From Streptomyces sp. NBC_01267 (GTDB lineage: Bacteria > Actinomycetota > Actinomycetes > Streptomycetales > Streptomycetaceae): a stretch of 64,000 bases of DNA. Positions within the stretch are counted from its first letter, which is position 1. Every line of letters begins with the position of its first letter. The notes under the pieces are model-generated. The model did no database searches and was not told the DNA's origin. It saw only the letters and a list, made by a program, of their open reading frames with translations. Location: the NCBI RefSeq assembly GCF_036241575.1, contig NZ_CP108455.1, positions 6,121,001 to 6,185,000 of the forward strand, written 5' to 3'. Of this stretch, positions 1-64,000 are shown in pieces. The position numbers and the translations under genes were made by a program.

Positions 1-250
1 CGGGTGCGAGCCTCGCCGAGATCTTGGGCGGCTACCCGCACATGTCCACCGTGCTCTCCGTCGCGTCCCTTGCGGCTGCGAGCCTGGCTGCCGCCGCCTC
101 CGCAAGCGCCTTGCGTTTGTCCCTGACGTGCGGACGGTCGCACCAGCGGCGTGCGTCAGTTTCGCGCCCGTAGCGCCCACAGCGCCCGTAACGCACAAAG
201 GCAAATGGTCCGGTTTTTCCCATGCGGGCCGCTGACCTGCGGCAACTTCC
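1..250. other. Left-edge sequence without a supported gene
   Basis: No convincing start codon, ribosome-binding site or recognisable domain was found. A forward frame is open from the window edge to about position 170 and rich in Ala and Ser codons, so it could be the 3' end of a gene that begins outside the window, but nothing in it is recognisable. The stretch is less cleanly codon-biased than the flanking genes and leads directly into the long direct repeat. Confidence 0.3.
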
Positions 251-439
251 ACATGTTTTTGTTCCACGTGTTTCGTGATGACGCACCATGTGGAGTGTGT
301 TGCCATCCTTGAACCGGTCACAAAGGGCGCCTGACCTGCGGTTTTGTGCGTGCGCATGATGTGCGGTGCGGGCGTTACGGGCGATATCTTGACGCACATT
401 CGACGCGCGTGAGGCCCTTCTGACGCACGTTTGACGCAC
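251..439. repeat. Long direct repeat, copy 1 (~190 bp)
   Basis: This segment recurs in the same orientation at 11611-11800 with roughly 85-90% identity by eye and a single 1-bp offset. Shared landmarks include GTTCCAC, CATCCTTGA/GCCGGTCAC, AAAGGGCGCCTGACCTGCGG and the terminal TGACGCACGTTTGACGCAC. The two copies bracket the TetR-MFS-GH3-FGE-sulfatase-MFS-GH1 block. An integrative-element gene remnant abuts this copy. A recombination scar or att-like border is inferred; no tRNA was seen. Confidence 0.85.
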
Positions 440-561
440 GTTCTGATGGGGCGTCGGGCGGCCGTTCTTGCAGGTGGCGGTGCGTCGGGTAGGGCGTGCC
501 GGGTCCCTTCGTTGCTATCTCTTGAGCCAAGGGGCGTCGGTTATGCCTGGTTTGCGGCTCA

Positions 562-919
562 TTAGGGGTGAGGTCTGTACGGGCTCCAGTGACCGAGGAA
601 AGGCTTGAGGCCGTCGCCGCTGGGCTTCGGAGGGGAGGGTAGCTTTGGCGCTGCGGCGGACCTGGCGAGATGCTGGAGGCGGGCATCCGCGAAGGCGAGC
701 CACGCCTCGATCTGTCCTTTCCTGCCCGGGCGTCAGTGACGTGGCTTGGTCGCGCACTGCTGTGACGTATTCGGTCAGCAGCTTGGTCCGGTGCCAGGCG
801 TCTGCCTGCTCTCCGAGGTGTTTGACGCGATAGGCGTGGGCGTACGCGGCGCGGGCTTCCTGCATGGCGGCTTCCCAGAACCACTTCACCGATGCCCGCG
901 ACCAACTCGGTGCCTGCAT
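562..919 (-). pseudogene. Frameshifted remnant of an unidentified gene, possibly from a mobile element
   Basis: Reading the minus strand gives two coding-like blocks in different frames. The first, about 919-725, contains WFWEAAMQEARAAYAHAY and a run around QADAWHRTKLLTEYV. The second contains QIEAWLAFADARLQHLAR and ends with WSPYRPHP before a stop at 562-564. Joining them needs a frameshift near 720, and the 5' end is missing or fused to unrelated sequence. Assigning it to an actinomycete integrative element is an impression from its composition and its position next to the long repeat, not a domain match. Confidence 0.45.
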
Positions 920-984
920 CGCCGCCCTGCGTGCCTACGTGAGAGGGGCGGCGGGCCACGACGTGGCCGACTGTGCCTGAGGCG

Positions 985-1599
985 CTACGTGCGTGTTGCG
1001 GCGGTGTCCGATGAGCCGGGCGCAGAAGTGAGCATCCGCCAGACCCCGCGGACCTGGTCCGCCATGTCGATGTCGGGGTCGCTCAGCCATTGGAGTTGGA
1101 TGCCGTCGGTTGCTGCGACGAGGGCTGAGGCGGTGAAGTGCGGGTCGAGATCGGGGCTCGCCCGGCCGGCCCGCTGCTCGGCCGTGAGGTGCTCGGTGAT
1201 CGTGGCGCGCAGCAGTGTGAAGCGTTCTCTGAAGTACGTGTGCGCCGGGTGCGCCGGGTCGGTCGAGGCCGCGGCAAGGGTGACGTAGAGGCGTACGCGG
1301 GCGGAGTTGGCGGCGTTCGCCGTCAGGGCCTTGGCCAGGAACTCGCCCGGATCGCGCACGACGTCCGGGTCGTGGAAGCGCGCCTCGGCCGCGCGGTCGT
1401 TTGCGCGCAGGACCTCGGTGAGCAGGTGGTCCTTGGATGCGAAGTAGTGCATCAGACCGGTCAGGCTGATGTGGCTCTCCTTGGCGACCATCCGCAGGGT
1501 GGTGTTCCGCTCGCCCTCGCGGCCGAAGATCTCGAGGGTGACCTTGAGGATCTCCTCCCGCTTGGCGACCCCCTTGGGGTAGGAGTTTCTGGCTGTCAC
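985..1599 (-). CDS. TetR/AcrR family transcriptional regulator
   Basis: The 204-aa protein has a typical TetR N-terminal helix-turn-helix: KREEILKVTLEIFGREG leads into the recognition region with TTLRMVAKESHISLTGLMHYF (residues about 14-55), followed by an all-helical ligand domain. It is divergent from the MFS transporter at 1722, and the 122-bp gap holds a perfect 21-bp palindrome at 1651-1671, so it probably represses itself and the MFS-GH3 operon, with a sugar or glycoside as the plausible inducer. The start at 1599 is chosen because the domain begins soon after it. Family assignment is strong; the ligand is inferred. Confidence 0.88.
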   Translation of the reverse strand: MTARNSYPKGVAKREEILKVTLEIFGREGERNTTLRMVAKESHISLTGLMHYFASKDHLLTEVLRANDRAAEARFHDPDVVRDPGEFLAKALTANAANSARVRLYVTLAAASTDPAHPAHTYFRERFTLLRATITEHLTAEQRAGRASPDLDPHFTASALVAATDGIQLQWLSDPDIDMADQVRGVWRMLTSAPGSSDTAATRT

Positions 1600-1650
1600 G
1601 CGCCCACCCTATGCGGCGGGTATTCCCCCTGTGCAAAGCCTTGCCCGCAA

Positions 1651-1671
1651 AAACAGTACGCCGTACTGTTT
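1651..1671. promoter_or_regulatory. Perfect 21-bp palindrome, probable TetR operator
   Basis: AAACAGTAC-GCC-GTACTGTTT is a perfect inverted repeat with 9-bp arms and a 3-bp centre. It lies between the divergent TetR gene (start 1599) and the MFS gene (start 1722), 52 bp from the first and 51 bp from the second. Size, symmetry and position fit a TetR-dimer operator controlling both transcripts. Confidence 0.8.
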
Positions 1672-1721
1672 CTCACCAGTCGCAGGTGCGGCCCCGTGCG
1701 GCCCACCGAAAGTAGGTCCCG

Positions 1722-3017
1722 ATGGCGAGACCCCCTGGCGAGCTCCGTGCTCCCTCCCCGCTCCCTGCCGATCCCGGCGGAGCGGCAGGATCGGCCGCCC
1801 CGCCGGTCGACGGCCTGCGACGCCTGATGGCGTGCATCGGCCCCGCCAACCTCGGCATTGCCCTCGTATGGGGAGCCGTCCCCGGCACCCTGCTGGCCCT
1901 CCAGGTCCAGCGCACGGTGGGCGAGGACGCGAAGGTCGGCATGCTCGCGGTCGTCACCACGGTGGGCGCGCTCGTCGCGATGGTTGCCCAGCCCGTCGCG
2001 GGAGCCGTCTCGGACCGGACCCGCAGCCGCTTCGGCAGACGCGGGCCCTGGATCGTGGCGGGCGTAGCGACCGGTGGCCTGGCCCTGATCGGCATGGCGT
2101 TCGCGCACTCCGTACCGGCGACGCTGGCCCTGTGGTGCCTGGTGCAGCTCGGCTACAACTTCGCGGCGGGCCCGCTCTCGGCCGTCATGCCCGACAGGGT
2201 GCCGCCCGAGAAGCGTGGCCTGTTCTCCACTGTCACCGGCCTCGGCTCCATGGTCGGCTCGCTTCTCGGGCAGATCTTCGCCGCCGCCTTCGAGGACCGG
2301 ATCATCACGGCGTACGTGGTACTTGCTGCGCTCGCGACGACTCTGGCTGTCGTCTTCGTGACCCTCAACCCGGACCGCCCGAGCCGGGACGCGCCCCAAG
2401 AGCCCTTCCGGGTCCGTGAGTTCCTGGGCGGGCTGTTGCCGAACCCGCGGAGGCACCCCGACTTCTTCTGGGTGTTCGTCAGCAGGCTGTGCACCAATAC
2501 GTCGTACTTCCTGGTGTTCGGCTACAAGCTCTACATCCTCCAGGACTACGTCGGCCTGCACGACAGGGCTATCGATCACGTACCCGCCCTCGCGCTGACC
2601 GCTGTCGCGGGCCTGCTCCCGGCCGCCGTCGTCACCGGACCCCTCTCGGACCGGCTCGGCAGGCGCAAGGTGTTCGTGGTGGCCTCGGCGTCCCTCATCG
2701 GCTGCGCCATGCTCATCCCGTTCGCCGTCCCCACCATGACGGGTATGACCGCGATGGCCTTCTTGGTGGGCATCGGCTTCGGCTGCTTCCAGGGTGTGGA
2801 CGCCGCCCTCATCTCCCAAGTGCTGCCGTCCGAACGGTCCTTCGCCCGCGACCTCGGCGTCGTGAACCTCGCAGCCACCCTGCCGCAGGTCCTCGGGCCC
2901 GCCATCGCAGGAGCCGTCGTCCTCTGGCTCGGCGGGTACCGCACGCTCTTCCCTCTCGCGCTGGCCTTCGCGCTGCTCGGTGCGGTGACCGTCCTGCGAG
3001 TGAAGGAAGTCCGATGA
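1722..3017 (+). CDS. MFS sugar transporter
   Basis: The 431-aa protein has about 12 hydrophobic segments. The loop motif SDRTRSRFGRRGPWI after TM2-3 and a second SDRLGRRKVFVVAS at the start of the C-terminal half are typical of MFS sugar permeases. It sits in the inner membrane and probably imports the glycoside or released sugar handled by the next gene (GH3, 65 bp downstream). It is divergent from the TetR gene and its promoter overlaps the palindrome at 1651-1671. Substrate is inferred from context only. Confidence 0.87.
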   Translation: MARPPGELRAPSPLPADPGGAAGSAAPPVDGLRRLMACIGPANLGIALVWGAVPGTLLALQVQRTVGEDAKVGMLAVVTTVGALVAMVAQPVAGAVSDRTRSRFGRRGPWIVAGVATGGLALIGMAFAHSVPATLALWCLVQLGYNFAAGPLSAVMPDRVPPEKRGLFSTVTGLGSMVGSLLGQIFAAAFEDRIITAYVVLAALATTLAVVFVTLNPDRPSRDAPQEPFRVREFLGGLLPNPRRHPDFFWVFVSRLCTNTSYFLVFGYKLYILQDYVGLHDRAIDHVPALALTAVAGLLPAAVVTGPLSDRLGRRKVFVVASASLIGCAMLIPFAVPTMTGMTAMAFLVGIGFGCFQGVDAALISQVLPSERSFARDLGVVNLAATLPQVLGPAIAGAVVLWLGGYRTLFPLALAFALLGAVTVLRVKEVR

Positions 3018-3082
3018 CCCCTGGCAGACCACCGCAACCTCCGCACCGCGCATCAATCCGCACCACGCTCCAAGGAGAAGGA

Positions 3083-5389
3083 ATGAACACCCCGAATCAG
3101 CCGACGGAGACGCCCGGCGAGACGGTGACCCGGCTGACCCTCGCCGAGAAGGCCGCTCTGACCACGGGTACGGGCTGGTGGCACACCACCGCACTCCCCG
3201 ACGCGGGCATCCCGGAGCTCCGCCTCTCGGACGGCCCGCACGGACTGCGGCTGCAGAACGACCCGTACCCCGGCCTCCCGGGCATCGACGACAGCGACCC
3301 GGCCACCTGCTTCCCGCCGGCCGTCACCCTGGCCTGCACCTGGGACAGCGACCTTGCGGGGCGGGTCGGCGACGCGTTGGCCCGCGAGAGTCTCGCGCAC
3401 GGCGTGCACGTGCTGCTCGGCCCCGGCGTCAACATCAAGCGCAGCCCGCTGTGCGGGCGCAACTTCGAGTACTTCTCCGAAGACCCGCTGCTCAGCGGGG
3501 TGTTGGGTACGGCCTGGGTCAAGGGCCTGCAGGCGCAGGGCGTCGGGGCCTCGGTCAAGCACTTCGCCGCGAACAACCAGGAGACGGACCGCTTGTCGGT
3601 CAGTGCGGACATCGACATACGCGCGCTGCGTGAGATTTATCTCCCGGCGTTCCGCCGAGTGGTGACCGAGGCCGCGCCCTGGACCGTCATGTGCTCCTAC
3701 AACCGGGTCAACGGCGTGCACGCGTCGCAGAATCCGTGGCTTCTGACGGACGTCCTGCGAGGCGAGTGGGGCTACGACGGACTGGTCGTCTCCGACTGGG
3801 GCGCCGTCGTCGACCGGGCGCGGGCGCTTGCCGCCGGGCTCGACCTGGAGATGCCGTCCTCGTTCGGCGTGGGCCCTGCCCAGGCCGTCGAGGCCGTGGA
3901 ATCGGGTGAACTCCCGCAGGAAGCACTGGATCGCAGCGCCGCGCGGGTCGTGGCACTGGCCCGCAAGGCAGCCGCGCACGCGCGCCCGGACGCCGCCTTC
4001 GACCCGGCCGCCCACCACGACCTGGCCCGCGAGGTCGCCACACGTGGGGCGGTGCTGCTCAAGAACGAGGGCGCGCTCCTCCCGCTGGACCCCGCCGCTC
4101 CCCAACGCATCGCGGTCATCGGTGAGTTCGCGCGCACGCCCCGCTATCAGGGCGACGGCAGCTCACGCGTGACCCCGACCCGGCTCGACGAAGCGCTCAG
4201 CTCGGTCATCGAGGCCGCGCCCGCGGCGCACGTCACCTTCGCGCCCGGCTTCCCTGTCGACGCGCCGGACGCCGACGTGGCCGCACTGCACGAGGAGGCC
4301 GTCCGTGCGGCGGAGTCGGCAGACGTGGCCCTGCTGTTCCTCGGGCTGCCGCCGAGCTCCGAGTCCGAGGGCTACGACCGTGAGCACATCGAACTGCCGG
4401 TAGAACAGACCACGTTGCTCGACGCGGTACGGGCGGCGAACCCGAACACCGTCGTGGTCCTCGCCAACGGCGGCGTCGTGCGCCTGTCCGGGTGGGCCGA
4501 CGACGTGCCGGCCGTCCTGGAGGGCTGGCTGCTCGGCCAGGCGGGCGGATCGGCCACCGCCGACCTGCTGTTCGGGCGGGCGAATCCGTCGGGCCGCCTC
4601 GCGGAGACGATCCCCCTGCGGCTCGCCGACACCCCGGCGTACCTGGCCTGGCCCGGCGAGAACGGCCATGTCACGTACAGCGAGGGCCTGTTCGTCGGCT
4701 ACCGCCACTACGACGCCCGCGACATGGCAGTCTCCTTCCCCTTCGGCCACGGCCTCTCCTACACCACCTTCGACTACGCGGACCTGCGGGTGGCCTCCGA
4801 CGACGCGGGGCTCGACGTCACCGTGGCGGTCACCAACACCGGGGAGCGGGCCGGTCACGAGGTCGTGCAGGTGTACGTGGGCGCGCCGGGGAAGCGGGCG
4901 CGGCGCCCCGTAAGGGAGTTGAAGGGTTTCGCCACCGTGTGGCTCACGCCCGACGAGACCCGGGACGTCACCATCCGTATCGCCCGCGCGGACCTCGCCT
5001 ACTTCGACACCGCGGCCGGTACCTGGCTCGTCGAGGGCGCCGATCACCGTGTCGACGTCGGGGCCTCCAGCCGCGACATCCGGCTGACCACGAAGGTCCC
5101 GGTCGACGGCGACGCCTGCGCCGACCAGCCGGACGCCGACTCGACCGTCTCGGTATGGCTCGCCCACCCCGTGGGCGGCCCGGCCGTCGCGGCCCTGCTG
5201 AGCCGGGTCCAGAAGTCCATGGGCGACGCGTACCCCGAGGAAGGAAGCTCCCGCCACCGCATGTTGCCCACCATGCGCCTCAGCCAGATCGCCCAGCTCC
5301 CGATGGTTCCCCTTGGCTTCGGCGACGTACGGGAACTGGTCGAGACGGTGCGGTCGGCCGCAGGCACCGGGAAGGAGGAGACCTCCTGA
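3083..5389 (+). CDS. Glycoside hydrolase family 3 beta-glycosidase
   Basis: The 768-aa protein shows the GH3 order: an N-terminal barrel with GPGVNIKRSPLCGRNFEYFSED and KHFAANNQE, the nucleophile Asp238 in VVSDWGAV, a C-terminal alpha/beta sandwich (ending around GRLAETIPLRL), and a fibronectin-III-like tail (VTNTGERAGHEVVQVYV). There is no signal peptide, so it is cytosolic. The start at 3083 has a strong AAGGAGAAGG ribosome site; an in-frame ATG at 3014 overlapping the MFS stop is less likely. It would hydrolyse a beta-glucoside or related substrate brought in by the upstream transporter. Confidence 0.93.
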   Translation: MNTPNQPTETPGETVTRLTLAEKAALTTGTGWWHTTALPDAGIPELRLSDGPHGLRLQNDPYPGLPGIDDSDPATCFPPAVTLACTWDSDLAGRVGDALARESLAHGVHVLLGPGVNIKRSPLCGRNFEYFSEDPLLSGVLGTAWVKGLQAQGVGASVKHFAANNQETDRLSVSADIDIRALREIYLPAFRRVVTEAAPWTVMCSYNRVNGVHASQNPWLLTDVLRGEWGYDGLVVSDWGAVVDRARALAAGLDLEMPSSFGVGPAQAVEAVESGELPQEALDRSAARVVALARKAAAHARPDAAFDPAAHHDLAREVATRGAVLLKNEGALLPLDPAAPQRIAVIGEFARTPRYQGDGSSRVTPTRLDEALSSVIEAAPAAHVTFAPGFPVDAPDADVAALHEEAVRAAESADVALLFLGLPPSSESEGYDREHIELPVEQTTLLDAVRAANPNTVVVLANGGVVRLSGWADDVPAVLEGWLLGQAGGSATADLLFGRANPSGRLAETIPLRLADTPAYLAWPGENGHVTYSEGLFVGYRHYDARDMAVSFPFGHGLSYTTFDYADLRVASDDAGLDVTVAVTNTGERAGHEVVQVYVGAPGKRARRPVRELKGFATVWLTPDETRDVTIRIARADLAYFDTAAGTWLVEGADHRVDVGASSRDIRLTTKVPVDGDACADQPDADSTVSVWLAHPVGGPAVAALLSRVQKSMGDAYPEEGSSRHRMLPTMRLSQIAQLPMVPLGFGDVRELVETVRSAAGTGKEETS

Positions 5390-5404
5390 CCCCGGCGTCA
5401 CCTC

Positions 5405-6331
5405 TCAGCCGGCGACCGTCCGGAACCCGCAGTTGCCGCTGCTGGAGGCGGGCGTGTTGGCCGAGCGGGCGGCCACGCGGTAGCGGTGGCAGTAGGTGTG
5501 GTGGCACAGGTAGGAGCCGCCACGTATGACACGGCGCTCGCCCCTCTCCGGTCCCTTGGGGTCGGTCGAGGGCGAGCGCGCGTAATAGTCCGCGGCGAAC
5601 CAGTCCGCGCACCATTCCCACACGTTCCCGGCGACCTCGTACAGGCCGAGGTCGTTGGGCGGGTACGAGCGCACCGGGGCGGTCGCCAGCCAACCGTCCG
5701 TACCGGTGTTGGCATACGGGAAGCGGCCTTGCCAGATGTTGCACAACCACCGTCCGTCAGGGGTGAGTTCGTCTCCCCATGCGAAGCGCCGGCCTTCGAG
5801 TCCGCCGCGGGCCGCGTACTCCCACTCGGCCTCGGTCGGCAGGCGGTGGCCCGCCCACGCGCAGTACGCCATGGCGTCGTCCCACGCCACGTGCACCACG
5901 GGGTGGTCCGGCTCAGCGGCGGACAGCGGGCCGTGAGGGTGGCGCCAGTCGGCTCCCCGTACGTCCAACCACCAGGGGGCGGCCGGGTCGGCCCCGAGGA
6001 CGTTCGCCCGCTCGGCGGCGGCCGCCAGGTGGAACACGGCGGAGCTGCCCTCCCGCTCGGCGACGGTCACGTACGCGGAGTCGGCGACGAACGTCTCGAA
6101 CATCGCCACGGTGACCGCCGTGACGTCGATGGCGAACGGGGCGACGCGCACCGCGTGCACGGGCTGTTCACCGTCCGCCGGATAGCCCTCGTCGAAGGCG
6201 TCCCCCATGAGGAACTCGTCCCCGGGGAGGGTGACTTGGTCGTGTGCGATCGGCACGCGGGCCGGCGTGGGCAGCGATCCTGTCGAGCAGATCCGGGTTT
6301 CCGGTACGCAACATCCCATTGACGTCTCCAT
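5405..6331 (-). CDS. Formylglycine-generating enzyme (sulfatase-modifying factor)
   Basis: This 308-aa protein matches FGE: PGDEFLMGD near the N terminus, RLPTEAEWEYAARGG, GNVWEWCADWF and the C-terminal RVIRGGSYLC segment. Both copper-site cysteines of aerobic FGE are present (Cys276 and Cys281 in CHHTYC). It oxidises the sulfatase-motif Cys to C-alpha-formylglycine, and its likely client, with a CMPAR motif, is divergently encoded at 6987. The ATG at 6331 is preferred over one at 6370 because the longer form would be translated through the palindromic intergenic region. It converges on GH3 with only a 15-bp gap. Confidence 0.93.
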   Translation of the reverse strand: METSMGCCVPETRICSTGSLPTPARVPIAHDQVTLPGDEFLMGDAFDEGYPADGEQPVHAVRVAPFAIDVTAVTVAMFETFVADSAYVTVAEREGSSAVFHLAAAAERANVLGADPAAPWWLDVRGADWRHPHGPLSAAEPDHPVVHVAWDDAMAYCAWAGHRLPTEAEWEYAARGGLEGRRFAWGDELTPDGRWLCNIWQGRFPYANTGTDGWLATAPVRSYPPNDLGLYEVAGNVWEWCADWFAADYYARSPSTDPKGPERGERRVIRGGSYLCHHTYCHRYRVAARSANTPASSSGNCGFRTVAG

Positions 6332-6334
6332 GAC

Positions 6335-6362
6335 GTGAGTATATGAATTCTCACCTAGGTGA
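6335..6362. promoter_or_regulatory. Overlapping inverted repeats between FGE and PadR genes
   Basis: A 12-bp perfect palindrome TCACCTAGGTGA lies at 6351-6362, and a GTGAG (6335-6339) pairs with CTCAC (6350-6354) across an AT-rich TATATGAATT spacer. The element lies in the divergent region between FGE and PadR. It is a good candidate PadR operator controlling both the FGE gene and the PadR-sulfatase operon. Confidence 0.6.
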
Positions 6363-6420
6363 AACTGCACATAGAAATGAGGCGTCGCACACAGCCTCCG
6401 TACTCAGGGAGTCCACGTCC

Positions 6421-6990
6421 GTGAAGTTCGAGTACGTCCTGCTGGGCCTGCTGGCCCGTCGTCCCTACAGCGGGTACGACCTGCGCAAGTGGCTCGAGAT
6501 CGAAGGGCAGTTCCTGTGGGCGCGGGCGCACCACAGCCAGATCTATCGCAAGCTCGGGCAGATGGAGGTGGACGGCTGGGTGCGGCACGAGGTCGACGCG
6601 CGCGAAGGCCGCCCGGACGCCAAGGTGTACCGACTCACGGAGCGCGGGCGCGAGGTCCTCCTGGACTGGGTGCGCTCGCCCTACGAGCCGCCCAGCCGCT
6701 TCCAGGAGATCGACTTCCTCGCGCGGTTCAGCGTCGCGGCGCCGCTCGACAAGGACGCCGCGATCCAGCTTGTCGGGACCGAACTCGACCACCGCCGCGC
6801 GCAGATCGCCAAGAACCGGGACCGCGACCGCACTCTCCTCTACGAGGACCCGGCACCCGGCCTCGACCAGGACCTCGACCGGCAGGTCCACGACGCTCTT
6901 CACATGCTCGGCGCGGCCGCCATGGACCGCTGGGTTGCCTGGCTGGAGCACACCCTGCGCAGCCTGACAGAAGGGAAACCCGTCCAATGA
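6421..6990 (+). CDS. PadR family transcriptional regulator
   Basis: From the GTG at 6421 (GGGAG ribosome site 10 bp upstream) the product is 189 aa. The N-terminal winged helix begins directly: VKFEYVLLGLLARRPYSGYDL, then HHSQIYRKLGQMEVDGWV and KVYRLTERGREVL, all diagnostic of PadR. The C-terminal half is the helical dimerisation/ligand region (PadR-C like). The stop overlaps the ATG of the sulfatase (ATGA), so the two are translationally coupled. It probably senses a substrate or product of the sulfatase. An upstream in-frame ATG at 6343 lies within the operator-like palindromes and is disfavoured. Confidence 0.88.
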   Translation: MKFEYVLLGLLARRPYSGYDLRKWLEIEGQFLWARAHHSQIYRKLGQMEVDGWVRHEVDAREGRPDAKVYRLTERGREVLLDWVRSPYEPPSRFQEIDFLARFSVAAPLDKDAAIQLVGTELDHRRAQIAKNRDRDRTLLYEDPAPGLDQDLDRQVHDALHMLGAAAMDRWVAWLEHTLRSLTEGKPVQ

Positions 6991-8753
6991 GGGCGATCAT
7001 GGTGATGTTCGACAGCCTCAACCGGCACATGCTGCCACCGTACGGAGGGGACTGGACCCACGCTCCGAACTTCGCGCGGCTCGCCGAGAAGGCCGTCACC
7101 TTCGACAACGCGTACGCGGGATCGATGCCCTGCATGCCGGCCCGCCGCGAACTCCACACCGGGCGGCACAACTTCCTGCACCGCAGCTGGGGACCGCTCG
7201 AACCCTTCGACGACTCGATGCCTGAACTCCTCAAGCAGAACGGCGTCTACACCCACCTCGTCAGCGACCACCCGCACTACTGGGAGGACGGCGGCGCCAC
7301 CTACCACGGCCGCTACAACACCTGGGAGTTCTTCCGCGGGCAGGAGGGCGACCCGTGGAAGGGACAGGTCGCCGACCCCGAGATACCCGACGACCTGAAG
7401 CGGGTGCGCTTCGGTGCCGCCTACCGCCAGGACTGGGTGAACCGCCCCCACATGGCGACCGAGGACCGGCACCCCCAGACCCTCACCTTCGACGCGGGCC
7501 TCGACTTCGTCCGCACGAACCAGGACGCCGACCGGTGGTTCGTGCAGATCGAGACCTTCGACCCGCACGAGCCGTTCTTCAGCCACCAGCAGTACAAGGA
7601 CCTCTACCCGCACGATTACGAAGGACCGCACTTCGACTGGCCCGACTACAAGCGCGTCGTCGAGACCGACGGCCAGGTGGAGCACGCCCGCTTCGAGTAC
7701 GGTGCGCTCCTGTCGATGTGCGACCACTCGCTCGGCCGGGTCCTGGACACCATGGACGAGCTGGAGCTGTGGGACGACACCCTGCTCATCGTCAACACCG
7801 ACCACGGGCTGCTGCTCGGCGAGAAGGGCTGGTGGGGCAAGAGCGTCCAGCCCTGGTTCAACGAATTGGTCCATCTGCCGCTGTTCGCCTGGGACCCGCG
7901 CAACCGCGTCGCGGGCGAACGGCGTTCGGCGCTCGTGCAGACCGTGGACGTGGCGCCGACCTTCCTCGAGTTCTTCGGCGTCGACCGCCCCGGCGACATG
8001 CAGGGCACACCACTCCCGGTCGCCGAGGACACCCCGGTGCGCGAGGCGGGCCTGTTCGGTATCCACGGCGGACACGTCAACGTCACAGACGGCCGCTACG
8101 TCTACATGCGGGCGCCCGCCTCATCCGACAACGCGCCCCTGTACGAACACACGTTGATGCCGACCCATATGCGGGGCCGCTTCTCGCCCGCCGAACTCGT
8201 GGACCTGGAGCTGGCCGAGCCGTTCGACTTCACCAAGAACGTGTGCACTCTGCGCGTCCCGGGCCGCACCCTCGTCAACCCGTACCACCACGGCACGCTC
8301 CTCTTCGACCTGGAGACCGACCCCGAGCAGCACACCCCGCTGGTCGACGACGCCGCCGAACTGCGCATGGCCACCTTGCTGGTGGAGCTGATGCGCACCA
8401 ATGACGCCCCACCCAGCCAGTACGAACGCCTCGGTCTGCCGGCCCACGGCCCGGTCACCGAGAAGCACCTCCTGGTACGGGCCCAGTGCGAGCAGGCCGA
8501 GCGGGCCGCCCAACCGCTGCCCCGTGCCGAGGACTTCCCCGAGGGCCGTCTCTCGCTGCGTACGCCCCTCGTAGCGCTGATCTCCGACCCGGTCGCCGTC
8601 GAAGTGCTGCGCAGGCACCTACCAGGCGTCGCCGACTCCGAGCTCCTGCAGATGATCGGGGCGACCCCGCTCATCGATGTCGCCGCGATGGCGGGCGCGC
8701 TGTTCCCGCCGTCGAACCTGCGCCTGGTGGCCGAGGAACTCGCTCAACTCTGA
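6987..8753 (+). CDS. Type I sulfatase (formylglycine-dependent)
   Basis: The 588-aa protein has the alkaline-phosphatase fold of sulfatases: metal ligand Asp9 in MFDSLNRH, the maturation motif C-x-P-x-R as Cys49-MPAR followed by RELHTGRHN, and the downstream NTDHGLLLGEKGWWGK metal/catalytic block. No signal peptide is visible, so it should act in the cytosol, where the FGE encoded divergently at 5405-6331 would convert Cys49. Context with two beta-glycosidases and two permeases suggests a sulfated glycoside or glycan substrate. The start overlaps the PadR stop. Length (588) is at the long end because of a helical C-terminal extension after residue 470. Confidence 0.92.
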   Translation: MRAIMVMFDSLNRHMLPPYGGDWTHAPNFARLAEKAVTFDNAYAGSMPCMPARRELHTGRHNFLHRSWGPLEPFDDSMPELLKQNGVYTHLVSDHPHYWEDGGATYHGRYNTWEFFRGQEGDPWKGQVADPEIPDDLKRVRFGAAYRQDWVNRPHMATEDRHPQTLTFDAGLDFVRTNQDADRWFVQIETFDPHEPFFSHQQYKDLYPHDYEGPHFDWPDYKRVVETDGQVEHARFEYGALLSMCDHSLGRVLDTMDELELWDDTLLIVNTDHGLLLGEKGWWGKSVQPWFNELVHLPLFAWDPRNRVAGERRSALVQTVDVAPTFLEFFGVDRPGDMQGTPLPVAEDTPVREAGLFGIHGGHVNVTDGRYVYMRAPASSDNAPLYEHTLMPTHMRGRFSPAELVDLELAEPFDFTKNVCTLRVPGRTLVNPYHHGTLLFDLETDPEQHTPLVDDAAELRMATLLVELMRTNDAPPSQYERLGLPAHGPVTEKHLLVRAQCEQAERAAQPLPRAEDFPEGRLSLRTPLVALISDPVAVEVLRRHLPGVADSELLQMIGATPLIDVAAMAGALFPPSNLRLVAEELAQL

Positions 8754-8772
8754 GGCTCTTGCGGCTACTTGA

Positions 8773-8804
8773 GCCGGTGACGGGGTTGCCTCCCCGTCAC
8801 CGGC
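8773..8804 (+). terminator. Hairpin after the sulfatase gene
   Basis: A 13-bp perfect stem, GCCGGTGACGGGG paired with CCCCGTCACCGGC around a 6-nt loop, sits 20 bp past the sulfatase stop and before the MFS gene at 8867. No T-run follows. It may terminate or attenuate transcription within the cluster. Confidence 0.7.
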
Positions 8805-8866
8805 GATTGCCCTCTCCCTCCCGCCGATCTCCCGCCAAGAAGAACGCAGAGAAAAGAGAAGGCGCG

Positions 8867-10210
8867 ATGCCTGAGCTTAGCCAGAGCACCGTCACGCCCA
8901 AAGCCGAGGCCCGGGTCGAGGGGCGTTGGCGACAGCTGTCCCTGCTCGGCGGCACGATGCTGGTCGACAGCACGGAGGCGAGCCTGGTCAGCAGCCTCTT
9001 CCCGCTGATCCGGCAGTCCCTCGGGGTTTCGCTGGGCGCGCTGGGGATACTGACCGCCGCAGCCAAGATCGTGGGTGCCTTCACCGGCCCCTTCTGGGTG
9101 TGGGCGGCGCAGCGCTGGTCACGCAAGAGCGTCCTCGTGGTGGCCACCGGACTCTGGGGCGTCTGGGGCGTGGCCGCGGGCTTCTCGCAGAACTTCACCC
9201 AACTCCTCGTTCTCTACACCGTGTTGGCGGCGGGCTATGCTGCCGCCAACCCCATCGTCACCGAGCTGATCGGCGACCTCTTCGGCGGCTCGTCCCGGGG
9301 CCGCGCGGTCGGCGTGGTCTACGGCGCGGTCTCCCTGGTCACTGCCGTGATCGGCCCGCTCAAGGGTCAGTTGGCCGACGCCGACGACGGCTGGCGCTGG
9401 GGCCTGTGGGGCATCGGCATTTTCAACATCCTGCTGGGCCTCGCCCTCTGGCTGGGGTTCCACGACCCGGGACGCGGCGCGGCCGAGGAGCAGCTCGCCG
9501 ACCTCGACCACACCACCCGCGACTGCCACGCGAAACTCACCTGGACCCGGGCGCTCTCGCTCCTCGAGATCCGCAGCCTGGTGATCCTCCTCGTCTCGCG
9601 CCTCCTGTCCGGACACCTCCTGGTGGGCACCTTCGGCGTGGTCTTCCTCGTCGACGTCTACGGCTTCAGCACCCAGAAGGCATCCATCGTGCTGCTGCCC
9701 TTCGGCGTCGGCTACTTCCTCGGAACGCTCCTCGGCGGCGTCGCCGCCGACCGGGCTACCCGGCGCAGCCCGCGCCACGGACTGGTCGCGGTTCTCCAGG
9801 CGGCCCAGTTCGTCTTCGCCCTCGTCGCCTACTTCGGCACCCAGTTCGACTACGACAGCATTGCCCTGTTCTGCGTCTTCTTCGCACTCATGGGCGCGAC
9901 CCAGGGCATCAACCCGAGTGTCAACCGCCCCATGATCATGGCCATCACTCCACCCGAACTGCGCGGCGCCGCGTTCGCCCTCTACATCTCCATCGTCGAG
10001 GCGATCGCCTGGGCCGCCTACAGCCTCGGCGCCGGCTTCCTCGGCGACGCCGTCGGACTGCGCACGGTCTTCCTGTGGGTCCTCGTCGTCCTGATGCTGA
10101 TCAACGGCGCGTTCCTGACGCTCCTTCACCGCTCGTACGCCGACGACGTGGCCCGCATCCAGCGGGAACTGCACGCGCGCCGCGAACAAGCCCTCGACCC
10201 CACTGCCTGA
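8867..10210 (+). CDS. MFS transporter
   Basis: The 447-aa protein has about 12 transmembrane segments. RWSRKSVLVVATGLWG resembles the conserved TM2-3 loop, ITELIGDLFGGSSRGRAVG fits the TM4-5 region, and the protein ends with a basic helical tail. A GAGAAGG ribosome site precedes the ATG. It lies between the sulfatase and GH1 genes, with 71 bp to the latter, so it probably moves the sulfated glycoside or its breakdown products. It is clearly distinct from the sugar-type MFS at 1722. Confidence 0.86.
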   Translation: MPELSQSTVTPKAEARVEGRWRQLSLLGGTMLVDSTEASLVSSLFPLIRQSLGVSLGALGILTAAAKIVGAFTGPFWVWAAQRWSRKSVLVVATGLWGVWGVAAGFSQNFTQLLVLYTVLAAGYAAANPIVTELIGDLFGGSSRGRAVGVVYGAVSLVTAVIGPLKGQLADADDGWRWGLWGIGIFNILLGLALWLGFHDPGRGAAEEQLADLDHTTRDCHAKLTWTRALSLLEIRSLVILLVSRLLSGHLLVGTFGVVFLVDVYGFSTQKASIVLLPFGVGYFLGTLLGGVAADRATRRSPRHGLVAVLQAAQFVFALVAYFGTQFDYDSIALFCVFFALMGATQGINPSVNRPMIMAITPPELRGAAFALYISIVEAIAWAAYSLGAGFLGDAVGLRTVFLWVLVVLMLINGAFLTLLHRSYADDVARIQRELHARREQALDPTA

Positions 10211-10281
10211 CGCGTGCCGGGGGGCCACTGCCCCGCGGCGATCGTTCCCACACACGGCCACACAGAAGAGAGAACCAGCTC

Positions 10282-11484
10282 ATGACAGAAGCGCGACGTC
10301 TGCCCGAGGGATTCCTGTGGGGCGCCTCCACCGCCGCCCACCAGATCGAGGGCGGCAATACCAACAGCGACTGGTGGGAGTTCGAGCACAGCGGAATCCC
10401 CTACGTCAAAGAACCCAGCGGTGACGCCTGCGACAGCTACCACCGCTGGCGCGAGGACATGGACCTGCTGGCCGAACTCGGCTTCACCGACTACCGGTTC
10501 AGCATCGAATGGGCCCGCATCGAACCGGCCCCGGGCGAGTTCTCGCACGCCGCCATCGCCCACTACCGGCGCATGGTCGAGGGCGCCCGCGCACGGGGCT
10601 TGCGTCCCATGGTGACCCTGCACCACTTCACCGCACCCCGCTGGTTCGCCCAGCGCGGCGGCTGGGCCGCCGCCGGATCAGACGAACTCTTCGCCCGCTA
10701 CCTCACCGCAGCCGCACCCATTTACGCCACGGACGTGGCACACGTGTGCACCATCAACGAGCCCAACATCCTCGCCGTCATGGCAGCCGCCCAGGCCGCC
10801 CTCGCCTCAGGGCAGGCGGTCAACTTCGCCGAGGACCCGCCGGCCCCCGACGAGGCCACCACCGAAGCCCTGATACGGGCGCACGCCCGCGCCGTCGAAA
10901 CGGTCAAGTCCCTGGCACCACCGGTGAGTACCGGCTGGTCCGTCGCCAACCTGGTGTGTCAGCCCCTGCCCGGAGCCGAGGATGTCGCCGCGGCATTCCG
11001 CCACCCGCGTGTGGACGTCTTCCTCGAAGCGGCCCGCGGTGACGACTGGCTCGGAGTGCAGGCGTACACGCGCACACTCATCGGCCCGAACGGTCGGCTG
11101 CCCGTACCCGAGGGCGCGGAACGCACCCTCATGGGCTGGGAGTACTATCCGCAGGCGCTCGGCCATGCCCTGCGGCACAGCGCTTCCGTCGCCACCGGTA
11201 CGCCGCTGATCGTCACCGAGAACGGCATCGCGACCGCCGACGACGCCCGCCGGATCAATTACACCACCGGCGCTCTGGACTCCCTGGCCGCCGCGATGCG
11301 GGACGGCATCGACGTCCGCGGCTACTTCCACTGGAGCGCCCTGGACAACTACGAATGGGGCCGCTACGCGCCGACCTTCGGCCTGATAGCCGTCGACCGC
11401 GAGACCTTCGTCCGCACCCCCAAGCCCTCGGCCGCCTGGCTCGGCGCCATCGGCCGCACCCGCGCGCTGCCCGGTACGGCGTGA
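10282..11484 (+). CDS. Glycoside hydrolase family 1 beta-glycosidase
   Basis: The 400-aa protein carries the GH1 signature from the start: FLWGASTAAHQIEGG, then YRFSIEWARIEP, the acid/base Glu160 in TINEPN, and the nucleophile Glu313 in IVTENG, followed by GYFHWSALDNYEWG. It lacks a signal peptide and should cleave a beta-glucoside or beta-galactoside in the cytosol. It is the last gene of the sulfatase/transport block before the second copy of the long direct repeat. It is somewhat shorter than the usual 440-480 aa, mainly from short loops after the NEP motif. Confidence 0.93.
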   Translation: MTEARRLPEGFLWGASTAAHQIEGGNTNSDWWEFEHSGIPYVKEPSGDACDSYHRWREDMDLLAELGFTDYRFSIEWARIEPAPGEFSHAAIAHYRRMVEGARARGLRPMVTLHHFTAPRWFAQRGGWAAAGSDELFARYLTAAAPIYATDVAHVCTINEPNILAVMAAAQAALASGQAVNFAEDPPAPDEATTEALIRAHARAVETVKSLAPPVSTGWSVANLVCQPLPGAEDVAAAFRHPRVDVFLEAARGDDWLGVQAYTRTLIGPNGRLPVPEGAERTLMGWEYYPQALGHALRHSASVATGTPLIVTENGIATADDARRINYTTGALDSLAAAMRDGIDVRGYFHWSALDNYEWGRYAPTFGLIAVDRETFVRTPKPSAAWLGAIGRTRALPGTA

Positions 11485-11610
11485 GGGCATTGAGCGGGCG
11501 CGGCGGCAGCCACACAGTCGGACCGGAACGGGGAACGGGCGTGTCCAGATCTTCGCCGGAGGGGGCCGGTGCCACAACGCTCGGCTCGTCCTCGACGTGG
11601 GCGTTGTTTG

Positions 11611-11800
11611 CGCATGTTTTGTTCCACATGTCTCGCGATGACGCATCATGTGGAGTGCGTTGCCATCCTTGAGCCGGTCACAAAGGGCGCCTGACCTGCG
11701 GTTTCGCCGAGTGTGCATTATGTGCGCTGTGGGCGTTACGGGTGATATCTTGACGCATATTCGACGCACGTGAGGCCCTTCTGACGCACGTTTGACGCAC
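11611..11800. repeat. Long direct repeat, copy 2 (~190 bp)
   Basis: This is the partner of 251-439, in the same orientation, ending in the identical TGACGCACGTTTGACGCAC. Spacing between copies is 11,360-11,361 bp. Nothing in it resembles a gene. Together with the neighbouring gene remnants on both sides it marks this region as recombination-prone. The remainder of 11485-11958 holds no gene I can support, only a terminator. Confidence 0.85.
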
Positions 11801-11835
11801 ATCGGCCCCAAAGTCTGACTGATCGTCAGGTGTGT

Positions 11836-11883
11836 GAAAGTCGCCTCCGCGCCCGGATGACTTGGTGCTCGGAGGCGGCTTTC
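11836..11883. terminator. Hairpin terminator
   Basis: GAAAGTCGCCTCCG and CGGAGGCGGCTTTC form a 14-bp stem (one G-T pair) around a 20-nt loop. The A-rich and T-rich outer ends suit a bidirectional Rho-independent terminator. It lies between the direct repeat and the toxin-antitoxin remnant. Confidence 0.7.
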
Positions 11884-11958
11884 GCGTACTGACAGAGAGA
11901 CGCGGGGCGGACTTGGGCATCGCCCTCGCCCTGAACCTGGGAATGCCACACTCATCCC

Positions 11959-12567
11959 ATGGCTGAAGGCGACACGGATTTCTTCCCCGGCTGCGGCCCC
12001 GCCAGCAGGATCGCCGTCTCCCTCACCGTCGGAACCCTGCAGGCTATTCGTGGTCGGGTCGGCAAGCGTGGCGTATCTGCGTACCTCGAAAGGGCCGCAC
12101 AGCGCCAGGTCGAGCGCGACAGCTTGAACGACCTGATCGCCGAGTTCGACCAGGCCAACGGCCCGGCCGACCCCGAGGTCGTGGCTGTCAATCGAACCAA
12201 GCTCACCTGGAATGCTCCCTCAACCGAGACCAGGACAGCCAGGTTACCGGCGCCCTCATCTTGGACAGCGAGGGCTTGGCGCCGCTCAGCGGGCACAACA
12301 CCATCCGCACGGCTCGTGTGTAAGGCGAAGGCGCCCTTGCGCCAATGGCTTGCTGTGGAGTGGGACGAGAAAGACTTCCCTCGCGGAAATAACCCTGCGG
12401 TCCGCGACGTCGCCGTCTGGCATCGTGGTCGTGAAGGGGGAGTGGTGGAGCTGAAGCTGTTCAACACGAAAGGTGGCCTAATCGAGGCAATGCCGCATCT
12501 TGCTGAGGTCGAGGCAGATGTGCGGGCCCTCATCGAGGCGCACATGGACACGCCCTGCCGCAAGTAG
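11959..12567 (+). CDS. VapB-like antitoxin N-terminus fused to unrelated tail (degenerate)
   Basis: The 202-aa reading frame begins with an antitoxin-like block: SRIAVSLTVGTLQAIRGR, VGKRGVSAYLERAAQRQVER and LIAEFDQANGPADPEVVAV, which resembles ribbon-helix-helix type antitoxins of actinobacterial VapBC pairs. After about residue 80 the frame becomes low-quality, running antisense in style through a toxin fragment that is readable in another frame (12222-12323). The last ~75 residues (from AKAPLRQWLAVEW) again look coding and belong to a different gene. It is best seen as a chimera left by deletion. Whether any product is made is unknown. Confidence 0.5.
   Translation: MAEGDTDFFPGCGPASRIAVSLTVGTLQAIRGRVGKRGVSAYLERAAQRQVERDSLNDLIAEFDQANGPADPEVVAVNRTKLTWNAPSTETRTARLPAPSSWTARAWRRSAGTTPSARLVCKAKAPLRQWLAVEWDEKDFPRGNNPAVRDVAVWHRGREGGVVELKLFNTKGGLIEAMPHLAEVEADVRALIEAHMDTPCRK
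12222..12323 (+). pseudogene. Fragment of a PIN-domain (VapC-like) toxin
   Basis: In the frame ending at the stop 12321-12323 the sequence reads GALILDSEGLAPLSGHNT. ALxLDSEGL is the usual first beta-strand and first acidic residue of actinobacterial VapC PIN domains, expected just after a VapB-like antitoxin such as the one at 11959. Only about 30 residues survive and the rest of the toxin is absent. Confidence 0.5.
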
Positions 12568-12568
12568 A

Positions 12569-12763
12569 GGAACACCTCGCTTGGATCCGGGAGTCGAGCC
12601 TGGCCCGGGCAGTGACCGGCCGCCAGATCTGGGAACGCAGGGCCGACCTATACCCGAGCCTCCCCACAGACCTCGGCGAGACCCTCCTGGCTCGCTCATG
12701 TGAGAGCCGGGAGGGGTGGAGGGACGTTGGTTCCCGAAGGCCCTCAGATGTTCCGGAATTGTG
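12569..12763 (+). pseudogene. Coding-like fragment, unidentified
   Basis: A plus-strand frame overlapping the end of the previous reading frame reads VEEHLAWIRESSLARAV, then TGRQIWERRADLYPSLP and continues to a stop near 12763. It follows directly on the coding-like tail of 11959-12567 in a shifted frame, so both probably derive from one longer gene. I do not recognise the family. No start codon with a ribosome site is visible. Confidence 0.35.
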
Positions 12764-12837
12764 AAGCTGCTGCTCGCGCACGAGCTGCGCAGCGAGGCGC
12801 TGCGCATCCTCATTCCCGCGGTCACCGCCTACACCGC

Positions 12838-13402
12838 TCCAGTTCCTCAACGAAGGTGAGGGAGACAGCGTCCAGCTCGCGGGCAGTCAACTTCCGGGCT
12901 TCGACCCGGTGGAGCTGGCCGTGACGGGCGGCGTGGGCTGGCTGGAGTCCCGGCGGCAACGGCCCGCGTCCGAGCGGCCGACCGAGGAAGCCGGGGCGGC
13001 GGCCTCTCCCGTCGCGCCTCCGCGGCCTGCGGCTTCGGCGACGGGAGCCGTGCGCGATCCGGGCTGGGACGAAGTCGTCGACTACCTGGTGGAGGAGCCC
13101 GGGCTCGGGAGCTGGTCGAGGCGCTGTTGCGCTCCGCCGTACCCGCTCCCGAGGCCGGATTCGAGCTCGGCGAAGCCGCCTGGCCCGCCGAACTGGCCTG
13201 GCCCGCCCACCTCATCGGAGTCGTCCTCGCTCCCGAGGAGGACGAAGCCGCACGCGCTGAGGCACGGGACCGCGACAACGCGTACGCGGCAGCGGGGTGG
13301 ACCGTACGGACCGCGATGGAGTGGGGCGCCGGGGAAATCTTCGGCTCTGGGCGGCTGAGGCACCGCGGTGAGGGCCGCATCAGCCGCTGCACGGGAAGCT
13401 GA
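12838..13402 (+). pseudogene. Frameshifted C-terminal remnant, possibly DEAD/DEAH-box helicase
   Basis: Two frames join into one protein-like sequence. The first reads FLNEGEGDSVQLAGSQLPG, FDPVELAVTGGVGWLESR and WDEVVDYLVEEPG. After a frameshift near 13108 it continues ELVEALLRSAVPAPEAG, WPAELAWPAHLIGVVLAPEE and AYAAAGWTVRTAMEW. The style resembles C-terminal regions of large actinobacterial helicase-like proteins, but no helicase motif itself survives, so the family is a tentative guess. The N-terminal majority is missing. Confidence 0.45.
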
Positions 13403-13739
13403 GGAGACTGGCTGACCGCGACCGGCTGCACAATCGCCCCGACGGGAAGTGGCCGGCCATACGGTCGACGCCGACGCCCGTGTCGTACAGGGCGTCGGCC
13501 TCGGCGTGAAGGAATGGCGGCGGCAGCGGGACGTGCTCCAGGCCGCGGAGCACGCGCTACGTTTCCGGTTCGGCCCCGTCATGGCTGCGGCAACTGGCGA
13601 CACCGACCCGAGCTGGGCACGGTCGAGCGATGTGGGTCAGCTCGTGTCAGGGCGGGTCGGTGTGGGTCAGCTCGTGTCAGGGCAGGTCGGTGTGGGCCGG
13701 CTGTTCAGCTCTGCGCAAGCGCGCGCTGGTGATTCCTGG
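13403..13739. other. Gene-poor stretch with a short tandem repeat
   Basis: No supported gene. It contains the 30-bp tandem repeat at 13631-13710. Some open frames continue through the repeat but lack ribosome sites and recognisable domains. Confidence 0.4.
13631..13710. repeat. 30-bp tandem repeat, about 2.6 copies
   Basis: The unit TGTGGGTCAGCTCGTGTCAG plus GGCGGGTCGG occurs at 13631-13660 and, with one change, at 13661-13690, followed by a diverging partial third copy to 13710. There are no unique spacers, so it is a minisatellite-type repeat and not a CRISPR array. Confidence 0.8.
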
Positions 13740-14180
13740 TCAGCGGCGGCCGGTGGCCAGGGTGACGAGGAACTGGCCGCCGCCCGGCTCGATGTCGGCG
13801 GTCACCGGTAGTCCCGGTACGAGTCGGGAGAACCGGTCCACCAGCCAATCCGCTGCCTCCTGGGCGTCCCGCATGGTCGGACAACGGCCCACCATCTCGC
13901 GGCCCCCCTTGCGCTCCAGCCTCCCGGCAACGGTGATCAGCGGCGCGGGTTCGACCACGTACAGGCGGTCCGGCCAGGCGATGACCGCCTTGACCGCACC
14001 CTTGCGGGTGTTGCACGCGCGGTGCGCGAGCCGCTCGGCGACCTTGGCCTTTCGGTCGGCGGTCCGGCTGTCGACGCTGGGCCCCCGCGGGTCGTTCACC
14101 GACTCGTCGGGGTCGACCGCCTCGTCACACACCCAGCACCGCCAGCCGTCGCGCTCGGCCACATCATCAAGGAGACTCAT
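13740..14180 (-). CDS. Conserved HNH-like zinc-binding protein
   Basis: The 146-aa product begins MSLLDDVAERDGWRCWVCDE with a CxxC pair, followed by PRGPSVDSRTADRKAKVAER and LAHRACNTRKGAVK. The spacing CxxC ... D ... HRxCNxxKG is that of an HNH endonuclease-like beta-beta-alpha zinc site. The C-terminal half (GRLERKGGREMVGRCPTMRD through DIEPGGGQFLVTL) is a small alpha/beta region. It appears intact, unlike its neighbours. Nuclease activity is possible but not certain. Confidence 0.7.
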   Translation of the reverse strand: MSLLDDVAERDGWRCWVCDEAVDPDESVNDPRGPSVDSRTADRKAKVAERLAHRACNTRKGAVKAVIAWPDRLYVVEPAPLITVAGRLERKGGREMVGRCPTMRDAQEAADWLVDRFSRLVPGLPVTADIEPGGGQFLVTLATGRR

Positions 14181-14364
14181 CCGAGCAAACTAGCCTGCCC
14201 GGCTGCCACCCCGCGCACCAGGGCCCGGCAAAGTCTTGACATCGGCCAACGATGCTGCAACGCCTGTAGGCCACACGGGACCGGCGGAATCCCTCACACG
14301 GGCAGTTCGACCGTCTGTGACATGCGGAGGGGGGCCGCGGTGGCTGCGACTACCTGCTCGGCTG

Positions 14365-14933
14365 TCGGCCGGTGGACTGCCCCTGGATTCGCCGGAGTTC
14401 GGCCCGGTGCGGGAGGCGCTCGACGCGCGCTCGGCCGTGGTCTTCATCCACCCCCGGTACGACGCCCTGCATGGGCATGGGGAGTGGGGACTACGGGTCG
14501 GCGCCCGCCCTCGTCGTCCGACGGAGGTGGGCGTGGCCCCGTGCCGTCTGGTGGCGGCCCGGATTCCGCTGCGCTACCCCCGGGTGCGCATGGTCACCGC
14601 GGTCACCGGAGGCACCATCCCGCTCCTGGCGCAGCACTGGGACGCCGTCCCTGCGCGCGACCCGACCCGAGCTGTACGAGGAACCCGGCTGCGCCATGCG
14701 GCGCTTGCGGCGCTTCCGGTACGACACCAGCCTTCAGGAAGACCCTCGGATCTTCGACGTCGTACGGGGTTCGGTCGGCGTCGACCGACTGGTGCTGGGA
14801 AGCAACAACCCCCGTGCCCGTTGCCGGAGCGGTCGACTTCATCACGTCCTCGCTGCTGCTGAACGATGTGGAGAAGGCGCAGATCCTCGACCGGAACGGG
14901 GCGCAGGTTCTTGAGGGGGGCTTGCCGAGCTGA
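14365..14933 (+). pseudogene. Amidohydrolase (ACMSD-like) pseudogene with frameshifts
   Basis: Three frames each carry a consecutive part of one metal-dependent hydrolase: LPLDSPEFGPVREALDARSA and VVFIHPRYD, then VRMVTAVTGGTIPLLAQHWD; next RRFRYDTSLQEDPRIFDVV with VGVDRLVLGSNNP; finally DFITSSLLLNDVEKAQILDR and NGAQVL before the stop at 14931-14933. The order matches the C-terminal two thirds of amidohydrolase-2/ACMSD-type decarboxylases. Frameshifts near 14660 and 14815 and the missing N terminus make it non-functional. Confidence 0.7.
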
Positions 14934-15018
14934 GGAGCTTGCCCCCGCTTCCCGGTTCGATCGCAGGCTTCGGGGCGTCCGGGTATCCCGGACGTCGTGA
15001 AGCCATGCGGGCCGCAGG

Positions 15019-15276
15019 TCAGGCCGAGGCTGCGGAGGGCGACGCGCAACGCAGCGGGTCACCGGTCGCTTCGTGCAGGGCGCCCTCGATGTGCTCACGC
15101 ATCAGCCGTGCGGCGCGCTCCGCGTCATGGGCCAGGGCGGCCTCGGAGAGCTCGTGGTGCTCCGCCGCCATGCGGGCCACCGTGCCGGAGTAGTACGTGG
15201 CCACCCATCGGTGGTGGATCGTGGTCTCGTCCCGCATCCGCTCCATGATCTCCAGGATGCGTGCGGCCCCGTCACC
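15019..15276 (-). pseudogene. GntR-family (FCD domain) regulator fragment
   Basis: The minus strand reads AARILEIMERMRDETTIHHR, WVATYYSGTVARMAAEHHEL and AERAARLMREHIEGAL, the last helices of the FadR-type (FCD) ligand domain of GntR regulators. The DNA-binding half is missing and the sequence runs straight into a flavin-reductase fragment on the opposite strand. Together with the amidohydrolase remnant it may be debris of one degradation gene cluster. Confidence 0.6.
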
Positions 15277-15678
15277 GTCGTCACCACCGTCGAGCAGGGA
15301 ACCCCCTTCGGCATGACGGTGAGCGCCTTCGCCCGCCGCGACATCGACCGGATCACCGACGCGGCCTGGGAACTCGACCAGGGGCTACCGAGACTCCCTG
15401 CCGCTCCGGGATGGCTGGCCTGCGACCTGGACCGCGCGGTGGAAGGCGGCGACCACCTGCTCCTGATCGGCACCGTCACCTCGGCCGACTCCCGTACGGC
15501 TGCACCGCTGGTCTATGGCTACCGCACCTTCGGCACACACTCGGGCTATGCGAGGGACGGCCTGGGCACGACCGCCTTGACCTCGATCGAGTGGGAGACG
15601 ACCATGAGCGGCGCCGCCGACCGGGCCATCGGGGCCACTGGTCACGGATGCTGTGCGGCAGCAACTGAGGTGAGGTGA
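15262..15678 (+). pseudogene. Flavin reductase-like fragment
   Basis: The plus strand reads VTVVTTVEQGTPFGMTVSAF, which is the conserved FMN-binding start of flavin reductase-like proteins. Later it reads WLACDLDRAVEGGDHLLLIG, then TVTSADSRTAAPLVYGYRTF, which match the H-x(n)-GD-H-x(n)-I-G region. A stretch between them (about 15320-15400) is shortened, so the fold would be incomplete. The original start codon is missing. It ends about 10 bp before the intact methyltransferase gene. Confidence 0.55.
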
Positions 15679-15687
15679 AACGGAACC

Positions 15688-17196
15688 GTGACGCTCGACA
15701 GTTTCAGCGACCGCCACCACGGCCGAGCCGTCTTCGCGACGATGACTTCCGATGACCGGGCGGCGATCGGCACCGTGCGCGATGACCTCCGCGCCGCGGG
15801 CTATGACGAGGCCGGTGTCCGGGCGTTGCTGGGGATGCCGGTGCTCGACCTCCACCCCGCGGCGTTCCACCACCTCGACAAGCATGTCCTCGGGGCGGAC
15901 CCTCTCGCGGCCGCGATCAGGCTCTTCCTGCTCGACAGGGCCGTGGACGAACAGGCCGGCAGGGCCCTCCTGAGCGAACCTTCCCTGGACGTGCTGCTCT
16001 CGCTGGGGGTTCTGGACGAAGCCGACGGCGGCTTCCGTTCCCAGGTCCACATCACGTGCGTGAACGACCTCCTGCTGGCGACCGATACGGGTCGCTACTC
16101 CGACTGGTGGACCGGCGCCGACGATCTCAGTGACCGTGTCATGTACATCGGTTACGACAGTGCAGGGCTGGCCAACGTCGCGCCTCGTAGCAGGGCGAAG
16201 CGGACACTCGACCTCTGCTCGGGAAGTGGAATCCAGTCACTGGTCGCGAGCGGGTACAGCGACGAGGTCGTGGGCGTCGACATCAACCCCCGGGCGATCC
16301 GGTTCGCCCGGTTCAACGCCGCCCTCAACGGCATCGAGAACACGACCTTCGTCCTCGGGGATCTGCACGAACCCGTCTCGGACCGGGAGTTCGACCGAAT
16401 CGTCTCCAACCCCCCGTTCGTGCCGGAGGTTCCCGAGGGCGCTCACCTGCTCTATCGGGACGGTGGACCGGACGGGGAACGGCTTCTCGCGCAGATCGTG
16501 TCCGGGGCCCGCCAGGTCCTGGCCCCCGGCGGGCTGATGTCCATCACGACCGACCTGTTCAACCTCGAAGATCTGCCCCGAAGGATCGGGGAGTGGCTCG
16601 GGGCCAAGGACGGCTTCGACGTCCTGGTTCTCGCCGAGCGTCAGTTCCGGGTCTGGGCCTACGCGGACACCCATGCGTCACACGCCCCGACGACCAGGGA
16701 ACGGACGGAGTACGCCGCGCGCATGGTGGACGCCCTGGGTGACGCCGGGATCAGCACCGTCCACACCGGGTACATCGTCGTTCGCAGGCAGCCCGGCGGC
16801 GGTCCGCGCCCGGGGACTGTCCAGACCGTCAGCATCGCCGGCCCCGTGACGCGGCCGACGGGCTCCCATGTGGTGGACCACTTCCGGTTCCTCGACCGTG
16901 ACCTGGACGGACACACGGATGGCATCCTGCGGCCGAACCCCGCCGTTCACCTCGTGTCCTCGGCGCCGCCCGGCGGTCCCGAGACTCACCAACTCGTCGC
17001 GCCCCAGGACGACTACGTGGCCGACATGGACATCAGCGACCTGACGAGGAAGCTGTGGCAGGCGACAGCCTCCAGCGACGTGCACTGGGGCGTCATCCGG
17101 GGCAGTGCGCTCGAGTCCGTCGCCCGGGAGCTCGTGCGGCAAGGCGCCCTCACTCTGGGCGACCTGCCCCCGGCCGGGGGCTCCCGCGACGACTGA
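15688..17196 (+). CDS. Class I SAM-dependent methyltransferase (HemK/RsmC-type motif)
   Basis: The 502-aa protein starts at GTG 15688 (upstream GAGGTGAGGTG). After a ~180-residue N-terminal region comes a Rossmann methyltransferase: LDLCSGSGIQSLVASG (SAM motif I), VVGVDINPRAIRFARFNAAL and FDRIVSNPPFVPEV. The NPPF tetrad is typical of enzymes methylating amide or exocyclic amino nitrogens (PrmC/HemK, RsmC). A further ~150-residue C-terminal extension ends in a winged-helix-like segment. It is 417 bp upstream of the RiPP precursor, so it may be a separate gene or a tailoring enzyme. The substrate is unknown. Confidence 0.8.
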   Translation: MTLDSFSDRHHGRAVFATMTSDDRAAIGTVRDDLRAAGYDEAGVRALLGMPVLDLHPAAFHHLDKHVLGADPLAAAIRLFLLDRAVDEQAGRALLSEPSLDVLLSLGVLDEADGGFRSQVHITCVNDLLLATDTGRYSDWWTGADDLSDRVMYIGYDSAGLANVAPRSRAKRTLDLCSGSGIQSLVASGYSDEVVGVDINPRAIRFARFNAALNGIENTTFVLGDLHEPVSDREFDRIVSNPPFVPEVPEGAHLLYRDGGPDGERLLAQIVSGARQVLAPGGLMSITTDLFNLEDLPRRIGEWLGAKDGFDVLVLAERQFRVWAYADTHASHAPTTRERTEYAARMVDALGDAGISTVHTGYIVVRRQPGGGPRPGTVQTVSIAGPVTRPTGSHVVDHFRFLDRDLDGHTDGILRPNPAVHLVSSAPPGGPETHQLVAPQDDYVADMDISDLTRKLWQATASSDVHWGVIRGSALESVARELVRQGALTLGDLPPAGGSRDD

Positions 17197-17613
17197 GGCG
17201 GACAATCCCCGAAGCGGCATCACCTACCGGCCGGAGGCCCGATCGTTCCCTTCGGCTCCACCGCTAGGAACGGTGATTGTTTTCGGACGATTGCGGTGGC
17301 GGGAGTACCGGTGGCCGCATCGGTCCGCACGGCTTCGCCGCCGGCTCGGCCGCCGCTCACGCCTTCACGGTCCACTCGTGACGCGGAGACGCGCGACCGG
17401 CGTGACCGGTCCGCCGGTCCGCTTGCCCGACCTTCGCGGAACTCCGCGAAGCCGCCGGAAAACTAGGCTGACGTGCTTCTCGATCAACCCAAGTGGTGCA
17501 GCCAGTAAGCGACTTGACGATCAATCATGCCCTTGTGCGCCTTTTGAGGTGCTGCTATCAAGGTCCCCTGTCGCTCAGCAGAGCGACTCGGAAGGCGACA
17601 GAGAGGAAGCACC
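17197..17613. other. Intergenic region upstream of the precursor peptide
   Basis: No gene is supported in these 417 bp. Its last ~100 bp are relatively AT-rich and hold the likely promoter of the precursor operon. The rest has short GC-rich inverted repeats such as ACCGG/CCGGT clusters around 17395-17430 that could be a terminator for the methyltransferase gene. Confidence 0.5.
17533..17561 (+). promoter_or_regulatory. Possible promoter of the RiPP operon
   Basis: TTGTGC (17533-17538) and TATCAA (17556-17561) are 17 bp apart and resemble vegetative -35 and -10 boxes. They lie 52 bp upstream of the precursor ATG, which has an AGAGGAAG ribosome site. A TTGACG at 17514 is an alternative -35 without a good -10. 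Assignment is by eye. Confidence 0.35.
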
Positions 17614-17901
17614 ATGAGTGACGAACAGAAGCCGTCCAGCGGTGAGAAGGGCAAGAACAAGATCATCCGAACGGCTGCCGCGGCTGCCGCGACCGTCGCT
17701 GTCGCCGCCGCTGTGACGGCGACGGGTGCCACGGCCGCGTCCGCGAGCGCCCCGGCGCAGGACGGCCGGTCCACCTTCACGGTCCAGCAGCTCGACGACA
17801 TGCTGGCGTCCGCGGACCTCGAGAACGCGGACAATGTGCGTGTCGTGAAGGCCCTTGAGATCGCGCCTGGTTCCATCTCCGCAGTGCAGTACGACCGCTG
17901 A
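17614..17901 (+). CDS. Putative RiPP precursor peptide with signal-like leader
   Basis: The product is 95 aa. Residues 12-19 are basic (KGKNKIIR). Residues 20-42 are an Ala/Val/Thr hydrophobic run, followed by ASASA-PAQ, which resembles a signal-peptidase AxA site near residue 46. The remaining ~49 residues are acidic and polar, containing LDDMLASADLENADNVRVV, and end IAPGSISAVQYDR. There is no cysteine anywhere. Arg occurs at 19, 52, 76 and 95. The gene ends 2 bp before a cobalamin-type radical SAM gene and heads an operon of modifying enzymes, which is the basis for calling it a precursor. Which part is core is inferred; the Tyr-Asp-Arg end is the best candidate. Confidence 0.75.
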   Translation: MSDEQKPSSGEKGKNKIIRTAAAAAATVAVAAAVTATGATAASASAPAQDGRSTFTVQQLDDMLASADLENADNVRVVKALEIAPGSISAVQYDR

Positions 17902-17903
17902 GT

Positions 17904-20006
17904 ATGACTGTCCGGATCGAGGACCTCCTGCCTCGCGCCGTCCGGGAAGTCCTCGACCGGCAGGACAAGGACTGGACATCACGTTCGGCGCACGCTTCCG
18001 GCGACGAGTCGGTCATCTACCTCACAAGCTGCGGGACGACCGACATCACTCAGCCCTACCACAGCCTCTCCTATCTCGCCGGTACGCTGGACGACTCGGG
18101 GCATTCCTACGTGGTACGGGATCTCGCCATCGAGTTCTGGCACTACATGATGTCGCCTCCGGTCGTCGAGCAGCTGCGTGCCGTCTGTGTCCGGCGGCTC
18201 GAAGCCGAACCCGAGGAGGATTCGCTCCTGCCGTTCTTCATCGACACACTCGATGACAGTCGGCGTTTCCAGCGGGCGTTCGCGACCCTCCGCGACGAGA
18301 AGGCCTTCTACGAACTCCCGGCATATCTCGATGCCGTGCGCGAACTCAGTCTGCTCCCCAGGCTGATGACCCTGCTGTCCCGTTCCGCGGTCTACCGGAC
18401 GTTCAGCAGCGCCTCGCCTCCGGGCATGGAGCACGATCGCATCAACCTCGTGACCCTGCGCCGCGAGATCGAGGCCGGCTTCGGCATCGATGTCGTGGAC
18501 GCCTTCTACGATCACCACGCCGACCGGATCGCGGCCATGCGCCCCGGCCTGGTGGGTCTGACGATCCCGTTCATCTCCCAGCTCGAACACTCCCTGGCCC
18601 TCGCGGCCCGCCTGAAGCGACGCGGTGTCCCGGTGGTCATCGGCGGACCGATCGCCGCGAAGTTCTACAAGTACATCGACGACGTGACCGAACTGAAGGC
18701 ACTCGACTTCGCCGTCGACTACCTGGTCACCGGCGAGGGCGAGACGCCCATCAAGCGTCTGGCGGACCACTGCCAGCGGGGGGCCGAACTGGGTGACGTC
18801 GACAATCTCGTCGACGTCCGGGACCCCCGCCCGCTGAAAAGGTTCTTCTTCGAGAACGTCAATGCTCTGCCGTCCCCGAACTACGGTGTGTGGGACTACG
18901 ACCTGTACGCCTCGCCGAAGCCCGGTGCGCTCTACTCGCCGACTCGCGGGTGCTACTGGAACAAGTGCTCGTTCTGCGACTACGGGCTTGCGATGAACAC
19001 GCCGACGTCGCCGTGGCGTACCCGTACACCGGAACGCGTCATCGAGGACCTGCAACTCGCGTCCAAGTACTCCGAGCACTTCTTCTTCGCCGTCGACGTG
19101 CTGTCGCCGGCCTACGCCCTGAAGATCTCCGAGGCGCTCATCGCGAGTGATCTGGACATCAAGTGGATGGCCGACTTCAGGCTCGAGAAGAGCTACCGGA
19201 CGGAGAACACCGAGGTGTTCGCCCGTGCCGGGTGCCTCGGCGCGGCGTTCGGGATGGAGAGCACCGACCAGGACGTCCTCGACATCATCAACAAGGGCAC
19301 GGAGGTCCTCCGTCTGGAGTCGCTGGTCGGCTCGTTCGCGGATGCCGGCATCCCCGTGCAGTTGATGGGCTTCACCGGACATCCCGGGGAGACACGCCGC
19401 CAGGCCCAGGTGACACTGGACACCGCGGAGGCGCTGCTCGAATCCGCCGCGACTGTCGCGCTGGGGAAGTTCGGGCTGACCCCGGGGGCGGACATCGCTC
19501 TCAGGCCCGATCATTACGGGATCGATGTCCACTACGACCCCTCCGGCGACCCGGCCATTCCGTGGGAGCTGGACTGGAGCCACCGCGAACCGGTCGACGC
19601 CTACCCCGAGGACGACTTCGAGCACGCGCTTCGCCTGGTCAGAGGATTCCCGTACCCGTTCCTGGGTGCCACCTGCACGTTGCACAGCCTGCTGTACTTC
19701 GAGAAGTGTTCCCGGGCGCCGTTCCCCATACCGCAGTGGGGATATGCGCAGACCTGGGAAGCGTTCGACGTCATCCCCTTCTACCACTCCCACAGTGACC
19801 ACAACGGAACCACGCTCTTGAGCGGACTCACAGGGCGCGCGGTCGTCCTCGAAGGCGAACGGGCGAAGCTCTTCGCGACCCTGTTCGACCGCGGTGGATG
19901 GCTGCGGATCGACGCGCGGGGAGGCCTCTCCCGGCAGGTACAGATCCTGCTCGACTTCCTGATCAAGAACGCGTTGGCGATGTTCCTGCCGGCGGAGACA
20001 ACATGA
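17904..20006 (+). CDS. B12-binding-type radical SAM protein 1
   Basis: The 700-aa protein has an N-terminal region of about 200 residues, a Rossmann-like block resembling a cobalamin-binding domain (LVGLTIPFISQLEHSLALAA, GVPVVIGGPIAAKF, residues ~210-260), and a radical SAM barrel whose cluster motif is Cys350-YWNK-Cys355-SF-Cys358. This CX4CX2C spacing departs from the usual CX3CX2C. GMESTDQDVLDIINKG is the typical later barrel motif. No DxHxxG cobalamin-coordinating motif is seen. It starts 2 bp after the precursor stop and its own stop overlaps the next ATG. It probably installs a radical-based change (methylation, epimerisation or crosslink) on the peptide. Confidence 0.85.
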   Translation: MTVRIEDLLPRAVREVLDRQDKDWTSRSAHASGDESVIYLTSCGTTDITQPYHSLSYLAGTLDDSGHSYVVRDLAIEFWHYMMSPPVVEQLRAVCVRRLEAEPEEDSLLPFFIDTLDDSRRFQRAFATLRDEKAFYELPAYLDAVRELSLLPRLMTLLSRSAVYRTFSSASPPGMEHDRINLVTLRREIEAGFGIDVVDAFYDHHADRIAAMRPGLVGLTIPFISQLEHSLALAARLKRRGVPVVIGGPIAAKFYKYIDDVTELKALDFAVDYLVTGEGETPIKRLADHCQRGAELGDVDNLVDVRDPRPLKRFFFENVNALPSPNYGVWDYDLYASPKPGALYSPTRGCYWNKCSFCDYGLAMNTPTSPWRTRTPERVIEDLQLASKYSEHFFFAVDVLSPAYALKISEALIASDLDIKWMADFRLEKSYRTENTEVFARAGCLGAAFGMESTDQDVLDIINKGTEVLRLESLVGSFADAGIPVQLMGFTGHPGETRRQAQVTLDTAEALLESAATVALGKFGLTPGADIALRPDHYGIDVHYDPSGDPAIPWELDWSHREPVDAYPEDDFEHALRLVRGFPYPFLGATCTLHSLLYFEKCSRAPFPIPQWGYAQTWEAFDVIPFYHSHSDHNGTTLLSGLTGRAVVLEGERAKLFATLFDRGGWLRIDARGGLSRQVQILLDFLIKNALAMFLPAETT

Positions 20007-21769
20007 CACAGCCCAAGCTCCTTGTCGTCGTTCCGCCGCAAGCGGTGAGCATGCTCAACGGTCCGCCGCTGGCTCCCCTGCTGCTCGAGTACGCACTGGC
20101 GCCCCACGGTGTGGACGTCGAATTCTTCGACGCCAACCTGTGTTTCTTCGACTGGCTGCAGAGCGATGTCGTGCGGGCTGCTGTCACATCCCGGCTCAAG
20201 GCACTCACCGCCGAAGAACTCTCGCACGACGCGCTCGAGTCGGGGGACCTCACCCGGATCGGCCGGTACCTGTCCTTCCTGGAGAGCGACTACTGCCGTG
20301 GAGGGAAGATCAGTGGTGCCAGGGCGGGAGTCGACTGGAACGCCGTCCACGAACTCCTCGTCAACCCCAGGTCAGAGGTGCCCGACCCCGAGTTCCGCGA
20401 CCTGTGGCTCAGCAGGGCCATGGACGAGCTCTGCCAGGAGATCCTGCGGCGCGAACCGGACCACATCGCGTTCTCGACCCTGTTCCATACGCAGACCGAG
20501 GCGGCGGCCGAGCTGTGCGGGAGACTTCGCGGCGCCGGATTCGACGGGCGGATCGTGCTCGGGGGAGCGGCGATCAAGCTGACGGACGACTTGGCGCTCG
20601 AACAGCTCATGACCGTCTGTGCCGCCGACCTCGCCTACAAGTACAGCGTCTACGGGGAATTCCCCAGCCTGGCGGCATTCGTGCGCGGAGAGTGCCGCGC
20701 CGACGAAGTGGCGAACGCGACCTACCTCGACGCGGCGGGCGCACTGCGCCATGCGAAGGCGAAGGGCGGCACCTTCCGCACGATGGTCCGTGCCCTCTCG
20801 TACGACCTGGTCGAACGCTCGGAATACCTTGAGGAGCGCATCTATCCGGTCCTGGTCTCGGAGGGCTGCTACTGGGGGAAGTGCGACTTCTGCGACTACC
20901 CGTTCCTCGCCTCCCAGGACCCGTTCAAGGTCAGTGCCTTCTTCCGGCAGGCCACCGACGTGGTGCACGACATCGGTGAACTCGTCGAGAAACGCGGGGT
21001 GTCGCGGATCGACCTGATCTCGGACGCCGTGCCGATGGGATACTTCCGTCTGCTCGCCGACGCCGGCGCGGGTCGTCCGCGTGAGCTCGGTGCACGACTC
21101 GAATGCTCGATCCGTGCGGAACCGAAGGCGAAGGCCCACCACTTCGAGGCCATGGCCGAGTGCGGCGTCGACCTGGTGACGATCGGCGTCGAGTCGCTGG
21201 CGGACGAAGTCCTCGAAGGAATGCAGAAGGGCAACACGTACACCGACATCCTGCGGTCGATGAGGCTGGCCCGTGAGCAGGGCATCAAGGTGAAGGCCAA
21301 TCTCATCTTCGATCACCCGAGGATGCAGCTGCGTCACGTCGAGGAGACCCTCGAGAAGCTCGACGAGATTCTCCAGTACGTCGAATCGCTCGGCATTCAT
21401 TCGTTTGGGCTCACCCCCCACGCCCCGCTCGCGTTCACCCCCGAGAGCGCCAACCTCGTCGTGCTCAACGGCCAGAGGACCACCAACGACCACGGTGAGC
21501 ATCACCTTCGGTTCGTGCGGACCGATATGACGCCCGAGCTGGAGACGCGACTGTCGGATCTGCGGACGGCTGTCGAGACGGCCGCCTATCAGCTGGAGAT
21601 CGCGCGCGCCGGTGGCCGGAAGGCTCCGGATCGGCGGAAGGTCATTCGTCTTCCGTACCGGTGGGACGGCGACCGTGCGGTCAGGGACACCGTCGCGGAC
21701 CTGAGCCTCAGCATCCCGGGCGAGTCCGCTCCCTTCTCGTACTTCGTGAAGGGTGGCGCCGATGGGTGA
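20003..21769 (+). CDS. B12-binding-type radical SAM protein 2
   Basis: The 588-aa protein begins KLLVVVPPQAVSMLNGPPLA, PLLLEYALAPHGVDVEFFDA, like B12-binding radical SAM enzymes. It has a Rossmann segment (HIAFSTLFHTQTEAAAELC, RIVLGGAAIKL), then the cluster motif Cys289-YWGK-Cys294-DF-Cys297, again CX4CX2C as in its neighbour, and VTIGVESLADEVLEGMQKGN later in the barrel. The ATG overlaps the upstream stop (ATGA). Two distinct but related enzymes in tandem suggest successive radical modifications or a heteromeric enzyme. Reaction type cannot be read from sequence. Confidence 0.85.
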   Translation: MTQPKLLVVVPPQAVSMLNGPPLAPLLLEYALAPHGVDVEFFDANLCFFDWLQSDVVRAAVTSRLKALTAEELSHDALESGDLTRIGRYLSFLESDYCRGGKISGARAGVDWNAVHELLVNPRSEVPDPEFRDLWLSRAMDELCQEILRREPDHIAFSTLFHTQTEAAAELCGRLRGAGFDGRIVLGGAAIKLTDDLALEQLMTVCAADLAYKYSVYGEFPSLAAFVRGECRADEVANATYLDAAGALRHAKAKGGTFRTMVRALSYDLVERSEYLEERIYPVLVSEGCYWGKCDFCDYPFLASQDPFKVSAFFRQATDVVHDIGELVEKRGVSRIDLISDAVPMGYFRLLADAGAGRPRELGARLECSIRAEPKAKAHHFEAMAECGVDLVTIGVESLADEVLEGMQKGNTYTDILRSMRLAREQGIKVKANLIFDHPRMQLRHVEETLEKLDEILQYVESLGIHSFGLTPHAPLAFTPESANLVVLNGQRTTNDHGEHHLRFVRTDMTPELETRLSDLRTAVETAAYQLEIARAGGRKAPDRRKVIRLPYRWDGDRAVRDTVADLSLSIPGESAPFSYFVKGGADG

Positions 21770-22631
21770 GGCGTCCGACGATCCGCACGGCACCGGACTG
21801 GTGGGTTTCGGGGGCGCAGCGGTGACTCCCCTCGGTGGGCTCCCGAGCGCCCCGTCCGCGGCGGCCTGCTTCTTCGGGGTCGATCTCGACATCTCGCGGA
21901 GGTTCGGCGACAACTCCGACGGGGCTGCCACCTTCGTCCGGCGCTGGTCCGCCCGGATGCGGCCCTGGGCCCGCCGGTACCGGCCCTCTGCCATCGATGT
22001 GGGCATCCTCTCCGGCGACGCGGGCGACATGGTCCGCGGAATCTCCGAGATCTACTCGACGGTCTTCGCGGCCGGGTATGTCCCCGTCGTCATCGGAGGC
22101 GACCACACGGTCAGTTATCCGGTAGCCGTCACCGCGGCCGCACGGCACCAGGATCTGACCTACGTCTACCTGGACGCCCATCTGGACCTGGGTTTACATC
22201 TCGACGGATCCGGCGAGGTGCACAACGGTAACTTCGTGGCGGCGCTCGCCGCCGGTGGCGCCTTCCGCGAGGTGGTCAATGTGGGCGCGAGGGCCTGGAC
22301 GACCTACGACGATCCCTACGGCCCCGGCGGCCCCGTCACGGTCATCCGCGACGTCGACCCGGGGGCGCTGTCCGCGCTGAGAGGCAGGAAGGTGCACGTC
22401 AGCCTGGATGTCGACGTACTCGATCCGGTGTACGTCCCGAACACGGGGAGCAAGGAGCCTTTCGGAGCCTCCCCGGAGCAGGTCAGACGCGTGATGGCCT
22501 GGATCGCGGACAACTGCACTGTCGTGAGCGCCGACGTGTCGGAGCTCGTGCCCGATCCCGCCCACCGTGAGACTGCCGAGATCGCGATGCGATGTATCCA
22601 TGAACTCGTCAAGGAGCGAAAGACGCGATGA
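21762..22631 (+). CDS. Arginase/ureohydrolase family protein (probable peptide arginase)
   Basis: The 289-aa protein keeps all six Mn ligands of the ureohydrolase fold: His115 in GGDHTVSYP, Asp138, His140 and Asp142 in YLDAHLDLG, and Asp216 and Asp218 in SLDVDVLDPVYVPNTG. Start at 21762 uses a GAAGGG ribosome site and overlaps the radical SAM stop by 8 bp. A TTA codon lies at 22194-22196. Peptide arginases of the OspR type deguanidinate Arg to ornithine in RiPP precursors, and the operon position supports that role here. A free-arginine or agmatine-type ureohydrolase is the alternative. Confidence 0.85.
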   Translation: MGEASDDPHGTGLVGFGGAAVTPLGGLPSAPSAAACFFGVDLDISRRFGDNSDGAATFVRRWSARMRPWARRYRPSAIDVGILSGDAGDMVRGISEIYSTVFAAGYVPVVIGGDHTVSYPVAVTAAARHQDLTYVYLDAHLDLGLHLDGSGEVHNGNFVAALAAGGAFREVVNVGARAWTTYDDPYGPGGPVTVIRDVDPGALSALRGRKVHVSLDVDVLDPVYVPNTGSKEPFGASPEQVRRVMAWIADNCTVVSADVSELVPDPAHRETAEIAMRCIHELVKERKTR

Positions 22632-23188
22632 ACGAGAGGCCAGCGGCCCAGGTGACCGATGCCGCCGTCGAGTTGCGGCCCCACACGTCGGCGAGCCTCG
22701 AACCGCTGCTGCGGTGGAAGAACGACGCCGAGATCCAGCGGCTCAGCGACGACGGGACGCACACGTACACCCGTGAGCAGGTCGTCGCGACGCTGGAGCG
22801 CTGGATGCGTCCCAGCGACGACATCGTCCACCTCGCGATCGGGCTCGCAGGCCGTGCGGAGCCGATCGGCTTCCTCCACCTGGCGCTCATCGAACGGGCT
22901 CACCGGCGGTGCCGGCTGGGCATCGTCATCGGCGAGAAGGACCTGTGGGGGTGCGGCTACGGGCATCTGGCGGTCGTGCAGGGGGTCGACCACGCCTTCG
23001 ACGTGCTCGGTCTCGACCGGATCACGGTGGAGGTCTTCGCCGACAACCCACGTTCCCTGCGGCTGTTCGAGCGTGTGGGCTTCGTACGCGAGGGCGTCAT
23101 GCGGGAGAACATTCTGCGCGACGGACAGCGCGTCGACGAGGTGATCTTCGGACTGCTGCGGCACGAATGGAAGGGCGGGAAGAATTGA
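22628..23188 (+). CDS. GNAT family N-acetyltransferase (RimJ/RimL type)
   Basis: The 186-aa protein has RimJ/RimL-style GNAT features: ELRPHTSASLEPLLRWKND at the N terminus, GIVIGEKDLWGCGYG (acetyl-CoA pyrophosphate loop, here G-CGYG instead of the common Q-GxGxG/A), and VEVFADNPRSLRLFERVGF in motif B. Its ATG overlaps the arginase stop (ATGA). GNAT enzymes are known to acylate ornithine or lysine side chains in selidamide-type RiPPs, so it may acylate an ornithine made by the upstream arginase. Self-resistance acetylation is another option. Confidence 0.83.
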   Translation: MNERPAAQVTDAAVELRPHTSASLEPLLRWKNDAEIQRLSDDGTHTYTREQVVATLERWMRPSDDIVHLAIGLAGRAEPIGFLHLALIERAHRRCRLGIVIGEKDLWGCGYGHLAVVQGVDHAFDVLGLDRITVEVFADNPRSLRLFERVGFVREGVMRENILRDGQRVDEVIFGLLRHEWKGGKN

Positions 23189-23991
23189 CCAGGATCGGGA
23201 TCAGCGTCTCCGACTTCGTGCCCGCTCTGGGACACCTGGACGACACCGTGTACCGGCGGGTCTCCTATGTCGAGTACGGCGGTCACCACCCGCCGGCGAA
23301 CGACCCCGGCATGCGACACCTCTTCGAAGAGGGCATCGTCAGCGACATGACCCGGCACCTCGTGTCGGTCGAATTGCCCGACGTCCTCGACATCGAGGAC
23401 GAGGCCAGGCTGATCGCGGAGAACCACGCGGGAACCGAGCCGCGCTACATGGTGACCGACTTCGGTTTCTGGAGGCTGGGCGGGCGAGGCGAGCGAAACC
23501 TCTGGTTCCGCCCCGCTTTGCTCGACCGCGAGGTCGCCGGACGCATCGCCCGCAACGTCCAGGGGCTGTCGGCGAAGCTGGGTGCCCCGGTCCATGCCGA
23601 GAACCCTTTCAGCCTCACCCACGGCGGCGATCTGAGTCCCCGCGAGTTCATGCAGGAACTGGCCGAGCGCGGAGCGACGCTCTGCTTCGACATCGGGCAC
23701 TTCTACGCCGCGTGCGTCAACGAGGGCCTGGATGTGGAGCGGGAGGTGGACCGGGTGCCGTTCGAGGCGGTCCGGGTGGCGCACATCGCCGGATTGAGCG
23801 AGGTCGGGTACGGCGACCGGCGGCTGCTGCTCGACAACCACAACGTCCCACCGCTGGGGGGTTGTCTTGAGGTGTTACGGATCGTGAAGAAGCGCGCCCC
23901 GAAGCTTGGTTGGGTGACCTACGAGGCCGAACTGGCTCCAGCAGAGGTCCAGCACCGCGGTCTCGACGCGATTGAGAGGGCAATGGCATGA
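23185..23991 (+). CDS. DUF692/MNIO-like multinuclear iron oxidase 1
   Basis: Starting at TTG 23185 (overlapping the GNAT stop, preceded by AAGGGCGGGAAG), the product is 268 aa with a TIM-barrel DUF692 pattern. Candidate metal ligands and neighbours are Glu30 (YVEYGG), His58, Asp92 (VTDFGFW), Glu139 (AENPF), Asp169 and His172 (FDIGHFY), His200 (VAHIAG), Asp217 and His219 (LLDNH), and Glu247/Glu249. This set matches the family (MbnB, TglH, ChrH, ApyH). Because the precursor lacks Cys, a non-cysteine target such as Asp is expected. A TTA codon lies at 23875-23877. Confidence 0.82.
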   Translation: MTRIGISVSDFVPALGHLDDTVYRRVSYVEYGGHHPPANDPGMRHLFEEGIVSDMTRHLVSVELPDVLDIEDEARLIAENHAGTEPRYMVTDFGFWRLGGRGERNLWFRPALLDREVAGRIARNVQGLSAKLGAPVHAENPFSLTHGGDLSPREFMQELAERGATLCFDIGHFYAACVNEGLDVEREVDRVPFEAVRVAHIAGLSEVGYGDRRLLLDNHNVPPLGGCLEVLRIVKKRAPKLGWVTYEAELAPAEVQHRGLDAIERAMA

Positions 23992-24629
23992 CCACGTCGG
24001 AAGAAGTCGGTCGCGACGTGCCGGAGGCCGACTGTTTCCGGAGTCTGGTCCGGCGGCCCCCGCACGACGAGACGACGACGGAGTACCTCGCCTGGGCTCG
24101 CCTCATGGCACAGGTCGTCGACGACCTCTCCCGGTGGGCGCCCAACTTCGCGGTGGCCGTGGCGTCCTCGTACAGATCCCTCGACGGACTGCGGCCCTAC
24201 TGCGAGTCCGGGGAGTACGAGAACGCGTACACCGAGCCCCTCGCCCACGCCGTGAACTTCGTGCGCCACTTCGTCGCACAGGAGCACCCCGCATGGTTGA
24301 AGGACCTCGCCCGCTGCGAGATGTGGTCCAGCCCCATGGCGCAGAATCTGGACGACGCGGAGCGGAAGGCCGTGAAGGAGGCCCTCGGTATCCAGGAACG
24401 AGGGGGCAAGGAGTTCGTGATCGTGGGCCACGATGTCCTGGAGACCCTCCAGCACGTCACTGGTTACCGCGACATGACATTCGTCCGGTCCGCTCCGTTG
24501 ATGTGGCTGCTGCGCGTGCCGCCGCTCGACGTGACGCCCTCGCCGGAGCCGCGTCCGGGCGTCGTCGTCTTCCGTCGGCACGACGACAGCGTCTCCATGT
24601 CCTACGTCCCCGCGGGGGGCGCGCGGTGA
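23988..24629 (+). CDS. Unknown protein between the MNIO pair (candidate partner protein)
   Basis: The 213-aa protein is not recognised. It is largely helical in its first 130 residues (TEYLAWARLMAQVVDDLSRW, LAHAVNFVRHFVAQEHPAWL) and ends with a beta-rich region (RVPPLDVTPSPEPRPGVVVF). It overlaps both neighbours by 4 bp (ATGA and GTGA). Known MNIO enzymes usually work with a small partner protein (MbnC, TglI, ChrI, ApyI) that binds the leader; this gene occupies the same kind of position. No RRE fold can be confirmed by eye. Confidence 0.7.
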   Translation: MTTSEEVGRDVPEADCFRSLVRRPPHDETTTEYLAWARLMAQVVDDLSRWAPNFAVAVASSYRSLDGLRPYCESGEYENAYTEPLAHAVNFVRHFVAQEHPAWLKDLARCEMWSSPMAQNLDDAERKAVKEALGIQERGGKEFVIVGHDVLETLQHVTGYRDMTFVRSAPLMWLLRVPPLDVTPSPEPRPGVVVFRRHDDSVSMSYVPAGGAR

Positions 24630-25450
24630 TCGGCGGCGTCAGCATCGGAGTCGCCGTCGAGGCCGCATGTGATCAGTACGCACGCGGAGAAACCTCGGGA
24701 GGCTGGGTCACCGACTTCGTCGAGTACGGCGTCCACACGGCCGCCGGGGTTCCGGACTGGGTGGTCGAGACCCGGCGGGCGCTGGGCTCCGGGCTGACAC
24801 TTCACCCTCTCGACATGAATATGGCCCAGCCGGAACAGGGTGCCGGACCCTGGGTGGAGTCGCTGGCGTCCCTGGTGCGGGAGCACGAGGTCACGGCACT
24901 CGTCAGCGATGCCGGCTTCTGGTACCTCGACCGGCGCCGAGGCACGTGGTTCCGTCCCCCGGACATGAACCTGGCGGCGTCACGGTGCGGGGAGAGCGCC
25001 GCCGCGATCGCGGCGGCGTGCGGGGTTCCGTTCCGGGTCGAGAACCCGCCACTGGAGTGGCTTCCGAACTCCCCGTGCCTGTGGTCGTTCCTGGACGAGG
25101 CGTCGGACCACGAAGGCGTACAGATCTGCCTCGACCTCTCGCACGTCCTGCAGTTCGAGCGCAATGTGCACGGACGCAGCCCCGTCCTGCCCCGCTCCTT
25201 CCCGTGGGAGCGGGTCGCGGAGATCCATCTCGCCGGATATGTGAGGGCCGAGTACGGGGGCCGGCCCGTGTACCTCGACCAGCATCTCGCCGACATCCCG
25301 GCGGAGGAGTACCGACTCCTGGCCCAGGTCGTCGAACTGCGCGGTACGGAGACCCCCTTGGGTATCTGCCTGGAGATGGAGCCGCGCGAGCCGGGGGCCT
25401 TCGTGGCTGCGGTCGACAACATCCACACGGCGATCGGCGCCGTAGCCTGA
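24626..25450 (+). CDS. DUF692/MNIO-like multinuclear iron oxidase 2
   Basis: The 274-aa product (GTG start overlapping the previous stop) aligns with MNIO1 almost without gaps at key positions: Glu33 (FVEYG), His60 (LHPLDM), Asp95 (VSDAGFW), Glu139 (VENPP), Asp170 and His173 (LDLSH), His201 (EIHLAG), Asp218 and His220 (LDQH), and Glu250/Glu252. It is therefore a diverged paralogue retaining every candidate ligand. It is the last gene of the overlapping operon. Two MNIO enzymes could act in series or on different residues. Confidence 0.82.
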   Translation: MIGGVSIGVAVEAACDQYARGETSGGWVTDFVEYGVHTAAGVPDWVVETRRALGSGLTLHPLDMNMAQPEQGAGPWVESLASLVREHEVTALVSDAGFWYLDRRRGTWFRPPDMNLAASRCGESAAAIAAACGVPFRVENPPLEWLPNSPCLWSFLDEASDHEGVQICLDLSHVLQFERNVHGRSPVLPRSFPWERVAEIHLAGYVRAEYGGRPVYLDQHLADIPAEEYRLLAQVVELRGTETPLGICLEMEPREPGAFVAAVDNIHTAIGAVA

Positions 25451-25490
25451 CACGGCGGCTGCCGTCTGCTGTGCAGATCGGCCTTCGCGT

Positions 25491-25895
25491 TCAGCCCAGT
25501 GCACCGCCCATGGCCGCGAGGAGCAGTCCGAGAGCAACAGCGCTACAGGCCGGCGCGAGTGTGATCGCACCCCGATTGCCGGACCGTCGGGGACGTTGTC
25601 CTTGGGCGGGCGCGGCCGGGTTCTCCGTTGCGGTGTCTGTGGTGGTGTCCGTGGTGGTGTCGACCGTTCTGACCAGCAACGCGCGGCAGTGAGCTGCCAG
25701 TTCGGTCATGTTGCCGTCGAAGGGTGCGGTGGTCTCGGCGCGGGCCGGGGCGGTGGTGCCGCCTTCGAGCAGTCGGCCCGCACGGATCTGTACGTGGCGC
25801 GTTCCGCGGGCTGTCAGGCTGATCCACTTCCCGACGTGCTCGCCGCGGATGACGGCGCCGCCGTGTTCCCGGTAGACGGTGTGCTGACGCCACAA
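25491..25895 (-). CDS. Putative C-terminally membrane-anchored protein, possibly 5'-truncated
   Basis: The 134-aa product from TTG 25895 contains VYREHGGAVIRGEHVGKWIS and TARGTRHVQIRAGRLLEGG, then a Thr/Asp/Ala linker (TTTDTTTDTATEN) and a C-terminal hydrophobic helix (ALGLLLAAMGG), as in tail-anchored proteins. Upstream the frame stays open and coding-like for 80 bp, to a TAA just inside the end of the GH38 gene, with no ATG or GTG, so its true 5' end may have been lost at a junction near 25980. Function unknown. Confidence 0.45.
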   Translation of the reverse strand: MWRQHTVYREHGGAVIRGEHVGKWISLTARGTRHVQIRAGRLLEGGTTAPARAETTAPFDGNMTELAAHCRALLVRTVDTTTDTTTDTATENPAAPAQGQRPRRSGNRGAITLAPACSAVALGLLLAAMGGALG

Positions 25896-25978
25896 CAGGT
25901 CGGCGGGTTGCCGACTGATCGTAAATGGGACACCGGCTGTGGCCTTGTTGCCAGAGTCGATGTCCCCCTCGAACGCGG

Positions 25979-28900
25979 TCAGTTACCCGCCCCGGGCCTC
26001 AGCCGCAGCGTGAGGATCTGGAACGGGCGGAGCGCCAGGCGTATCTCCCGGCCGTCCGCCTGTACGGCGTCCACGCCCTCGCCCGGGGCGGGTTCGCGTT
26101 CCAGCAGGTCGGTCGCGACCGCCGACGCCAGCGGGAAGCCGGTGGTCAGGACGGTTCGGGCGCGTCCGCCGTGGGCCTCGTAGAGGCGTACGACGATGTC
26201 GCCGGAACGGTCGTCGGCGAGTTTGACCGTCTCGACGACGACGGCCTCGCTGTCCGTGCTGACGAGCGGCCGGACCTCGGCCGAGCCGGGGAGGCTGCGC
26301 TCCGGCTGGTTGAACGCGTAGCCCTCGCGCACGGCGTCGGCGATGTCGGCGCCGATGACGAACCCGTAGCGCAGCCGGTGGTGGCCCTGGTCGGCGTCCG
26401 GGTCGGGGTAGCGGGGAGCGCGGAGCAGGGAGAGCCGGAGGGTGGTGGTGGTGCCGCCGTCGGCGCGGACGTCCCGGGTGACCTCGTGCCCGTAGGTCGA
26501 GTCGTTGACCACCGCCGCACCCCACCCCCGCTCGCCGAGATGCAGGAAGCGGTGGGCGCAGATCTCGAACTTGGCAGCGTCCCAACTGGTGTTGGTGTGG
26601 GTGGGGCGCTGGACGTGTCCGAAGGGGATCTCCGCACTGGAGTGGCCGGCCCGTACGTCGAGCGGGAAAGCGGCCTTGAGGAGCTTCTCCCTCTCGTGCC
26701 AGTCGATCTCGGTGTCGATGTCCAGACGCCGGGAGTCCTCGGGCAGGGAGACCAGCTGCTCGACGCGGGAGTCGCCGAAGGTCCGCACGATCCGGACACC
26801 GCCGTCCTCCGCCCGGACCGAGTCGGCGTCGAGGAGGTCGTGCACGGTGTTGCGGTAGAAGGCGTCGATGTCCCAGGCGTCGTACTCGTTGGGGAAGTCC
26901 TGGTGCAGTTGGAGGAGGTTGGCGGCGGCGCCGGGGGCCAGCGCTTCGCGCTCGGCCGCGATGTCGTACGCCGAGGTCACCAGGCCCCGGGCATCGATCC
27001 GGACACGGACCAGGCCGTTGTCCAGTACGAAACCGTCCCCGCAGGGGACCGGTGCGACGGGCCGGACCGGCGGCCGGGGCCGGAGCGTGGCGCCGAGGGC
27101 GGGGACACCGTCGCGGGCGAACGGAGCGGAGTTGAAGACCACGGGCAGGCTGCCCTCGCCTGCCAGGGCGCGCTGGGCGGCGTCCGTGAGCGCGCCCAGC
27201 TCGGTGGTGACGGCGGCATAGGTCTCCTCCGCCTCCCGGTGCACCCAGGCGATGGAGGAGCCGGGCAGGATGTCGTGGAACTGGTGCAGCAGGACCGTCT
27301 TCCACAGCCGGTCCAGGGCCTGGTACGGGTACGCGAATCCGGTGCGCACGGCGGCGGTCGCCGACCACAGCTCCGCCTCCCGCAGCATGTGCTCACTGCG
27401 CCGGTTGCCCTGCTTGGTCCTCAGCTGGCTGGTCAGCGTGCCGCGGTGGAACTCCAGGTACAGCTCGCCCTGCCACACCGGCGCGTCGGGGTATTCGGCA
27501 TGGGCCCGCTCGAAGAAGTCCGCCGGGCTCTCGATGACGACCCGGGCCGAGCCCTCCAGGTCGGCGAGCCGCTCCGCCCGCGCCAGCATCTCCCTGGTGG
27601 GGCCGCCGCCGCCGTCTCCGTATCCGAACGGGAGCAGCGAGCTGTTGGCCGCCTCCTTGTCCTGGAAGTTGCCGACGGCGTGCGCGAGTTCGGCTCCGGT
27701 GATCTCGGCGTTGTAGGTGTCGACCGGCGGGAAGTGGCTGAAGATCCTGGTGCCGTCGATGCCCTCCCACCAGAAGGTGTGGTGCGGGAACTTGTTGGTG
27801 GTGTTCCAGGAGATCTTCTGGGTGAGGAACCACCGGACCCCGGCCAGTTTCATCAGCTGCGGCATGGCCGCGTGGTAGCCGAAGGTGTCGGGCAGCCACA
27901 TCTCCTCGGTCTCTACGCCGAACTCGTCGAGGTAGAAACGCTTTCCGTGGATCAGCTGCCGGGCGAGGGACTCGCCGCCGGTGATGTTGGTGTCGGGCTC
28001 CACCCACAGGCTGCCGACGGGGAGGAACTGCCCCTTCTGCGCCTTCTCCTGGACCCGGGAGTAGACCTCGGGGCGTTGCTCCTTGAGCCAGGCCAGTTGC
28101 TGGGCCTGGGACATGGCGAAGAGGAAGCCCGGGTGGTCGTCCATGAGATGGGTGACGTTGGAGAGCGTCCTGGCGACCTTGCGGACGGTCTCGCGCAGCG
28201 GCCACAGCCAGGCGGTGTCGATGTGGGCGTGCCCGACGGCGGACATCCGGTGGGCGCCGGGTGCGGCGGGGGCGGCGAGCGCCGGGCGCAGCACCTCGCG
28301 GGCGGCGGTGGCGTTGCCCGCGATGTCCTGCAGGTCGACCACGTCCAGGGCCCGCTCGATGCTGTGCAGGAGCTGCCAGCGGCGCGGGTCGGCCTCGGGC
28401 AGTTCGCGCATGAGCCCCCCGAGGACGTCCAGGTCGTGGGCGAGTTCCGACACCTGCGTGTCGAAGACCGCCAACTCCAGCCGGAGCAGCTGGTACAGGG
28501 GTGCGTCCGCGGAGCCGGCTCCCGTCAGCCAGGAGGGGCGGTCGCCGGTCCGGGTGGGGATGTGGTCGTCGTTCAGGTTGGGATTGGCGGCTGCCTCGAC
28601 GTAGTAGGTGAACTCCTCGCCGCCGACAGCCGGGTCGGCGACCGGAATATAGGCGTTGCGGGGGTTGAGGGCCTTCACCACGCTGCCGTCCGCCCGGTGG
28701 ACCAGGCCCTCGGTGGAGAAGCCCGCACCGGTGACGTTGAAGCCGAGGTCGATGACTGCCTCGACCCGTAGACCGGCCCACTCCCGCGGGACCGTGCCGC
28801 TGATCCTGAACCAGCTCGTGGACCAGGGCGGCCCCCACCGGTGCCCGAGCGCCACGGGCTCGTACGGCGCGGCCAGGCCGTCGGACACGGAGACCGGTTC

Positions 28901-29020
28901 GCCCGGCGCGTTCCAGATCGCGATCTCGACCGGGACGGTACGCGCGTGGACCGCTGGCCTGATGCGCTGGTTCAGCACCCGGTCGAGCCGCTGCTCGGTG
29001 AGGCGTCGCTTGCTGTGCAC
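25979..29020 (-). CDS. Glycoside hydrolase family 38 alpha-mannosidase
   Basis: From GTG 29020 (GGAGGA ribosome site) the product is 1013 aa. After a beta-sandwich N-terminal domain comes the GH38 catalytic block: GHAHIDTAWLWPLRET with Zn ligands His266/Asp268, and the nucleophile Asp378 in MWLPDTFGYHAAMPQL. LHQFHDILPGSSI is the later zinc-binding His motif. The C-terminal third is the family's beta-sandwich. There is no signal peptide, so it removes alpha-mannosyl residues from imported oligosaccharides. It lies downstream of the GH35 gene on the same strand. Confidence 0.93.
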   Translation of the reverse strand: MHSKRRLTEQRLDRVLNQRIRPAVHARTVPVEIAIWNAPGEPVSVSDGLAAPYEPVALGHRWGPPWSTSWFRISGTVPREWAGLRVEAVIDLGFNVTGAGFSTEGLVHRADGSVVKALNPRNAYIPVADPAVGGEEFTYYVEAAANPNLNDDHIPTRTGDRPSWLTGAGSADAPLYQLLRLELAVFDTQVSELAHDLDVLGGLMRELPEADPRRWQLLHSIERALDVVDLQDIAGNATAAREVLRPALAAPAAPGAHRMSAVGHAHIDTAWLWPLRETVRKVARTLSNVTHLMDDHPGFLFAMSQAQQLAWLKEQRPEVYSRVQEKAQKGQFLPVGSLWVEPDTNITGGESLARQLIHGKRFYLDEFGVETEEMWLPDTFGYHAAMPQLMKLAGVRWFLTQKISWNTTNKFPHHTFWWEGIDGTRIFSHFPPVDTYNAEITGAELAHAVGNFQDKEAANSSLLPFGYGDGGGGPTREMLARAERLADLEGSARVVIESPADFFERAHAEYPDAPVWQGELYLEFHRGTLTSQLRTKQGNRRSEHMLREAELWSATAAVRTGFAYPYQALDRLWKTVLLHQFHDILPGSSIAWVHREAEETYAAVTTELGALTDAAQRALAGEGSLPVVFNSAPFARDGVPALGATLRPRPPVRPVAPVPCGDGFVLDNGLVRVRIDARGLVTSAYDIAAEREALAPGAAANLLQLHQDFPNEYDAWDIDAFYRNTVHDLLDADSVRAEDGGVRIVRTFGDSRVEQLVSLPEDSRRLDIDTEIDWHEREKLLKAAFPLDVRAGHSSAEIPFGHVQRPTHTNTSWDAAKFEICAHRFLHLGERGWGAAVVNDSTYGHEVTRDVRADGGTTTTLRLSLLRAPRYPDPDADQGHHRLRYGFVIGADIADAVREGYAFNQPERSLPGSAEVRPLVSTDSEAVVVETVKLADDRSGDIVVRLYEAHGGRARTVLTTGFPLASAVATDLLEREPAPGEGVDAVQADGREIRLALRPFQILTLRLRPGAGN

Positions 29021-29040
29021 GGATTCCTCCGTCGTCGGTT

Positions 29041-29145
29041 CGGTGCGACCGGTCGGGCCACCGGCCGGGGCGTACCGGCAGGTGGCCCGACCGGGGGGTA
29101 TCGGCAGGTGGACCGGCCGGGGTGGCCCGACCGGCCGCACGGACG
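29041..29145. repeat. GC-rich imperfect repeats between GH35 and GH38 genes
   Basis: Several imperfect copies of a unit resembling CGGCAGGTGG(C/A)CCGGCCGGGG lie within about 100 bp, including ACCGGCAGGTGGCCCGACCG and ATCGGCAGGTGGACCGGCCG. Their self-complementary CCGG-rich arms can form hairpins that may attenuate transcription between the two genes. Confidence 0.5.
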
Positions 29146-30900
29146 TCAGTCCTCGACGGGTCCCAGATCCGGGGTGCCCCGCAGCTCCACCGTGCGGGTG
29201 GTGGCGCTGTGCAGTTCGAGGACCGTGATCTCGTTCCGGCCGGCGTTCAGGACCGGTGCGGGGACATAGAGGGTGGTCTGCGGTCCTCGGGACCAGTACC
29301 GGCCGAGAGCGAAGCCGTTGATCCAGACGTGGCCCTTGGTCCAGCCGTCCAGGGCGATCCAGCCGTCGGCCGGCTGCTCGATGTCCAGGTGCCCGCGGTG
29401 GAACGTGGGGCCGACCGGGGGCGAGGCGGGATCGGACGCGGTGAAGGACAGCCTGCCGAGATCATCGAGAGGCAGCGGCCTGCTGGACCAGTCCTCCGGG
29501 GCGAGTGAGTTGACGGTGACCTCACCGAGCAGCCCCTTGCGGTCGTGCATGCCCTGGCCGTAGTTGACCCTGCCCTGGTTCTCCACCAGCACGGCCAACC
29601 GCGCGCCGCTGCGGGGCGAGTGGAAGGCGAGGCTGTGCTCGTGGCTCTCGCGCTCCAGTACGCCGACGGGCTGGCCGTCGACGAAGACCTGGGCGCGGTC
29701 GCGCACCTCCGCGATGCGCAGGACGGTCGGCCCGGCCGCCGGGAGCTCCGTCTCGTACAGGACGAATCCGAAGGACTGACCGAGCTGCTCCATGATCTGC
29801 GGGCGGTCGGCGTGCACCGCGCTGCCGAGCTGCTCGCGCTGGTCCAGCAGGCCCGCGCACACGGCGAGTTCGGCGGTGGCCGGAGCGAGCTTGGGCGCGG
29901 GGGCCGGTACCGGCTCCTCGGGGACGGGCGCGTACCGGGCGATGACCTCGCGGAAGGCGGCGTACTTGGGGGCGGGGTCGCCTGCCTCGTCCAGGCACGC
30001 GTCGTAGTCGTACGAGGTGACGGTGGCGCGGTAGGTGCCCTTGTCGTTGGCGCCGTTGGTGAAACCGAAGTTGGTGCCGCCGTGGAACATGTAGATGTTG
30101 ACCGAGGCACCGGCCGCGAGCATCTGGTCGAGGTCCGCCGCGGCGTCGGCCGCGCTGCGGGTGACGTGGGTTCCGCCCCAGCGGTCGAACCAGCCGATCC
30201 AGAACTCGCTGCACATCAGCGGCCCGGACGGCTGATGCGTGCGCAGGGCGGCGAGCCCGGCGTCCACCCGGCTGCCGAGATTGACGGTGCGCAGGACGCC
30301 GTCGAGGCCGCCACGTTCCAGGTCTGAGGGCTGGTCGCAGGTGAACAGCGGCACGTCGACTCCGTGCCGGTGCAGCAGCTCCGCCAGATCCTCCAGATAT
30401 GCGGAGTCGTTGCTGTAGGCGCCGTACTCGTTCTCCAGCTGTACGGCGATGACCGGGCCGCCCTGCGTGGAGAGGTAGGGAAGGACGGGCGGCAGCAGGG
30501 CGCCGAGGTACTCGTCCACCGCCTTCAGGAAGCGGGGGTCGCAGCTGCGCAGTTCGATGTCCTCGTCGGTGAGCAGCCAGGACGGCAGGCCGCCACCCTC
30601 CCACTCGGCGCAGATGTACGGGCCGGGGCGGAGCAGGACGTGCAGGCCCTCGGCGGCGGCCAGTTCGAGGAACCGGCACAGATCGAGACCTCCGTCCAGC
30701 CGGAACTCGCCCGGACGGGGCGAGTGGAGATTCCACGGGACGTAGGTCTCGACCGTGTTCAGCCCCATCAGACGCGCCTTGCGAAGCCGGTCGGCCCACT
30801 GCTCCGGATGGATCCGGAAGTAGTGCAGCCCGCCGGAAATGATTCGCAGCGGTCGGTCGTCGAGACGGAAGCCGTCTACGGCAACCTCGAGTCGTGGCAT
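29146..30900 (-). CDS. Glycoside hydrolase family 35 beta-galactosidase
   Basis: The 584-aa protein has the GH35 signature: RIISGGLHYFRIHPEQW, NTVETYVPWNLHSP, GPYICAEWEGGGLPSWL, acid/base Glu158 in QLENEYG and nucleophile Glu232 in MCSEFWIGWFDRWGG. The C-terminal beta-sandwich ends with GHVWINGFALGRYWSRGPQ. No signal peptide is seen, so it is cytosolic. It has a GGAG ribosome site. It probably trims beta-galactosyl residues from oligosaccharides taken up by the ABC system of this locus. Confidence 0.93.
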   Translation of the reverse strand: MPRLEVAVDGFRLDDRPLRIISGGLHYFRIHPEQWADRLRKARLMGLNTVETYVPWNLHSPRPGEFRLDGGLDLCRFLELAAAEGLHVLLRPGPYICAEWEGGGLPSWLLTDEDIELRSCDPRFLKAVDEYLGALLPPVLPYLSTQGGPVIAVQLENEYGAYSNDSAYLEDLAELLHRHGVDVPLFTCDQPSDLERGGLDGVLRTVNLGSRVDAGLAALRTHQPSGPLMCSEFWIGWFDRWGGTHVTRSAADAAADLDQMLAAGASVNIYMFHGGTNFGFTNGANDKGTYRATVTSYDYDACLDEAGDPAPKYAAFREVIARYAPVPEEPVPAPAPKLAPATAELAVCAGLLDQREQLGSAVHADRPQIMEQLGQSFGFVLYETELPAAGPTVLRIAEVRDRAQVFVDGQPVGVLERESHEHSLAFHSPRSGARLAVLVENQGRVNYGQGMHDRKGLLGEVTVNSLAPEDWSSRPLPLDDLGRLSFTASDPASPPVGPTFHRGHLDIEQPADGWIALDGWTKGHVWINGFALGRYWSRGPQTTLYVPAPVLNAGRNEITVLELHSATTRTVELRGTPDLGPVED

Positions 30901-30947
30901 TGCCTTGGTCTCCTCGATGATGGGGCTGATGGAACGGGTGCGGTGGG

Positions 30948-32906
30948 TCAGCTCAGCGGACGGCAGAGCAGCGCGTCGGGCACGCCGCCGTGGTTCCACT
31001 GCCAGGTGAAGGCGACACCGGCGACGTACTCCTTGTCGGTGCACTGACCCTTGTAGTAGCCGGGGGCCCAGTCGCTCTGGACCGAGCCGCCCGACGCGGG
31101 ACGGTTGTCGCTCTTGTCGAACCAGACGTTGCGGCCGGTCAGCGGCAGCGGTGCGGCGGACGGCGCGCAGAGCAGGCCGGCCATGGCGTTGCCGCTGACG
31201 CTGTAGCCGACGGCGAAGGTGTTGTCGGGGCACTGGAGCTTGTTGTAGCCCGAGGCCCAGTCGCCGTGCGTGACGTAGCGGTCGTCATGGACGGCCACCC
31301 AGTCACCGGTGCCCTTGGCGGGCTGGTTCGCGTCGGTGCACAGCCCGCGCTTGTCGCTGCGGCCGAGGCCGATCAGACGCTGGCTGTCGGGGCAGTTGCC
31401 CTTGCGGTAGCCGGGGCTCCAGTCGCCCTGGGCGAGCATGTGGGAGGAGACGTTGTGGTCGCGGAAGTCGAGGTCGAGCATGTTCCAGTGGTCGACCTGT
31501 GCGACCGGACCGGAGACGCCGGAGGCGTTGACCAGCTTGTTCCAGTCGGCGGAGCGCCAGTCACCGGGGTCGCTGAGGCTCTGCCGCTTGCCGGTGGCGT
31601 CGTAGGAGATCAGGGCCCAGTTGTCCTGCGGTTTGCCGTTGGCGTCGGTCCATCCGACCATCGGCCAGATGGCGAAGTCGGTGTCGTTCTGGACCAGGAT
31701 GTCGGTGAAGTTGTCGAACCAGGTCTTCTCCTTGGCGTCGTCCGATCCCCGGCCGGCCGCACCGAACTCGCTGATCCAGACGGGGGCGGTGAAGTGCTGG
31801 CCGGCCTGGGTGACGAACAGGGCCTCGTCGTTGACCAGTTGCTTCAGCTGGTCGAGCGGGAAGTCCTCGTACGGCCAGTCGTTGGTGTGGCCCGGTCCAC
31901 TGGCGGCGCCCGTGTAGTTCGGCCCGGTGTAGCCGTAGAAGTGCGCGGCGTAGACCAGCTTCCCCGAGGCGATCAGGGTGTTGGAGAGGTTGCGGACCGG
32001 GGTCAGCATCGGCCGGCCGTAGTTCAGCCCGTCCAGCGGGATGCCCTGCCAGTTGATGCCCTCCATGATGATCAGCATGTCGGGGTCGGCTCCCAGGATG
32101 CGGGTGCCCGCCAGCTCGAAGGCCGCGTACGCGTCGTGGTCGTCGCCCATGCCCCAGTTGGGGTCGTCCAGGGTGTCGCGGCGGATCTCGTTACGCAGGT
32201 CGGCGCCGACGACCCGCTTGTTCGCCTTGTAGCGGTTCACCAGGGAGACCCAGTCGTCCTGCCACTGCTGGGCGGTCTGGCCGCTGTTCCAGCGCTCGTT
32301 GCCGTCCAGGCCGCAGCAGAAGCGGTAGGTGGTGGTGTGGTTGTTGAGGATGACCGCGAACCCCTCGGCGGTCAGGGCCGCCACCACCGCGTCGTACACC
32401 TGCAGCGGGGTCTTGCCCTTGAGCTGCGGGTTGGCCGCGACGGCCGAGTCGGGCACGATCGTGGAGTCGTGCAGCATCGCGTTGGCGAACGGCAGCCGGA
32501 TGCTGTTCAGTCCGAGTTCGTGGAAGTCGTCCGTGATCTGTTTCAGCGGCGCGCGGTCCAGGCCCAGCGGGATGTTGTGGGAATCCTGGTCCGCCTGGTG
32601 GTTCGCGGGGTCGTTGACGTCGCCGCTGCCCTCGTAAGTGCCCTGGGCGCCGGACCAGTTGCCGGCCTTCAGCTTGAAGCGGTTGCCGTTGGCATCGACG
32701 ATGTACCGCCCCCGGGTGCTCAGCGGCCCCGTCCAGGAGGCTGCCAGCTGCGGTCCGGTCAGGGGGGTTGCGGTGCTGGTGCTGGGGGACGGCGCTGCGA
32801 CGGAAGCGGAGGTTCCGGTGAGAACGAGGGTGGCCGCGGCTGCCGTGGCGGGCAGGACGCGGGAGAAGAATTTCCTGACGGCGGGAGCCGACCTAGCGGA
32901 TCTCAT
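30948..32906 (-). CDS. Secreted GH5-like endoglycosidase with C-terminal repeats
   Basis: The 652-aa protein starts at 32906 after a GGAGGGG ribosome site and has a signal peptide (RKFFSRVLPATAAAATLVLT ... VAAP). The catalytic domain has LGLNSIRLPFANAML, VILNNHTT, the acid/base Glu in GADLRNEIRRD, and the nucleophile Glu in VWISEFGAAG, in the GH5 pattern. After residue ~480 come three repeats of GDWSPGY-K-x-CP type, each with paired Cys, likely a sugar-binding module. It would attack an extracellular polysaccharide or glycan and feed the ABC importer encoded next. Confidence 0.85.
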   Translation of the reverse strand: MRSARSAPAVRKFFSRVLPATAAAATLVLTGTSASVAAPSPSTSTATPLTGPQLAASWTGPLSTRGRYIVDANGNRFKLKAGNWSGAQGTYEGSGDVNDPANHQADQDSHNIPLGLDRAPLKQITDDFHELGLNSIRLPFANAMLHDSTIVPDSAVAANPQLKGKTPLQVYDAVVAALTAEGFAVILNNHTTTYRFCCGLDGNERWNSGQTAQQWQDDWVSLVNRYKANKRVVGADLRNEIRRDTLDDPNWGMGDDHDAYAAFELAGTRILGADPDMLIIMEGINWQGIPLDGLNYGRPMLTPVRNLSNTLIASGKLVYAAHFYGYTGPNYTGAASGPGHTNDWPYEDFPLDQLKQLVNDEALFVTQAGQHFTAPVWISEFGAAGRGSDDAKEKTWFDNFTDILVQNDTDFAIWPMVGWTDANGKPQDNWALISYDATGKRQSLSDPGDWRSADWNKLVNASGVSGPVAQVDHWNMLDLDFRDHNVSSHMLAQGDWSPGYRKGNCPDSQRLIGLGRSDKRGLCTDANQPAKGTGDWVAVHDDRYVTHGDWASGYNKLQCPDNTFAVGYSVSGNAMAGLLCAPSAAPLPLTGRNVWFDKSDNRPASGGSVQSDWAPGYYKGQCTDKEYVAGVAFTWQWNHGGVPDALLCRPLS

Positions 32907-32974
32907 GCTTGTCCCCTCCAAGGGTGGGGTGGGTGTGGGGGTTGGATCTCCAGGTGGTGCGGCCCGGACCGGGT

Positions 32975-33000
32975 GGTCCGGAGTCAGGTGGCTCCGGACC
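32975..33000 (-). terminator. Hairpin after the ABC permease operon
   Basis: GGTCCGGAG and CTCCGGACC pair perfectly around an 8-nt loop, and a third GGTCCGGAGCC arm follows at about 33004. It lies between the last permease gene (ends 33036) and the GH5 gene, and would act on leftward transcripts. Confidence 0.6.
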
Positions 33001-33035
33001 GGTGGTCCGGAGCCAGGCGCGGCTCGGTGGCTCTC

Positions 33036-33890
33036 TCAGCCCTTGAGCCCGCTGGTGGCGATGCCTTCGACGATGTAGCGCTGGGCGACCAGGAACATGG
33101 CCACCAGTGGCGCGATGGTCACGACGGCCCCCGCGAACAGTCCGGGCAGGTTGACGGTCTGTGAGGTGAGGAACGTCGACAGGGCGATCTGGGCCGTCCA
33201 CGAGGACGGGTCCTGCCCGATGACCAGCGGCCACAGGAAGGCGTTCCAGCTGTCGATGAAGGCGAGCGCGCCGAGCGAGGCGAGCATCGCTCCGGACGAC
33301 GGCAGGGCGATCCGGCGGTAGAGACCGAGCCAGCCGAGCCCGTCCAGGCGTCCGGCCTCCTCGATCTCGCTGGGGAACTGGAGGTAGAAGTTACGGAACA
33401 GCAGAACGGCGAAGGGGTTGAACAGTCCGGGCGCGATGATCCCCCACAGGGTGTTGACCCCGCCCATGGAGCCCACGACGACGAAGGTGGGGACGAACGT
33501 CACCGAGCCCGGGATCATCAGCGTCGCCACCACCAGGGCGAGCAGAACGCCCCGTCCGGGTACCGGGATCCGCGCGAGGGCGTACCCGGCGGCCGACGCG
33601 AGGAGCGTCGACACCGGGGCGGTGATCCCGGCGATCAGCAACGAGTTGCCGAGGGCCTGGCCCATGTGCAGCGCGGGGTCGCTGAAGAGCGAGCTGAAGT
33701 TCTCCCAGTGCATCGACGACGGCCACCAGGTCCAGTGCGGTGACGTCAGACCCTGCGTGTCCATCAGGGCATTGCGCAGCATCAGATAGAAGGGCGCCAG
33801 GAACACTGCCGTCAGCAGGCCGGCCAGCACGCCACGCACGGACCGGCGCAGTACCGGCGGCAGGTGTCGGGCGGTTGTCATGTTGCTCAC
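33036..33890 (-). CDS. Carbohydrate ABC transporter permease (MalG-like)
   Basis: The 284-aa protein has six hydrophobic segments and the MalG-type EAA loop EIEEAGRLDGLGWLGLYRRI that contacts the ATPase. The ATG overlaps the stop of the upstream MalF-like gene (ATGA). No ATPase is encoded nearby, so it probably uses the shared MsiK-type ATPase, as Streptomyces sugar importers usually do. It is the last gene of the SBP-permease-permease unit. Confidence 0.92.
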   Translation of the reverse strand: MSNMTTARHLPPVLRRSVRGVLAGLLTAVFLAPFYLMLRNALMDTQGLTSPHWTWWPSSMHWENFSSLFSDPALHMGQALGNSLLIAGITAPVSTLLASAAGYALARIPVPGRGVLLALVVATLMIPGSVTFVPTFVVVGSMGGVNTLWGIIAPGLFNPFAVLLFRNFYLQFPSEIEEAGRLDGLGWLGLYRRIALPSSGAMLASLGALAFIDSWNAFLWPLVIGQDPSSWTAQIALSTFLTSQTVNLPGLFAGAVVTIAPLVAMFLVAQRYIVEGIATSGLKG

Positions 33891-34876
33891 TCCTCACCCT
33901 TCCCGAAGCCGGTGATCCGGCCCTGGATCAGGGTCACGCAGACGATGAGGGCGGTGAGCACGAAGGCTCCGGCCGACCCGAGGCCGTAGTTCTGGGAACC
34001 CATCGCGGTGTCGTAGAGATAGCCCAGCGGGGTTCGGACCGGGGCCGCTGCCCCTCCGGACTGCCCGCTGTTGAACAGGTTGTAGAACTCGTCGAACGCC
34101 TGGAAAGCGGCGATGAACTGCAGCATCAGGACGGCTACCGAGGTGTTGCGCAGCATCGGCAGGGTGATCCTGCGCAGCAGTCGCAGGCCGGTGGCGCCGT
34201 CGAGGGCGGCGGCCTCGTACATCTCCTTCGGGATGCCCTGGAGCCCGGCCAGGAAGAGCACCATGTAGAAGCCGACCTGGAGCCAGAGGCGGAGGGTGAC
34301 GAGGGCGACCCAGTACAGCGGCGGCGAGGTGGTCTGCAGCCATGGTTCGACGTCCATGCCGAACCAGCCGCCGATGGTGTTGGCGATGCCGCTCGGCAAC
34401 CCGTTGAACAGCGACATCTTCCACAGCAGGGAAGCTGCGACGTAGGAGACGGCAGCCGGGATCAGGAAGGCGGTGCGCAGGACGGCCCGGCCGCGCCGGA
34501 TGCGGTGCACCAGCAGCGCGAGCCCCAGCGAGGCGGCGAACGTCAGCGGCACGATGAACACCGTGAACAGCAGGATCTGGCCGAGTGACTTACGGAACAC
34601 CGCATCGGAGAACAGCGTCTGGTAGTTGTCCAGGCCGACCCAGTGCCCCAGGGCGATGGTGCCGCGGGCCTCACTGAGACTGAGCAGGAAACTCCAGCCG
34701 ATGGCAACGTACTTGAAGAGGCCCAGGCCGATCAGCAGGGGCCCGGCGAGCAGTGCGAACGCTCCCCAGGCACGCCAGTCCGTGCGGGAACGGCGGAGGG
34801 GGGCGGTGCCCCGCGGCTCGGCCGCGGGGCACCCGACACGCTCGGGGTCAAGCGTGGATGGAGGTGCGGACGTCAT
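33887..34876 (-). CDS. Carbohydrate ABC transporter permease (MalF-like)
   Basis: The 329-aa protein has a basic N terminus and six membrane segments. Its EAA loop reads IPKEMYEAAALDGATGLRLL. Start and stop each overlap the neighbouring genes by 4 bp, so the three transport genes are translationally coupled. The insertion around NLFNSGQSGGAAAPVRTPLG in the last third is a common periplasmic loop in this family. Confidence 0.92.
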   Translation of the reverse strand: MTSAPPSTLDPERVGCPAAEPRGTAPLRRSRTDWRAWGAFALLAGPLLIGLGLFKYVAIGWSFLLSLSEARGTIALGHWVGLDNYQTLFSDAVFRKSLGQILLFTVFIVPLTFAASLGLALLVHRIRRGRAVLRTAFLIPAAVSYVAASLLWKMSLFNGLPSGIANTIGGWFGMDVEPWLQTTSPPLYWVALVTLRLWLQVGFYMVLFLAGLQGIPKEMYEAAALDGATGLRLLRRITLPMLRNTSVAVLMLQFIAAFQAFDEFYNLFNSGQSGGAAAPVRTPLGYLYDTAMGSQNYGLGSAGAFVLTALIVCVTLIQGRITGFGKGEE

Positions 34877-36150
34877 GATGCGCGCTGCTTGTCGATGTCA
34901 CTCTGGGCCCGCTTGGCCGCGTCGGCCAGGAGCTTGGCGGCGTCGCCCTGCCCGCTGACGATCTTCGCCGCGGCTGCGGCGAAGAGGTCGCTCACGGTCT
35001 TGTTCCAGGTGCTGGGGTTGTTCCTGCCGTACTTGGCGCCCAGTTCGACGGTCTCCTTGGCAGGTCCCTGGCTGAGCTTGCTGGCGGTGGCGGCGACGGA
35101 CTTGCGTGGCGGGACGTGGAGGCCGTAGCTCTGCGACCAGTCCTCCTGGAGGTCGGTCTGCTGGACCCAGAGCCACTGGACGAACTTCTTGGCTGCTTCC
35201 ACGTGCTTGCCCTTGGCGTTGACGCAGGTGCTCCAGCCACCGACGCGCACAGCAGGCTTGCCGCCGGACTTGAAGGCGGGCCAGGGCAGGACGCCGAAGT
35301 CGTCACCGAGTGCGGTCTTGATGGCGGGCATCGACCAGAGGCCGCCCCACTGCATCGGGACGACGTTCTGGGTGAGGGCCGAGGGGTCCCACCAGTCGGT
35401 GGTGAATCCGAGCAGCAGGGACTTGTCGTCGTGGAGGCGCTTGAGCCCGGCCACGGCCTCGGCGGCCTGGGCGGAGCCGAAGGCCGCCTTGCCGTCGTGG
35501 GTGACGAGGTCGCCGCCGTTGGAGAACACGGACAGGATGGCGCTGTCGCCCAGACCGTCCTGGCCGACGAACAGCCCCTTGGTCTTCTTGGAGCTCAGGG
35601 CCTTGGCCGCTTCGACGAGCTCGTCGAAGCTCTGGGGCGGGGTGATGCCGGCCTTGGACAGCGTGCTCTTGCGGAAGTAGAGCATCATGATGTCGTCGAG
35701 GGTCTTGACGCCGTAGAGCTTGCCCGCGACGGTCACCATCTCGAGGGCGCCCGGGTTGAAGTCGGACTTGGCGCTGCCGTAGAGGTCGTCCAGCTCGGCT
35801 ATCTGGCCGCTCCGGGCGAAGCTCTCGCTGAAGTCGCCGATCTCGAAGACGTCCGGGGCGGCATCGGTGAGCAGGGTCGCGTTGAGCTTGCTGGTGTAGT
35901 CGCCCGGCGTCCAGGTGACCTTGACCGCGATGTCCGGGTGGGCCTTGGTGAACGCGGTGGCGTAACGGGTGAGGGCCTGCTGGGTACCGGCCTCGCCGTA
36001 GGCGTGGGACCAGACGTTCAGGGTGGTCTTCGCCCCGGAGGAGCCACCACCGGTCGGGTCGCTGCTGCAGGCGACCGCTGCTCCTGCGACGAACAGGACG
36101 GATCCGCCGAGGAATCCCCTGCGGCTAAGCTTGGCTCTCTGTGCGCTCAC
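34873..36150 (-). CDS. Extracellular sugar-binding lipoprotein (ABC transporter)
   Basis: From GTG 36150 (GAAGGA ribosome site) the product is 425 aa. It has SRRGFLGGSVLFVAGAAVAC: a Tat-like twin Arg followed by a lipobox ending in Cys. The rest is a cluster-B/family-1 solute-binding protein, with DVFEIGDFSESFARSGQIAE and a typical FxxWLWVQQTDLQ near the C terminus. A longer frame to 36261 lacks a ribosome site and would bury the signal. It captures oligosaccharide released by the secreted hydrolases for the MalF/MalG-like permeases. Confidence 0.92.
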   Translation of the reverse strand: MSAQRAKLSRRGFLGGSVLFVAGAAVACSSDPTGGGSSGAKTTLNVWSHAYGEAGTQQALTRYATAFTKAHPDIAVKVTWTPGDYTSKLNATLLTDAAPDVFEIGDFSESFARSGQIAELDDLYGSAKSDFNPGALEMVTVAGKLYGVKTLDDIMMLYFRKSTLSKAGITPPQSFDELVEAAKALSSKKTKGLFVGQDGLGDSAILSVFSNGGDLVTHDGKAAFGSAQAAEAVAGLKRLHDDKSLLLGFTTDWWDPSALTQNVVPMQWGGLWSMPAIKTALGDDFGVLPWPAFKSGGKPAVRVGGWSTCVNAKGKHVEAAKKFVQWLWVQQTDLQEDWSQSYGLHVPPRKSVAATASKLSQGPAKETVELGAKYGRNNPSTWNKTVSDLFAAAAAKIVSGQGDAAKLLADAAKRAQSDIDKQRAS

Positions 36151-36291
36151 TTCGGGTCCTTCAGATTCAGAGGGTTGGGCGTACGTGTTGTTGTCCGGCG
36201 TGGCCGGTGTCCGGAGTTCACCGTTGGCAGACGGTGGAGGACATTCGGCTGTGCCGGACACTTGGGCCGACGAGCAGGATGGTGTGCCCGG

Positions 36292-37449
36292 TCAGGGGAA
36301 GAGGGCCTGGATGCCGACGACGGCGGCTCCGCGGGCCCACTCCTCCCAGGGGAGCGGACGCAGGGTCAGCGGGCATTTCGCCGCTGCTTTGAAGCAGTTC
36401 GCCGCGTAGGCGTCCTTGATGTGCGGTCCGAAGAGGTCGAAGGTGTCGAGCCCCTCGCCGGTGACGACGACGCGCTCGGGACCTACGAGGTTCACCAGTG
36501 TGGCGATGCCGACGCCGATGGCGTGGCCCGCCCTTGCGAAGGCGGCCTGTGCGGTGGGGTCTCCACCACGGGCGAGCTGAACCGCGCCGTCGAAGTCCAG
36601 ATCCGGTTGGCCGGTGGTGCGGCGTACGGCAGTGAGGACGGCGTCGCTGGATGCGATGGCCTCGACGCAACCGACCTGGCCGCAGTGGCACCGCGGTCCG
36701 GCCGGGTCGATGCTGATGTGCCCCATCTCCCCGGCGACTCCGTACGCCCCGGCGACCAGCTCACCGTTGATGACGATGCCGGAACCGACCCCGGCTCCGA
36801 TGCAGACCAGCGCGAAGTACTCGGTGCCGATGCCTTCGCCGAACCAGTGCTCGGCGGAGGTGATGGCCTTGACGTCGTTCTCCACGGTGACGGTCAGGCC
36901 GGTCGCCGCGGCGAGGGTATCGGCCAGCGGTACATCGCGCCAGCTGGGGAGCACGGAGTAGCGAACACGCCCGCGGGGGCGGTCCACGTCGCCGGAGACC
37001 GCGATGCCCAGGTGCCGGGTGCGGGCCCGGTACTCGGGTTTCGTGTCGAGGAGTTCGGAGACGAGCTCGGCCAGTAGCTCACACACGGAGACCGGGTCGC
37101 GGTCGCCCAGAGGCCGGCTGGCGGTGGTCCGCATCTGGGCCCGCAGGTCACAGACCGCGCCGATGAGGGTATCGGCACTGATCTTCACACCGACGATGAA
37201 CTCCCGGTCGGGAGTGACGGCCAGCGGGTTCACGGGGCGTCCGGCCCCTGGAGCGGTGCGCTCCGGGGGGAGCTCGTGCAGGTAGCCGTCGTCGATGAGT
37301 GGTCGTGCGGCTTTGGTCACAGCGGTCGAGGACAGCCCCGTCCGGCGGGCCAGCTCCACCCGGCTGAGCGGGCTCTCGGCCAACAGCAGGGCGAGGATGG
37401 CGGTTTCGGCCGGTGCGGTGACCAGTGGCCGAGAGTGGTTTGGAAACAC
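36292..37449 (-). CDS. ROK family transcriptional regulator
   Basis: The 385-aa protein has an N-terminal winged helix (PLSRVELARRTGLSSTAVTK) and a ROK domain with GAGVGSGIVINGELVAGAYG and the zinc motif CHCGQVGCVEA. ROK repressors of this type respond to sugars and control adjacent uptake genes. It is divergent from the GH36 alpha-galactosidase and lies upstream of the transporter operon on the same strand, so it probably controls both. Confidence 0.92.
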   Translation of the reverse strand: MFPNHSRPLVTAPAETAILALLLAESPLSRVELARRTGLSSTAVTKAARPLIDDGYLHELPPERTAPGAGRPVNPLAVTPDREFIVGVKISADTLIGAVCDLRAQMRTTASRPLGDRDPVSVCELLAELVSELLDTKPEYRARTRHLGIAVSGDVDRPRGRVRYSVLPSWRDVPLADTLAAATGLTVTVENDVKAITSAEHWFGEGIGTEYFALVCIGAGVGSGIVINGELVAGAYGVAGEMGHISIDPAGPRCHCGQVGCVEAIASSDAVLTAVRRTTGQPDLDFDGAVQLARGGDPTAQAAFARAGHAIGVGIATLVNLVGPERVVVTGEGLDTFDLFGPHIKDAYAANCFKAAAKCPLTLRPLPWEEWARGAAVVGIQALFP

Positions 37450-37487
37450 GGCCGAAACCTACGATAAATAAATAACTTCGTCCAGTA

Positions 37488-37517
37488 TTGATTTTCTTGT
37501 TCGGGCGGTTCTACGCT
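37488..37517 (+). promoter_or_regulatory. Possible promoter of the alpha-galactosidase gene
   Basis: TTGATT (37488-37493) and TACGCT (37512-37517) are 18 bp apart and precede the GH36 start by about 100 bp. The adjoining 37460-37495 stretch (ATAAATAAATAAC) is the most AT-rich DNA in this locus and would suit a ROK operator. Assignment is by eye. Confidence 0.3.
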
Positions 37518-37613
37518 CTGGCCCAACTCCGGCCACTTCAAACCTTGTTCGCCGTGGACGGTTGCCCGGTCCTGGCCGACGCTCGACACCCCTCTGGAAC
37601 TTCTGTGCCTCCC

Positions 37614-39722
37614 ATGCCCTCATCCGTATCCTTCGACGCCGCCCGCGAGCTGGCGGTCCTCCGGACCCCGAACAGCGTCTACGCTGTGCGTATCGGCGCG
37701 GACGGCAGCCCCCGGCATCTGTACTGGGGGGAACAGCTCGACGCCGAAGCCCTTGGTGAGCTGCTCGTGGCCAACTCGCCTGCTGCGAGCAGCTTCGAGT
37801 CGGACGCGGCCCCGGACGAACTGGCCCCGCAGACCGGTGCGCGGTTCGGACCGGCCGGCCTCCAGGTACGGTTCGACGACGGCACCCGCGGGGCCCAGTG
37901 GTCCTTCACCGGCCACACGGCCCAGGACGGCGAACTCCGTCTGCAACTGGCCGATCGCCGGTATCCGCTGGCCGCCGAACTGTGCTACCGCGTCCGTCCC
38001 GGAAGCGACGTCGTCGAGCGCTGGGTGGAACTCACCCACACCGGCGCCGACGGTTCGGGGCCGATCACCGTGGACCGGCTGGACTCGGCTTCCTGGTCGC
38101 TGCCGGCCCTGCCCGACTACCGGCTCAGTCACCTGGTGGGCGGCTGGAACAGCGAGTTCCAGCTGAACCGCGACCGCCTCCCGGTCGCCGAGACCGTGCT
38201 CACCAGCCGCCGCGGTGTCACCAGCCACCATGCCAGTCCCTGGCTCGCTCTCGACGACGGCACCGCCGGCGAGGAACACGGCGAGGTCTGGAGCACCGCT
38301 CTGGCCTGGAGCGGGAGTTGGCGCATCACCGTGCACCGCGACCCGGTCGGCCGGACCACCTGGACCGGCGGCTTCGGCCACGAAGGGCTCAGCTGGACCA
38401 TCCAGCCCGGTCAGAGCCTGCACACACCCGTCTTCGCCGGCCTCTACACCCGCGACGGCTTCGGCGCCGCAAGTCGCGCCTGGCACACCCACATCCGCGA
38501 CACCGTGCTGCCCGACACCGACCGCGACCGGCCCGTCCTCTACAACTCGTGGGAAGCCACCGGCTTCGACGTGGACGGGCCCCGCGAGCTGGGCCTGGCC
38601 CGGCTGGCCGCACGTCTGGGGGCCGAACTCTTCGTCGTCGACGACGGATGGTTCGGCAGCCGCAGCAGCGACCACGCGGGCCTCGGCGACTGGACACCCC
38701 GGCCCGAGGCGTTCCCCGACGGTCTGCGCCCGCTGTCCGACGAAGTGCACCGCCTGGGCATGGAGTTCGGGCTGTGGGTGGAGCCGGAGATGGTCAACCC
38801 CGACAGCGACCTCTACCGCGCCCATCCCGACTGGGTCGTCCACGCGCCGACGCGGGACGCCACCGAACTGCGCAACCAGCTCATGCTGAACTTCGCCCGC
38901 CCGGAGGTCGAGGCCTGGGCCCACCGCACCCTGGACCAGCTGGTGCGCGACCACGGCATCGACTGGTTCAAGTGGGATGCCAACAGGGTCGTCACCGAAG
39001 CCGGATGGGCCGGTGCCCCGGACCCCGACCGGCTGTGGATCGATCACACCCGCGCCGTCTACCGGATCATGGACCGTCTCCGCGCGGACCACCCCGGCCT
39101 CCGCATCGAGGCGTGCGCGGGCGGCGGCGGACGGGCCGACCTCGGCGTCCTTGCCCGCACCGACCAGGCCTGGACCTCCGACAACACCGATCCCGTCGAC
39201 CGGATCGGCATCCAGCACGGCTTCAGCCAGCTCTTCCCCGCCCAGGCCATGGCCGCCTGGGTGACCGACAACCCCAACATCACCACCGGCCGCAGCACCC
39301 CTCTCCAGTTCCGCTTCCACTCCGCCATGGCCGGAGCGCTCGGCATCGGCGGGGACCTCACCACCTGGTCCGAGGAGGAGCTCGACGAGGCCACCGCGCT
39401 CGTCACCCGGTACAAGGAGATCCGCCCCCTGGTCCAGCGCGGCCACCAGCACCGCCTCGAAGGCCTCGGCGGAGTGACCGCCGTGCACTACGCGTCCCAG
39501 GACGACACCGAACACGCCATCCTCGCCTGGCGCCCCGCGACCCGCTACGGCCACCCGGCCCCCACGCTCGCACTTCCGGCCCTGGACCCCGCGGCCCACT
39601 ACCTCGACATCGACGAGGACACCGTCCACAGCGGCGCCGTCCTGTCCGGGCAGGGCATCGACCTGCGGCTGCCCGCCGGGGACTACTCCAGCCGCCTGAT
39701 CCGGCTGCGCCGCACCGTCTGA
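37614..39722 (+). CDS. Glycoside hydrolase family 36 alpha-galactosidase
   Basis: From ATG 37614 the product is 702 aa (a GTG at 37605 is equally possible). GH36 features include YNSWEATGFDVDGPRELGLA, ELFVVDDGWFGSR, FGLWVEPEMVNPDSDLY, nucleophile Asp455 in WFKWDANR, and acid/base Asp523 in TSDNTDPVDR. There is no signal peptide. It would remove alpha-galactosyl units in the cytosol and so complements the GH35 and mannosidase activities. It is divergent from the ROK regulator. Confidence 0.93.
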   Translation: MPSSVSFDAARELAVLRTPNSVYAVRIGADGSPRHLYWGEQLDAEALGELLVANSPAASSFESDAAPDELAPQTGARFGPAGLQVRFDDGTRGAQWSFTGHTAQDGELRLQLADRRYPLAAELCYRVRPGSDVVERWVELTHTGADGSGPITVDRLDSASWSLPALPDYRLSHLVGGWNSEFQLNRDRLPVAETVLTSRRGVTSHHASPWLALDDGTAGEEHGEVWSTALAWSGSWRITVHRDPVGRTTWTGGFGHEGLSWTIQPGQSLHTPVFAGLYTRDGFGAASRAWHTHIRDTVLPDTDRDRPVLYNSWEATGFDVDGPRELGLARLAARLGAELFVVDDGWFGSRSSDHAGLGDWTPRPEAFPDGLRPLSDEVHRLGMEFGLWVEPEMVNPDSDLYRAHPDWVVHAPTRDATELRNQLMLNFARPEVEAWAHRTLDQLVRDHGIDWFKWDANRVVTEAGWAGAPDPDRLWIDHTRAVYRIMDRLRADHPGLRIEACAGGGGRADLGVLARTDQAWTSDNTDPVDRIGIQHGFSQLFPAQAMAAWVTDNPNITTGRSTPLQFRFHSAMAGALGIGGDLTTWSEEELDEATALVTRYKEIRPLVQRGHQHRLEGLGGVTAVHYASQDDTEHAILAWRPATRYGHPAPTLALPALDPAAHYLDIDEDTVHSGAVLSGQGIDLRLPAGDYSSRLIRLRRTV

Positions 39723-39768
39723 CGCTCCGCCCCCTCTTCCGCACCCGAACCACGAAAGAACCGAGAAC

Positions 39769-40629
39769 ATGCCCACACCCCGTGTCCTGGTCGTCGGCAT
39801 CGACGGCGTCCGCCTCGACCTGCTGCCCCTGCTGGACACCCCGCACCTCGACGAACTCGCGGACGACGGCTTCCTCGCGCCCGTCGGCATCGACGACGAC
39901 ACTCCGACCATGTCGGGTCCCTGCTGGACCACGATCGTCACCGGTGTCGGCGTGGCCAAGCACGGGGTCTGGGGCAACAACTTCACCGGCAACCGGCTCG
40001 GGGTGTTCCCCGACTTCACCACCCGGCTGGCCGCCGAGCAGGGGCGGCGGACCTTCGCGGCCGGCGGCTGGGAACCCCTGTTCCTGGCCCGGCAGGGCGG
40101 CCCGGTCTTCGCGGCCCCGAGCAGGCTCGCCTACATCGCCCCGCGCGAGGACACCCCGCAGGCCTGGGAGGAGTGCGACCAGAGCGTGACCGACGAAGCC
40201 GCACGGATCCTCAGCTCAGGCGAAGACCTGGACGCGTCCTTCGTCTACCTCGGCGCCGTCGACGAGACCGCCCACTACCTCGGCTGCGGCCCCGAGTACC
40301 GGCGCTCGATCGAGACCGCGGACCGACGGCTCGGACAGCTCCTCACCGCCGTACGCGAACGGCCCGACGCCCGTTCCGAGGAGTGGACCGTCATCGTGGT
40401 GACCGACCACGGTCACCGCGAGGAAGGTGGCCACGGCGGACGAAGCGCACTGGAGCGCACCGCCTGGATCGCCGCGAACGGCCCCGGCATCGACCCCTCG
40501 ACCCCACCGGACAGCCTCCGGCACGCCGACGTCGCCGCCCACGTCTACGCCGCCCTGGGCATCGGGCCCGACCTGCACTGGACGCTCGACGGGGAGCCCT
40601 TCCTGTCCCGTGTTCCGCAGATGGCCTGA
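39769..40629 (+). CDS. Alkaline phosphatase-fold phosphodiesterase/nucleotide pyrophosphatase-like protein
   Basis: The 286-aa protein shows the alkaline-phosphatase superfamily pattern of NPP-type enzymes: VVGIDGVRLDLL (metal Asp), TMSGPCWTTIVTG with the nucleophilic Thr/Ser, AVDETAHYLG (Asp and His ligands), and VTDHGHREEGGHGG. No signal peptide. It is 46 bp downstream of GH36 in the same direction. The substrate may be a sugar-linked phosphodiester or nucleotide sugar; this is inference from context. Confidence 0.82.
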   Translation: MPTPRVLVVGIDGVRLDLLPLLDTPHLDELADDGFLAPVGIDDDTPTMSGPCWTTIVTGVGVAKHGVWGNNFTGNRLGVFPDFTTRLAAEQGRRTFAAGGWEPLFLARQGGPVFAAPSRLAYIAPREDTPQAWEECDQSVTDEAARILSSGEDLDASFVYLGAVDETAHYLGCGPEYRRSIETADRRLGQLLTAVRERPDARSEEWTVIVVTDHGHREEGGHGGRSALERTAWIAANGPGIDPSTPPDSLRHADVAAHVYAALGIGPDLHWTLDGEPFLSRVPQMA

Positions 40630-40706
40630 CGCCGACCCGACCCGCGATTTCTGCGCCCGTGGGATCGAATGCAGGATGGGCCGGATCTCAGCTGACCCGC
40701 AGACAC

Positions 40707-40752
40707 GTGGGGCGTCGCCCCCGGCCGGGGCAGGCCGGGGGCGACGCCCCAC
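40707..40752. terminator. Strong 20-bp hairpin between convergent genes
   Basis: GTGGGGCGTCGCCCCCGGCC (40707-40726) and its exact complement at 40733-40752 form a perfect 20-bp stem with a 6-nt loop. It lies between the convergent phosphodiesterase and GH92 genes and would serve both strands. The rest of 40630-40952 holds no supported gene. Confidence 0.85.
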
Positions 40753-40952
40753 GCTCCGGGGTGGCGCTCGAATCCGGCGCGAGGCGCCGGTAGTTGCCGC
40801 CACGCACCAGTCACGTGCGTGATTCGTACCGGTCCGGCGAATGGCTCAGCCGTGGATCGCTCGGGCGCCGGGCCGGTCGGCGTGGTCGGCGTTGTCGCGG
40901 TGGGCTCAGCCGGCGTCCGCGGAGGGAGCCGGCACCGGCGGGCTGCCGGACC

Positions 40953-43748
40953 TCACCTGTCGTACACCTCCAACTCGTCGAGCGCCCAGCCCCATCCCTC
41001 GGTGGGGCGTGTCCCGGTCTTGGCGTTCGTCCAGTCGGTGACGTCCAGGAGCACGTAGCGAGCGTTCACCGGGGCGAACGAGTACGCATGCGTCTGACCA
41101 CATGTGGTCACCCCCTTGTCGGCGCAACCGGTCGTGCCCCCGGAGTCCGCCTCGGCGGCCACCGTCGTCCAGTTCTCGCCGTCCGTCGAGACCTTGAGGC
41201 TGTACGTCTTCGGGTAGTTCTCCCAGTCGGGATCGACCACCATCCGCCCGACGGACGTGGCCGCACCCAGATCGACCTTCAGGCTCCACGGGGCGCTGTC
41301 CTTGGACTGCGCCATGGTCGAGGGGTCGTTGTCGACCGCGTCCTCCACCGGCTTGCCCCAGCCGAAGGCCGACGTGCCGTTGATCATGGTGACCGGCTTG
41401 CCGAAGGCCAGGTCGGGGTCGGCGGCAGGCGGAGTCGAGGTGGCGGCCCAGGCCTGCGGCGCGGAGTTCATGGTGAACTTCAGGTTTCCGCCGTGGACCA
41501 GGTCGGCGTGGTTCAGGAAGGGCTTGGTGATCTTCCGGCCGTTGAGGGACAGCGACTGGACGTACGGCTTCGTGGCCGCTCCCGGCGCGCTGATCACCAG
41601 GGGACGGGACGTGGCGGGCAGGTGCAGCACCGCCTTGTCGAAGAACGGGCTTCCGACTGTGTACTGGCCTGAGGCGGGGTTGGCCGGGTAGATGCCGAGC
41701 GAGGAGAGCACGTACCAGGCGGACATCTGCCCGCAGTCCTCGTTGCCGCTGAGCCCGTCGGCGCTGTTCGCGTAGTTGTCATGGGCGATGCGGCGTACCT
41801 GCTCCTGCGTCTTCCACGGCTGGCCGGCGAAGTCGTACAGGTAGGCGGCGTGGTGGCTGGGCTCGTTGGTGTGGTTGTTGTGGCCGCCGGCGAAGTAGCT
41901 GTCCAGCCAGGACGCGAACTTCTCCTTGCCGCCCTTGAGGTCGATCAGCCCGGGGATGTCGTGCATGACGTCGGTCGTGTACACCCACTGGTCGCCCTCG
42001 GACCAGCCCCCGTTCGCCCAGGATCCGTCGAGGTTGCGGGCCTGCATGAAGCCCGTCGCGGGGTTGAACAGTTTCTTGTAGTTGTTGCTGCGTTCCAGGA
42101 AGAACTTCGCGTCGTCGGTCTTGCCGAGTTTCTTGGCGATCTGCGCGACCGCCCAGTCCTCGTACGCGTAGTCCAGCGTGCGGGACCCGGCCTCCGACGT
42201 GTGGTCCGCTGCGACCCAGCCGTTCTGTTTGTACGTGGTCAGGCCCGCCCTTGCCTCCACGGGTGTGCCCTGCTCGCGGTCGTGGAAGTCCAGTTCGGTG
42301 TCCCGGTCCGGCGGTGTCATCGCGTCCTTGCGCACCGCCTCGTAGGCCAGCTCGCGGTCGAATCCGGAGAAGCCCTTGGCCATGTCCTCGGCGATCATCG
42401 AGTCGGCGTTCGTGCCGACCATGATGTTGGTCTCCGTCATGTTCTTCCACATGGGGAGCCAGCCGCCCTGCTGGTAGTCCTGCAGCATGGAGGTGACCAT
42501 GCCGTTGATCCGTTCCGGGGCGAAGAGCGTCAGGAACGCGTTCTCGGCCCGGTAGGTGTCCCACGTCGAATACCCGGTGTAGCTGACGCCGGAGTGCACC
42601 TTGTCGTCGTAGGCGCTGTAGTAGCGGCCGTGCTCGGACATCTCCGACGGGTACTGCAGGGCGTGGTACATCGCGGTGTAGAAGACGGCTGACTGGTCGG
42701 GCGTCGAGCCCTGCAGATCGACCCGGTCGAGCTTGTCGCTCCACTGGGCGCGGGTCTTGCCGACGGTCTGCTCGAAGGTCTGGTCGTCGGGCACTTCGGC
42801 GGTGAGGTTGGCCCGCGCCTGGTCGACCGAGATGAACGAGGTCGCGATCCGGACCTGGACCGTCCGGGTACCGGTCGGGAAGCGCACGTACGCGGACAGG
42901 TCGGCGTCGGTGCGATCGGCCTGGCCCTCGTACTGCGTCGCGCCGGTGGCCGTACCGTGGCCGGTGAACGGGGTGTCGAACCGGGCGACGAAGTACCCCT
43001 TGAAGTTCGACGCCTTGAACGGACCGAGGTTCTTGTCCTGCCGGTCGGGGTTGTAGCCGGTGATCTCGCGCGCGCCGGGATCGACGTGCACCTGGCCGGT
43101 GATGCCCGAACGGGTGGCCTGCAGAACGAAGTTGGGGTCGGCGCCGTGCGGGTAGGTCATCCGCAGGAACCCGACCCGCGACGTCCCCGTCATCTCCGTC
43201 CGGAGCGTCTGCCCCGCTCCGGCCTGCATGTTCACCGTGTAGAGCGCGGGTGAGGTGGTCTCGTCGGCATGGCTGAACGCCAGCCCGCGCTCGGCCGTGG
43301 CCGTCTTCACGGCACCGACCCCGGGCATGCCCACCACGTAGCCGGAGTCGCCCATCCAGATCGCCGGCTGGTGCGTCCCGATGAAGCCCGTGATCTTTGT
43401 GTCGTCGTGGTGGTACGGGGTACGGCCGACGGAATTGTCGCGGGTCATGGGTGACCACCTGGTCATACCGAACGGCGGAGCCGTGCTGGGGATCATGCCC
43501 CCGTACTCCGTACTGCTGCCGCCGGTCGTCCCGATGAGCGGGTCGACCAGGCCGACGTTCGACACCGTGTGGGCCGCCCGGCCGGTGGCGGACGAGACCG
43601 TGCGGGCCGCCCGGCTGGTGGCGGCGAACGGAGGGGTGAACAGGGCCACGAGCGCGATCACGAGCACGACGGCCCAGGCCAGGGGCGCCGACCGGGGGAG
43701 CCGGTGGCGCGACGAGGCCCCGGAAAGACCGGGTCTGACAAGGTGCAT
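40953..43748 (-). CDS. Secreted GH92 alpha-mannosidase with C-terminal F5/8-type C module
   Basis: From ATG 43748 (GAGGGAG ribosome site) the product is 931 aa. An N-terminal hydrophobic segment (LAWAVVLVIALVALFTPPF) exports it. The GH92 core shows VDPLIGTTGGSSTEYGGMIP, YHALQYPSEMSEHGRYYSAY and NEDCGQMSAWYVLSSLGIYP. After residue ~790 a discoidin/CBM32-like module follows (WGKPVEDAVDNDPSTMAQSK, WSLKVDLGA, ENWTTVAAE). It releases mannose from alpha-mannosides such as N-glycans or fungal mannans outside the cell, using Ca2+. Confidence 0.92.
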   Translation of the reverse strand: MHLVRPGLSGASSRHRLPRSAPLAWAVVLVIALVALFTPPFAATSRAARTVSSATGRAAHTVSNVGLVDPLIGTTGGSSTEYGGMIPSTAPPFGMTRWSPMTRDNSVGRTPYHHDDTKITGFIGTHQPAIWMGDSGYVVGMPGVGAVKTATAERGLAFSHADETTSPALYTVNMQAGAGQTLRTEMTGTSRVGFLRMTYPHGADPNFVLQATRSGITGQVHVDPGAREITGYNPDRQDKNLGPFKASNFKGYFVARFDTPFTGHGTATGATQYEGQADRTDADLSAYVRFPTGTRTVQVRIATSFISVDQARANLTAEVPDDQTFEQTVGKTRAQWSDKLDRVDLQGSTPDQSAVFYTAMYHALQYPSEMSEHGRYYSAYDDKVHSGVSYTGYSTWDTYRAENAFLTLFAPERINGMVTSMLQDYQQGGWLPMWKNMTETNIMVGTNADSMIAEDMAKGFSGFDRELAYEAVRKDAMTPPDRDTELDFHDREQGTPVEARAGLTTYKQNGWVAADHTSEAGSRTLDYAYEDWAVAQIAKKLGKTDDAKFFLERSNNYKKLFNPATGFMQARNLDGSWANGGWSEGDQWVYTTDVMHDIPGLIDLKGGKEKFASWLDSYFAGGHNNHTNEPSHHAAYLYDFAGQPWKTQEQVRRIAHDNYANSADGLSGNEDCGQMSAWYVLSSLGIYPANPASGQYTVGSPFFDKAVLHLPATSRPLVISAPGAATKPYVQSLSLNGRKITKPFLNHADLVHGGNLKFTMNSAPQAWAATSTPPAADPDLAFGKPVTMINGTSAFGWGKPVEDAVDNDPSTMAQSKDSAPWSLKVDLGAATSVGRMVVDPDWENYPKTYSLKVSTDGENWTTVAAEADSGGTTGCADKGVTTCGQTHAYSFAPVNARYVLLDVTDWTNAKTGTRPTEGWGWALDELEVYDR

Positions 43749-43824
43749 GGCACATCTCCCTCTATGACGTTGCCGCCGGAAACCGGACGGAGTCTCTCGG
43801 TGCGGGGGGCCGTTGCCGGACGGC

Positions 43825-46749
43825 TCAGGTGAGCGACAGGCCTTCGGGACGGCTGGTGATCGTGTGGTTCCTGCCGTTGAGGACGACTCCGGAGAGCGTC
43901 GCGGTGATTCCCCGGGGCATCGTCGCGCTCCGCAGCTCGGCGGTGGCGTCCTCGGGGGCGTAGCCGAACAGGTCACTGATGACGGTTTGTGAGAAATTCC
44001 CGCTGGCCATGGAGTTGAACGTCTGCCATTGGTCGACCGGGGCGATGGCGGCGCGGTAGTCGGTCGTTGCGTCGGAGAGGGTCAGGGCGGAGCCGAATCC
44101 GGTGCGGCTGCCGCTCCAAGCCGCCCCTTCGATGTCGAACGCCCGGGAGGTGGCCGACTCGGTGGTCTTCGTGCCGTTGCCTTCGGCGAACGGCAGGCGC
44201 AGTACCAGGGAGCTGTCGTCGGCGCCGGTGGCGGGGGTGGCGGCCCGGTACTGGGCGTCGATCTCGGCGGCCGACAGCGCCCGCGCGTAGATACGGGCCT
44301 CGTCGACGCTGCCACTGAAACGGCGGGAGGAGTCGGCGGGGCAATTCCCCACAACCACCGGGGTGTTGGTGGAGGACGTGATGCCTCCGGTGGCCGACCG
44401 GGTGGCGTGGGCCGTTCCGTCGATGTAGATCCGGACCTGTTCGCCGTCGTAGACACCCGCGACGTGGTGCCACCCCGACGGGGGGACCGTGGTGGTGGTC
44501 AGCGTCTCGACGAAATGGCCGTCGAGGGCGAGGACGAACGAGATCGTGCCGTCGGCGCCGCCGCGGAGCGCGTAGCCCGCGTCCCGGCCGCCGTCCCAGG
44601 AGTCCTTGGCGATGATGCTGCCCTCCCAGGGGTTCTCCGGCCAGCTGGAGGGGTTGATCCATGCGGAGACCGTCACCGCTCCGGCGGGGTTCAGGGCGGG
44701 CCGGTCGGTGACCCGCACCCCCGCGTACTGGAGTAGCTCGTGGGACTGGCTGAAGGGACCGTTCCTGGTCACGCCCGCGCACCGTTCGAGCATCGACAGG
44801 AACGCCGGGTAATCGCCGAACCGGGCGAAGGTCTGGGCGGTGAGGGACGGCCAGGCGTCGTAGGCGCCGCTGGTGCCGTGGTCGGTACGGGCGACCGGCG
44901 CCTGGGAGTCGGAGAGGGACAGGGCGCGCATCCAGTCCCCGGCCAGCAGTTCGTCGGTGACGAAGCGCTTCATGTCGGTCTTCTGCTCCTCGGGCAGCGA
45001 CGCGGCGAGCAGGTTTCCGGCGATGCAGAAGTCGAGGACGAAGCGTACGGCGACGGTGGTGCCGTCCTCGTGCCTGCAGTTCCAGACGCCCGTGCCGTCG
45101 ACGTACAGCTTGAGGACCTCGGTGCGCAGGGCCTCGGCCCTGGCGGTGAGGTCCTCGGCGGTCGCCGCGTCGTCGGCACGGGCGAACAGGCCGGCGGCCT
45201 GCTGCATCATCCACACATTGCCCGCGTTGAACGACGCCACCTGGTGGACGTATTTCGGCAGGACCTCCATGAGGTTGTGGTTCTCGCCGTAGTCCGCCAG
45301 CGACTGTCCCTCCGGGACCAGGCGTTCCCAGTTGGTGGCGATGGACTTCAGATGCGCGAGGACGGTCCGGCCGGCGACCGTGGCCTTGAGGAAGGACGTA
45401 TCGCCGCTGTAGTTCACGTAGTTGAGGACCGTCGTGAAGACACTGAGGTCGTTCGCGCTGTACCAGGGGCCGACGGTGTTGCCCGTGATCCATTCGACGG
45501 CGTACCCGACCAGGAGGTCCTTGGTGAGCCAGTGGCTGACCTTGTCCCTGAGCATTCGCGGATCGAGCAGTGCCAGGACGGCGGAGACGTACGAGGTGTC
45601 CCAGTAGTAGGTGGTCGTCACCGCGAACTCGGGCGCCGCCGTCACGTAGATGCGGTCGAGCCCCTGGAAGGTGCCGGGTCCGCCGGGCCTGCCGAGCACG
45701 GTGGAGAACTCGGGGCCGAGGTTGGTGCGCTCGCACGCCAGCACCGACAGGATGCTCATGTAGTACAGGCGGGCGACGGCGGAGTCCCCGGTCTTGGTCC
45801 GCAGGACGGGCAGCGAGCCCGAGTAGTGATCGTTCCCGGGTGTGAAGGCGTCGTACCAGCGCTTCTTCCAGCTCTCGGCGGCCGTGTCGAAGGCCGCTCG
45901 GAAGGCGCGCAGCGTGGTGGTGCAGGCGTCCACCACGCCGTTGGCCTCGTCGGCGTCCTTCAACGGGAGCCCTGTCGAGGTCTGGCCCACCGCCATGACG
46001 ATGCTGATCGTCACCGACTTCCCGGCGGTGACCGACCACTGGGCGCGTCCGCCGCCCGATGCGGTGGTGAGTGCGGGTGCCGGGGCGAACGCGAATGCGG
46101 TTACGGCCGAAGAGGCGCTGTCGGAGATCAGCAGGGTCGAACCGGAGATCTTGCGTGCGGTGAAGGTGTGGTCGTCGCCGGGCCGTGGCGTGTCCCACTC
46201 CCAATGGGCCGGAAGGGCCCCGTTGGCGATGCGCGGACCCGCTTCGACCGACACCGTGACCGGCGCCGCGGTGGGGTTGGAGACGGTGATGTGCAGCAGC
46301 AACTCGTTGCGCTCGAAGGCGAGTCGGGTCGCGGTCCGGACGGTCACCCCCGAGTCGGTGGTCGCCCTGCGCATGATCTCGTAGGCCGACCAGCGCGACT
46401 CACCGGCCGTGACCGGGACACCGTCCACGCTCAGTACGCAGGATTCGCCACCGTCGTCCAGATAGGGCGGAAGAGTGAAGTAACTGATTCCCAGCACATT
46501 GGGGGAGGTGCCCACGGCTCCCCAGAAGTTGCTGACCGCGGGGCAGTGCCGTACTTCCCGTGCCGACAGCCAGTCGCCGGCCAGCGAGTCGAGCTCCGGC
46601 GGCCGGCCGGGCGCCGCCGAACTCCCGCCGGGCAGCGGGGGATTCCCGGTCTTCGGAGCAGGCGTGTGCGCGTGTGCCGTGCCCGCCGTGACGGCGGCGA
46701 TCCCGGCAGCCGCCGAGGCGGCGAGGACGGTACGTCGGGTGGTACTCAT
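43825..46749 (-). CDS. Tat-secreted glycosidase-like protein with LamG domain
   Basis: The 974-aa protein has a twin-arginine signal (TTRRTVLAASAAAGIAAVTA). The middle (residues ~300-680) is an alpha/alpha-barrel type hydrolase region (YYWDTSYVSAVLALLDPRML, DYGENHNLMEVLPKYVHQVA, NAGNVWMMQQAAGLFARADD), similar in style to MGH1-like/GH63-type glycosidases. It is followed by a LamG/concanavalin-like module at ~700-850 (VTVSAWINPSSWPENPW, WHHVAGVYDGEQVRIYIDG, SVDEARIYARALSAAEIDAQ). Exact GH family is uncertain. A LacI-type palindrome lies upstream at 46881. Confidence 0.78.
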   Translation of the reverse strand: MSTTRRTVLAASAAAGIAAVTAGTAHAHTPAPKTGNPPLPGGSSAAPGRPPELDSLAGDWLSAREVRHCPAVSNFWGAVGTSPNVLGISYFTLPPYLDDGGESCVLSVDGVPVTAGESRWSAYEIMRRATTDSGVTVRTATRLAFERNELLLHITVSNPTAAPVTVSVEAGPRIANGALPAHWEWDTPRPGDDHTFTARKISGSTLLISDSASSAVTAFAFAPAPALTTASGGGRAQWSVTAGKSVTISIVMAVGQTSTGLPLKDADEANGVVDACTTTLRAFRAAFDTAAESWKKRWYDAFTPGNDHYSGSLPVLRTKTGDSAVARLYYMSILSVLACERTNLGPEFSTVLGRPGGPGTFQGLDRIYVTAAPEFAVTTTYYWDTSYVSAVLALLDPRMLRDKVSHWLTKDLLVGYAVEWITGNTVGPWYSANDLSVFTTVLNYVNYSGDTSFLKATVAGRTVLAHLKSIATNWERLVPEGQSLADYGENHNLMEVLPKYVHQVASFNAGNVWMMQQAAGLFARADDAATAEDLTARAEALRTEVLKLYVDGTGVWNCRHEDGTTVAVRFVLDFCIAGNLLAASLPEEQKTDMKRFVTDELLAGDWMRALSLSDSQAPVARTDHGTSGAYDAWPSLTAQTFARFGDYPAFLSMLERCAGVTRNGPFSQSHELLQYAGVRVTDRPALNPAGAVTVSAWINPSSWPENPWEGSIIAKDSWDGGRDAGYALRGGADGTISFVLALDGHFVETLTTTTVPPSGWHHVAGVYDGEQVRIYIDGTAHATRSATGGITSSTNTPVVVGNCPADSSRRFSGSVDEARIYARALSAAEIDAQYRAATPATGADDSSLVLRLPFAEGNGTKTTESATSRAFDIEGAAWSGSRTGFGSALTLSDATTDYRAAIAPVDQWQTFNSMASGNFSQTVISDLFGYAPEDATAELRSATMPRGITATLSGVVLNGRNHTITSRPEGLSLT

Positions 46750-46880
46750 GCCTGTGCGACTCCTTTGACGGAGGATGACGAATGACGGGGGATGACGAAC
46801 CGGTCTTGCGTCTGTTCCACGTCCGCATGTCGAGGACCACCGCCGTCACCGGGCGGTACCCCCCGCGTGTTGGGAATTGT

Positions 46881-46892
46881 GACAACGTTGTC
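46881..46892. promoter_or_regulatory. Perfect palindrome GACAACGTTGTC, LacI-type operator
   Basis: The 12-bp perfect palindrome, with a preceding T, has the central CG and half-sites typical of LacI-family operators in actinobacterial sugar genes. It is 132 bp upstream of the LamG glycosidase start. No LacI regulator is encoded in this window, so control in trans by a distant regulator is inferred. Confidence 0.7.
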
Positions 46893-47037
46893 GAACGTGT
46901 CGCATTCTGGTGCCACTTGGTGAAGGCGTCAATAGGTTGCCGCCGAGGTTCAACTCGGCCGCCGTCTCGTGGTGTTCAGCCGCCGTAGGTCCTTTTCGCA
47001 CCCGCCCTTGTTCAGCCGCGACGGCCTTCCCCGGCCC

Positions 47038-47688
47038 TCACTTCGCCCCGTCGACCGTGGACAGCGAGCGCGTGAGTTCCTCGACGAAGCTGTGTACGTC
47101 GCCGAGCTCCCAGACCTGGCCCCCGGTCCGGTCCAGCAGCAGGCGCCCGTGCACCGAGGACCAGACCGACATGGCAGCCGCTTCCGGCGTCTGCGTCAGC
47201 CGCATCCCCGTCTCGGCGAGCCGCGCCACCGCGCTGCGCCAGCGTGCCGCGACCCGTGCGGTCTCCTGTTCGTGCAGCGCCCGGTCGGTGAACATCACGC
47301 GGAAGCTCGACGGCTTGCGCTGGGCGAAGTCGCAGTACGCATGGGCGAGCTCCGCGAGGCGTCGTCCGGCCGGTTGGCCGGCCGAGGCCACTTCGGCCCG
47401 GTCCATCTCGTCCAGCAGCTGCTCGAAGAGGCACTTCAGCGCGGCCTCCGAGAGGGCCTCCTTGTCGGCGAAGTGCCGGTAGATGGCCGGGGCGGTGATG
47501 CCCGCTTCCCGTGCCACCTCCCGGAGCGACAGGGGCATCGGCCGCATGCGCTCGTCGTCGGCGATCAGCCGGAGCATGGCCTCCAGGATCTCGGTACGGA
47601 GCCGGTCGCCCTCGCCGCGGGCGTTGCGGGGTCTGCGTTCGGCCGGTGCCGGAGCGTGCGGTGCGGGTGGGTCTGGGCTTTCGGGCAT
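47038..47688 (-). CDS. TetR family transcriptional regulator
   Basis: The 216-aa protein has a disordered basic N terminus, then a TetR DNA-binding domain: LRTEILEAMLRLIADDERM, LSLREVAREAGITAPAIYRH and FADKEALSEAAL. The C-terminal domain has the TetR_C-type helix LAHAYCDFAQRKPSSFRVMF. It is divergent from the ferredoxin-P450 operon, with an AT-rich imperfect inverted repeat in the gap, so it most likely represses that operon until a ligand, probably the P450 substrate, is bound. Confidence 0.9.
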   Translation of the reverse strand: MPESPDPPAPHAPAPAERRPRNARGEGDRLRTEILEAMLRLIADDERMRPMPLSLREVAREAGITAPAIYRHFADKEALSEAALKCLFEQLLDEMDRAEVASAGQPAGRRLAELAHAYCDFAQRKPSSFRVMFTDRALHEQETARVAARWRSAVARLAETGMRLTQTPEAAAMSVWSSVHGRLLLDRTGGQVWELGDVHSFVEELTRSLSTVDGAK

Positions 47689-47774
47689 GCCTCAAGCCTT
47701 GCACAGGGGGCACGGTCGGCCGGGGTACGCGCCAACTCCTAGGAACGGGGCCTGTCTTGTCTGGCCAACTCAGC

Positions 47775-47802
47775 TAAACGCATGTAAATATACGAGCGTT
47801 AA
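47775..47802. promoter_or_regulatory. AT-rich imperfect inverted repeat, candidate TetR operator
   Basis: TAAACGC (47775-47781) and GCGTTAA (47796-47802) flank ATGTAAATATACGA, giving a 28-bp imperfect dyad in an otherwise GC-rich region. It lies between the divergent TetR and ferredoxin genes, 54 bp from the ferredoxin start, and overlaps a likely -10/-35 region. Confidence 0.55.
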
Positions 47803-47855
47803 CTTAATGTCGCGCGGCGGCCGACCGCCGCACGCCGCCCGGACAGGAGCCCCCC

Positions 47856-48050
47856 ATGCGCATCACGATCGACGAAGAGAAGTGCTGCGGAGCAGGTCAG
47901 TGCGTGCTGGTCGCCCCCGAAGTCTTCGACCAGCGTGACGAGGACGGCGTCGTGATCCTGCTCGACGCCGAACCGCCGGCCGAGCAGCACGCGGCCACCC
48001 GCGAGGCAGCGGCCGTCTGTCCGGCAGCCGCCATCGAGGTCCACGCCTGA
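47856..48050 (+). CDS. 3Fe-4S type ferredoxin
   Basis: The 64-aa protein has the short P450-partner ferredoxin pattern: Cys10 and Cys11 in DEEKCCGAGQC, Cys16, and Cys55 in AAAVCPAAAI. The fourth ligand position of a 4Fe-4S site is absent, as expected for the 3Fe-4S proteins beside Streptomyces P450s. It precedes the P450 gene by 140 bp and would pass electrons to it. A reductase is not encoded nearby. Confidence 0.92.
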   Translation: MRITIDEEKCCGAGQCVLVAPEVFDQRDEDGVVILLDAEPPAEQHAATREAAAVCPAAAIEVHA

Positions 48051-48190
48051 CGCAGCCGCCCGGATGCGTCGTCGGCGGACCGCACGCTTCGGGGCCCCCG
48101 CCGGTCCCTCGCGACCTCCCGCGGAGCGGGAGTGCGACGCGCGAGCACCGCCTCGGCAGGCACAGCAACCCGCCCCCACAGGGAGACTTC

Positions 48191-49405
48191 ATGAGCATGG
48201 AAAGTCCATCGCCCGAGGTGCCCGCCTTCCCCTTGCAGCGCGGCTGCCCGTTCGCCCCGCCCGAGACCGCCAGTGCGTTCCGCGAGAGCGGCACACCGCG
48301 CCGGGTGACCATCTGGGACGGCAGCGAGCCGTGGCTGATCACCAGGCACGACCAGATCCAGCAAGTGCTGGGCGCTCGTGGGGCGTTCGGTGCGGACGTC
48401 ACCGACCCCGGCTTCCCCAACACCTCCAGCGCTCAGCCCACCGTCGAGGGCGAGATCTTCTTCCGCAAGGACGGCGACGAACACCTGCCGATCCGCCGCA
48501 TCCTCAACGCCGACTTCACCGTGAAGCGCGCCGAGGCACTGCGCCCGCGCATCGCCGAGCTGACCGAGCAGCTCCTCGACGAGCTGGAGGCGAAGGGCGA
48601 ACCGGTCGACCTCATCGAGGATTTCGCCCTCGCGGTGCCGACCGTCGTCATCTGCGAGGTCCTCGGCGTTCCCTACGGTGAGCGGCATGCCGTACACGAG
48701 TCCTCGAAGAAGCTCGTGCAGTTGAGCCTGCCCATGGAGGAGAAGCTCGCGGCCCACCAGTCGCTGCACGAGAACCTCGCCCGGAACATGGAGCACAAGC
48801 GGACCTCCCCGGACAGCGGACTGCTCTCGCTTCTCGTCAACACCCACGTCGACGAAAGGGGCGACCTCACCTTCGAGCAGGCCGTCCGGCTCGGCACCCT
48901 GGTGATCGGCGCCGGTCACGAGACCACCGCGAACATGATCGGCCTGGGCATCCTCGCCTTCCTCCGCGAGCCCGGACAACGCGCCGTCCTGATGTCGGAC
49001 CCGGCGAAGTACGCGAGCGGCGCGACCGAGGAGATGATGCGCTACTGGAGCATGGTCCAGACCGAGCCCCGCCGCGTGTGTCTGGAGGACACCGAGGTCG
49101 GCGGTGTCCTGATCAGGGCCGGTGAGGGCATCATCTGCAACCTGCCGGCCGCCAACCGGGACCCCGAGGTCTTCGCCGAGCCGGAGAAGCTCGACATCAC
49201 CCGTACCGACCGGCGGCACATGGGGTTCGGATTCGGTGTCCACCAGTGCCTGGGCCAGAACCTCTCCCGGGTGGAGATGCAAGAGGCGTGGCCGCGCCTC
49301 TTCCGGCGCCTGCCCGGCCTCCGGCTCGCCGTCGACGTGAGCGAACTGCACTTCCACGACGACGCACTCACGTACGGCCTCGAACGCCTGCCGGTGACGT
49401 GGTGA
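48191..49405 (+). CDS. Cytochrome P450 monooxygenase
   Basis: The 404-aa bacterial P450 has the I-helix GAGHETTAN, the K-helix ExxR as EEMMR, and the haem loop FGFGVHQCLGQNLSRVEM with Cys353 as thiolate ligand. The ribosome site AGGGAG precedes ATG 48191. It is soluble and probably receives electrons from the ferredoxin upstream. Its stop overlaps the next gene's GTG, and the CMD/SDR neighbours suggest oxidation of an aromatic or terpenoid substrate. The substrate is not deducible. Confidence 0.93.
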   Translation: MSMESPSPEVPAFPLQRGCPFAPPETASAFRESGTPRRVTIWDGSEPWLITRHDQIQQVLGARGAFGADVTDPGFPNTSSAQPTVEGEIFFRKDGDEHLPIRRILNADFTVKRAEALRPRIAELTEQLLDELEAKGEPVDLIEDFALAVPTVVICEVLGVPYGERHAVHESSKKLVQLSLPMEEKLAAHQSLHENLARNMEHKRTSPDSGLLSLLVNTHVDERGDLTFEQAVRLGTLVIGAGHETTANMIGLGILAFLREPGQRAVLMSDPAKYASGATEEMMRYWSMVQTEPRRVCLEDTEVGGVLIRAGEGIICNLPAANRDPEVFAEPEKLDITRTDRRHMGFGFGVHQCLGQNLSRVEMQEAWPRLFRRLPGLRLAVDVSELHFHDDALTYGLERLPVTW

Positions 49406-49905
49406 CCCGCGAGGGCACAGGGACGGCCGGCCCCGGCGACGGGAACACCCCCGACCCGCCGGCAGACCTCGCCGAGCGCGGCCGGGCGGTGATGGCCGAG
49501 GTCATGTGCGCCGAAGTGCCCGACTCCGTGGGCGAGCCGGGCTCGCTCGGGGACCTGGCCGCCAGACACATCTTCGGCGATCTCTGGGACCGGCCGGGCC
49601 TGTCCCGGCGCGAGCGCCGCATCGTCACCCTGACCCTGCTGGCCGCGCTCGGTCAGGGCGGTCCGCACGCATCGCTGCACATCAAGGCGGCACTCGCCAG
49701 CGGTGACCTCACCGAGGCCGAACTGCACGAGATGAGCGTGCAGATGGCGTACTACGCGGGCTGGCCCCTGGCCACTTCCTTCGGCTGGGCCGTCGACGAG
49801 GCCACCGGGCGGTCCGGCACCTCCGACGCGGTGCGAGACCTGGCAACCGGCCCGGCCGGGCGCGCTACGGCCGGCCCTGACGGACAGACCGAGGACGGCC
49901 GTTGA
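49402..49905 (+). CDS. Carboxymuconolactone decarboxylase family protein
   Basis: The 167-aa protein (GTG start in a GTGA overlap with the P450 stop) contains the gamma-CMD pattern LSRRERRIVTLTLLAALGQG, PHASLHIKAALASGDLTEAE and MAYYAGWPLATSF. It lacks the CxxC of AhpD peroxidase partners, so a decarboxylase or lactone-acting role is likelier than peroxidase support. The C-terminal ~25 residues are Gly/Thr-rich and poorly conserved in style. Confidence 0.85.
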   Translation: MTREGTGTAGPGDGNTPDPPADLAERGRAVMAEVMCAEVPDSVGEPGSLGDLAARHIFGDLWDRPGLSRRERRIVTLTLLAALGQGGPHASLHIKAALASGDLTEAELHEMSVQMAYYAGWPLATSFGWAVDEATGRSGTSDAVRDLATGPAGRATAGPDGQTEDGR

Positions 49906-50807
49906 TGACCCCACGCCTGTACGACAGGACCGCCGTGGTGGTCGGTGGCGGCCAGACCCCCGGCCTTACCACCGGGAACGGCCGCGCGGTCGCCCTGGCC
50001 TTCGCCCGCGAAGGGGCCCGCGTCCTGGTCGTCGACCGGGATCTCGAATCGGCCGAGGAGACGGCCGCGTTGGTGCGTAAGGCCGGTGGCAGTGCTGTTG
50101 CGCACCGGGCGGACATCACCGTCGAGGAGGACTGCGCCGCCATCCTCACCGCAGCCCTCGACAGCCTCGGGCACGTCGACATCCTGCACAACAACGTCGG
50201 CGTCGTGCCGTTCGGCCGGACCGAGATCCTGCCGGTCGAGGAGTGGCGCCGCGGCTTCGAGGTCAACCTCACCGGCATGTGGCTCACCTGCAAACACGTC
50301 CTGCCTCACATGCGGGAGCGGGGGAGCGGGGCCGTCGTCAACATCTCCTCCATGGCCGGGCTGCTCGCCGGTGGGGACGCCATTGCCTACAGCACGTCCA
50401 AGGCCGCGGTGCACTCCATGACCCGCAGCCTGGCCCTCGAATACGCACCGCACGGCGTGCGCGTCAATGCCGTCGCCCCCGGCATGATGGACACCCCCAT
50501 GGGAGTCGACGCCGTCGCCCGTGCCAGCGGCGTGGACCGGGCGGACGTGGCGGCCGGACGGGCGGCCATGGTCCCCATGGGCCACCAGGGAACCAGCGAG
50601 GACGTCGCCAACGCGGCTCTGTTCCTCGCGTCGGACGAGTCCGCGTTCATCACCCGGCGCCGTGCTGCCGGTGGACGGCGGGTTCATCCTCAGGGCGGGA
50701 ACCCACTAGGACCTGTCCGGCCGGTCTTGTCGGACCGGCCCGGGGCACCCCGGGACCGGCAGGACCGGCCCAGCGCGCCGATCAGGACCTTCCGCGTAGT
50801 CCTGTAG
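49905..50807 (+). CDS. Short-chain dehydrogenase/reductase with a C-terminal frameshift
   Basis: From ATG 49905 the SDR fold is clear: AVVVGGGQTPGLTTGNGRAV (NAD(P) loop), the HNNVGVV motif, VVNISSMAG with catalytic Ser, and YSTSKAAVHSM with Tyr and Lys. The frame loses the family's end after SDESAFIT: at 50653-50655 a CCC in place of CC shifts it. Removing one C restores GAVLPVDGGFILRAGTH and a stop at 50707-50709, the usual SDR ending. As sequenced, a foreign tail runs to 50807. The core may still fold, but cofactor and dimer contacts near the C terminus would change. Confidence 0.82.
   Translation: MTPRLYDRTAVVVGGGQTPGLTTGNGRAVALAFAREGARVLVVDRDLESAEETAALVRKAGGSAVAHRADITVEEDCAAILTAALDSLGHVDILHNNVGVVPFGRTEILPVEEWRRGFEVNLTGMWLTCKHVLPHMRERGSGAVVNISSMAGLLAGGDAIAYSTSKAAVHSMTRSLALEYAPHGVRVNAVAPGMMDTPMGVDAVARASGVDRADVAAGRAAMVPMGHQGTSEDVANAALFLASDESAFITRRRAAGGRRVHPQGGNPLGPVRPVLSDRPGAPRDRQDRPSAPIRTFRVVL
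50719..50740 (+). terminator. Hairpin downstream of the SDR gene
   Basis: GGCCGGTC and GACCGGCC pair around TTGTCG, just 10 bp after the restored SDR stop (50709). The placement supports 50709 as the ancestral end of the gene. Confidence 0.65.
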
Positions 50808-50851
50808 TCCTCATTCGAGTGACAGAACTGTGCTTCGTGAGTTGGGAGTTG

Positions 50852-50878
50852 GTGGAGGGCTGTAGAACAGCCCTCCAC
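50852..50878 (+). other. Perfect 12-bp hairpin upstream of the pseudoprotease gene
   Basis: GTGGAGGGCTGT and ACAGCCCTCCAC pair exactly around a 3-nt AGA loop, 33 bp before the GTG start of the trypsin-like gene. It might be a second terminator for the upstream operon or a 5'-UTR structure affecting translation. Confidence 0.6.
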
Positions 50879-50911
50879 GGCGGCTGAGTGCGGATGGTCC
50901 CGGGAGGGCCC

Positions 50912-51712
50912 GTGAAATGGTTCAGGAAGCTCGCGGTAGTCATGTCGGCCGCCGCGCTGGCGGCGGTCGGTCCGAGTATCGCGCCGGCGCAGGCAATCGT
51001 CGGAGGCGCCGACGTCCGGCGTGGCGAGTTCCCGCACATGGCGGGCCTGGTGGACAAGGGTTCCGGTCAGGTCTTCTGCGGGGGCTCGCTGATCAGCGAC
51101 CAGTACGTGCTGACATCCGCGAGCTGCCTGCGGGGCAGGACACCGGCCACCACCGCTGTCCTCCTCGGCGATGTCGATACCGCGACCGGTACCGACACCC
51201 CCTACGCGCGTCTCTATCCGTCCGGGCGATGGACCGTCAACCCCGCCTTCGATGCCGCCACCGACCGTAACGACATCGCCCTCATCCAACTCGGCAGCAA
51301 GGCGGAGCTGAATCAGGGGGTGAGCCCCGTGCTGCTCGATACGAGCGGTCCCTCCGACCATGTGGGGCAGACCGCGGAGGCTGTGGGCTGGGGCACTCGC
51401 ATCTTCGGCGGACCGCAGCCGACCAAGGTGCAGAAGGCCGCCCTGCGCGTCATCTCCGTGCAGCAGTGCAGGAATACGTACGGCGACAAGCTGGACGCCT
51501 CAAGCCAGATGTGCACCTTCGCAGCCAGAGCGGGCACCTGTCAGTACGACACCGGTGGCCCCCTGGTGATCCATCTCAACGGCAGGCTGCACCTCGTCGG
51601 GCTCATTTCCTACGGGCAGGGCTGCGCCGGCGGTTATCCCGACGTGTACACCCGCGTTGCCGCATACAGGCATTGGATCGAGCAGATCGTCGGCTCGCTC
51701 CCCGCCGGCTGA
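50912..51712 (+). CDS. Secreted trypsin-fold pseudoprotease
   Basis: From GTG 50912 (GGGAGGG ribosome site) the product is 266 aa with a signal peptide ending APAQA, then the activated-type N terminus IVGGADV. The S1 fold is complete (FCGGSLISDQYVLTSASC, GWGTRIFGG, YPDVYTRVAAYRHWI). The catalytic His is Ser71 (TSASC in place of TAAHC) and the catalytic Ser is Thr214 (CQYDTGGP in place of CQGDSGGP); only Asp121 in RNDIALI remains. It should be proteolytically inactive and might bind a target or shield a substrate or inhibitor. Confidence 0.88.
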   Translation: MKWFRKLAVVMSAAALAAVGPSIAPAQAIVGGADVRRGEFPHMAGLVDKGSGQVFCGGSLISDQYVLTSASCLRGRTPATTAVLLGDVDTATGTDTPYARLYPSGRWTVNPAFDAATDRNDIALIQLGSKAELNQGVSPVLLDTSGPSDHVGQTAEAVGWGTRIFGGPQPTKVQKAALRVISVQQCRNTYGDKLDASSQMCTFAARAGTCQYDTGGPLVIHLNGRLHLVGLISYGQGCAGGYPDVYTRVAAYRHWIEQIVGSLPAG

Positions 51713-51717
51713 GGGCT

Positions 51718-51754
51718 GTCCCGGGCCCGCGCCGGTCAGGCGCGGGCCCGGGAC
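51718..51754 (+). terminator. 16-bp hairpin terminator
   Basis: GTCCCGGGCCCGCGCC and GGCGCGGGCCCGGGAC pair perfectly around GGTCA, starting 6 bp after the pseudoprotease stop. No T-run follows, as is common in Streptomyces. Confidence 0.85.
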
Positions 51755-51785
51755 GTTCAGTTCGGCCGGGCCCTCGTCGCGGTCA

Positions 51786-51905
51786 GGGGTAGACCCTGCC
51801 GCTGCACGGGTCCAGGCCTGCCTTGCTGAGGCAGACCTGGTACCAGGTCGCGCTCTTGCCGAAGTAGGCGTTCCCTCAGGCGCTGTTGTGGCTGCTCCGG
51901 CCCGG
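51786..51905 (-). pseudogene. 3' remnant of a small Cys-containing protein
   Basis: The minus strand reads NAYFGKSATWYQVCLSKAG and LDPCSGRVYP before a stop at 51786-51788. An in-frame TGA precedes it by two codons and no start is found. Two Cys and the short length suggest the end of a secreted protein. The 5' part is missing. Confidence 0.4.
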
Positions 51906-51907
51906 TG

Positions 51908-52195
51908 TCACAGTCCTATGCGGGTGTGGCTGCGGGCGTTGGTCAACGCAACGCGGGCGCTGAGCAGTTCGGCGGGGCTCAGCGTCCTGACCCGGTCCGG
52001 ATCGGCATCCCATTCCCGGCCGCCGCCGAGCGGACGCAGCTGGAGGTACGGGCCCACCCGGCCCATGACGACGCCGACACGGCCGCGAACCGGGTCGTGG
52101 ACGGTGTCGCCCACCGCCGGGGCCACCGCCGGGCCCACTGCCGGGGCCGGGCGGGGCGTGTCCGGCCCCGGCCCCGGTCCGGGGCAGTTCGTCAC
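51908..52195 (-). CDS. Small unknown protein with Pro/Ala-rich N terminus
   Basis: The 95-aa product begins at a GTG overlapping the upstream stop. It has a Pro/Gly/Ala-rich first 30 residues, then VGDTVHDPVRGRVGVVMGRV, GPYLQLRPLGGGREWDADP and VRTLSPAELLSARVALTNAR. The middle resembles a small beta-rich module. Function unknown. It appears co-translated with the membrane-anchored protein upstream. Confidence 0.65.
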   Translation of the reverse strand: MTNCPGPGPGPDTPRPAPAVGPAVAPAVGDTVHDPVRGRVGVVMGRVGPYLQLRPLGGGREWDADPDRVRTLSPAELLSARVALTNARSHTRIGL

Positions 52196-52551
52196 CGACC
52201 GGTTCCCTTCACGACGACGGCGGCGAGCGCCAGCGCGACGGGTGCGGAGCAGACCCCCAGGTGTACGAGGGCGTACCGGGCCTCCCTTCTGTGCTCGGCC
52301 TCGCGCTCCTCGTCGTGCGGGGCGGCTGCTCCGTGCCCGTGGACGACGTCGTTCCAGGGGGTACGCACGTCCATGGCGGGGAGCTGGATGCCGGCCTGGC
52401 TGAGGGCGGCGGCGAGTGTGTCGCGGGCATCGAGTGCCTCCTTGGTCCTGTCCGTCTCCTCCCGCCATTCGACCGGCGGTACGGGAACGTCGGCGGCGCG
52501 GGTGAGGCTGCCCTGCGGTGTCCTGCGGGGGAGGGGCGGCCTGGGCGTCAT
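52192..52551 (-). CDS. Small protein with C-terminal membrane segment
   Basis: The 119-aa product starts at 52551 (GGAAG ribosome site). Residues 25-100 are charged and helical (VEWREETDRTKEALDARDTL, DVRTPWNDVVHGHG, EEREAEHRREARYALVHLG). The tail PVALALAAVVV is a transmembrane segment. It is divergent from the DUF5753 regulator and overlaps the following small gene. Such small genes next to XRE-DUF397 units are common in Streptomyces, but no function can be assigned. Confidence 0.7.
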   Translation of the reverse strand: MTPRPPLPRRTPQGSLTRAADVPVPPVEWREETDRTKEALDARDTLAAALSQAGIQLPAMDVRTPWNDVVHGHGAAAPHDEEREAEHRREARYALVHLGVCSAPVALALAAVVVKGTGR

Positions 52552-52726
52552 GGTGACTTCCTTCGGTTGGTCGTAGCGCGGATCCGCTGCCCCGGCCACG
52601 GGTCGTGAACTACCGTGCGTGAGGGGCTCATTACGAGAATGGCCTGGTCGGGGGCGCGGCTCACCGACGGCTGGGGCTGTTGCCCCGGCGGGAGAATCAA
52701 GTTCCACACGTTCCACGGAGGGTGCG

Positions 52727-53569
52727 ATGCCGACGAGGCGGACGGTCACAGGCCGCAGCAGGGAACCGCGTGCGCGGTTCGCGGAGGAGCTGCGGGTGCT
52801 GCGTACCGGGCGCGGCCAGAGTCTGCGGCAGCTGGGCGACCGGCTGGGCTGGGACTGGTCGTTGTTCGGAAAGATGGAGAAGGGCGAGACGGTCGGCGGC
52901 CCGGAGGTGGTCGAGGCGCTGGACCAGCACTACGGCACGCCGGGGCTGCTGCTGGCGTTGTGGGAGCTGGCGGTGAGCGACCAGACGCAGTTCCGGGAAC
53001 GGTACCGGCGGTTCATGACGCTGGAGTCGGAAGCTACGAGCTTGTGGCACTTCGCGGTGAGCGTGTTGCCGGGGTTGTTGCAGACGCCCGACTATGCGCG
53101 GGAGCTTCTGGCAGCGGGTGGCATCAAAGGCGAGGCTCTGGACCAACAGGTCGAAGCCCGGATGGGGCGACGGGAACTGCTGGCGGGTGAAGATCCACCG
53201 CAGTTTCGGACGATCCTGTCGGAAGCAGTGCTACGGACACCGTTGCGGGACCGGGGGCGTTGGAGGGAGCAGCTGGAGTACCTGCTGGAGGCGGGGCAGC
53301 GGGATGAGCTGACCGTTCAGGTGGCTCCGTTCAGCGTCGGGTTGCACGGCCTGACCAATGCTGACGTGATGTTTCTTCGTTTGTCCGATGGGCGTACCGT
53401 GGCCTATGCCGAGAACGGATACCGAGGTGAACTCATCGAGGAAACTGTGGCAGTTGATCGGCTGCAACGTGCGTACGATTCGGTGCGTGACCTGGCGCTC
53501 CCACCGGCCGAGTCGCGAAAGTTCATTCTGCGCATTCTGGAGGAAGTACCGTGCGATCACTCGACCTGA
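52727..53569 (+). CDS. XRE-type helix-turn-helix regulator with DUF5753 domain
   Basis: The 280-aa protein (GGAGG ribosome site, ATG 52727) has an N-terminal HTH (AEELRVLRTGRGQSLRQLGD, WSLFGKMEKGETVGGPEVVE) and a long C-terminal DUF5753 region (VLPGLLQTPDYARELLAAGG, FRTILSEAVLRTPL, VQVAPFSVGLHGLTNADVMF). Its end overlaps the start of the first DUF397 gene by 19 bp. Streptomyces regulators of this class pair with DUF397 proteins, which modulate them, much like the BldB/WhiJ-type developmental systems. Confidence 0.92.
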   Translation: MPTRRTVTGRSREPRARFAEELRVLRTGRGQSLRQLGDRLGWDWSLFGKMEKGETVGGPEVVEALDQHYGTPGLLLALWELAVSDQTQFRERYRRFMTLESEATSLWHFAVSVLPGLLQTPDYARELLAAGGIKGEALDQQVEARMGRRELLAGEDPPQFRTILSEAVLRTPLRDRGRWREQLEYLLEAGQRDELTVQVAPFSVGLHGLTNADVMFLRLSDGRTVAYAENGYRGELIEETVAVDRLQRAYDSVRDLALPPAESRKFILRILEEVPCDHST

Positions 53570-53763
53570 CCGCAGCGAATTGGCGCAAGAGCAGCTACAG
53601 CAACCAGGACGGCGGCCAGTGCCTGGAGGTTGCTGACGGCTTCGCCGCTGTGGTTCCCGTGCGTGACAGTAAGAACCCGCATGGCCCCGCGCTTGCGTTT
53701 GCGACAGACGACTGGGTGTCGTTTGTCTCCGCCGTGAAGGATGGCGCGCTGGGCGCCTGCTGA
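53551..53763 (+). CDS. DUF397 protein 1
   Basis: The 70-aa product begins at GTG 53551 inside the end of the regulator gene. It has the DUF397 pattern DLTAANWRKSSYSNQDGGQ, CLEVADGFAAVVPVRDSKNP and WVSFVSAVKDG. It is the most tightly coupled of the three paralogues to the regulator, so probably its main partner. Confidence 0.92.
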   Translation: MRSLDLTAANWRKSSYSNQDGGQCLEVADGFAAVVPVRDSKNPHGPALAFATDDWVSFVSAVKDGALGAC

Positions 53764-53802
53764 GTCGCGGGAGTTCGTCTTGAGCCTGTTGGAGGAAGTT
53801 CC

Positions 53803-54012
53803 GTGCGATCCATCGATCTGAGCGCTGCCGCTTGGCGTAAGAGCAGCTACAGCAACTCTGATGGCGGTCAGTGCGTTGAGGTCTGTGACGGCTTCATGGA
53901 GGTCGTCCCCGTGCGTGACAGCAAGAGCCCGAACGGCCCGGTGCTCACGTTCGCGCCAGACGACTGGGTGTCGTTCGTCTCCGCCGTGAAGGGCGGCAAC
54001 CTGCCCGCCTGA
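53803..54012 (+). CDS. DUF397 protein 2
   Basis: The 69-aa product has SAAAWRKSSYSNSDGGQCVE, VVPVRDSKSPNGPVLTF and WVSFVSAVKGG. It lies 39 bp after the first copy and is preceded by TTGGAGGAAGTTCCGTGCGATC, which resembles the end of the regulator gene, as if the duplication included the upstream junction. Start at GTG 53803. Confidence 0.9.
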   Translation: MRSIDLSAAAWRKSSYSNSDGGQCVEVCDGFMEVVPVRDSKSPNGPVLTFAPDDWVSFVSAVKGGNLPA

Positions 54013-54030
54013 TGTGCCAGCTGCACGACA

Positions 54031-54060
54031 CTGCCCCAGCTGGCAGGCCAGCGGGGGCAG
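54031..54060 (+). terminator. Hairpin after DUF397 gene 2
   Basis: CTGCCCCAGCTGGC and GCCAGCGGGGGCAG form a 14-bp stem with one mismatch and a 2-nt loop. Sequence is very similar to the hairpin after the third copy, consistent with duplication of gene plus terminator. Confidence 0.6.
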
Positions 54061-54106
54061 TTGCCGAGTCGTGAAGGTTCATCTTGCACATTCTGGAGGA
54101 AGTGAC

Positions 54107-54316
54107 GTGCGATCCATCGACCTGAGCACCGCGTTCTGGCGCAAGAGCAGTTACAGCAACCAGGACGGTGGCGCGTGCATCGAGGTGTCCGACGACTTCG
54201 CCGCCGTCGTCCCGGTGCGTGACAGCAAGAACCCGAAGGGACCTGCGCTCGCGTTCGCGGCTGACGGCTGGACGTCGTTCGTCTCCGCCGTGAAGGATGG
54301 CGCGCTGGGCGCCTGA
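54107..54316 (+). CDS. DUF397 protein 3
   Basis: The 69-aa product starts at GTG 54107 behind CTGGAGGAAGTGAC. It reads DLSTAFWRKSSYSNQDGGAC, VVPVRDSKNPKGPALAF and WTSFVSAVKDGALGA. It is closest to copy 1 at the C terminus. With copies 1 and 2 it forms a tandem triplet that may offer alternative partners for the one regulator. Confidence 0.9.
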   Translation: MRSIDLSTAFWRKSSYSNQDGGACIEVSDDFAAVVPVRDSKNPKGPALAFAADGWTSFVSAVKDGALGA

Positions 54317-54334
54317 GACGTCGACCGTACGAGG

Positions 54335-54369
54335 CTGCCCCCGCTGACCAGGCAGGTCAGCGGGGGCAG
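54335..54369. terminator. 15-bp hairpin after the DUF397 triplet
   Basis: CTGCCCCCGCTGACC and GGTCAGCGGGGGCAG form a perfect 15-bp stem with a 5-nt loop. It separates the convergent DUF397 and AraC genes. Confidence 0.8.
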
Positions 54370-54397
54370 TTGGCGTATCCGCCCCCTCCGACACTTC

Positions 54398-55390
54398 TCA
54401 GCCGGAGTTGGTCCGGAAACGGAGCCGGTACTCCGTAGGCGTCGTGTCCAGCCGTCGGCGGAACGCCCGGATGAGGGTGTCGATCGTGCCGAACCCGCAG
54501 GCCGTAACGATGCGTTCGAGGGTGACATCGGTCGATTCGAGTTGGTGGCGCGCCAATTCGACGCGCACCGACTCGATGTACGCACTCGGGGGCATGCCGA
54601 GTTCGGACTTGAAGATCCGGGTGAGCTGGCGCTCGCTGACGTGGGCGTACGCGGCGAGGTCTGCGACGGTGAGCTGTTCGCCGATGTTGCGCATGATGTG
54701 GTGGCGGAGGTCCTCTATGCGCCGGGTCGTGGAAACGGGCTCCAGGGGAACGCTGAACTGGCTCTGCCCACTCGGTCTCTTCAGGTACATCACGAGCTGC
54801 CGGGCGACGCGCAGCGCGACGGTCTCGCCGAAGTCGTCGGCGACGAGGGCGAGGGACAGGTCGAGGCAGGCGCTGATCCCCGCGCCGGTCCAGACGTCGC
54901 CCGAGCGGATGAAGATGGGGTCGGCGTCCACCTCGACCAACGGGTGTTCGGCGGCGAGCTGTTGCGCGGTCGACCAGTGGGTGGTGGCGCGTTTGCCGTC
55001 GAGCAGCCCGGCGGCGGCGAGGATGTGGGCGCCGACGCAGACGGACGTGACCCTTCGTGTCCTGGCTGCGAGTGTCCTGACCCGGCTGACCACGGTCGGG
55101 TCGGTGAGGGCGTGGACGCGGCCCTGGCTGTCGGTCTCGACCGAGCCAGGCACCAGGAGCGTGTCGATGCTCTTCGTGGACGCCTCGTCGAAGGTGATGT
55201 CGGGGAGGATGCGCACGCCCGCCGAGGTGGTGACGGGGTCCATGGTCTCGGCGGCGAGGACGACGTGGTAGCCGGTCGTACCGTCCGTCTCGCGTCCCAG
55301 GAGGGCGAACACTTCCGGGGGCCCGGTGACGTCGAGCAGGTCGACGCCCTCGAAGAGAACGATCACGATGAGTCGTTCGACCGTGCTCAT
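54398..55390 (-). CDS. GlxA-type AraC family regulator (DJ-1/PfpI plus HTH)
   Basis: From ATG 55390 (GGAG ribosome site) the product is 330 aa. The N-terminal DJ-1/PfpI-like domain has VLFEGVDLLDVTGPPEVFAL and the nucleophile elbow VTSVCVGAHILAAAGLLDG with Cys. The C-terminal AraC domain has EQLTVADLAAYAHVSERQLT and VTLERIVTACGFGTIDTLIR. It is divergent from an isochorismatase-like gene and probably controls it. Confidence 0.9.
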   Translation of the reverse strand: MSTVERLIVIVLFEGVDLLDVTGPPEVFALLGRETDGTTGYHVVLAAETMDPVTTSAGVRILPDITFDEASTKSIDTLLVPGSVETDSQGRVHALTDPTVVSRVRTLAARTRRVTSVCVGAHILAAAGLLDGKRATTHWSTAQQLAAEHPLVEVDADPIFIRSGDVWTGAGISACLDLSLALVADDFGETVALRVARQLVMYLKRPSGQSQFSVPLEPVSTTRRIEDLRHHIMRNIGEQLTVADLAAYAHVSERQLTRIFKSELGMPPSAYIESVRVELARHQLESTDVTLERIVTACGFGTIDTLIRAFRRRLDTTPTEYRLRFRTNSG

Positions 55391-55483
55391 GAGGTCTCCG
55401 CCCGTCGGTAGAAGCGATGTCCGGATCTGCATGTTAGACGTCATTGCCGACACTCACCGCCGGCCGTAGCGTCGTGGACGTAG

Positions 55484-55500
55484 CTCACCGCACGGGTGAG
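55484..55500. promoter_or_regulatory. Short inverted repeat between AraC and isochorismatase genes
   Basis: CTCACC and GGTGAG flank GCACG in the 160-bp divergent region, 50 bp from the isochorismatase start. An earlier CTCACC at 55453 adds a third half-site in direct orientation. It is a plausible binding site for the AraC regulator. Confidence 0.4.
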
Positions 55501-55550
55501 TCTGCGACATCCCGCATGAATCCGGCACGAAACCTGAGGCGGTAACTCCC

Positions 55551-56141
55551 ATGGCTACGACGACTCTGCGCGAACTCAACGGGTTCGACGAGACGCCTGC
55601 GTCGCTCGCCGATGCGACCCTGATCCTGGTCGACTACCAGAACACCTACGTCGACGGTGTGATGGAGCTGGAGGGCTGGCAGGCCGCACTCGACTCCGCA
55701 GCCGCGCTGCTGGTACGGGCCCGGACCGCCGGCGCGACGGTCATCCACGTCATCAACGACGGCGGCGAGGGCACCCCGTACGACATCCGGGCGGAGATCG
55801 GCCAGATCCACCCGAGCGTCGCCCCGATCGAGGGCGAGGCCGTCGTCGTCAAGAAGGCCCCGAACGCCTTCGTCGACACCGACCTGGGCGGGCACGTCGA
55901 CGCCGCCGGTCACAAGGACGTCATCGTCGTGGGGTTCATGACGCACATGTGCGTGACGTTCACCGTGGAGGGCGCGTTCCTGCGGGGAAACCGGCCCACC
56001 GTGGTGGCCGACGCCTGCGCGACGCGGCCTCTGAAGTCGGCGGGCACCGAGCTGGCCGCCTGCCAGATCCATCACAGCGCGCTCGCGACGATCGCCGATC
56101 TCTACGGGGTCGTCGTCGAGTCCGAGAAGTCTCTGGCCTGA
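55551..56141 (+). CDS. Isochorismatase-like cysteine hydrolase
   Basis: The 196-aa protein has the isochorismatase-superfamily triad: Asp in TLILVDYQNTYVDGV, Lys in VVVKKAPNAFVDTDL, and Cys in VVGFMTHMCVTFTVEGAF. The family includes nicotinamidases and other amidases. Divergent pairing with a GlxA-type regulator is a common arrangement for stress or catabolic amidases. The exact substrate is unknown. Confidence 0.9.
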   Translation: MATTTLRELNGFDETPASLADATLILVDYQNTYVDGVMELEGWQAALDSAAALLVRARTAGATVIHVINDGGEGTPYDIRAEIGQIHPSVAPIEGEAVVVKKAPNAFVDTDLGGHVDAAGHKDVIVVGFMTHMCVTFTVEGAFLRGNRPTVVADACATRPLKSAGTELAACQIHHSALATIADLYGVVVESEKSLA

Positions 56142-56394
56142 GCGCCGAGGCCGGGGCACCTGGTTGCTGAGCGCGGTCTCTGCCGGTCTGTCAGTTCCCA
56201 CGCTGAAGGATTCTCGCAGGAGCCGCGCTCGGCCAAGTCCTGGTGATTCAGGGCGAGATCGCCCGCCAATTCCACACCCTCAACCCCACACCCCCCACCC
56301 CCCCACTAAGGAATGACCCCATGCACCACGCCGTTCATTTCCCCCACGCCATGACCGCACGCACGCCTTTCGAACCTGTACGGAGAGACAGATC

Positions 56395-57522
56395 ATGGCC
56401 ACGCGCAGAGTATTTCTCAGCAGCGCTTCCGCAGTCGGCGCCGCAACCCTTTTCTCCGCCACACCCTCGGCCGCCGCCGTTCCGGCTGCCGCGACCGTGG
56501 CGGACGCGGAGAGACAGGCACGCGACGCGATGCTGGCGGTCAACGCCGGAATGCGATCGAACTATGCCGTGCTCAAATCCGACCTGATCGCGTACCTGAG
56601 TCCCGTCGTCGTCGTTCAGAACGACGCCAAGGGCGGCAAGTTCACCCTCGTTCACAACGGCACGCAGGAATCGGTGAATCCGGTCTCCGAGGTCTTCGAG
56701 CTGGCGAAGTCGATCAGCCATGTGCCGCTGGGAATCTTCTCGACCGTCGCGCCGTACCTGAGCGACAAGGTTCCCAACCTTCCCCATGCCGACCGCATCG
56801 ACCCGCACGACCTGAAGATGGTCGCGTTCAAGGGGACCGGTACCACGGGCTGGATCGCCCCGCTCCAGGACTTCGCCGCCACCCTCACCACCGCCCGTCG
56901 GCAGCTCGACCAGGCGAACCTCCCGCAGGAATTGGTGACGTCGTGCAGCGAACTGCTCGATGCGGCAATTGAGTTCATCAATGCTTCAGTGGCGGGCAAG
57001 TCACTGGACATGAAGTCGTTCGAGGACTTCTCCGGCCGTGTGTACGGCAATATCCGCACCAATATGAAGCATGCGGCCGACGCGCAGATCGCCGGTGTGC
57101 AGGACGTCATGAAGAAATGGCGGGCCAAGATCGGTGAAGAGGGCTGGCAGGACCTGTACACCGTCGTGCTGTCGCAGTGGACGACGTCCGTCCTGAATCA
57201 GAATTCGATCATCATCAAGCCGTGCATGAATCCGGCCAAGGTCGATACCCACCTGATCGACCTGGCGACCGTCGAGACGCCCAAGGACCCGATCTTCGTC
57301 GCTCTGGACAATCTCGCCCGGATCGTGCAGGACAACATCGCGGCCGAGATGGTCTTCCCGGTGGACCAGGAGATAGCCGACGCGCTCAAGGGCAAGCAGG
57401 ACCTGCTGTCCGACGAGATCCTGGACCAGCTCGGCGCGGTGGCCGCCGGGGCGCGAACTGCCTCTGCCACGACCGCCGGTGACGCCTGCCCGTTCCGGAA
57501 GAGGACGGCAGCGCAGGTGTGA
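56395..57522 (+). CDS. Tat-exported protein of unknown function
   Basis: The 375-aa product has a twin-arginine-like signal (MATRRVFLSSASAVGAATLF ... SAAAVPAAA). The mature part is mostly helical, with ERQARDAMLAVNAGMRSNYA and FSGRVYGNIRTNMKHAADAQ, a single central block KMVAFKGTGTTGWIAPLQDF, and only two Cys (near CMNPAK and CPFRKR at the C terminus). I recognise no family. The upstream 56142-56394 stretch contains C-rich runs and no other gene. Confidence 0.75.
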   Translation: MATRRVFLSSASAVGAATLFSATPSAAAVPAAATVADAERQARDAMLAVNAGMRSNYAVLKSDLIAYLSPVVVVQNDAKGGKFTLVHNGTQESVNPVSEVFELAKSISHVPLGIFSTVAPYLSDKVPNLPHADRIDPHDLKMVAFKGTGTTGWIAPLQDFAATLTTARRQLDQANLPQELVTSCSELLDAAIEFINASVAGKSLDMKSFEDFSGRVYGNIRTNMKHAADAQIAGVQDVMKKWRAKIGEEGWQDLYTVVLSQWTTSVLNQNSIIIKPCMNPAKVDTHLIDLATVETPKDPIFVALDNLARIVQDNIAAEMVFPVDQEIADALKGKQDLLSDEILDQLGAVAAGARTASATTAGDACPFRKRTAAQV

Positions 57523-57527
57523 CGCGT

Positions 57528-57580
57528 GGCTTCCTTCGGCCGGGGGCGGTGCGGATCGCCGCCCCCGGTCGAAGGAGGCC
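57528..57580. terminator. 22-bp hairpin terminator
   Basis: 57528-57549 and 57559-57580 pair over 22 bp with two G-T wobbles (GGCTTCCTTCGG ... GAAGGAGGCC outer part, CCGGGGGCGG inner part). It begins 5 bp after the secreted protein's stop and is the strongest hairpin of this region. Confidence 0.8.
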
Positions 57581-57682
57581 GTCCCCGGGCGAGGGAGCCG
57601 TTCGTTCCGTCCCGTACGCCTCGGGGGCCGACCTGCCCTCGGGGCGGCCCCACTCCCCCCAACGAGAGAGCTGGTACTCCCC

Positions 57683-58606
57683 ATGAACCGTTCGACGTTC
57701 CGCCACGCCGCATCGGCGACCGTCGCAGCCGTCGCGAGCGTGACCCTCCTCGCCGCCTGTGGCGGCAGGAGCACCGCCGACGCCGCATCGGCCGCATCGA
57801 GCCCTGGGCCCTCGTCCGCCGGCACCGGCGCGTTCACCGTGACGCACATCGGCGGCCCGACCACGATCCTGGAGGTCGCCGGTACCCGCCTGCTGCTCGA
57901 CCCGACCTTCGACGCACCCAAGAAGTACAAGAGCGGCCTGCAGAAGACGCACGCCCCCGCGCTCGGCACCGACAGGATCGGCAGGATCGACGCCGTACTG
58001 CTCTCGCACGACCAGCACGACGACAACCTCGACGACACGGGCCGTGAACTGCTCAAGCACGTGCCGGTCGTGTTCTCCACGCCCGGTGCGCAGCAGCGCC
58101 TCGGCGATCACGTCACGGGCATGAAGAGCTGGTCCGCCAAGGAGCTGAAGACCGCCCACGGCACCGTCAAGATCACCGCCGTTCCTGCCCTGCACGGTCC
58201 CGACGGGGTGGACCGCGGCAAGGACGGCGAGGTCACCGGCTTCGTGCTGAGCGGCAAGGGTGTCCCCGTCACCTACATCTCCGGGGACAACGCCTCGGTC
58301 GAGGTCGCCGAGCAGGTCGGCGACCGCATCAAGAAGGAGATCGGCCCCATCGACACGGCGGTCCTCTTCGCCGGTGCCGCCCGTACCCCAGCGATCCTGC
58401 ACAACGCCCCGCTGACCCTCACCTCCAGGAACGCGGCCCTGGTGGCGAAGGACCTCGATCCCCGCAGGGTGGTTCCGGTGCACACCGACAGCTGGAACAT
58501 CTACTCCGAGGACCTGAACTCCCTCGTGGAGGCGTTCCAGGACCAGGGCATCGCAGGGAAGCTCGTCGATCTGAAGCCGGACGGCACCAGGAAGACCCTG
58601 GCGTAG
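57683..58606 (+). CDS. Lipoprotein of the metallo-beta-lactamase (UlaG-like) fold
   Basis: The 307-aa protein from ATG 57683 has a lipobox (SVTLLAACGG), then an MBL-fold domain: FTVTHIGGPTTILEVAGTRL, LLDPTF, the metal motif LSHDQHDDNLD in place of canonical HxHxDH, ALHGPDG, TYISGDNASVE and VVPVHTDSWNIY. The altered first metal motif is characteristic of a subfamily near UlaG/L-ascorbate-6-phosphate lactonases. It is predicted to be anchored outside the membrane. Substrate unknown. Confidence 0.82.
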   Translation: MNRSTFRHAASATVAAVASVTLLAACGGRSTADAASAASSPGPSSAGTGAFTVTHIGGPTTILEVAGTRLLLDPTFDAPKKYKSGLQKTHAPALGTDRIGRIDAVLLSHDQHDDNLDDTGRELLKHVPVVFSTPGAQQRLGDHVTGMKSWSAKELKTAHGTVKITAVPALHGPDGVDRGKDGEVTGFVLSGKGVPVTYISGDNASVEVAEQVGDRIKKEIGPIDTAVLFAGAARTPAILHNAPLTLTSRNAALVAKDLDPRRVVPVHTDSWNIYSEDLNSLVEAFQDQGIAGKLVDLKPDGTRKTLA

Positions 58607-58649
58607 GGGCAGCTGCCGTCCGGGACCGTGGCGGTCGGTGCCTGCGCGG

Positions 58650-60917
58650 CTACGTGGCACTCGCCAGCTTGTAGTGGGCGGCGACCTGCGCGCTGGTGAG
58701 CACCCGCGCGTAGACGGCGGTCTCGTCCAGCTGGCCGTTGAAGAAGTCGCTGGTCGGCCTGGAGGGCCAGCCGGTCAGGGTGTCGCCGCCCACCCGCCAG
58801 AAGCCGCTGTAGTCCTGGTTGGTGGTGATCTTGTTGGACGTCAGGAGGTGCCCGTCCACGTAGAGCGTCATGCCGGACGAGCCCTGCGCCGCGACGACCT
58901 GGTGCCACTTGCCGTCGTTGTAGGTCTTCGGGCTGACCAGGGTCTTGAGCGTGCCGCTGCGGACACCGAAGACGAGCTTGCCCGCGTTCGTCATGTACAC
59001 GTGCTTGTCGTACTGCTTGCTGGTGCTCAGGGTGTTGTCACCGAAGCCGATCAGCTTGCCGCCCTTGGTGCTGGTGGTCTTGAACCAGGTCTCCAGGCTG
59101 AACGTGGTCGGGTGGGCGTACCGGTGGTCGCTGTACACCAGTTGGTTGCTGCCGTTGAAGCCGATCCCGGTGGACGGGCCCTTCACGGCGGAGGGCGTCT
59201 TGCGCAGCGAGGGGCCGTTCACCATGACGCCCGAGCTGTTGGAGCTCGACGTGTCCGCCGCGAACGGGGCGGTGCGGTCGTCGTAGCGCCAGTACAGCTT
59301 GGCACCGTCGGACAGTACGGCGGCCGGGTAGTGCTCGGTGGCAGAGGGCACGGTGACGCTCGCGGTCGCGGACAGGGCGCTGGTGTTCCCCGCGGCGTCG
59401 GCGGCGGTGACCCGGTACGTGTACGTCTTGCCGGTGGCGACAGACGTGTCGGTGAAGCCGACCTGGGGGCGCGACCACTCCAGCGAGTCGGCCTGCACGG
59501 TCTTCAGCGGGGTGCTGGAGCCGTTGCGGTACACCTTGTACGTCAGCTTCGAGTCGTCCGTGTCGAAGGAGGCCCGCCAACGGACCTGTACCCCACCCGG
59601 CTTGAGGGCGGCGGCCGAGACGACCGGCACGGTCGGCGCGCCCTTGTCGCCGGTGGAGGCGAAGCGGGTCAGGCCCTGGGCCGGGGAGCCGTTGACGGTG
59701 GTGAACTCGCCGCCCGACCACAGGTACGAGGTGGCACCCGAGGTGGCGATGGTCAGCGCGCGGGGGCCGATGCCCTCACCGATGCCGTCGTTGGTGTCGG
59801 GGAGCCAGCCGAGCTTGCCGGTACCCGTGGTGGGCTCCGCCAGGAAGTGGCGGCGCCTGCCGTTGGGGAACTCGCCGACACCGGAGCAGTCGTGCGCGTG
59901 CGAGGCGCTGTAGAGCACGCCCTTGTAGGACTTCACGGCCTGAGTGGCGCCCAGGCAGGTGTCACGCCAACGCTGGGCGAAATTGCTGGTGTTGAGAGCG
60001 ATGCGGCCGTCGAACACCCCGGAGCCGGTGCCCTCGTTGCCCGTGTAGATCCCGGTGGCATCGGTGTCGATGGTCTTGACCACCGAGTTCTTCTCGATGA
60101 AGCCGGGGTACGACTTGGTCACCGCGCCCGACTTCGCGTCCACCACGGCGAGGGCGTGCGAGTCGGTCCCGTTGACGGTGAAGAAGTCACCGCCGAGCAC
60201 GGCCTTCTTGCCGTCCGGGGTGAGCGCGACGGCCCGGCCCGGCGCGTCCGCGTCGGCCTTGAAGGGCAGCACCGAACCGTCGGAGGTCTTGACCGCGGCG
60301 TAGCGCTGGTGCTTCTTGCCGTCGACGGTGCTGAAGTCGCCGCCCGCGTACACGGTGTCGTTCGTCACCGCCAGCGCCCGGACGGTGGCGGGGAAGCTCG
60401 CCCGGAACGAGGCCCGGGGCTTGCAGGTGGCGATGTCGATCGCGGCCAGCGACGACACCTGGGTGCCGTTCACCGCGCCGAAGTAGCCGCCCGCGTACAG
60501 GGTCTTCTTGTCCGGTGACACGGCGAGGGCCCGCACGGTGGCGGTGCCGGTCTTGACCGTGAAGGACAGGACGCACTTGGTGGGCGCGCCGGTGGCGGCG
60601 TCGAACGCGGCGAAGTTGACCGCGGGCCGCGAGGCGCCCGTGGTGCCCTGCGGCGGCCGGAGCGCGGAGAAGGTGCCGCCCGCGAAGACCACACCGTCGC
60701 TCTGGGCGAGCGCCCAGACGATGCCGTTGGTCTGCCAGGTCGGCAGGTTGTCCGCGGTGAACGCCACGGGGGGCGTGATCGCCGAGGCCTCGGGCGCCGA
60801 GGCGACCACGCCGAGTCCGGTCGTGGCGATGGTCAGGGCGAGGGCGCCTGCCAACCCTCGCGATCTGTGCAGCAAGCCCGTGTGCATCGAGCCCGTGTGC
60901 CTGAACCCCGTGCGCAT
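58650..60917 (-). CDS. Secreted beta-propeller/FN3/LamG protein
   Basis: The 755-aa protein starts at 60917 (GGGGG ahead of ATG) with a signal peptide (LAGALALTIATTGLGVVASA). Residues ~45-400 carry repeated propeller blades of the form YAGG-F-x-VNG (LYAGGYFGAVNGT, VYAGGDFSTVDGK, VLGGDFFTVNGTD, LWSGGEFTTVNGS). A fibronectin-III domain follows (~420-515, VQVRWRASFDTDDSKLTYKV), then a LamG/concanavalin-like domain (~560-750, FSLETWFKTTST, WHQVVAAQGSSGMTLYVDG, LDETAVYARVLTSAQVAAHY). Likely an extracellular adhesive or sugar-binding protein with no enzymatic motif. Confidence 0.85.
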   Translation of the reverse strand: MRTGFRHTGSMHTGLLHRSRGLAGALALTIATTGLGVVASAPEASAITPPVAFTADNLPTWQTNGIVWALAQSDGVVFAGGTFSALRPPQGTTGASRPAVNFAAFDAATGAPTKCVLSFTVKTGTATVRALAVSPDKKTLYAGGYFGAVNGTQVSSLAAIDIATCKPRASFRASFPATVRALAVTNDTVYAGGDFSTVDGKKHQRYAAVKTSDGSVLPFKADADAPGRAVALTPDGKKAVLGGDFFTVNGTDSHALAVVDAKSGAVTKSYPGFIEKNSVVKTIDTDATGIYTGNEGTGSGVFDGRIALNTSNFAQRWRDTCLGATQAVKSYKGVLYSASHAHDCSGVGEFPNGRRRHFLAEPTTGTGKLGWLPDTNDGIGEGIGPRALTIATSGATSYLWSGGEFTTVNGSPAQGLTRFASTGDKGAPTVPVVSAAALKPGGVQVRWRASFDTDDSKLTYKVYRNGSSTPLKTVQADSLEWSRPQVGFTDTSVATGKTYTYRVTAADAAGNTSALSATASVTVPSATEHYPAAVLSDGAKLYWRYDDRTAPFAADTSSSNSSGVMVNGPSLRKTPSAVKGPSTGIGFNGSNQLVYSDHRYAHPTTFSLETWFKTTSTKGGKLIGFGDNTLSTSKQYDKHVYMTNAGKLVFGVRSGTLKTLVSPKTYNDGKWHQVVAAQGSSGMTLYVDGHLLTSNKITTNQDYSGFWRVGGDTLTGWPSRPTSDFFNGQLDETAVYARVLTSAQVAAHYKLASAT

Positions 60918-61110
60918 GAAACCCCCAGGGAGAGAAGAGCGGAACGCCGGGAAGCCCTCGACGCGGACGGTCCGGTCCCGGAGTCCGCGGACGGGCTGTC
61001 CGGGAGAGGAGGAATCCCGCACCTTGACGAGGTTAGAACGGATTAATCACTCCCAACCGACAAACTGAGCAATCCCGTTGGTGAACTTCCGCTTACGGCG
61101 GGCCGACGGT

Positions 61111-62628
61111 TCACCCTGGAGGAAGCGGGGCCACATAGGCCGTGTACGCGGTGAGCTGCTGTGCGCCCGGGAGCCGGTGCGGGGTCCAGCCCCGGGCGTA
61201 GTCCGGTGGCCGCTGCCCCACCGGTACGAGAACCGCGGTCGGCCGCTGGGCGGCGGTCCCGGTGATGCCCCGGACCGTGGTGTTGGCGTTGTTGCCCGCG
61301 GTCGCGGCGGAGGCGCAGCCCGCGTAGTAGCCGATGGGGATGGCGTTGTCCCCGGTGACCAGGCAGGGCGGGGTGACGCCGAGCCCGTGCAGGCCGGTCG
61401 CGACCCGCGCGTAGCCGTCGTGAGCGGCGGCATTGCGGGTGACCGTGTGGGACAGCACGACGTACTGGCCCACCAGATGCCCCATCAGTACCAGCGTCAC
61501 CAGGCCGGTCGTGACCGGCCGCAGCCGCGGCCTGCCCGCCCCGGCAGCCAGCCACCACAGGCATTCGGCGACCGGCAGGGACAGCAGGGCGTATGCAGGA
61601 AGCAGGAAGCGCGGTGCGGCGTAGTTGATCAGCAGCAGGTACGGCACCGCCATCGACACCCCGCACAGCGTGGGCAACAGCACGGCCGGCAGGCGGCGGG
61701 CCCGCCGGGCGACGGCCACCCCGCCCGCGGCGAGCAGCGGCAGGGCGAACCACCACAGCGACTCTCCCTTGTTCGTCCACGGAACATCGCACGGCCGGCA
61801 CAGTGTGCGTCCGCTCAGCGCCCTCAACTGGTCGGTGAAGGCCAGGTTCCAGCTGATGCCGCCCTCGACCAGGCCCGAGGTGTGCAGCCGGGCCACCACG
61901 CCCCCGTACCGCAGGTACGACTCCACGACCCATTCCGCCCCGCCCGCCACCAGCCCGGCGGCGAGGGCGGCGAACACGGCCGGGCGACGCCACTCACGGA
62001 CCAGGAGCGCAGCGAGGACCAGCGGCAGGGCGAGCCAGAATCCGTCCGGCGGGCGCAGCAGCACCACCGCGCCGAGACAGAGCGCGGTACCCAGCAGGGC
62101 CCAGCGGTCCTGCGGGCCGGAGTGCGCGGTGGTCACCACCCGCAGGAAGAAACCGGCGCAGGCCAGTGCGCCGAGCGCGACCCACAGATTGGGCATCGCC
62201 TGCGGCCCGTAGAACTGGGTGATCCACAGCCCGGCGAACAGCACGCCCGCGAGCGCCAGCCGCAGCGCGGGCTGGAACCGGCGCCAGACCCAGAGCGCCC
62301 CCAGCAGACCGGCGCCGGACAGTACGGCCAGGTAGCAGCGGAGCGCCACGGTCGAGGAGGTCAGCACCGCTACGGGCGCCACCAGGTACGAGATGCCACG
62401 GGCGCGCGGCGCACTGAAGAACGCCGCAGGCGCGTGCGAACCCACCTGGCTGACATAGACCGCCTCGTCCCAGCCAAGACCCAAATTCGGTCGTACGAAA
62501 AGGAACTGGCAGGCAGTGAAGGCCACAGCGACCCCCACCAGCCATCCGGTTCCCGCGCGGGACAGGACCGCGGGGGAAGATTCTCCCAGGTTCCCGATTC
62601 TCTGTTCTTCGGAATGTGTCCCCGTCAT
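61111..62628 (-). CDS. Polytopic glycosyltransferase (GT-C fold, GT39-like)
   Basis: The 505-aa protein has about 11 membrane segments and the GT-C feature of an acidic first loop: LGWDEAVYVSQVG after TM1. Later blocks include FAGLWITQFYGPQAMPNLWV and LINYAAPRFLLPAYALLSLP. Family resemblance is to lipid-linked mannose or arabinose transferases acting on the outer membrane face. It lies downstream of nothing obvious and on the same strand as the propeller gene. The ATG at 62628 is chosen; a TTG at 62643 is an alternative. Confidence 0.78.
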   Translation of the reverse strand: MTGTHSEEQRIGNLGESSPAVLSRAGTGWLVGVAVAFTACQFLFVRPNLGLGWDEAVYVSQVGSHAPAAFFSAPRARGISYLVAPVAVLTSSTVALRCYLAVLSGAGLLGALWVWRRFQPALRLALAGVLFAGLWITQFYGPQAMPNLWVALGALACAGFFLRVVTTAHSGPQDRWALLGTALCLGAVVLLRPPDGFWLALPLVLAALLVREWRRPAVFAALAAGLVAGGAEWVVESYLRYGGVVARLHTSGLVEGGISWNLAFTDQLRALSGRTLCRPCDVPWTNKGESLWWFALPLLAAGGVAVARRARRLPAVLLPTLCGVSMAVPYLLLINYAAPRFLLPAYALLSLPVAECLWWLAAGAGRPRLRPVTTGLVTLVLMGHLVGQYVVLSHTVTRNAAAHDGYARVATGLHGLGVTPPCLVTGDNAIPIGYYAGCASAATAGNNANTTVRGITGTAAQRPTAVLVPVGQRPPDYARGWTPHRLPGAQQLTAYTAYVAPLPPG

Positions 62629-62682
62629 ACGCGCACCGTACAAGCAAGTACGAGATCTGACCTGGAACGAGTGCCGGGCCGC

Positions 62683-62899
62683 CTACCCCTTTCCTGGAAA
62701 TCTGGTGAACAGCCAGCTGGATCTCGCTACCCCCGACCTGCTGCGTTTTCCCTGGCTGCGCGGGGCGAAATTCTTCCATGCGCGGGTCCGTCCCGGTGAT
62801 GTCCTCTTCATTCCGCTGAGGGCCCGGGATTTCGTTGTGCACGGCCTGTTCCACCGGCGGGAGGACACCCGGTTCTTCTTCAGCCCGGCTTCGGAGTGA
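62683..62899 (+). pseudogene. Fragment of a cupin-like (JmjC-type) protein
   Basis: The plus frame reads NLVNSQLDLATPDLLRFPWL, RGAKFFHARVRPGDVLFIPL and ends at TGA 62897-62899. DLxRFPxxR-x(n)-PGDxLFIP is the C-terminal beta-strand signature of cupin-8/JmjC-like hydroxylases. The upstream catalytic HxD part is missing, and the frame runs antisense through the GT-C gene start, so it is a remnant. Confidence 0.55.
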
Positions 62900-62960
62900 C
62901 CACGATCGAGGTCGACGACCCTCATGTGATGCACATCGACGCCACCCTCGCACCGCTCGC
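62896..62960 (+). pseudogene. Possible amidinotransferase fragment
   Basis: Directly after the cupin remnant the frame reads IEVDDPHVMHIDATLAPLA. The HxxHIDATxxPL core resembles the active-site His region of glycine/inosamine-phosphate amidinotransferases. Only about 20 residues match; the following codons are not recognisable, and the assignment is tentative. Confidence 0.3.
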
Positions 62961-63296
62961 GGTGCGGTACGCGGCCGACCGCATCGCTGTGGCGCCGGAT
63001 AGCCGCCGGATGAGCCGGCGCGTATCGAAGGTTGTACCGGTGGCGTTTCCTTTTGCTCTTCACAGGCGATTTCTGGTGCGACCTTTTGCTCTTCTTGGGC
63101 AACAACGGACATCGGCAATTGTTCGCGGCGGTCTTCCGTGCCACGTTACGTGCGCCGAGCCGGGCCGCTGACGAGCGGTCTCCGGCAGTGGCGTTCCTCG
63201 AATCCGACGCGTCCTGTGCAGCGGAACGAGTGCGTCCTTTTCCGGGCCGCTCTACGTACGGATACACGTCGGCCTTCTTCTTCTGTGGAGGTATTG
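62961..63296. other. Intergenic sequence before the NlpC/P60-like gene
   Basis: No supported gene. A relatively AT-rich patch around 63025-63110 contains CTTTTGCTCTTC twice (63050-63061 and 63082-63093) in the same orientation, about 32 bp apart, a short direct repeat. The promoter for the downstream gene is probably within the last 100 bp. Confidence 0.4.
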
Positions 63297-64000
63297 GTGC
63301 ATTTTCGTTTGCTCGGAAGTCGCTTCGCCCTGTCGGCGCTGGGAGTGGCGCTGTGCGTCGGTGTGACCGCGCCGGTGAGCGCGAGCGCGGACAGTGGGGG
63401 TTCTGTCCTCGGGGCCGTCACGCAGAGCGGATCCGGTCAGAGACCCGAGGGCCAGGCGGGCCAGGCACTCCGGACCGATCCGAACACACTCACGTCGGCC
63501 CAGCTCACCCCGCCTGCGCTCACCAGGACCGAAGTCATGTCCCGGGCGGCGAGCTGGGTCGACCTCGGCCTGGTCTACAGCAACACCGCGTATTACCAGG
63601 GCTACCGCATGGACTGCTCGGGCTATGCGTCGATGGCCTGGAAGCTCGGCACGTCGCTGGTGACCGGCACGTTCAACTCCTCGGGCGTCACGGAGGACAT
63701 CACCAAGGCCGAACTCAAGGCCGGGGACGCCCTCAACAACCCCGCCGCCGGTGCGCAGGGCCACATCGCCCTGTTCGAGAAGTGGACCGACTCCTCCAAG
63801 TCCGCTTACTGGGGCTACGAGTTCAGCGGATCGGGTGTCCACCACCGGAAGATCCCGTACCCGTACTTCTCGGGCCACGGCACCTTCCACCCGGTCCACA
63901 ACAAGGCCATCGTCGATGTGTCCGACCCGGGCATGACGAACCTCGCCGCAGTGGGCGATCAGACCGGTGACGGCATCCCCGACATCATCGCCACCAAGGT
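63297..64000 (+). CDS. Secreted NlpC/P60-like protein, truncated by window end
   Basis: GTG 63297 follows GGAGG and the frame stays open to the window edge (234 codons). A signal peptide (LLGSRFALSALGVALCVGVT ... VSASA) precedes an NlpC/P60-like domain: SRAASWVDLGLVYSNTAYYQ, catalytic Cys107 in MDCSGYASMAWKL, and His156 in GHIALFEKW. The last residues seen, DQTGDGIPDIIAT, are the start of an FG-GAP/VCBS calcium-binding repeat, so the complete protein probably has a C-terminal propeller. It would act on cell-wall peptide or an extracellular amide. Confidence 0.82.
   Translation, partial: MHFRLLGSRFALSALGVALCVGVTAPVSASADSGGSVLGAVTQSGSGQRPEGQAGQALRTDPNTLTSAQLTPPALTRTEVMSRAASWVDLGLVYSNTAYYQGYRMDCSGYASMAWKLGTSLVTGTFNSSGVTEDITKAELKAGDALNNPAAGAQGHIALFEKWTDSSKSAYWGYEFSGSGVHHRKIPYPYFSGHGTFHPVHNKAIVDVSDPGMTNLAAVGDQTGDGIPDIIATK

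What the first reader, a model, noticed from the sequence alone, without database searches (positions are those of the whole stretch)
17614..25450. Candidate undescribed RiPP system: precursor, two B12-type radical SAMs, arginase, GNAT and two MNIOs
Seen: eight consecutive genes on one strand. The precursor is 2 bp from the first radical SAM gene, and every later junction overlaps by 4-8 bp. The set (two CX4CX2C radical SAMs, ureohydrolase, GNAT, DUF692, unknown, DUF692) is not a combination I recognise from described families such as proteusins with peptide arginase, selidamides, methanobactins, aminopyruvatides or bufferins. Established: each enzyme class is known to modify ribosomal peptides. 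Inference: they act together on the 95-aa peptide. No exporter or dedicated protease is seen in the operon.
Basis: partly seen in the sequence, partly recalled or inferred. Interest (0 to 1): 0.95.

Follow-up and report, generated by a model that had tools for sequence, protein, structure and literature searches.

The report
Undescribed peptide-tailoring gene cluster in Streptomyces
A Streptomyces genome carries an eight-gene cluster, kept in the same order in related strains, that likely makes a small ribosomal peptide whose unchanging last four residues (Gln-Tyr-Asp-Arg) are predicted to be rebuilt by two radical-SAM enzymes, two iron oxygenases, an arginase and an acyltransferase, a set I did not find described in the papers I searched.

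The parts
15688..17196 (+). HemK/PrmC-like SAM methyltransferase (DUF7059 + MTS domains, NPPF motif at residue 241); probable ninth gene
   Evidence: Pfam/NCBIfam; directly upstream of the precursor also in NBC_00154, 90% identical; match at the strict threshold E<=1e-100 in 1 of 295 Streptomyces genomes, the own one; a 32% identical paralog elsewhere in the genome; NPPF
17614..17901 (+). Precursor peptide, 95 aa: Lys-rich N terminus, Ala-rich segment, conserved leader (FTVQQLDDMLASADLENADNVRVVKALEI) and invariant C-terminal QYDR
   Evidence: 16 homologues; alignments
17887..17898 (+). Codons of the proposed core, Gln92-Tyr93-Asp94-Arg95
   Evidence: invariant in 16 of 16 homologues; last coding bases before the stop at 17899-17901
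17904..20006 (+). B12-binding radical SAM enzyme 1 (700 aa), CX4CX2C at Cys350
20003..21769 (+). B12-binding radical SAM enzyme 2 (588 aa), CX4CX2C at Cys289; 26% identical to enzyme 1
21762..22631 (+). Ureohydrolase (arginase/agmatinase fold), proposed peptide arginase; six expected Mn ligands H115, D138, H140, D142, D216, D218 read from the motif positions
22628..23188 (+). GNAT N-acyltransferase
23185..23991 (+). MNIO 1 (DUF692), TTG start; putative iron ligands H58 D92 E139 D169 H172 H200 D217 H219 E247
23988..24629 (+). Probable MNIO partner protein, TglI-like predicted fold
24626..25450 (+). MNIO 2 (DUF692), GTG start; putative iron ligands H60 D95 E139 D170 H173 H201 D218 H220 and E252 (the last ambiguous)

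Best explanation
These eight genes, together with a methyltransferase gene just upstream that probably belongs to them, likely form a RiPP cluster in which the invariant C-terminal QYDR of a 95-residue precursor is predicted to be modified residue by residue and then released by an unidentified protease. Shown: the gene order, the families, the conservation of the leader and of QYDR, the iron-ligand and CX4CX2C motifs. Inferred: the partner protein would bind the leader (probably around NVRVVKALE) and would serve both MNIOs in turn. The two MNIOs are deeply diverged and would hydroxylate different residues, one Tyr93 (as the biphenomycin MNIO does with aromatic residues) and the other Asp94 (as PesH and PflD do). 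The ureohydrolase would turn Arg95 into ornithine, and the adjacent GNAT would acylate its side-chain amine, as in the selidamide phaeornamide. The two B12-radical SAMs would C-methylate or cross-link, the most likely first site being Tyr93 next to Asp, as in aminopyruvatides. The upstream HemK-like methyltransferase could N-methylate Gln92. Release and export would rely on genes elsewhere in the genome.
Confidence: 0.6

Rival explanations
1. It is a divergent branch of the biphenomycin family: MNIO plus partner would make hydroxylated aromatics, the arginase would make ornithine, and a B12-rSAM would cross-link aromatic side chains.
For: Same four enzyme classes; same iron-ligand pattern and same CX4CX2C motif.
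Against: The core has one aromatic residue, so a biaryl cross-link within QYDR is impossible. No FHAFRF motif. The ureohydrolase is PF00491; against the genes of three biphenomycin-type Streptomyces loci its best BLAST E-value is 0.83, and 6 against the TPR-type arginase of L026. Partner profiles do not match. rSAM and MNIO identity 25-31%. MNIO1 and MNIO2 do not group with the biphenomycin MNIOs in a tree of 15 rows, though long branches make that tree weak.
Confidence: 0.1
2. Only part of the set acts on the peptide: the two MNIOs with partner and the rSAMs modify the precursor, while the ureohydrolase, GNAT and methyltransferase work on a released small molecule or give self-protection.
For: The ureohydrolase resembles agmatinases, and GNATs are common self-resistance enzymes (recalled); the C-terminal Arg could be released by a carboxypeptidase (inference).
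Against: Arg95 is invariant in 16 of 16 precursors; arginase followed by GNAT on peptidyl Arg has a precedent; tight overlaps place both genes between the rSAM and MNIO genes here and in NBC_00154.
Confidence: 0.2
3. The small protein is an exported or membrane-anchored protein that the enzymes modify as a finished protein, like the long MNIO substrates, with no leader removal.
For: Lys-rich start and Ala-rich hydrophobic stretch (maximum 19-residue hydropathy 1.74); most MNIO precursors in PMC12452194 carry Sec signals (abstract).
Against: P0028 and P0029 lack that stretch but keep the C-terminal half, though their contigs are only about 1.46 kb and their starts may be wrong; type-2 partners go with signal-less precursors.
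Confidence: 0.1

Closest known systems
Biphenomycin / biphenomycin-like clusters (bip, bpm, pbs; PMC12707348, PMC12257519)
   Same: MNIO with partner, peptide arginase, B12-radical SAM; same predicted iron ligands; same CX4CX2C motif; precursor with C-terminal core
   Different: Core QYDR instead of FHAFRF; two MNIOs and two B12-rSAMs; PF00491 ureohydrolase instead of the TPR-type arginase; GNAT present; no TldD-type protease, JmjC/cupin or HExxH hydroxylase among the nine genes
Aminopyruvatides (apy; PMC11117315)
   Same: Tyr-Asp in the C-terminal region, B12-rSAM, MNIO plus partner, a methyltransferase
   Different: Asp is followed by Arg here; no P450; arginase and GNAT added; no Cys in the precursor; ApyD and ApyH family scores far below cut-off (47 of 750 and 49 of 400 bits)
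Selidamides, e.g. phaeornamide (review PMC9505594)
   Same: Arginase and GNAT acting in turn on the same residue
   Different: No proteusin/nitrile-hydratase-like leader match, no lanthionine synthetase; different oxygenases
Nitrilobacillin (pes; PMC13060819)
   Same: Two MNIO-type proteins and one partner
   Different: PesX lacks the metal ligands and showed no activity, whereas both MNIOs here keep them; no asparagine-synthetase-like enzyme here
pfl cluster of Pseudomonas (PMC12636437)
   Same: GNAT gene beside an MNIO that hydroxylates Asp
   Different: MNIO-nitroreductase fusion, HEXXH enzyme, ARMD motif; no arginase or B12-rSAM in the gene list that I saw
std cluster of Streptomyces thermodiastaticus (PMC13174530)
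   Same: Streptomyces MNIO cluster with partner and a conserved C-terminal core
   Different: SNKEWQE core, YcaO-TfuA and carbamoyltransferase; no rSAM, arginase or GNAT in its gene list

Membership tests
RiPP cluster (general) | Small gene beside the enzymes, conserved with them, with a conserved C-terminal core | tested here: met
RiPP cluster (general) | Modification of the precursor by the encoded enzymes | not testable with these tools
   needs co-expression and mass spectrometry
MNIO-partner pair (TglHI/PbsCD type) | Gene directly after the MNIO with the fold of a known MNIO partner | tested here: met
Biphenomycin family | FHAFRF (or FHTFMF, YHxYxY) motif in the precursor | tested here: not met
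   precursor ends in QYDR
Biphenomycin family | TPR-type peptide arginase | tested here: not met
   PF00491 here; in L026 the corresponding gene has only TPR matches, below cut-off, and no PF00491; best BLAST E 6
Biphenomycin family | MNIO iron-ligand pattern H-D-E / H-D-H / D-H-E | tested here: met
   9 of 9 in MNIO1; 8 or 9 of 9 in MNIO2; not exclusive to this family
Aminopyruvatides | NCBIfam equivalogs ApyD and ApyH above cut-off | tested here: not met
   47.4 of 750 bits and 49 of 400 bits
Aminopyruvatides | C-terminal Asp and central Cys motif in the precursor | tested here: not met
   Asp is penultimate, no Cys in the precursor
Selidamides | GNAT that acylates (hydroxy)ornithine or lysine with a fatty acid | not testable with these tools
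   GNAT and arginase family present, acyl donor and substrate unknown
Bufferins | Cys-containing precursor, DUF2063 partner | tested here: not met
   no Cys in the precursor; gene 7 has no DUF2063 match

The most novel reading that the evidence does not exclude
A new RiPP class with a very small, fully tailored core: a four-residue Gln-Tyr-Asp-Arg tail in which every residue has its own enzyme (N-methyl-Gln by a HemK-like methyltransferase, hydroxylated and beta-methylated Tyr, beta-hydroxy-Asp, N-acyl-ornithine), made by two active, deeply diverged MNIOs that take turns on one partner protein. The catechol-type, beta-hydroxy-Asp and acylated-ornithine groups would make the product a ribosomal metallophore or siderophore-like tetrapeptide.
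Probability: 0.2. Interest if true: 0.88.

Novelty: new variant of a known kind. Interest (0 to 1): 0.7.

Why it matters
If right, it adds a RiPP family in which two MNIOs with intact metal ligands share one partner protein, making it directly testable how one recognition subunit serves two oxygenases with different target residues. It would also bring together, on four residues, chemistries known from different families (biphenomycin, aminopyruvatide, selidamide). The short invariant core means that product structures can be guessed and sought by mass.

Tried and rejected
Plasmid and wide-genome relatives: tblastn of the partner in 72,556 plasmids gave none at E<=1. rSAM1 gave 18 distant records; the best (Sinorhizobium, 33%) lies beside a flavoprotein and a 2OG oxygenase, the next (Rhizobium, 24.5%) beside an S8 peptidase. 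MNIO2 gave 1 plasmid record and MNIO1 43, none covering 80% of the query. The partner was found in 1 of 295 Streptomyces genomes and 1 of 396 Actinomycetota genomes, each time the own one. rSAM1 at E<=1e-40 was in 8 of 392: own, one of the same species, and six distant ones, five of which (L015-L019) belong to another system. MNIO1 at E<=1e-8 hit 9 of 295 genomes, the own one and eight others. I fetched all eight; in L044 and L046 my simple gene caller showed no matching MNIO gene, so they are left out of the tree; around the MNIO of the other six and of plasmid locus L048 no match to the other cluster enzymes was seen.

The Archangium partner homologue (P0024, 50%) would be the best outgroup, but I had no way left to reach its neighbourhood. 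A hairpin before the precursor start codon folds no better than shuffles (z -1.07); no sigma-70-type promoter was found at 17150-17650. The AlphaFold2 model of the precursor (helix 57-66, strands 78-84 and 87-92) has pLDDT 51 and is not used as evidence. Membership in biphenomycins, aminopyruvatides and bufferins was considered and rejected (see tests). Gene starts in fetched loci come from my own simple gene caller.

Full report
Observation. Profiles confirm two radical SAM proteins with B12-binding domains (the second just under the B12 cut-off), an arginase-family protein, a GNAT and two MNIOs; the precursor and gene 7 match nothing above cut-off.

Genome and spread. The window lies in an 8.07-Mb genome. 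A record of Streptomyces sp. A 4/2, whose contig has the same length as that of the same-species genome G358, carries all eight genes at 99-100% identity. NBC_00154 carries them in the same order at 84-92%. In three further Streptomyces genomes (NPDC004327, NPDC058221, NPDC003027) the locus tags of the precursor and of the partner differ by 30. If tags rise by five, as I recall they usually do, that is six gene steps, the same spacing as here. The cluster is rare: the partner was found in 1 of 295 Streptomyces genomes and 1 of 396 genomes across the phylum, both times the own genome. A partner homologue at 50% identity is listed for Archangium lipolyticum, a myxobacterium (recalled).

Limits of the cluster. 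The genes downstream are convergent glycosidases and have no match in the NBC_00154 flank that I hold. Upstream, a 502-residue HemK-like methyltransferase with an NPPF motif is 90% identical in NBC_00154, also directly before the precursor. At E<=1e-100 it occurs in 1 of 295 Streptomyces genomes, the own one, while a 32% identical paralog lies elsewhere in the genome. I take it as a probable ninth gene; the flavin-reductase-like frame before it (15091-15678) has no match in NBC_00154. The 417-bp spacer between methyltransferase and precursor and a terminator-like site in it (one found, 0.4 expected) suggest that the precursor starts its own transcript.

Precursor. Two searches gave 16 homologues (at E<=0.001, at E<=10, where only the 7,982 candidates sharing most words were scored). 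All 16 end in QYDR (13 of the 16 are in each of the two alignments, which together cover all 16). The half before it (FTVQQLDDMLASADLENADNVRVVKALEIAPG) is also well kept. The Ala-rich segment is present in 13 of 16; P0011 is a partial record, and P0028 and P0029 lack it but stand on contigs of about 1.46 kb. The precursor has no Cys, unlike most MNIO substrates described in PMC12452194. Between this genome and NBC_00154 the enzyme genes show dN/dS of 0.17-0.39; the precursor's 0.57 rests on 26 changes.

MNIOs. PbsC, which forms ortho-tyrosine, has nine predicted iron ligands (passages of PMC12257519). PbsC itself was not at hand. I fetched three biphenomycin-type clusters from Streptomyces by their AFHAFRF motif and placed the ligands in their MNIOs; in L027 the numbering is shifted by a constant two. 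MNIO1 matches at 9 of 9 positions; MNIO2 at 9 in one alignment and 8 in the other. Both have Asp and His where six common-type MNIOs (the own genome's third MNIO, L041, L042, L043, L045, L047) have His and Asn. The same Asp/His pattern is also in the MNIOs of L040 and L048, which stand beside YcaO-like genes, so it does not by itself predict aromatic hydroxylation. Both MNIOs are likely active, unlike PesX of nitrilobacillin, which lacks metal ligands. They are 32% identical to each other and form separate, long branches, which argues for different reactions. In that tree they do not fall with the biphenomycin MNIOs, at an open fork.

Other enzymes. Both radical SAMs carry CX4CX2C, as do the BipD-like enzymes, and as do two of the distant rSAM1 relatives; identity to the BipD-like ones is 25-31%. 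The ureohydrolase has all six expected Mn ligands by motif (the roles of these motifs are recalled from arginase structures), resembles agmatinases most, and has no BLAST match better than E 0.83 to any gene of the biphenomycin-type loci. Arginase followed by a GNAT on the same residue has a precedent in phaeornamide (passages of PMC9505594).

Mechanism. QYDR offers a candidate enzyme for each residue: methyltransferase for Gln, MNIO and rSAM for Tyr, MNIO for Asp, arginase then GNAT for Arg. That is an inference from precedents, not a result. With a single aromatic residue in the core, the biaryl bond of biphenomycins cannot form within it, so the B12 enzymes would methylate or make another cross-link.

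Literature. Searches for MNIO with arginase, GNAT and radical SAM in several wordings, for DUF692 with the same, and for QYDR found no description of this set. Only open-licence PMC papers are held, so subscription papers are not excluded. What I saw: PMC12452194, abstract, parts 1 and 2 of the Results and its sections 18 and 19; PMC12707348, abstract and the first of three parts of the Results; PMC12257519, PMC13060819 and PMC13174530, abstract and passages; PMC11117315, PMC12636437 and PMC9505594, passages.

Verdict. A real, conserved, undescribed RiPP-type cluster, a thematic relative of biphenomycins and aminopyruvatides without being a member of either. The class assignment is strong; the product and each reaction are predictions.

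Noticed in passing
L018:8533-14439 (also L015, L016, L017, L019): The nearest distant relatives of rSAM1 (about 33%) sit in another Streptomyces RiPP-like cluster: a 65-68 aa precursor ending NVVC or NVLC, a SPASM-type radical SAM, an MFS transporter, in L017-L019 a flavoprotein, and a kinase/cyclase-like gene next door. Families were scored in L018 only (aroma-sacti domain over cut-off, TOMM kinase/cyclase well under it).
   Followed up: partly
L048:1557-10257 and L040:4401-10166: MNIO genes with the same Asp/His ligand pattern; on the S. europaeiscabiei plasmid (L048) annotated YcaO, MBL-fold, acyl-protein synthase and acyl-CoA reductase genes and a small gene with repeated DFPFR/EFPFR motifs that could be a multi-core precursor. 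L040 looks alike by gene size and N termini only.
   Followed up: partly
L026, L027, L028: Three biphenomycin-type clusters in unnamed Streptomyces genomes, found by motif; in L027 the FHAFRF motif is followed by ten further residues and the gene order differs.
   Followed up: partly
G000:C1:6445175-6445972 (L003): A third MNIO of the same genome, of the common type (258 bits to PF05114), outside the window.
   Followed up: partly
window 17558-17613: The roughly 50 bases before the precursor start differ little in NBC_00154 and hold an inverted repeat (GTCGCTC...GAGCGAC); the folding energy is not unusual.
   Followed up: yes
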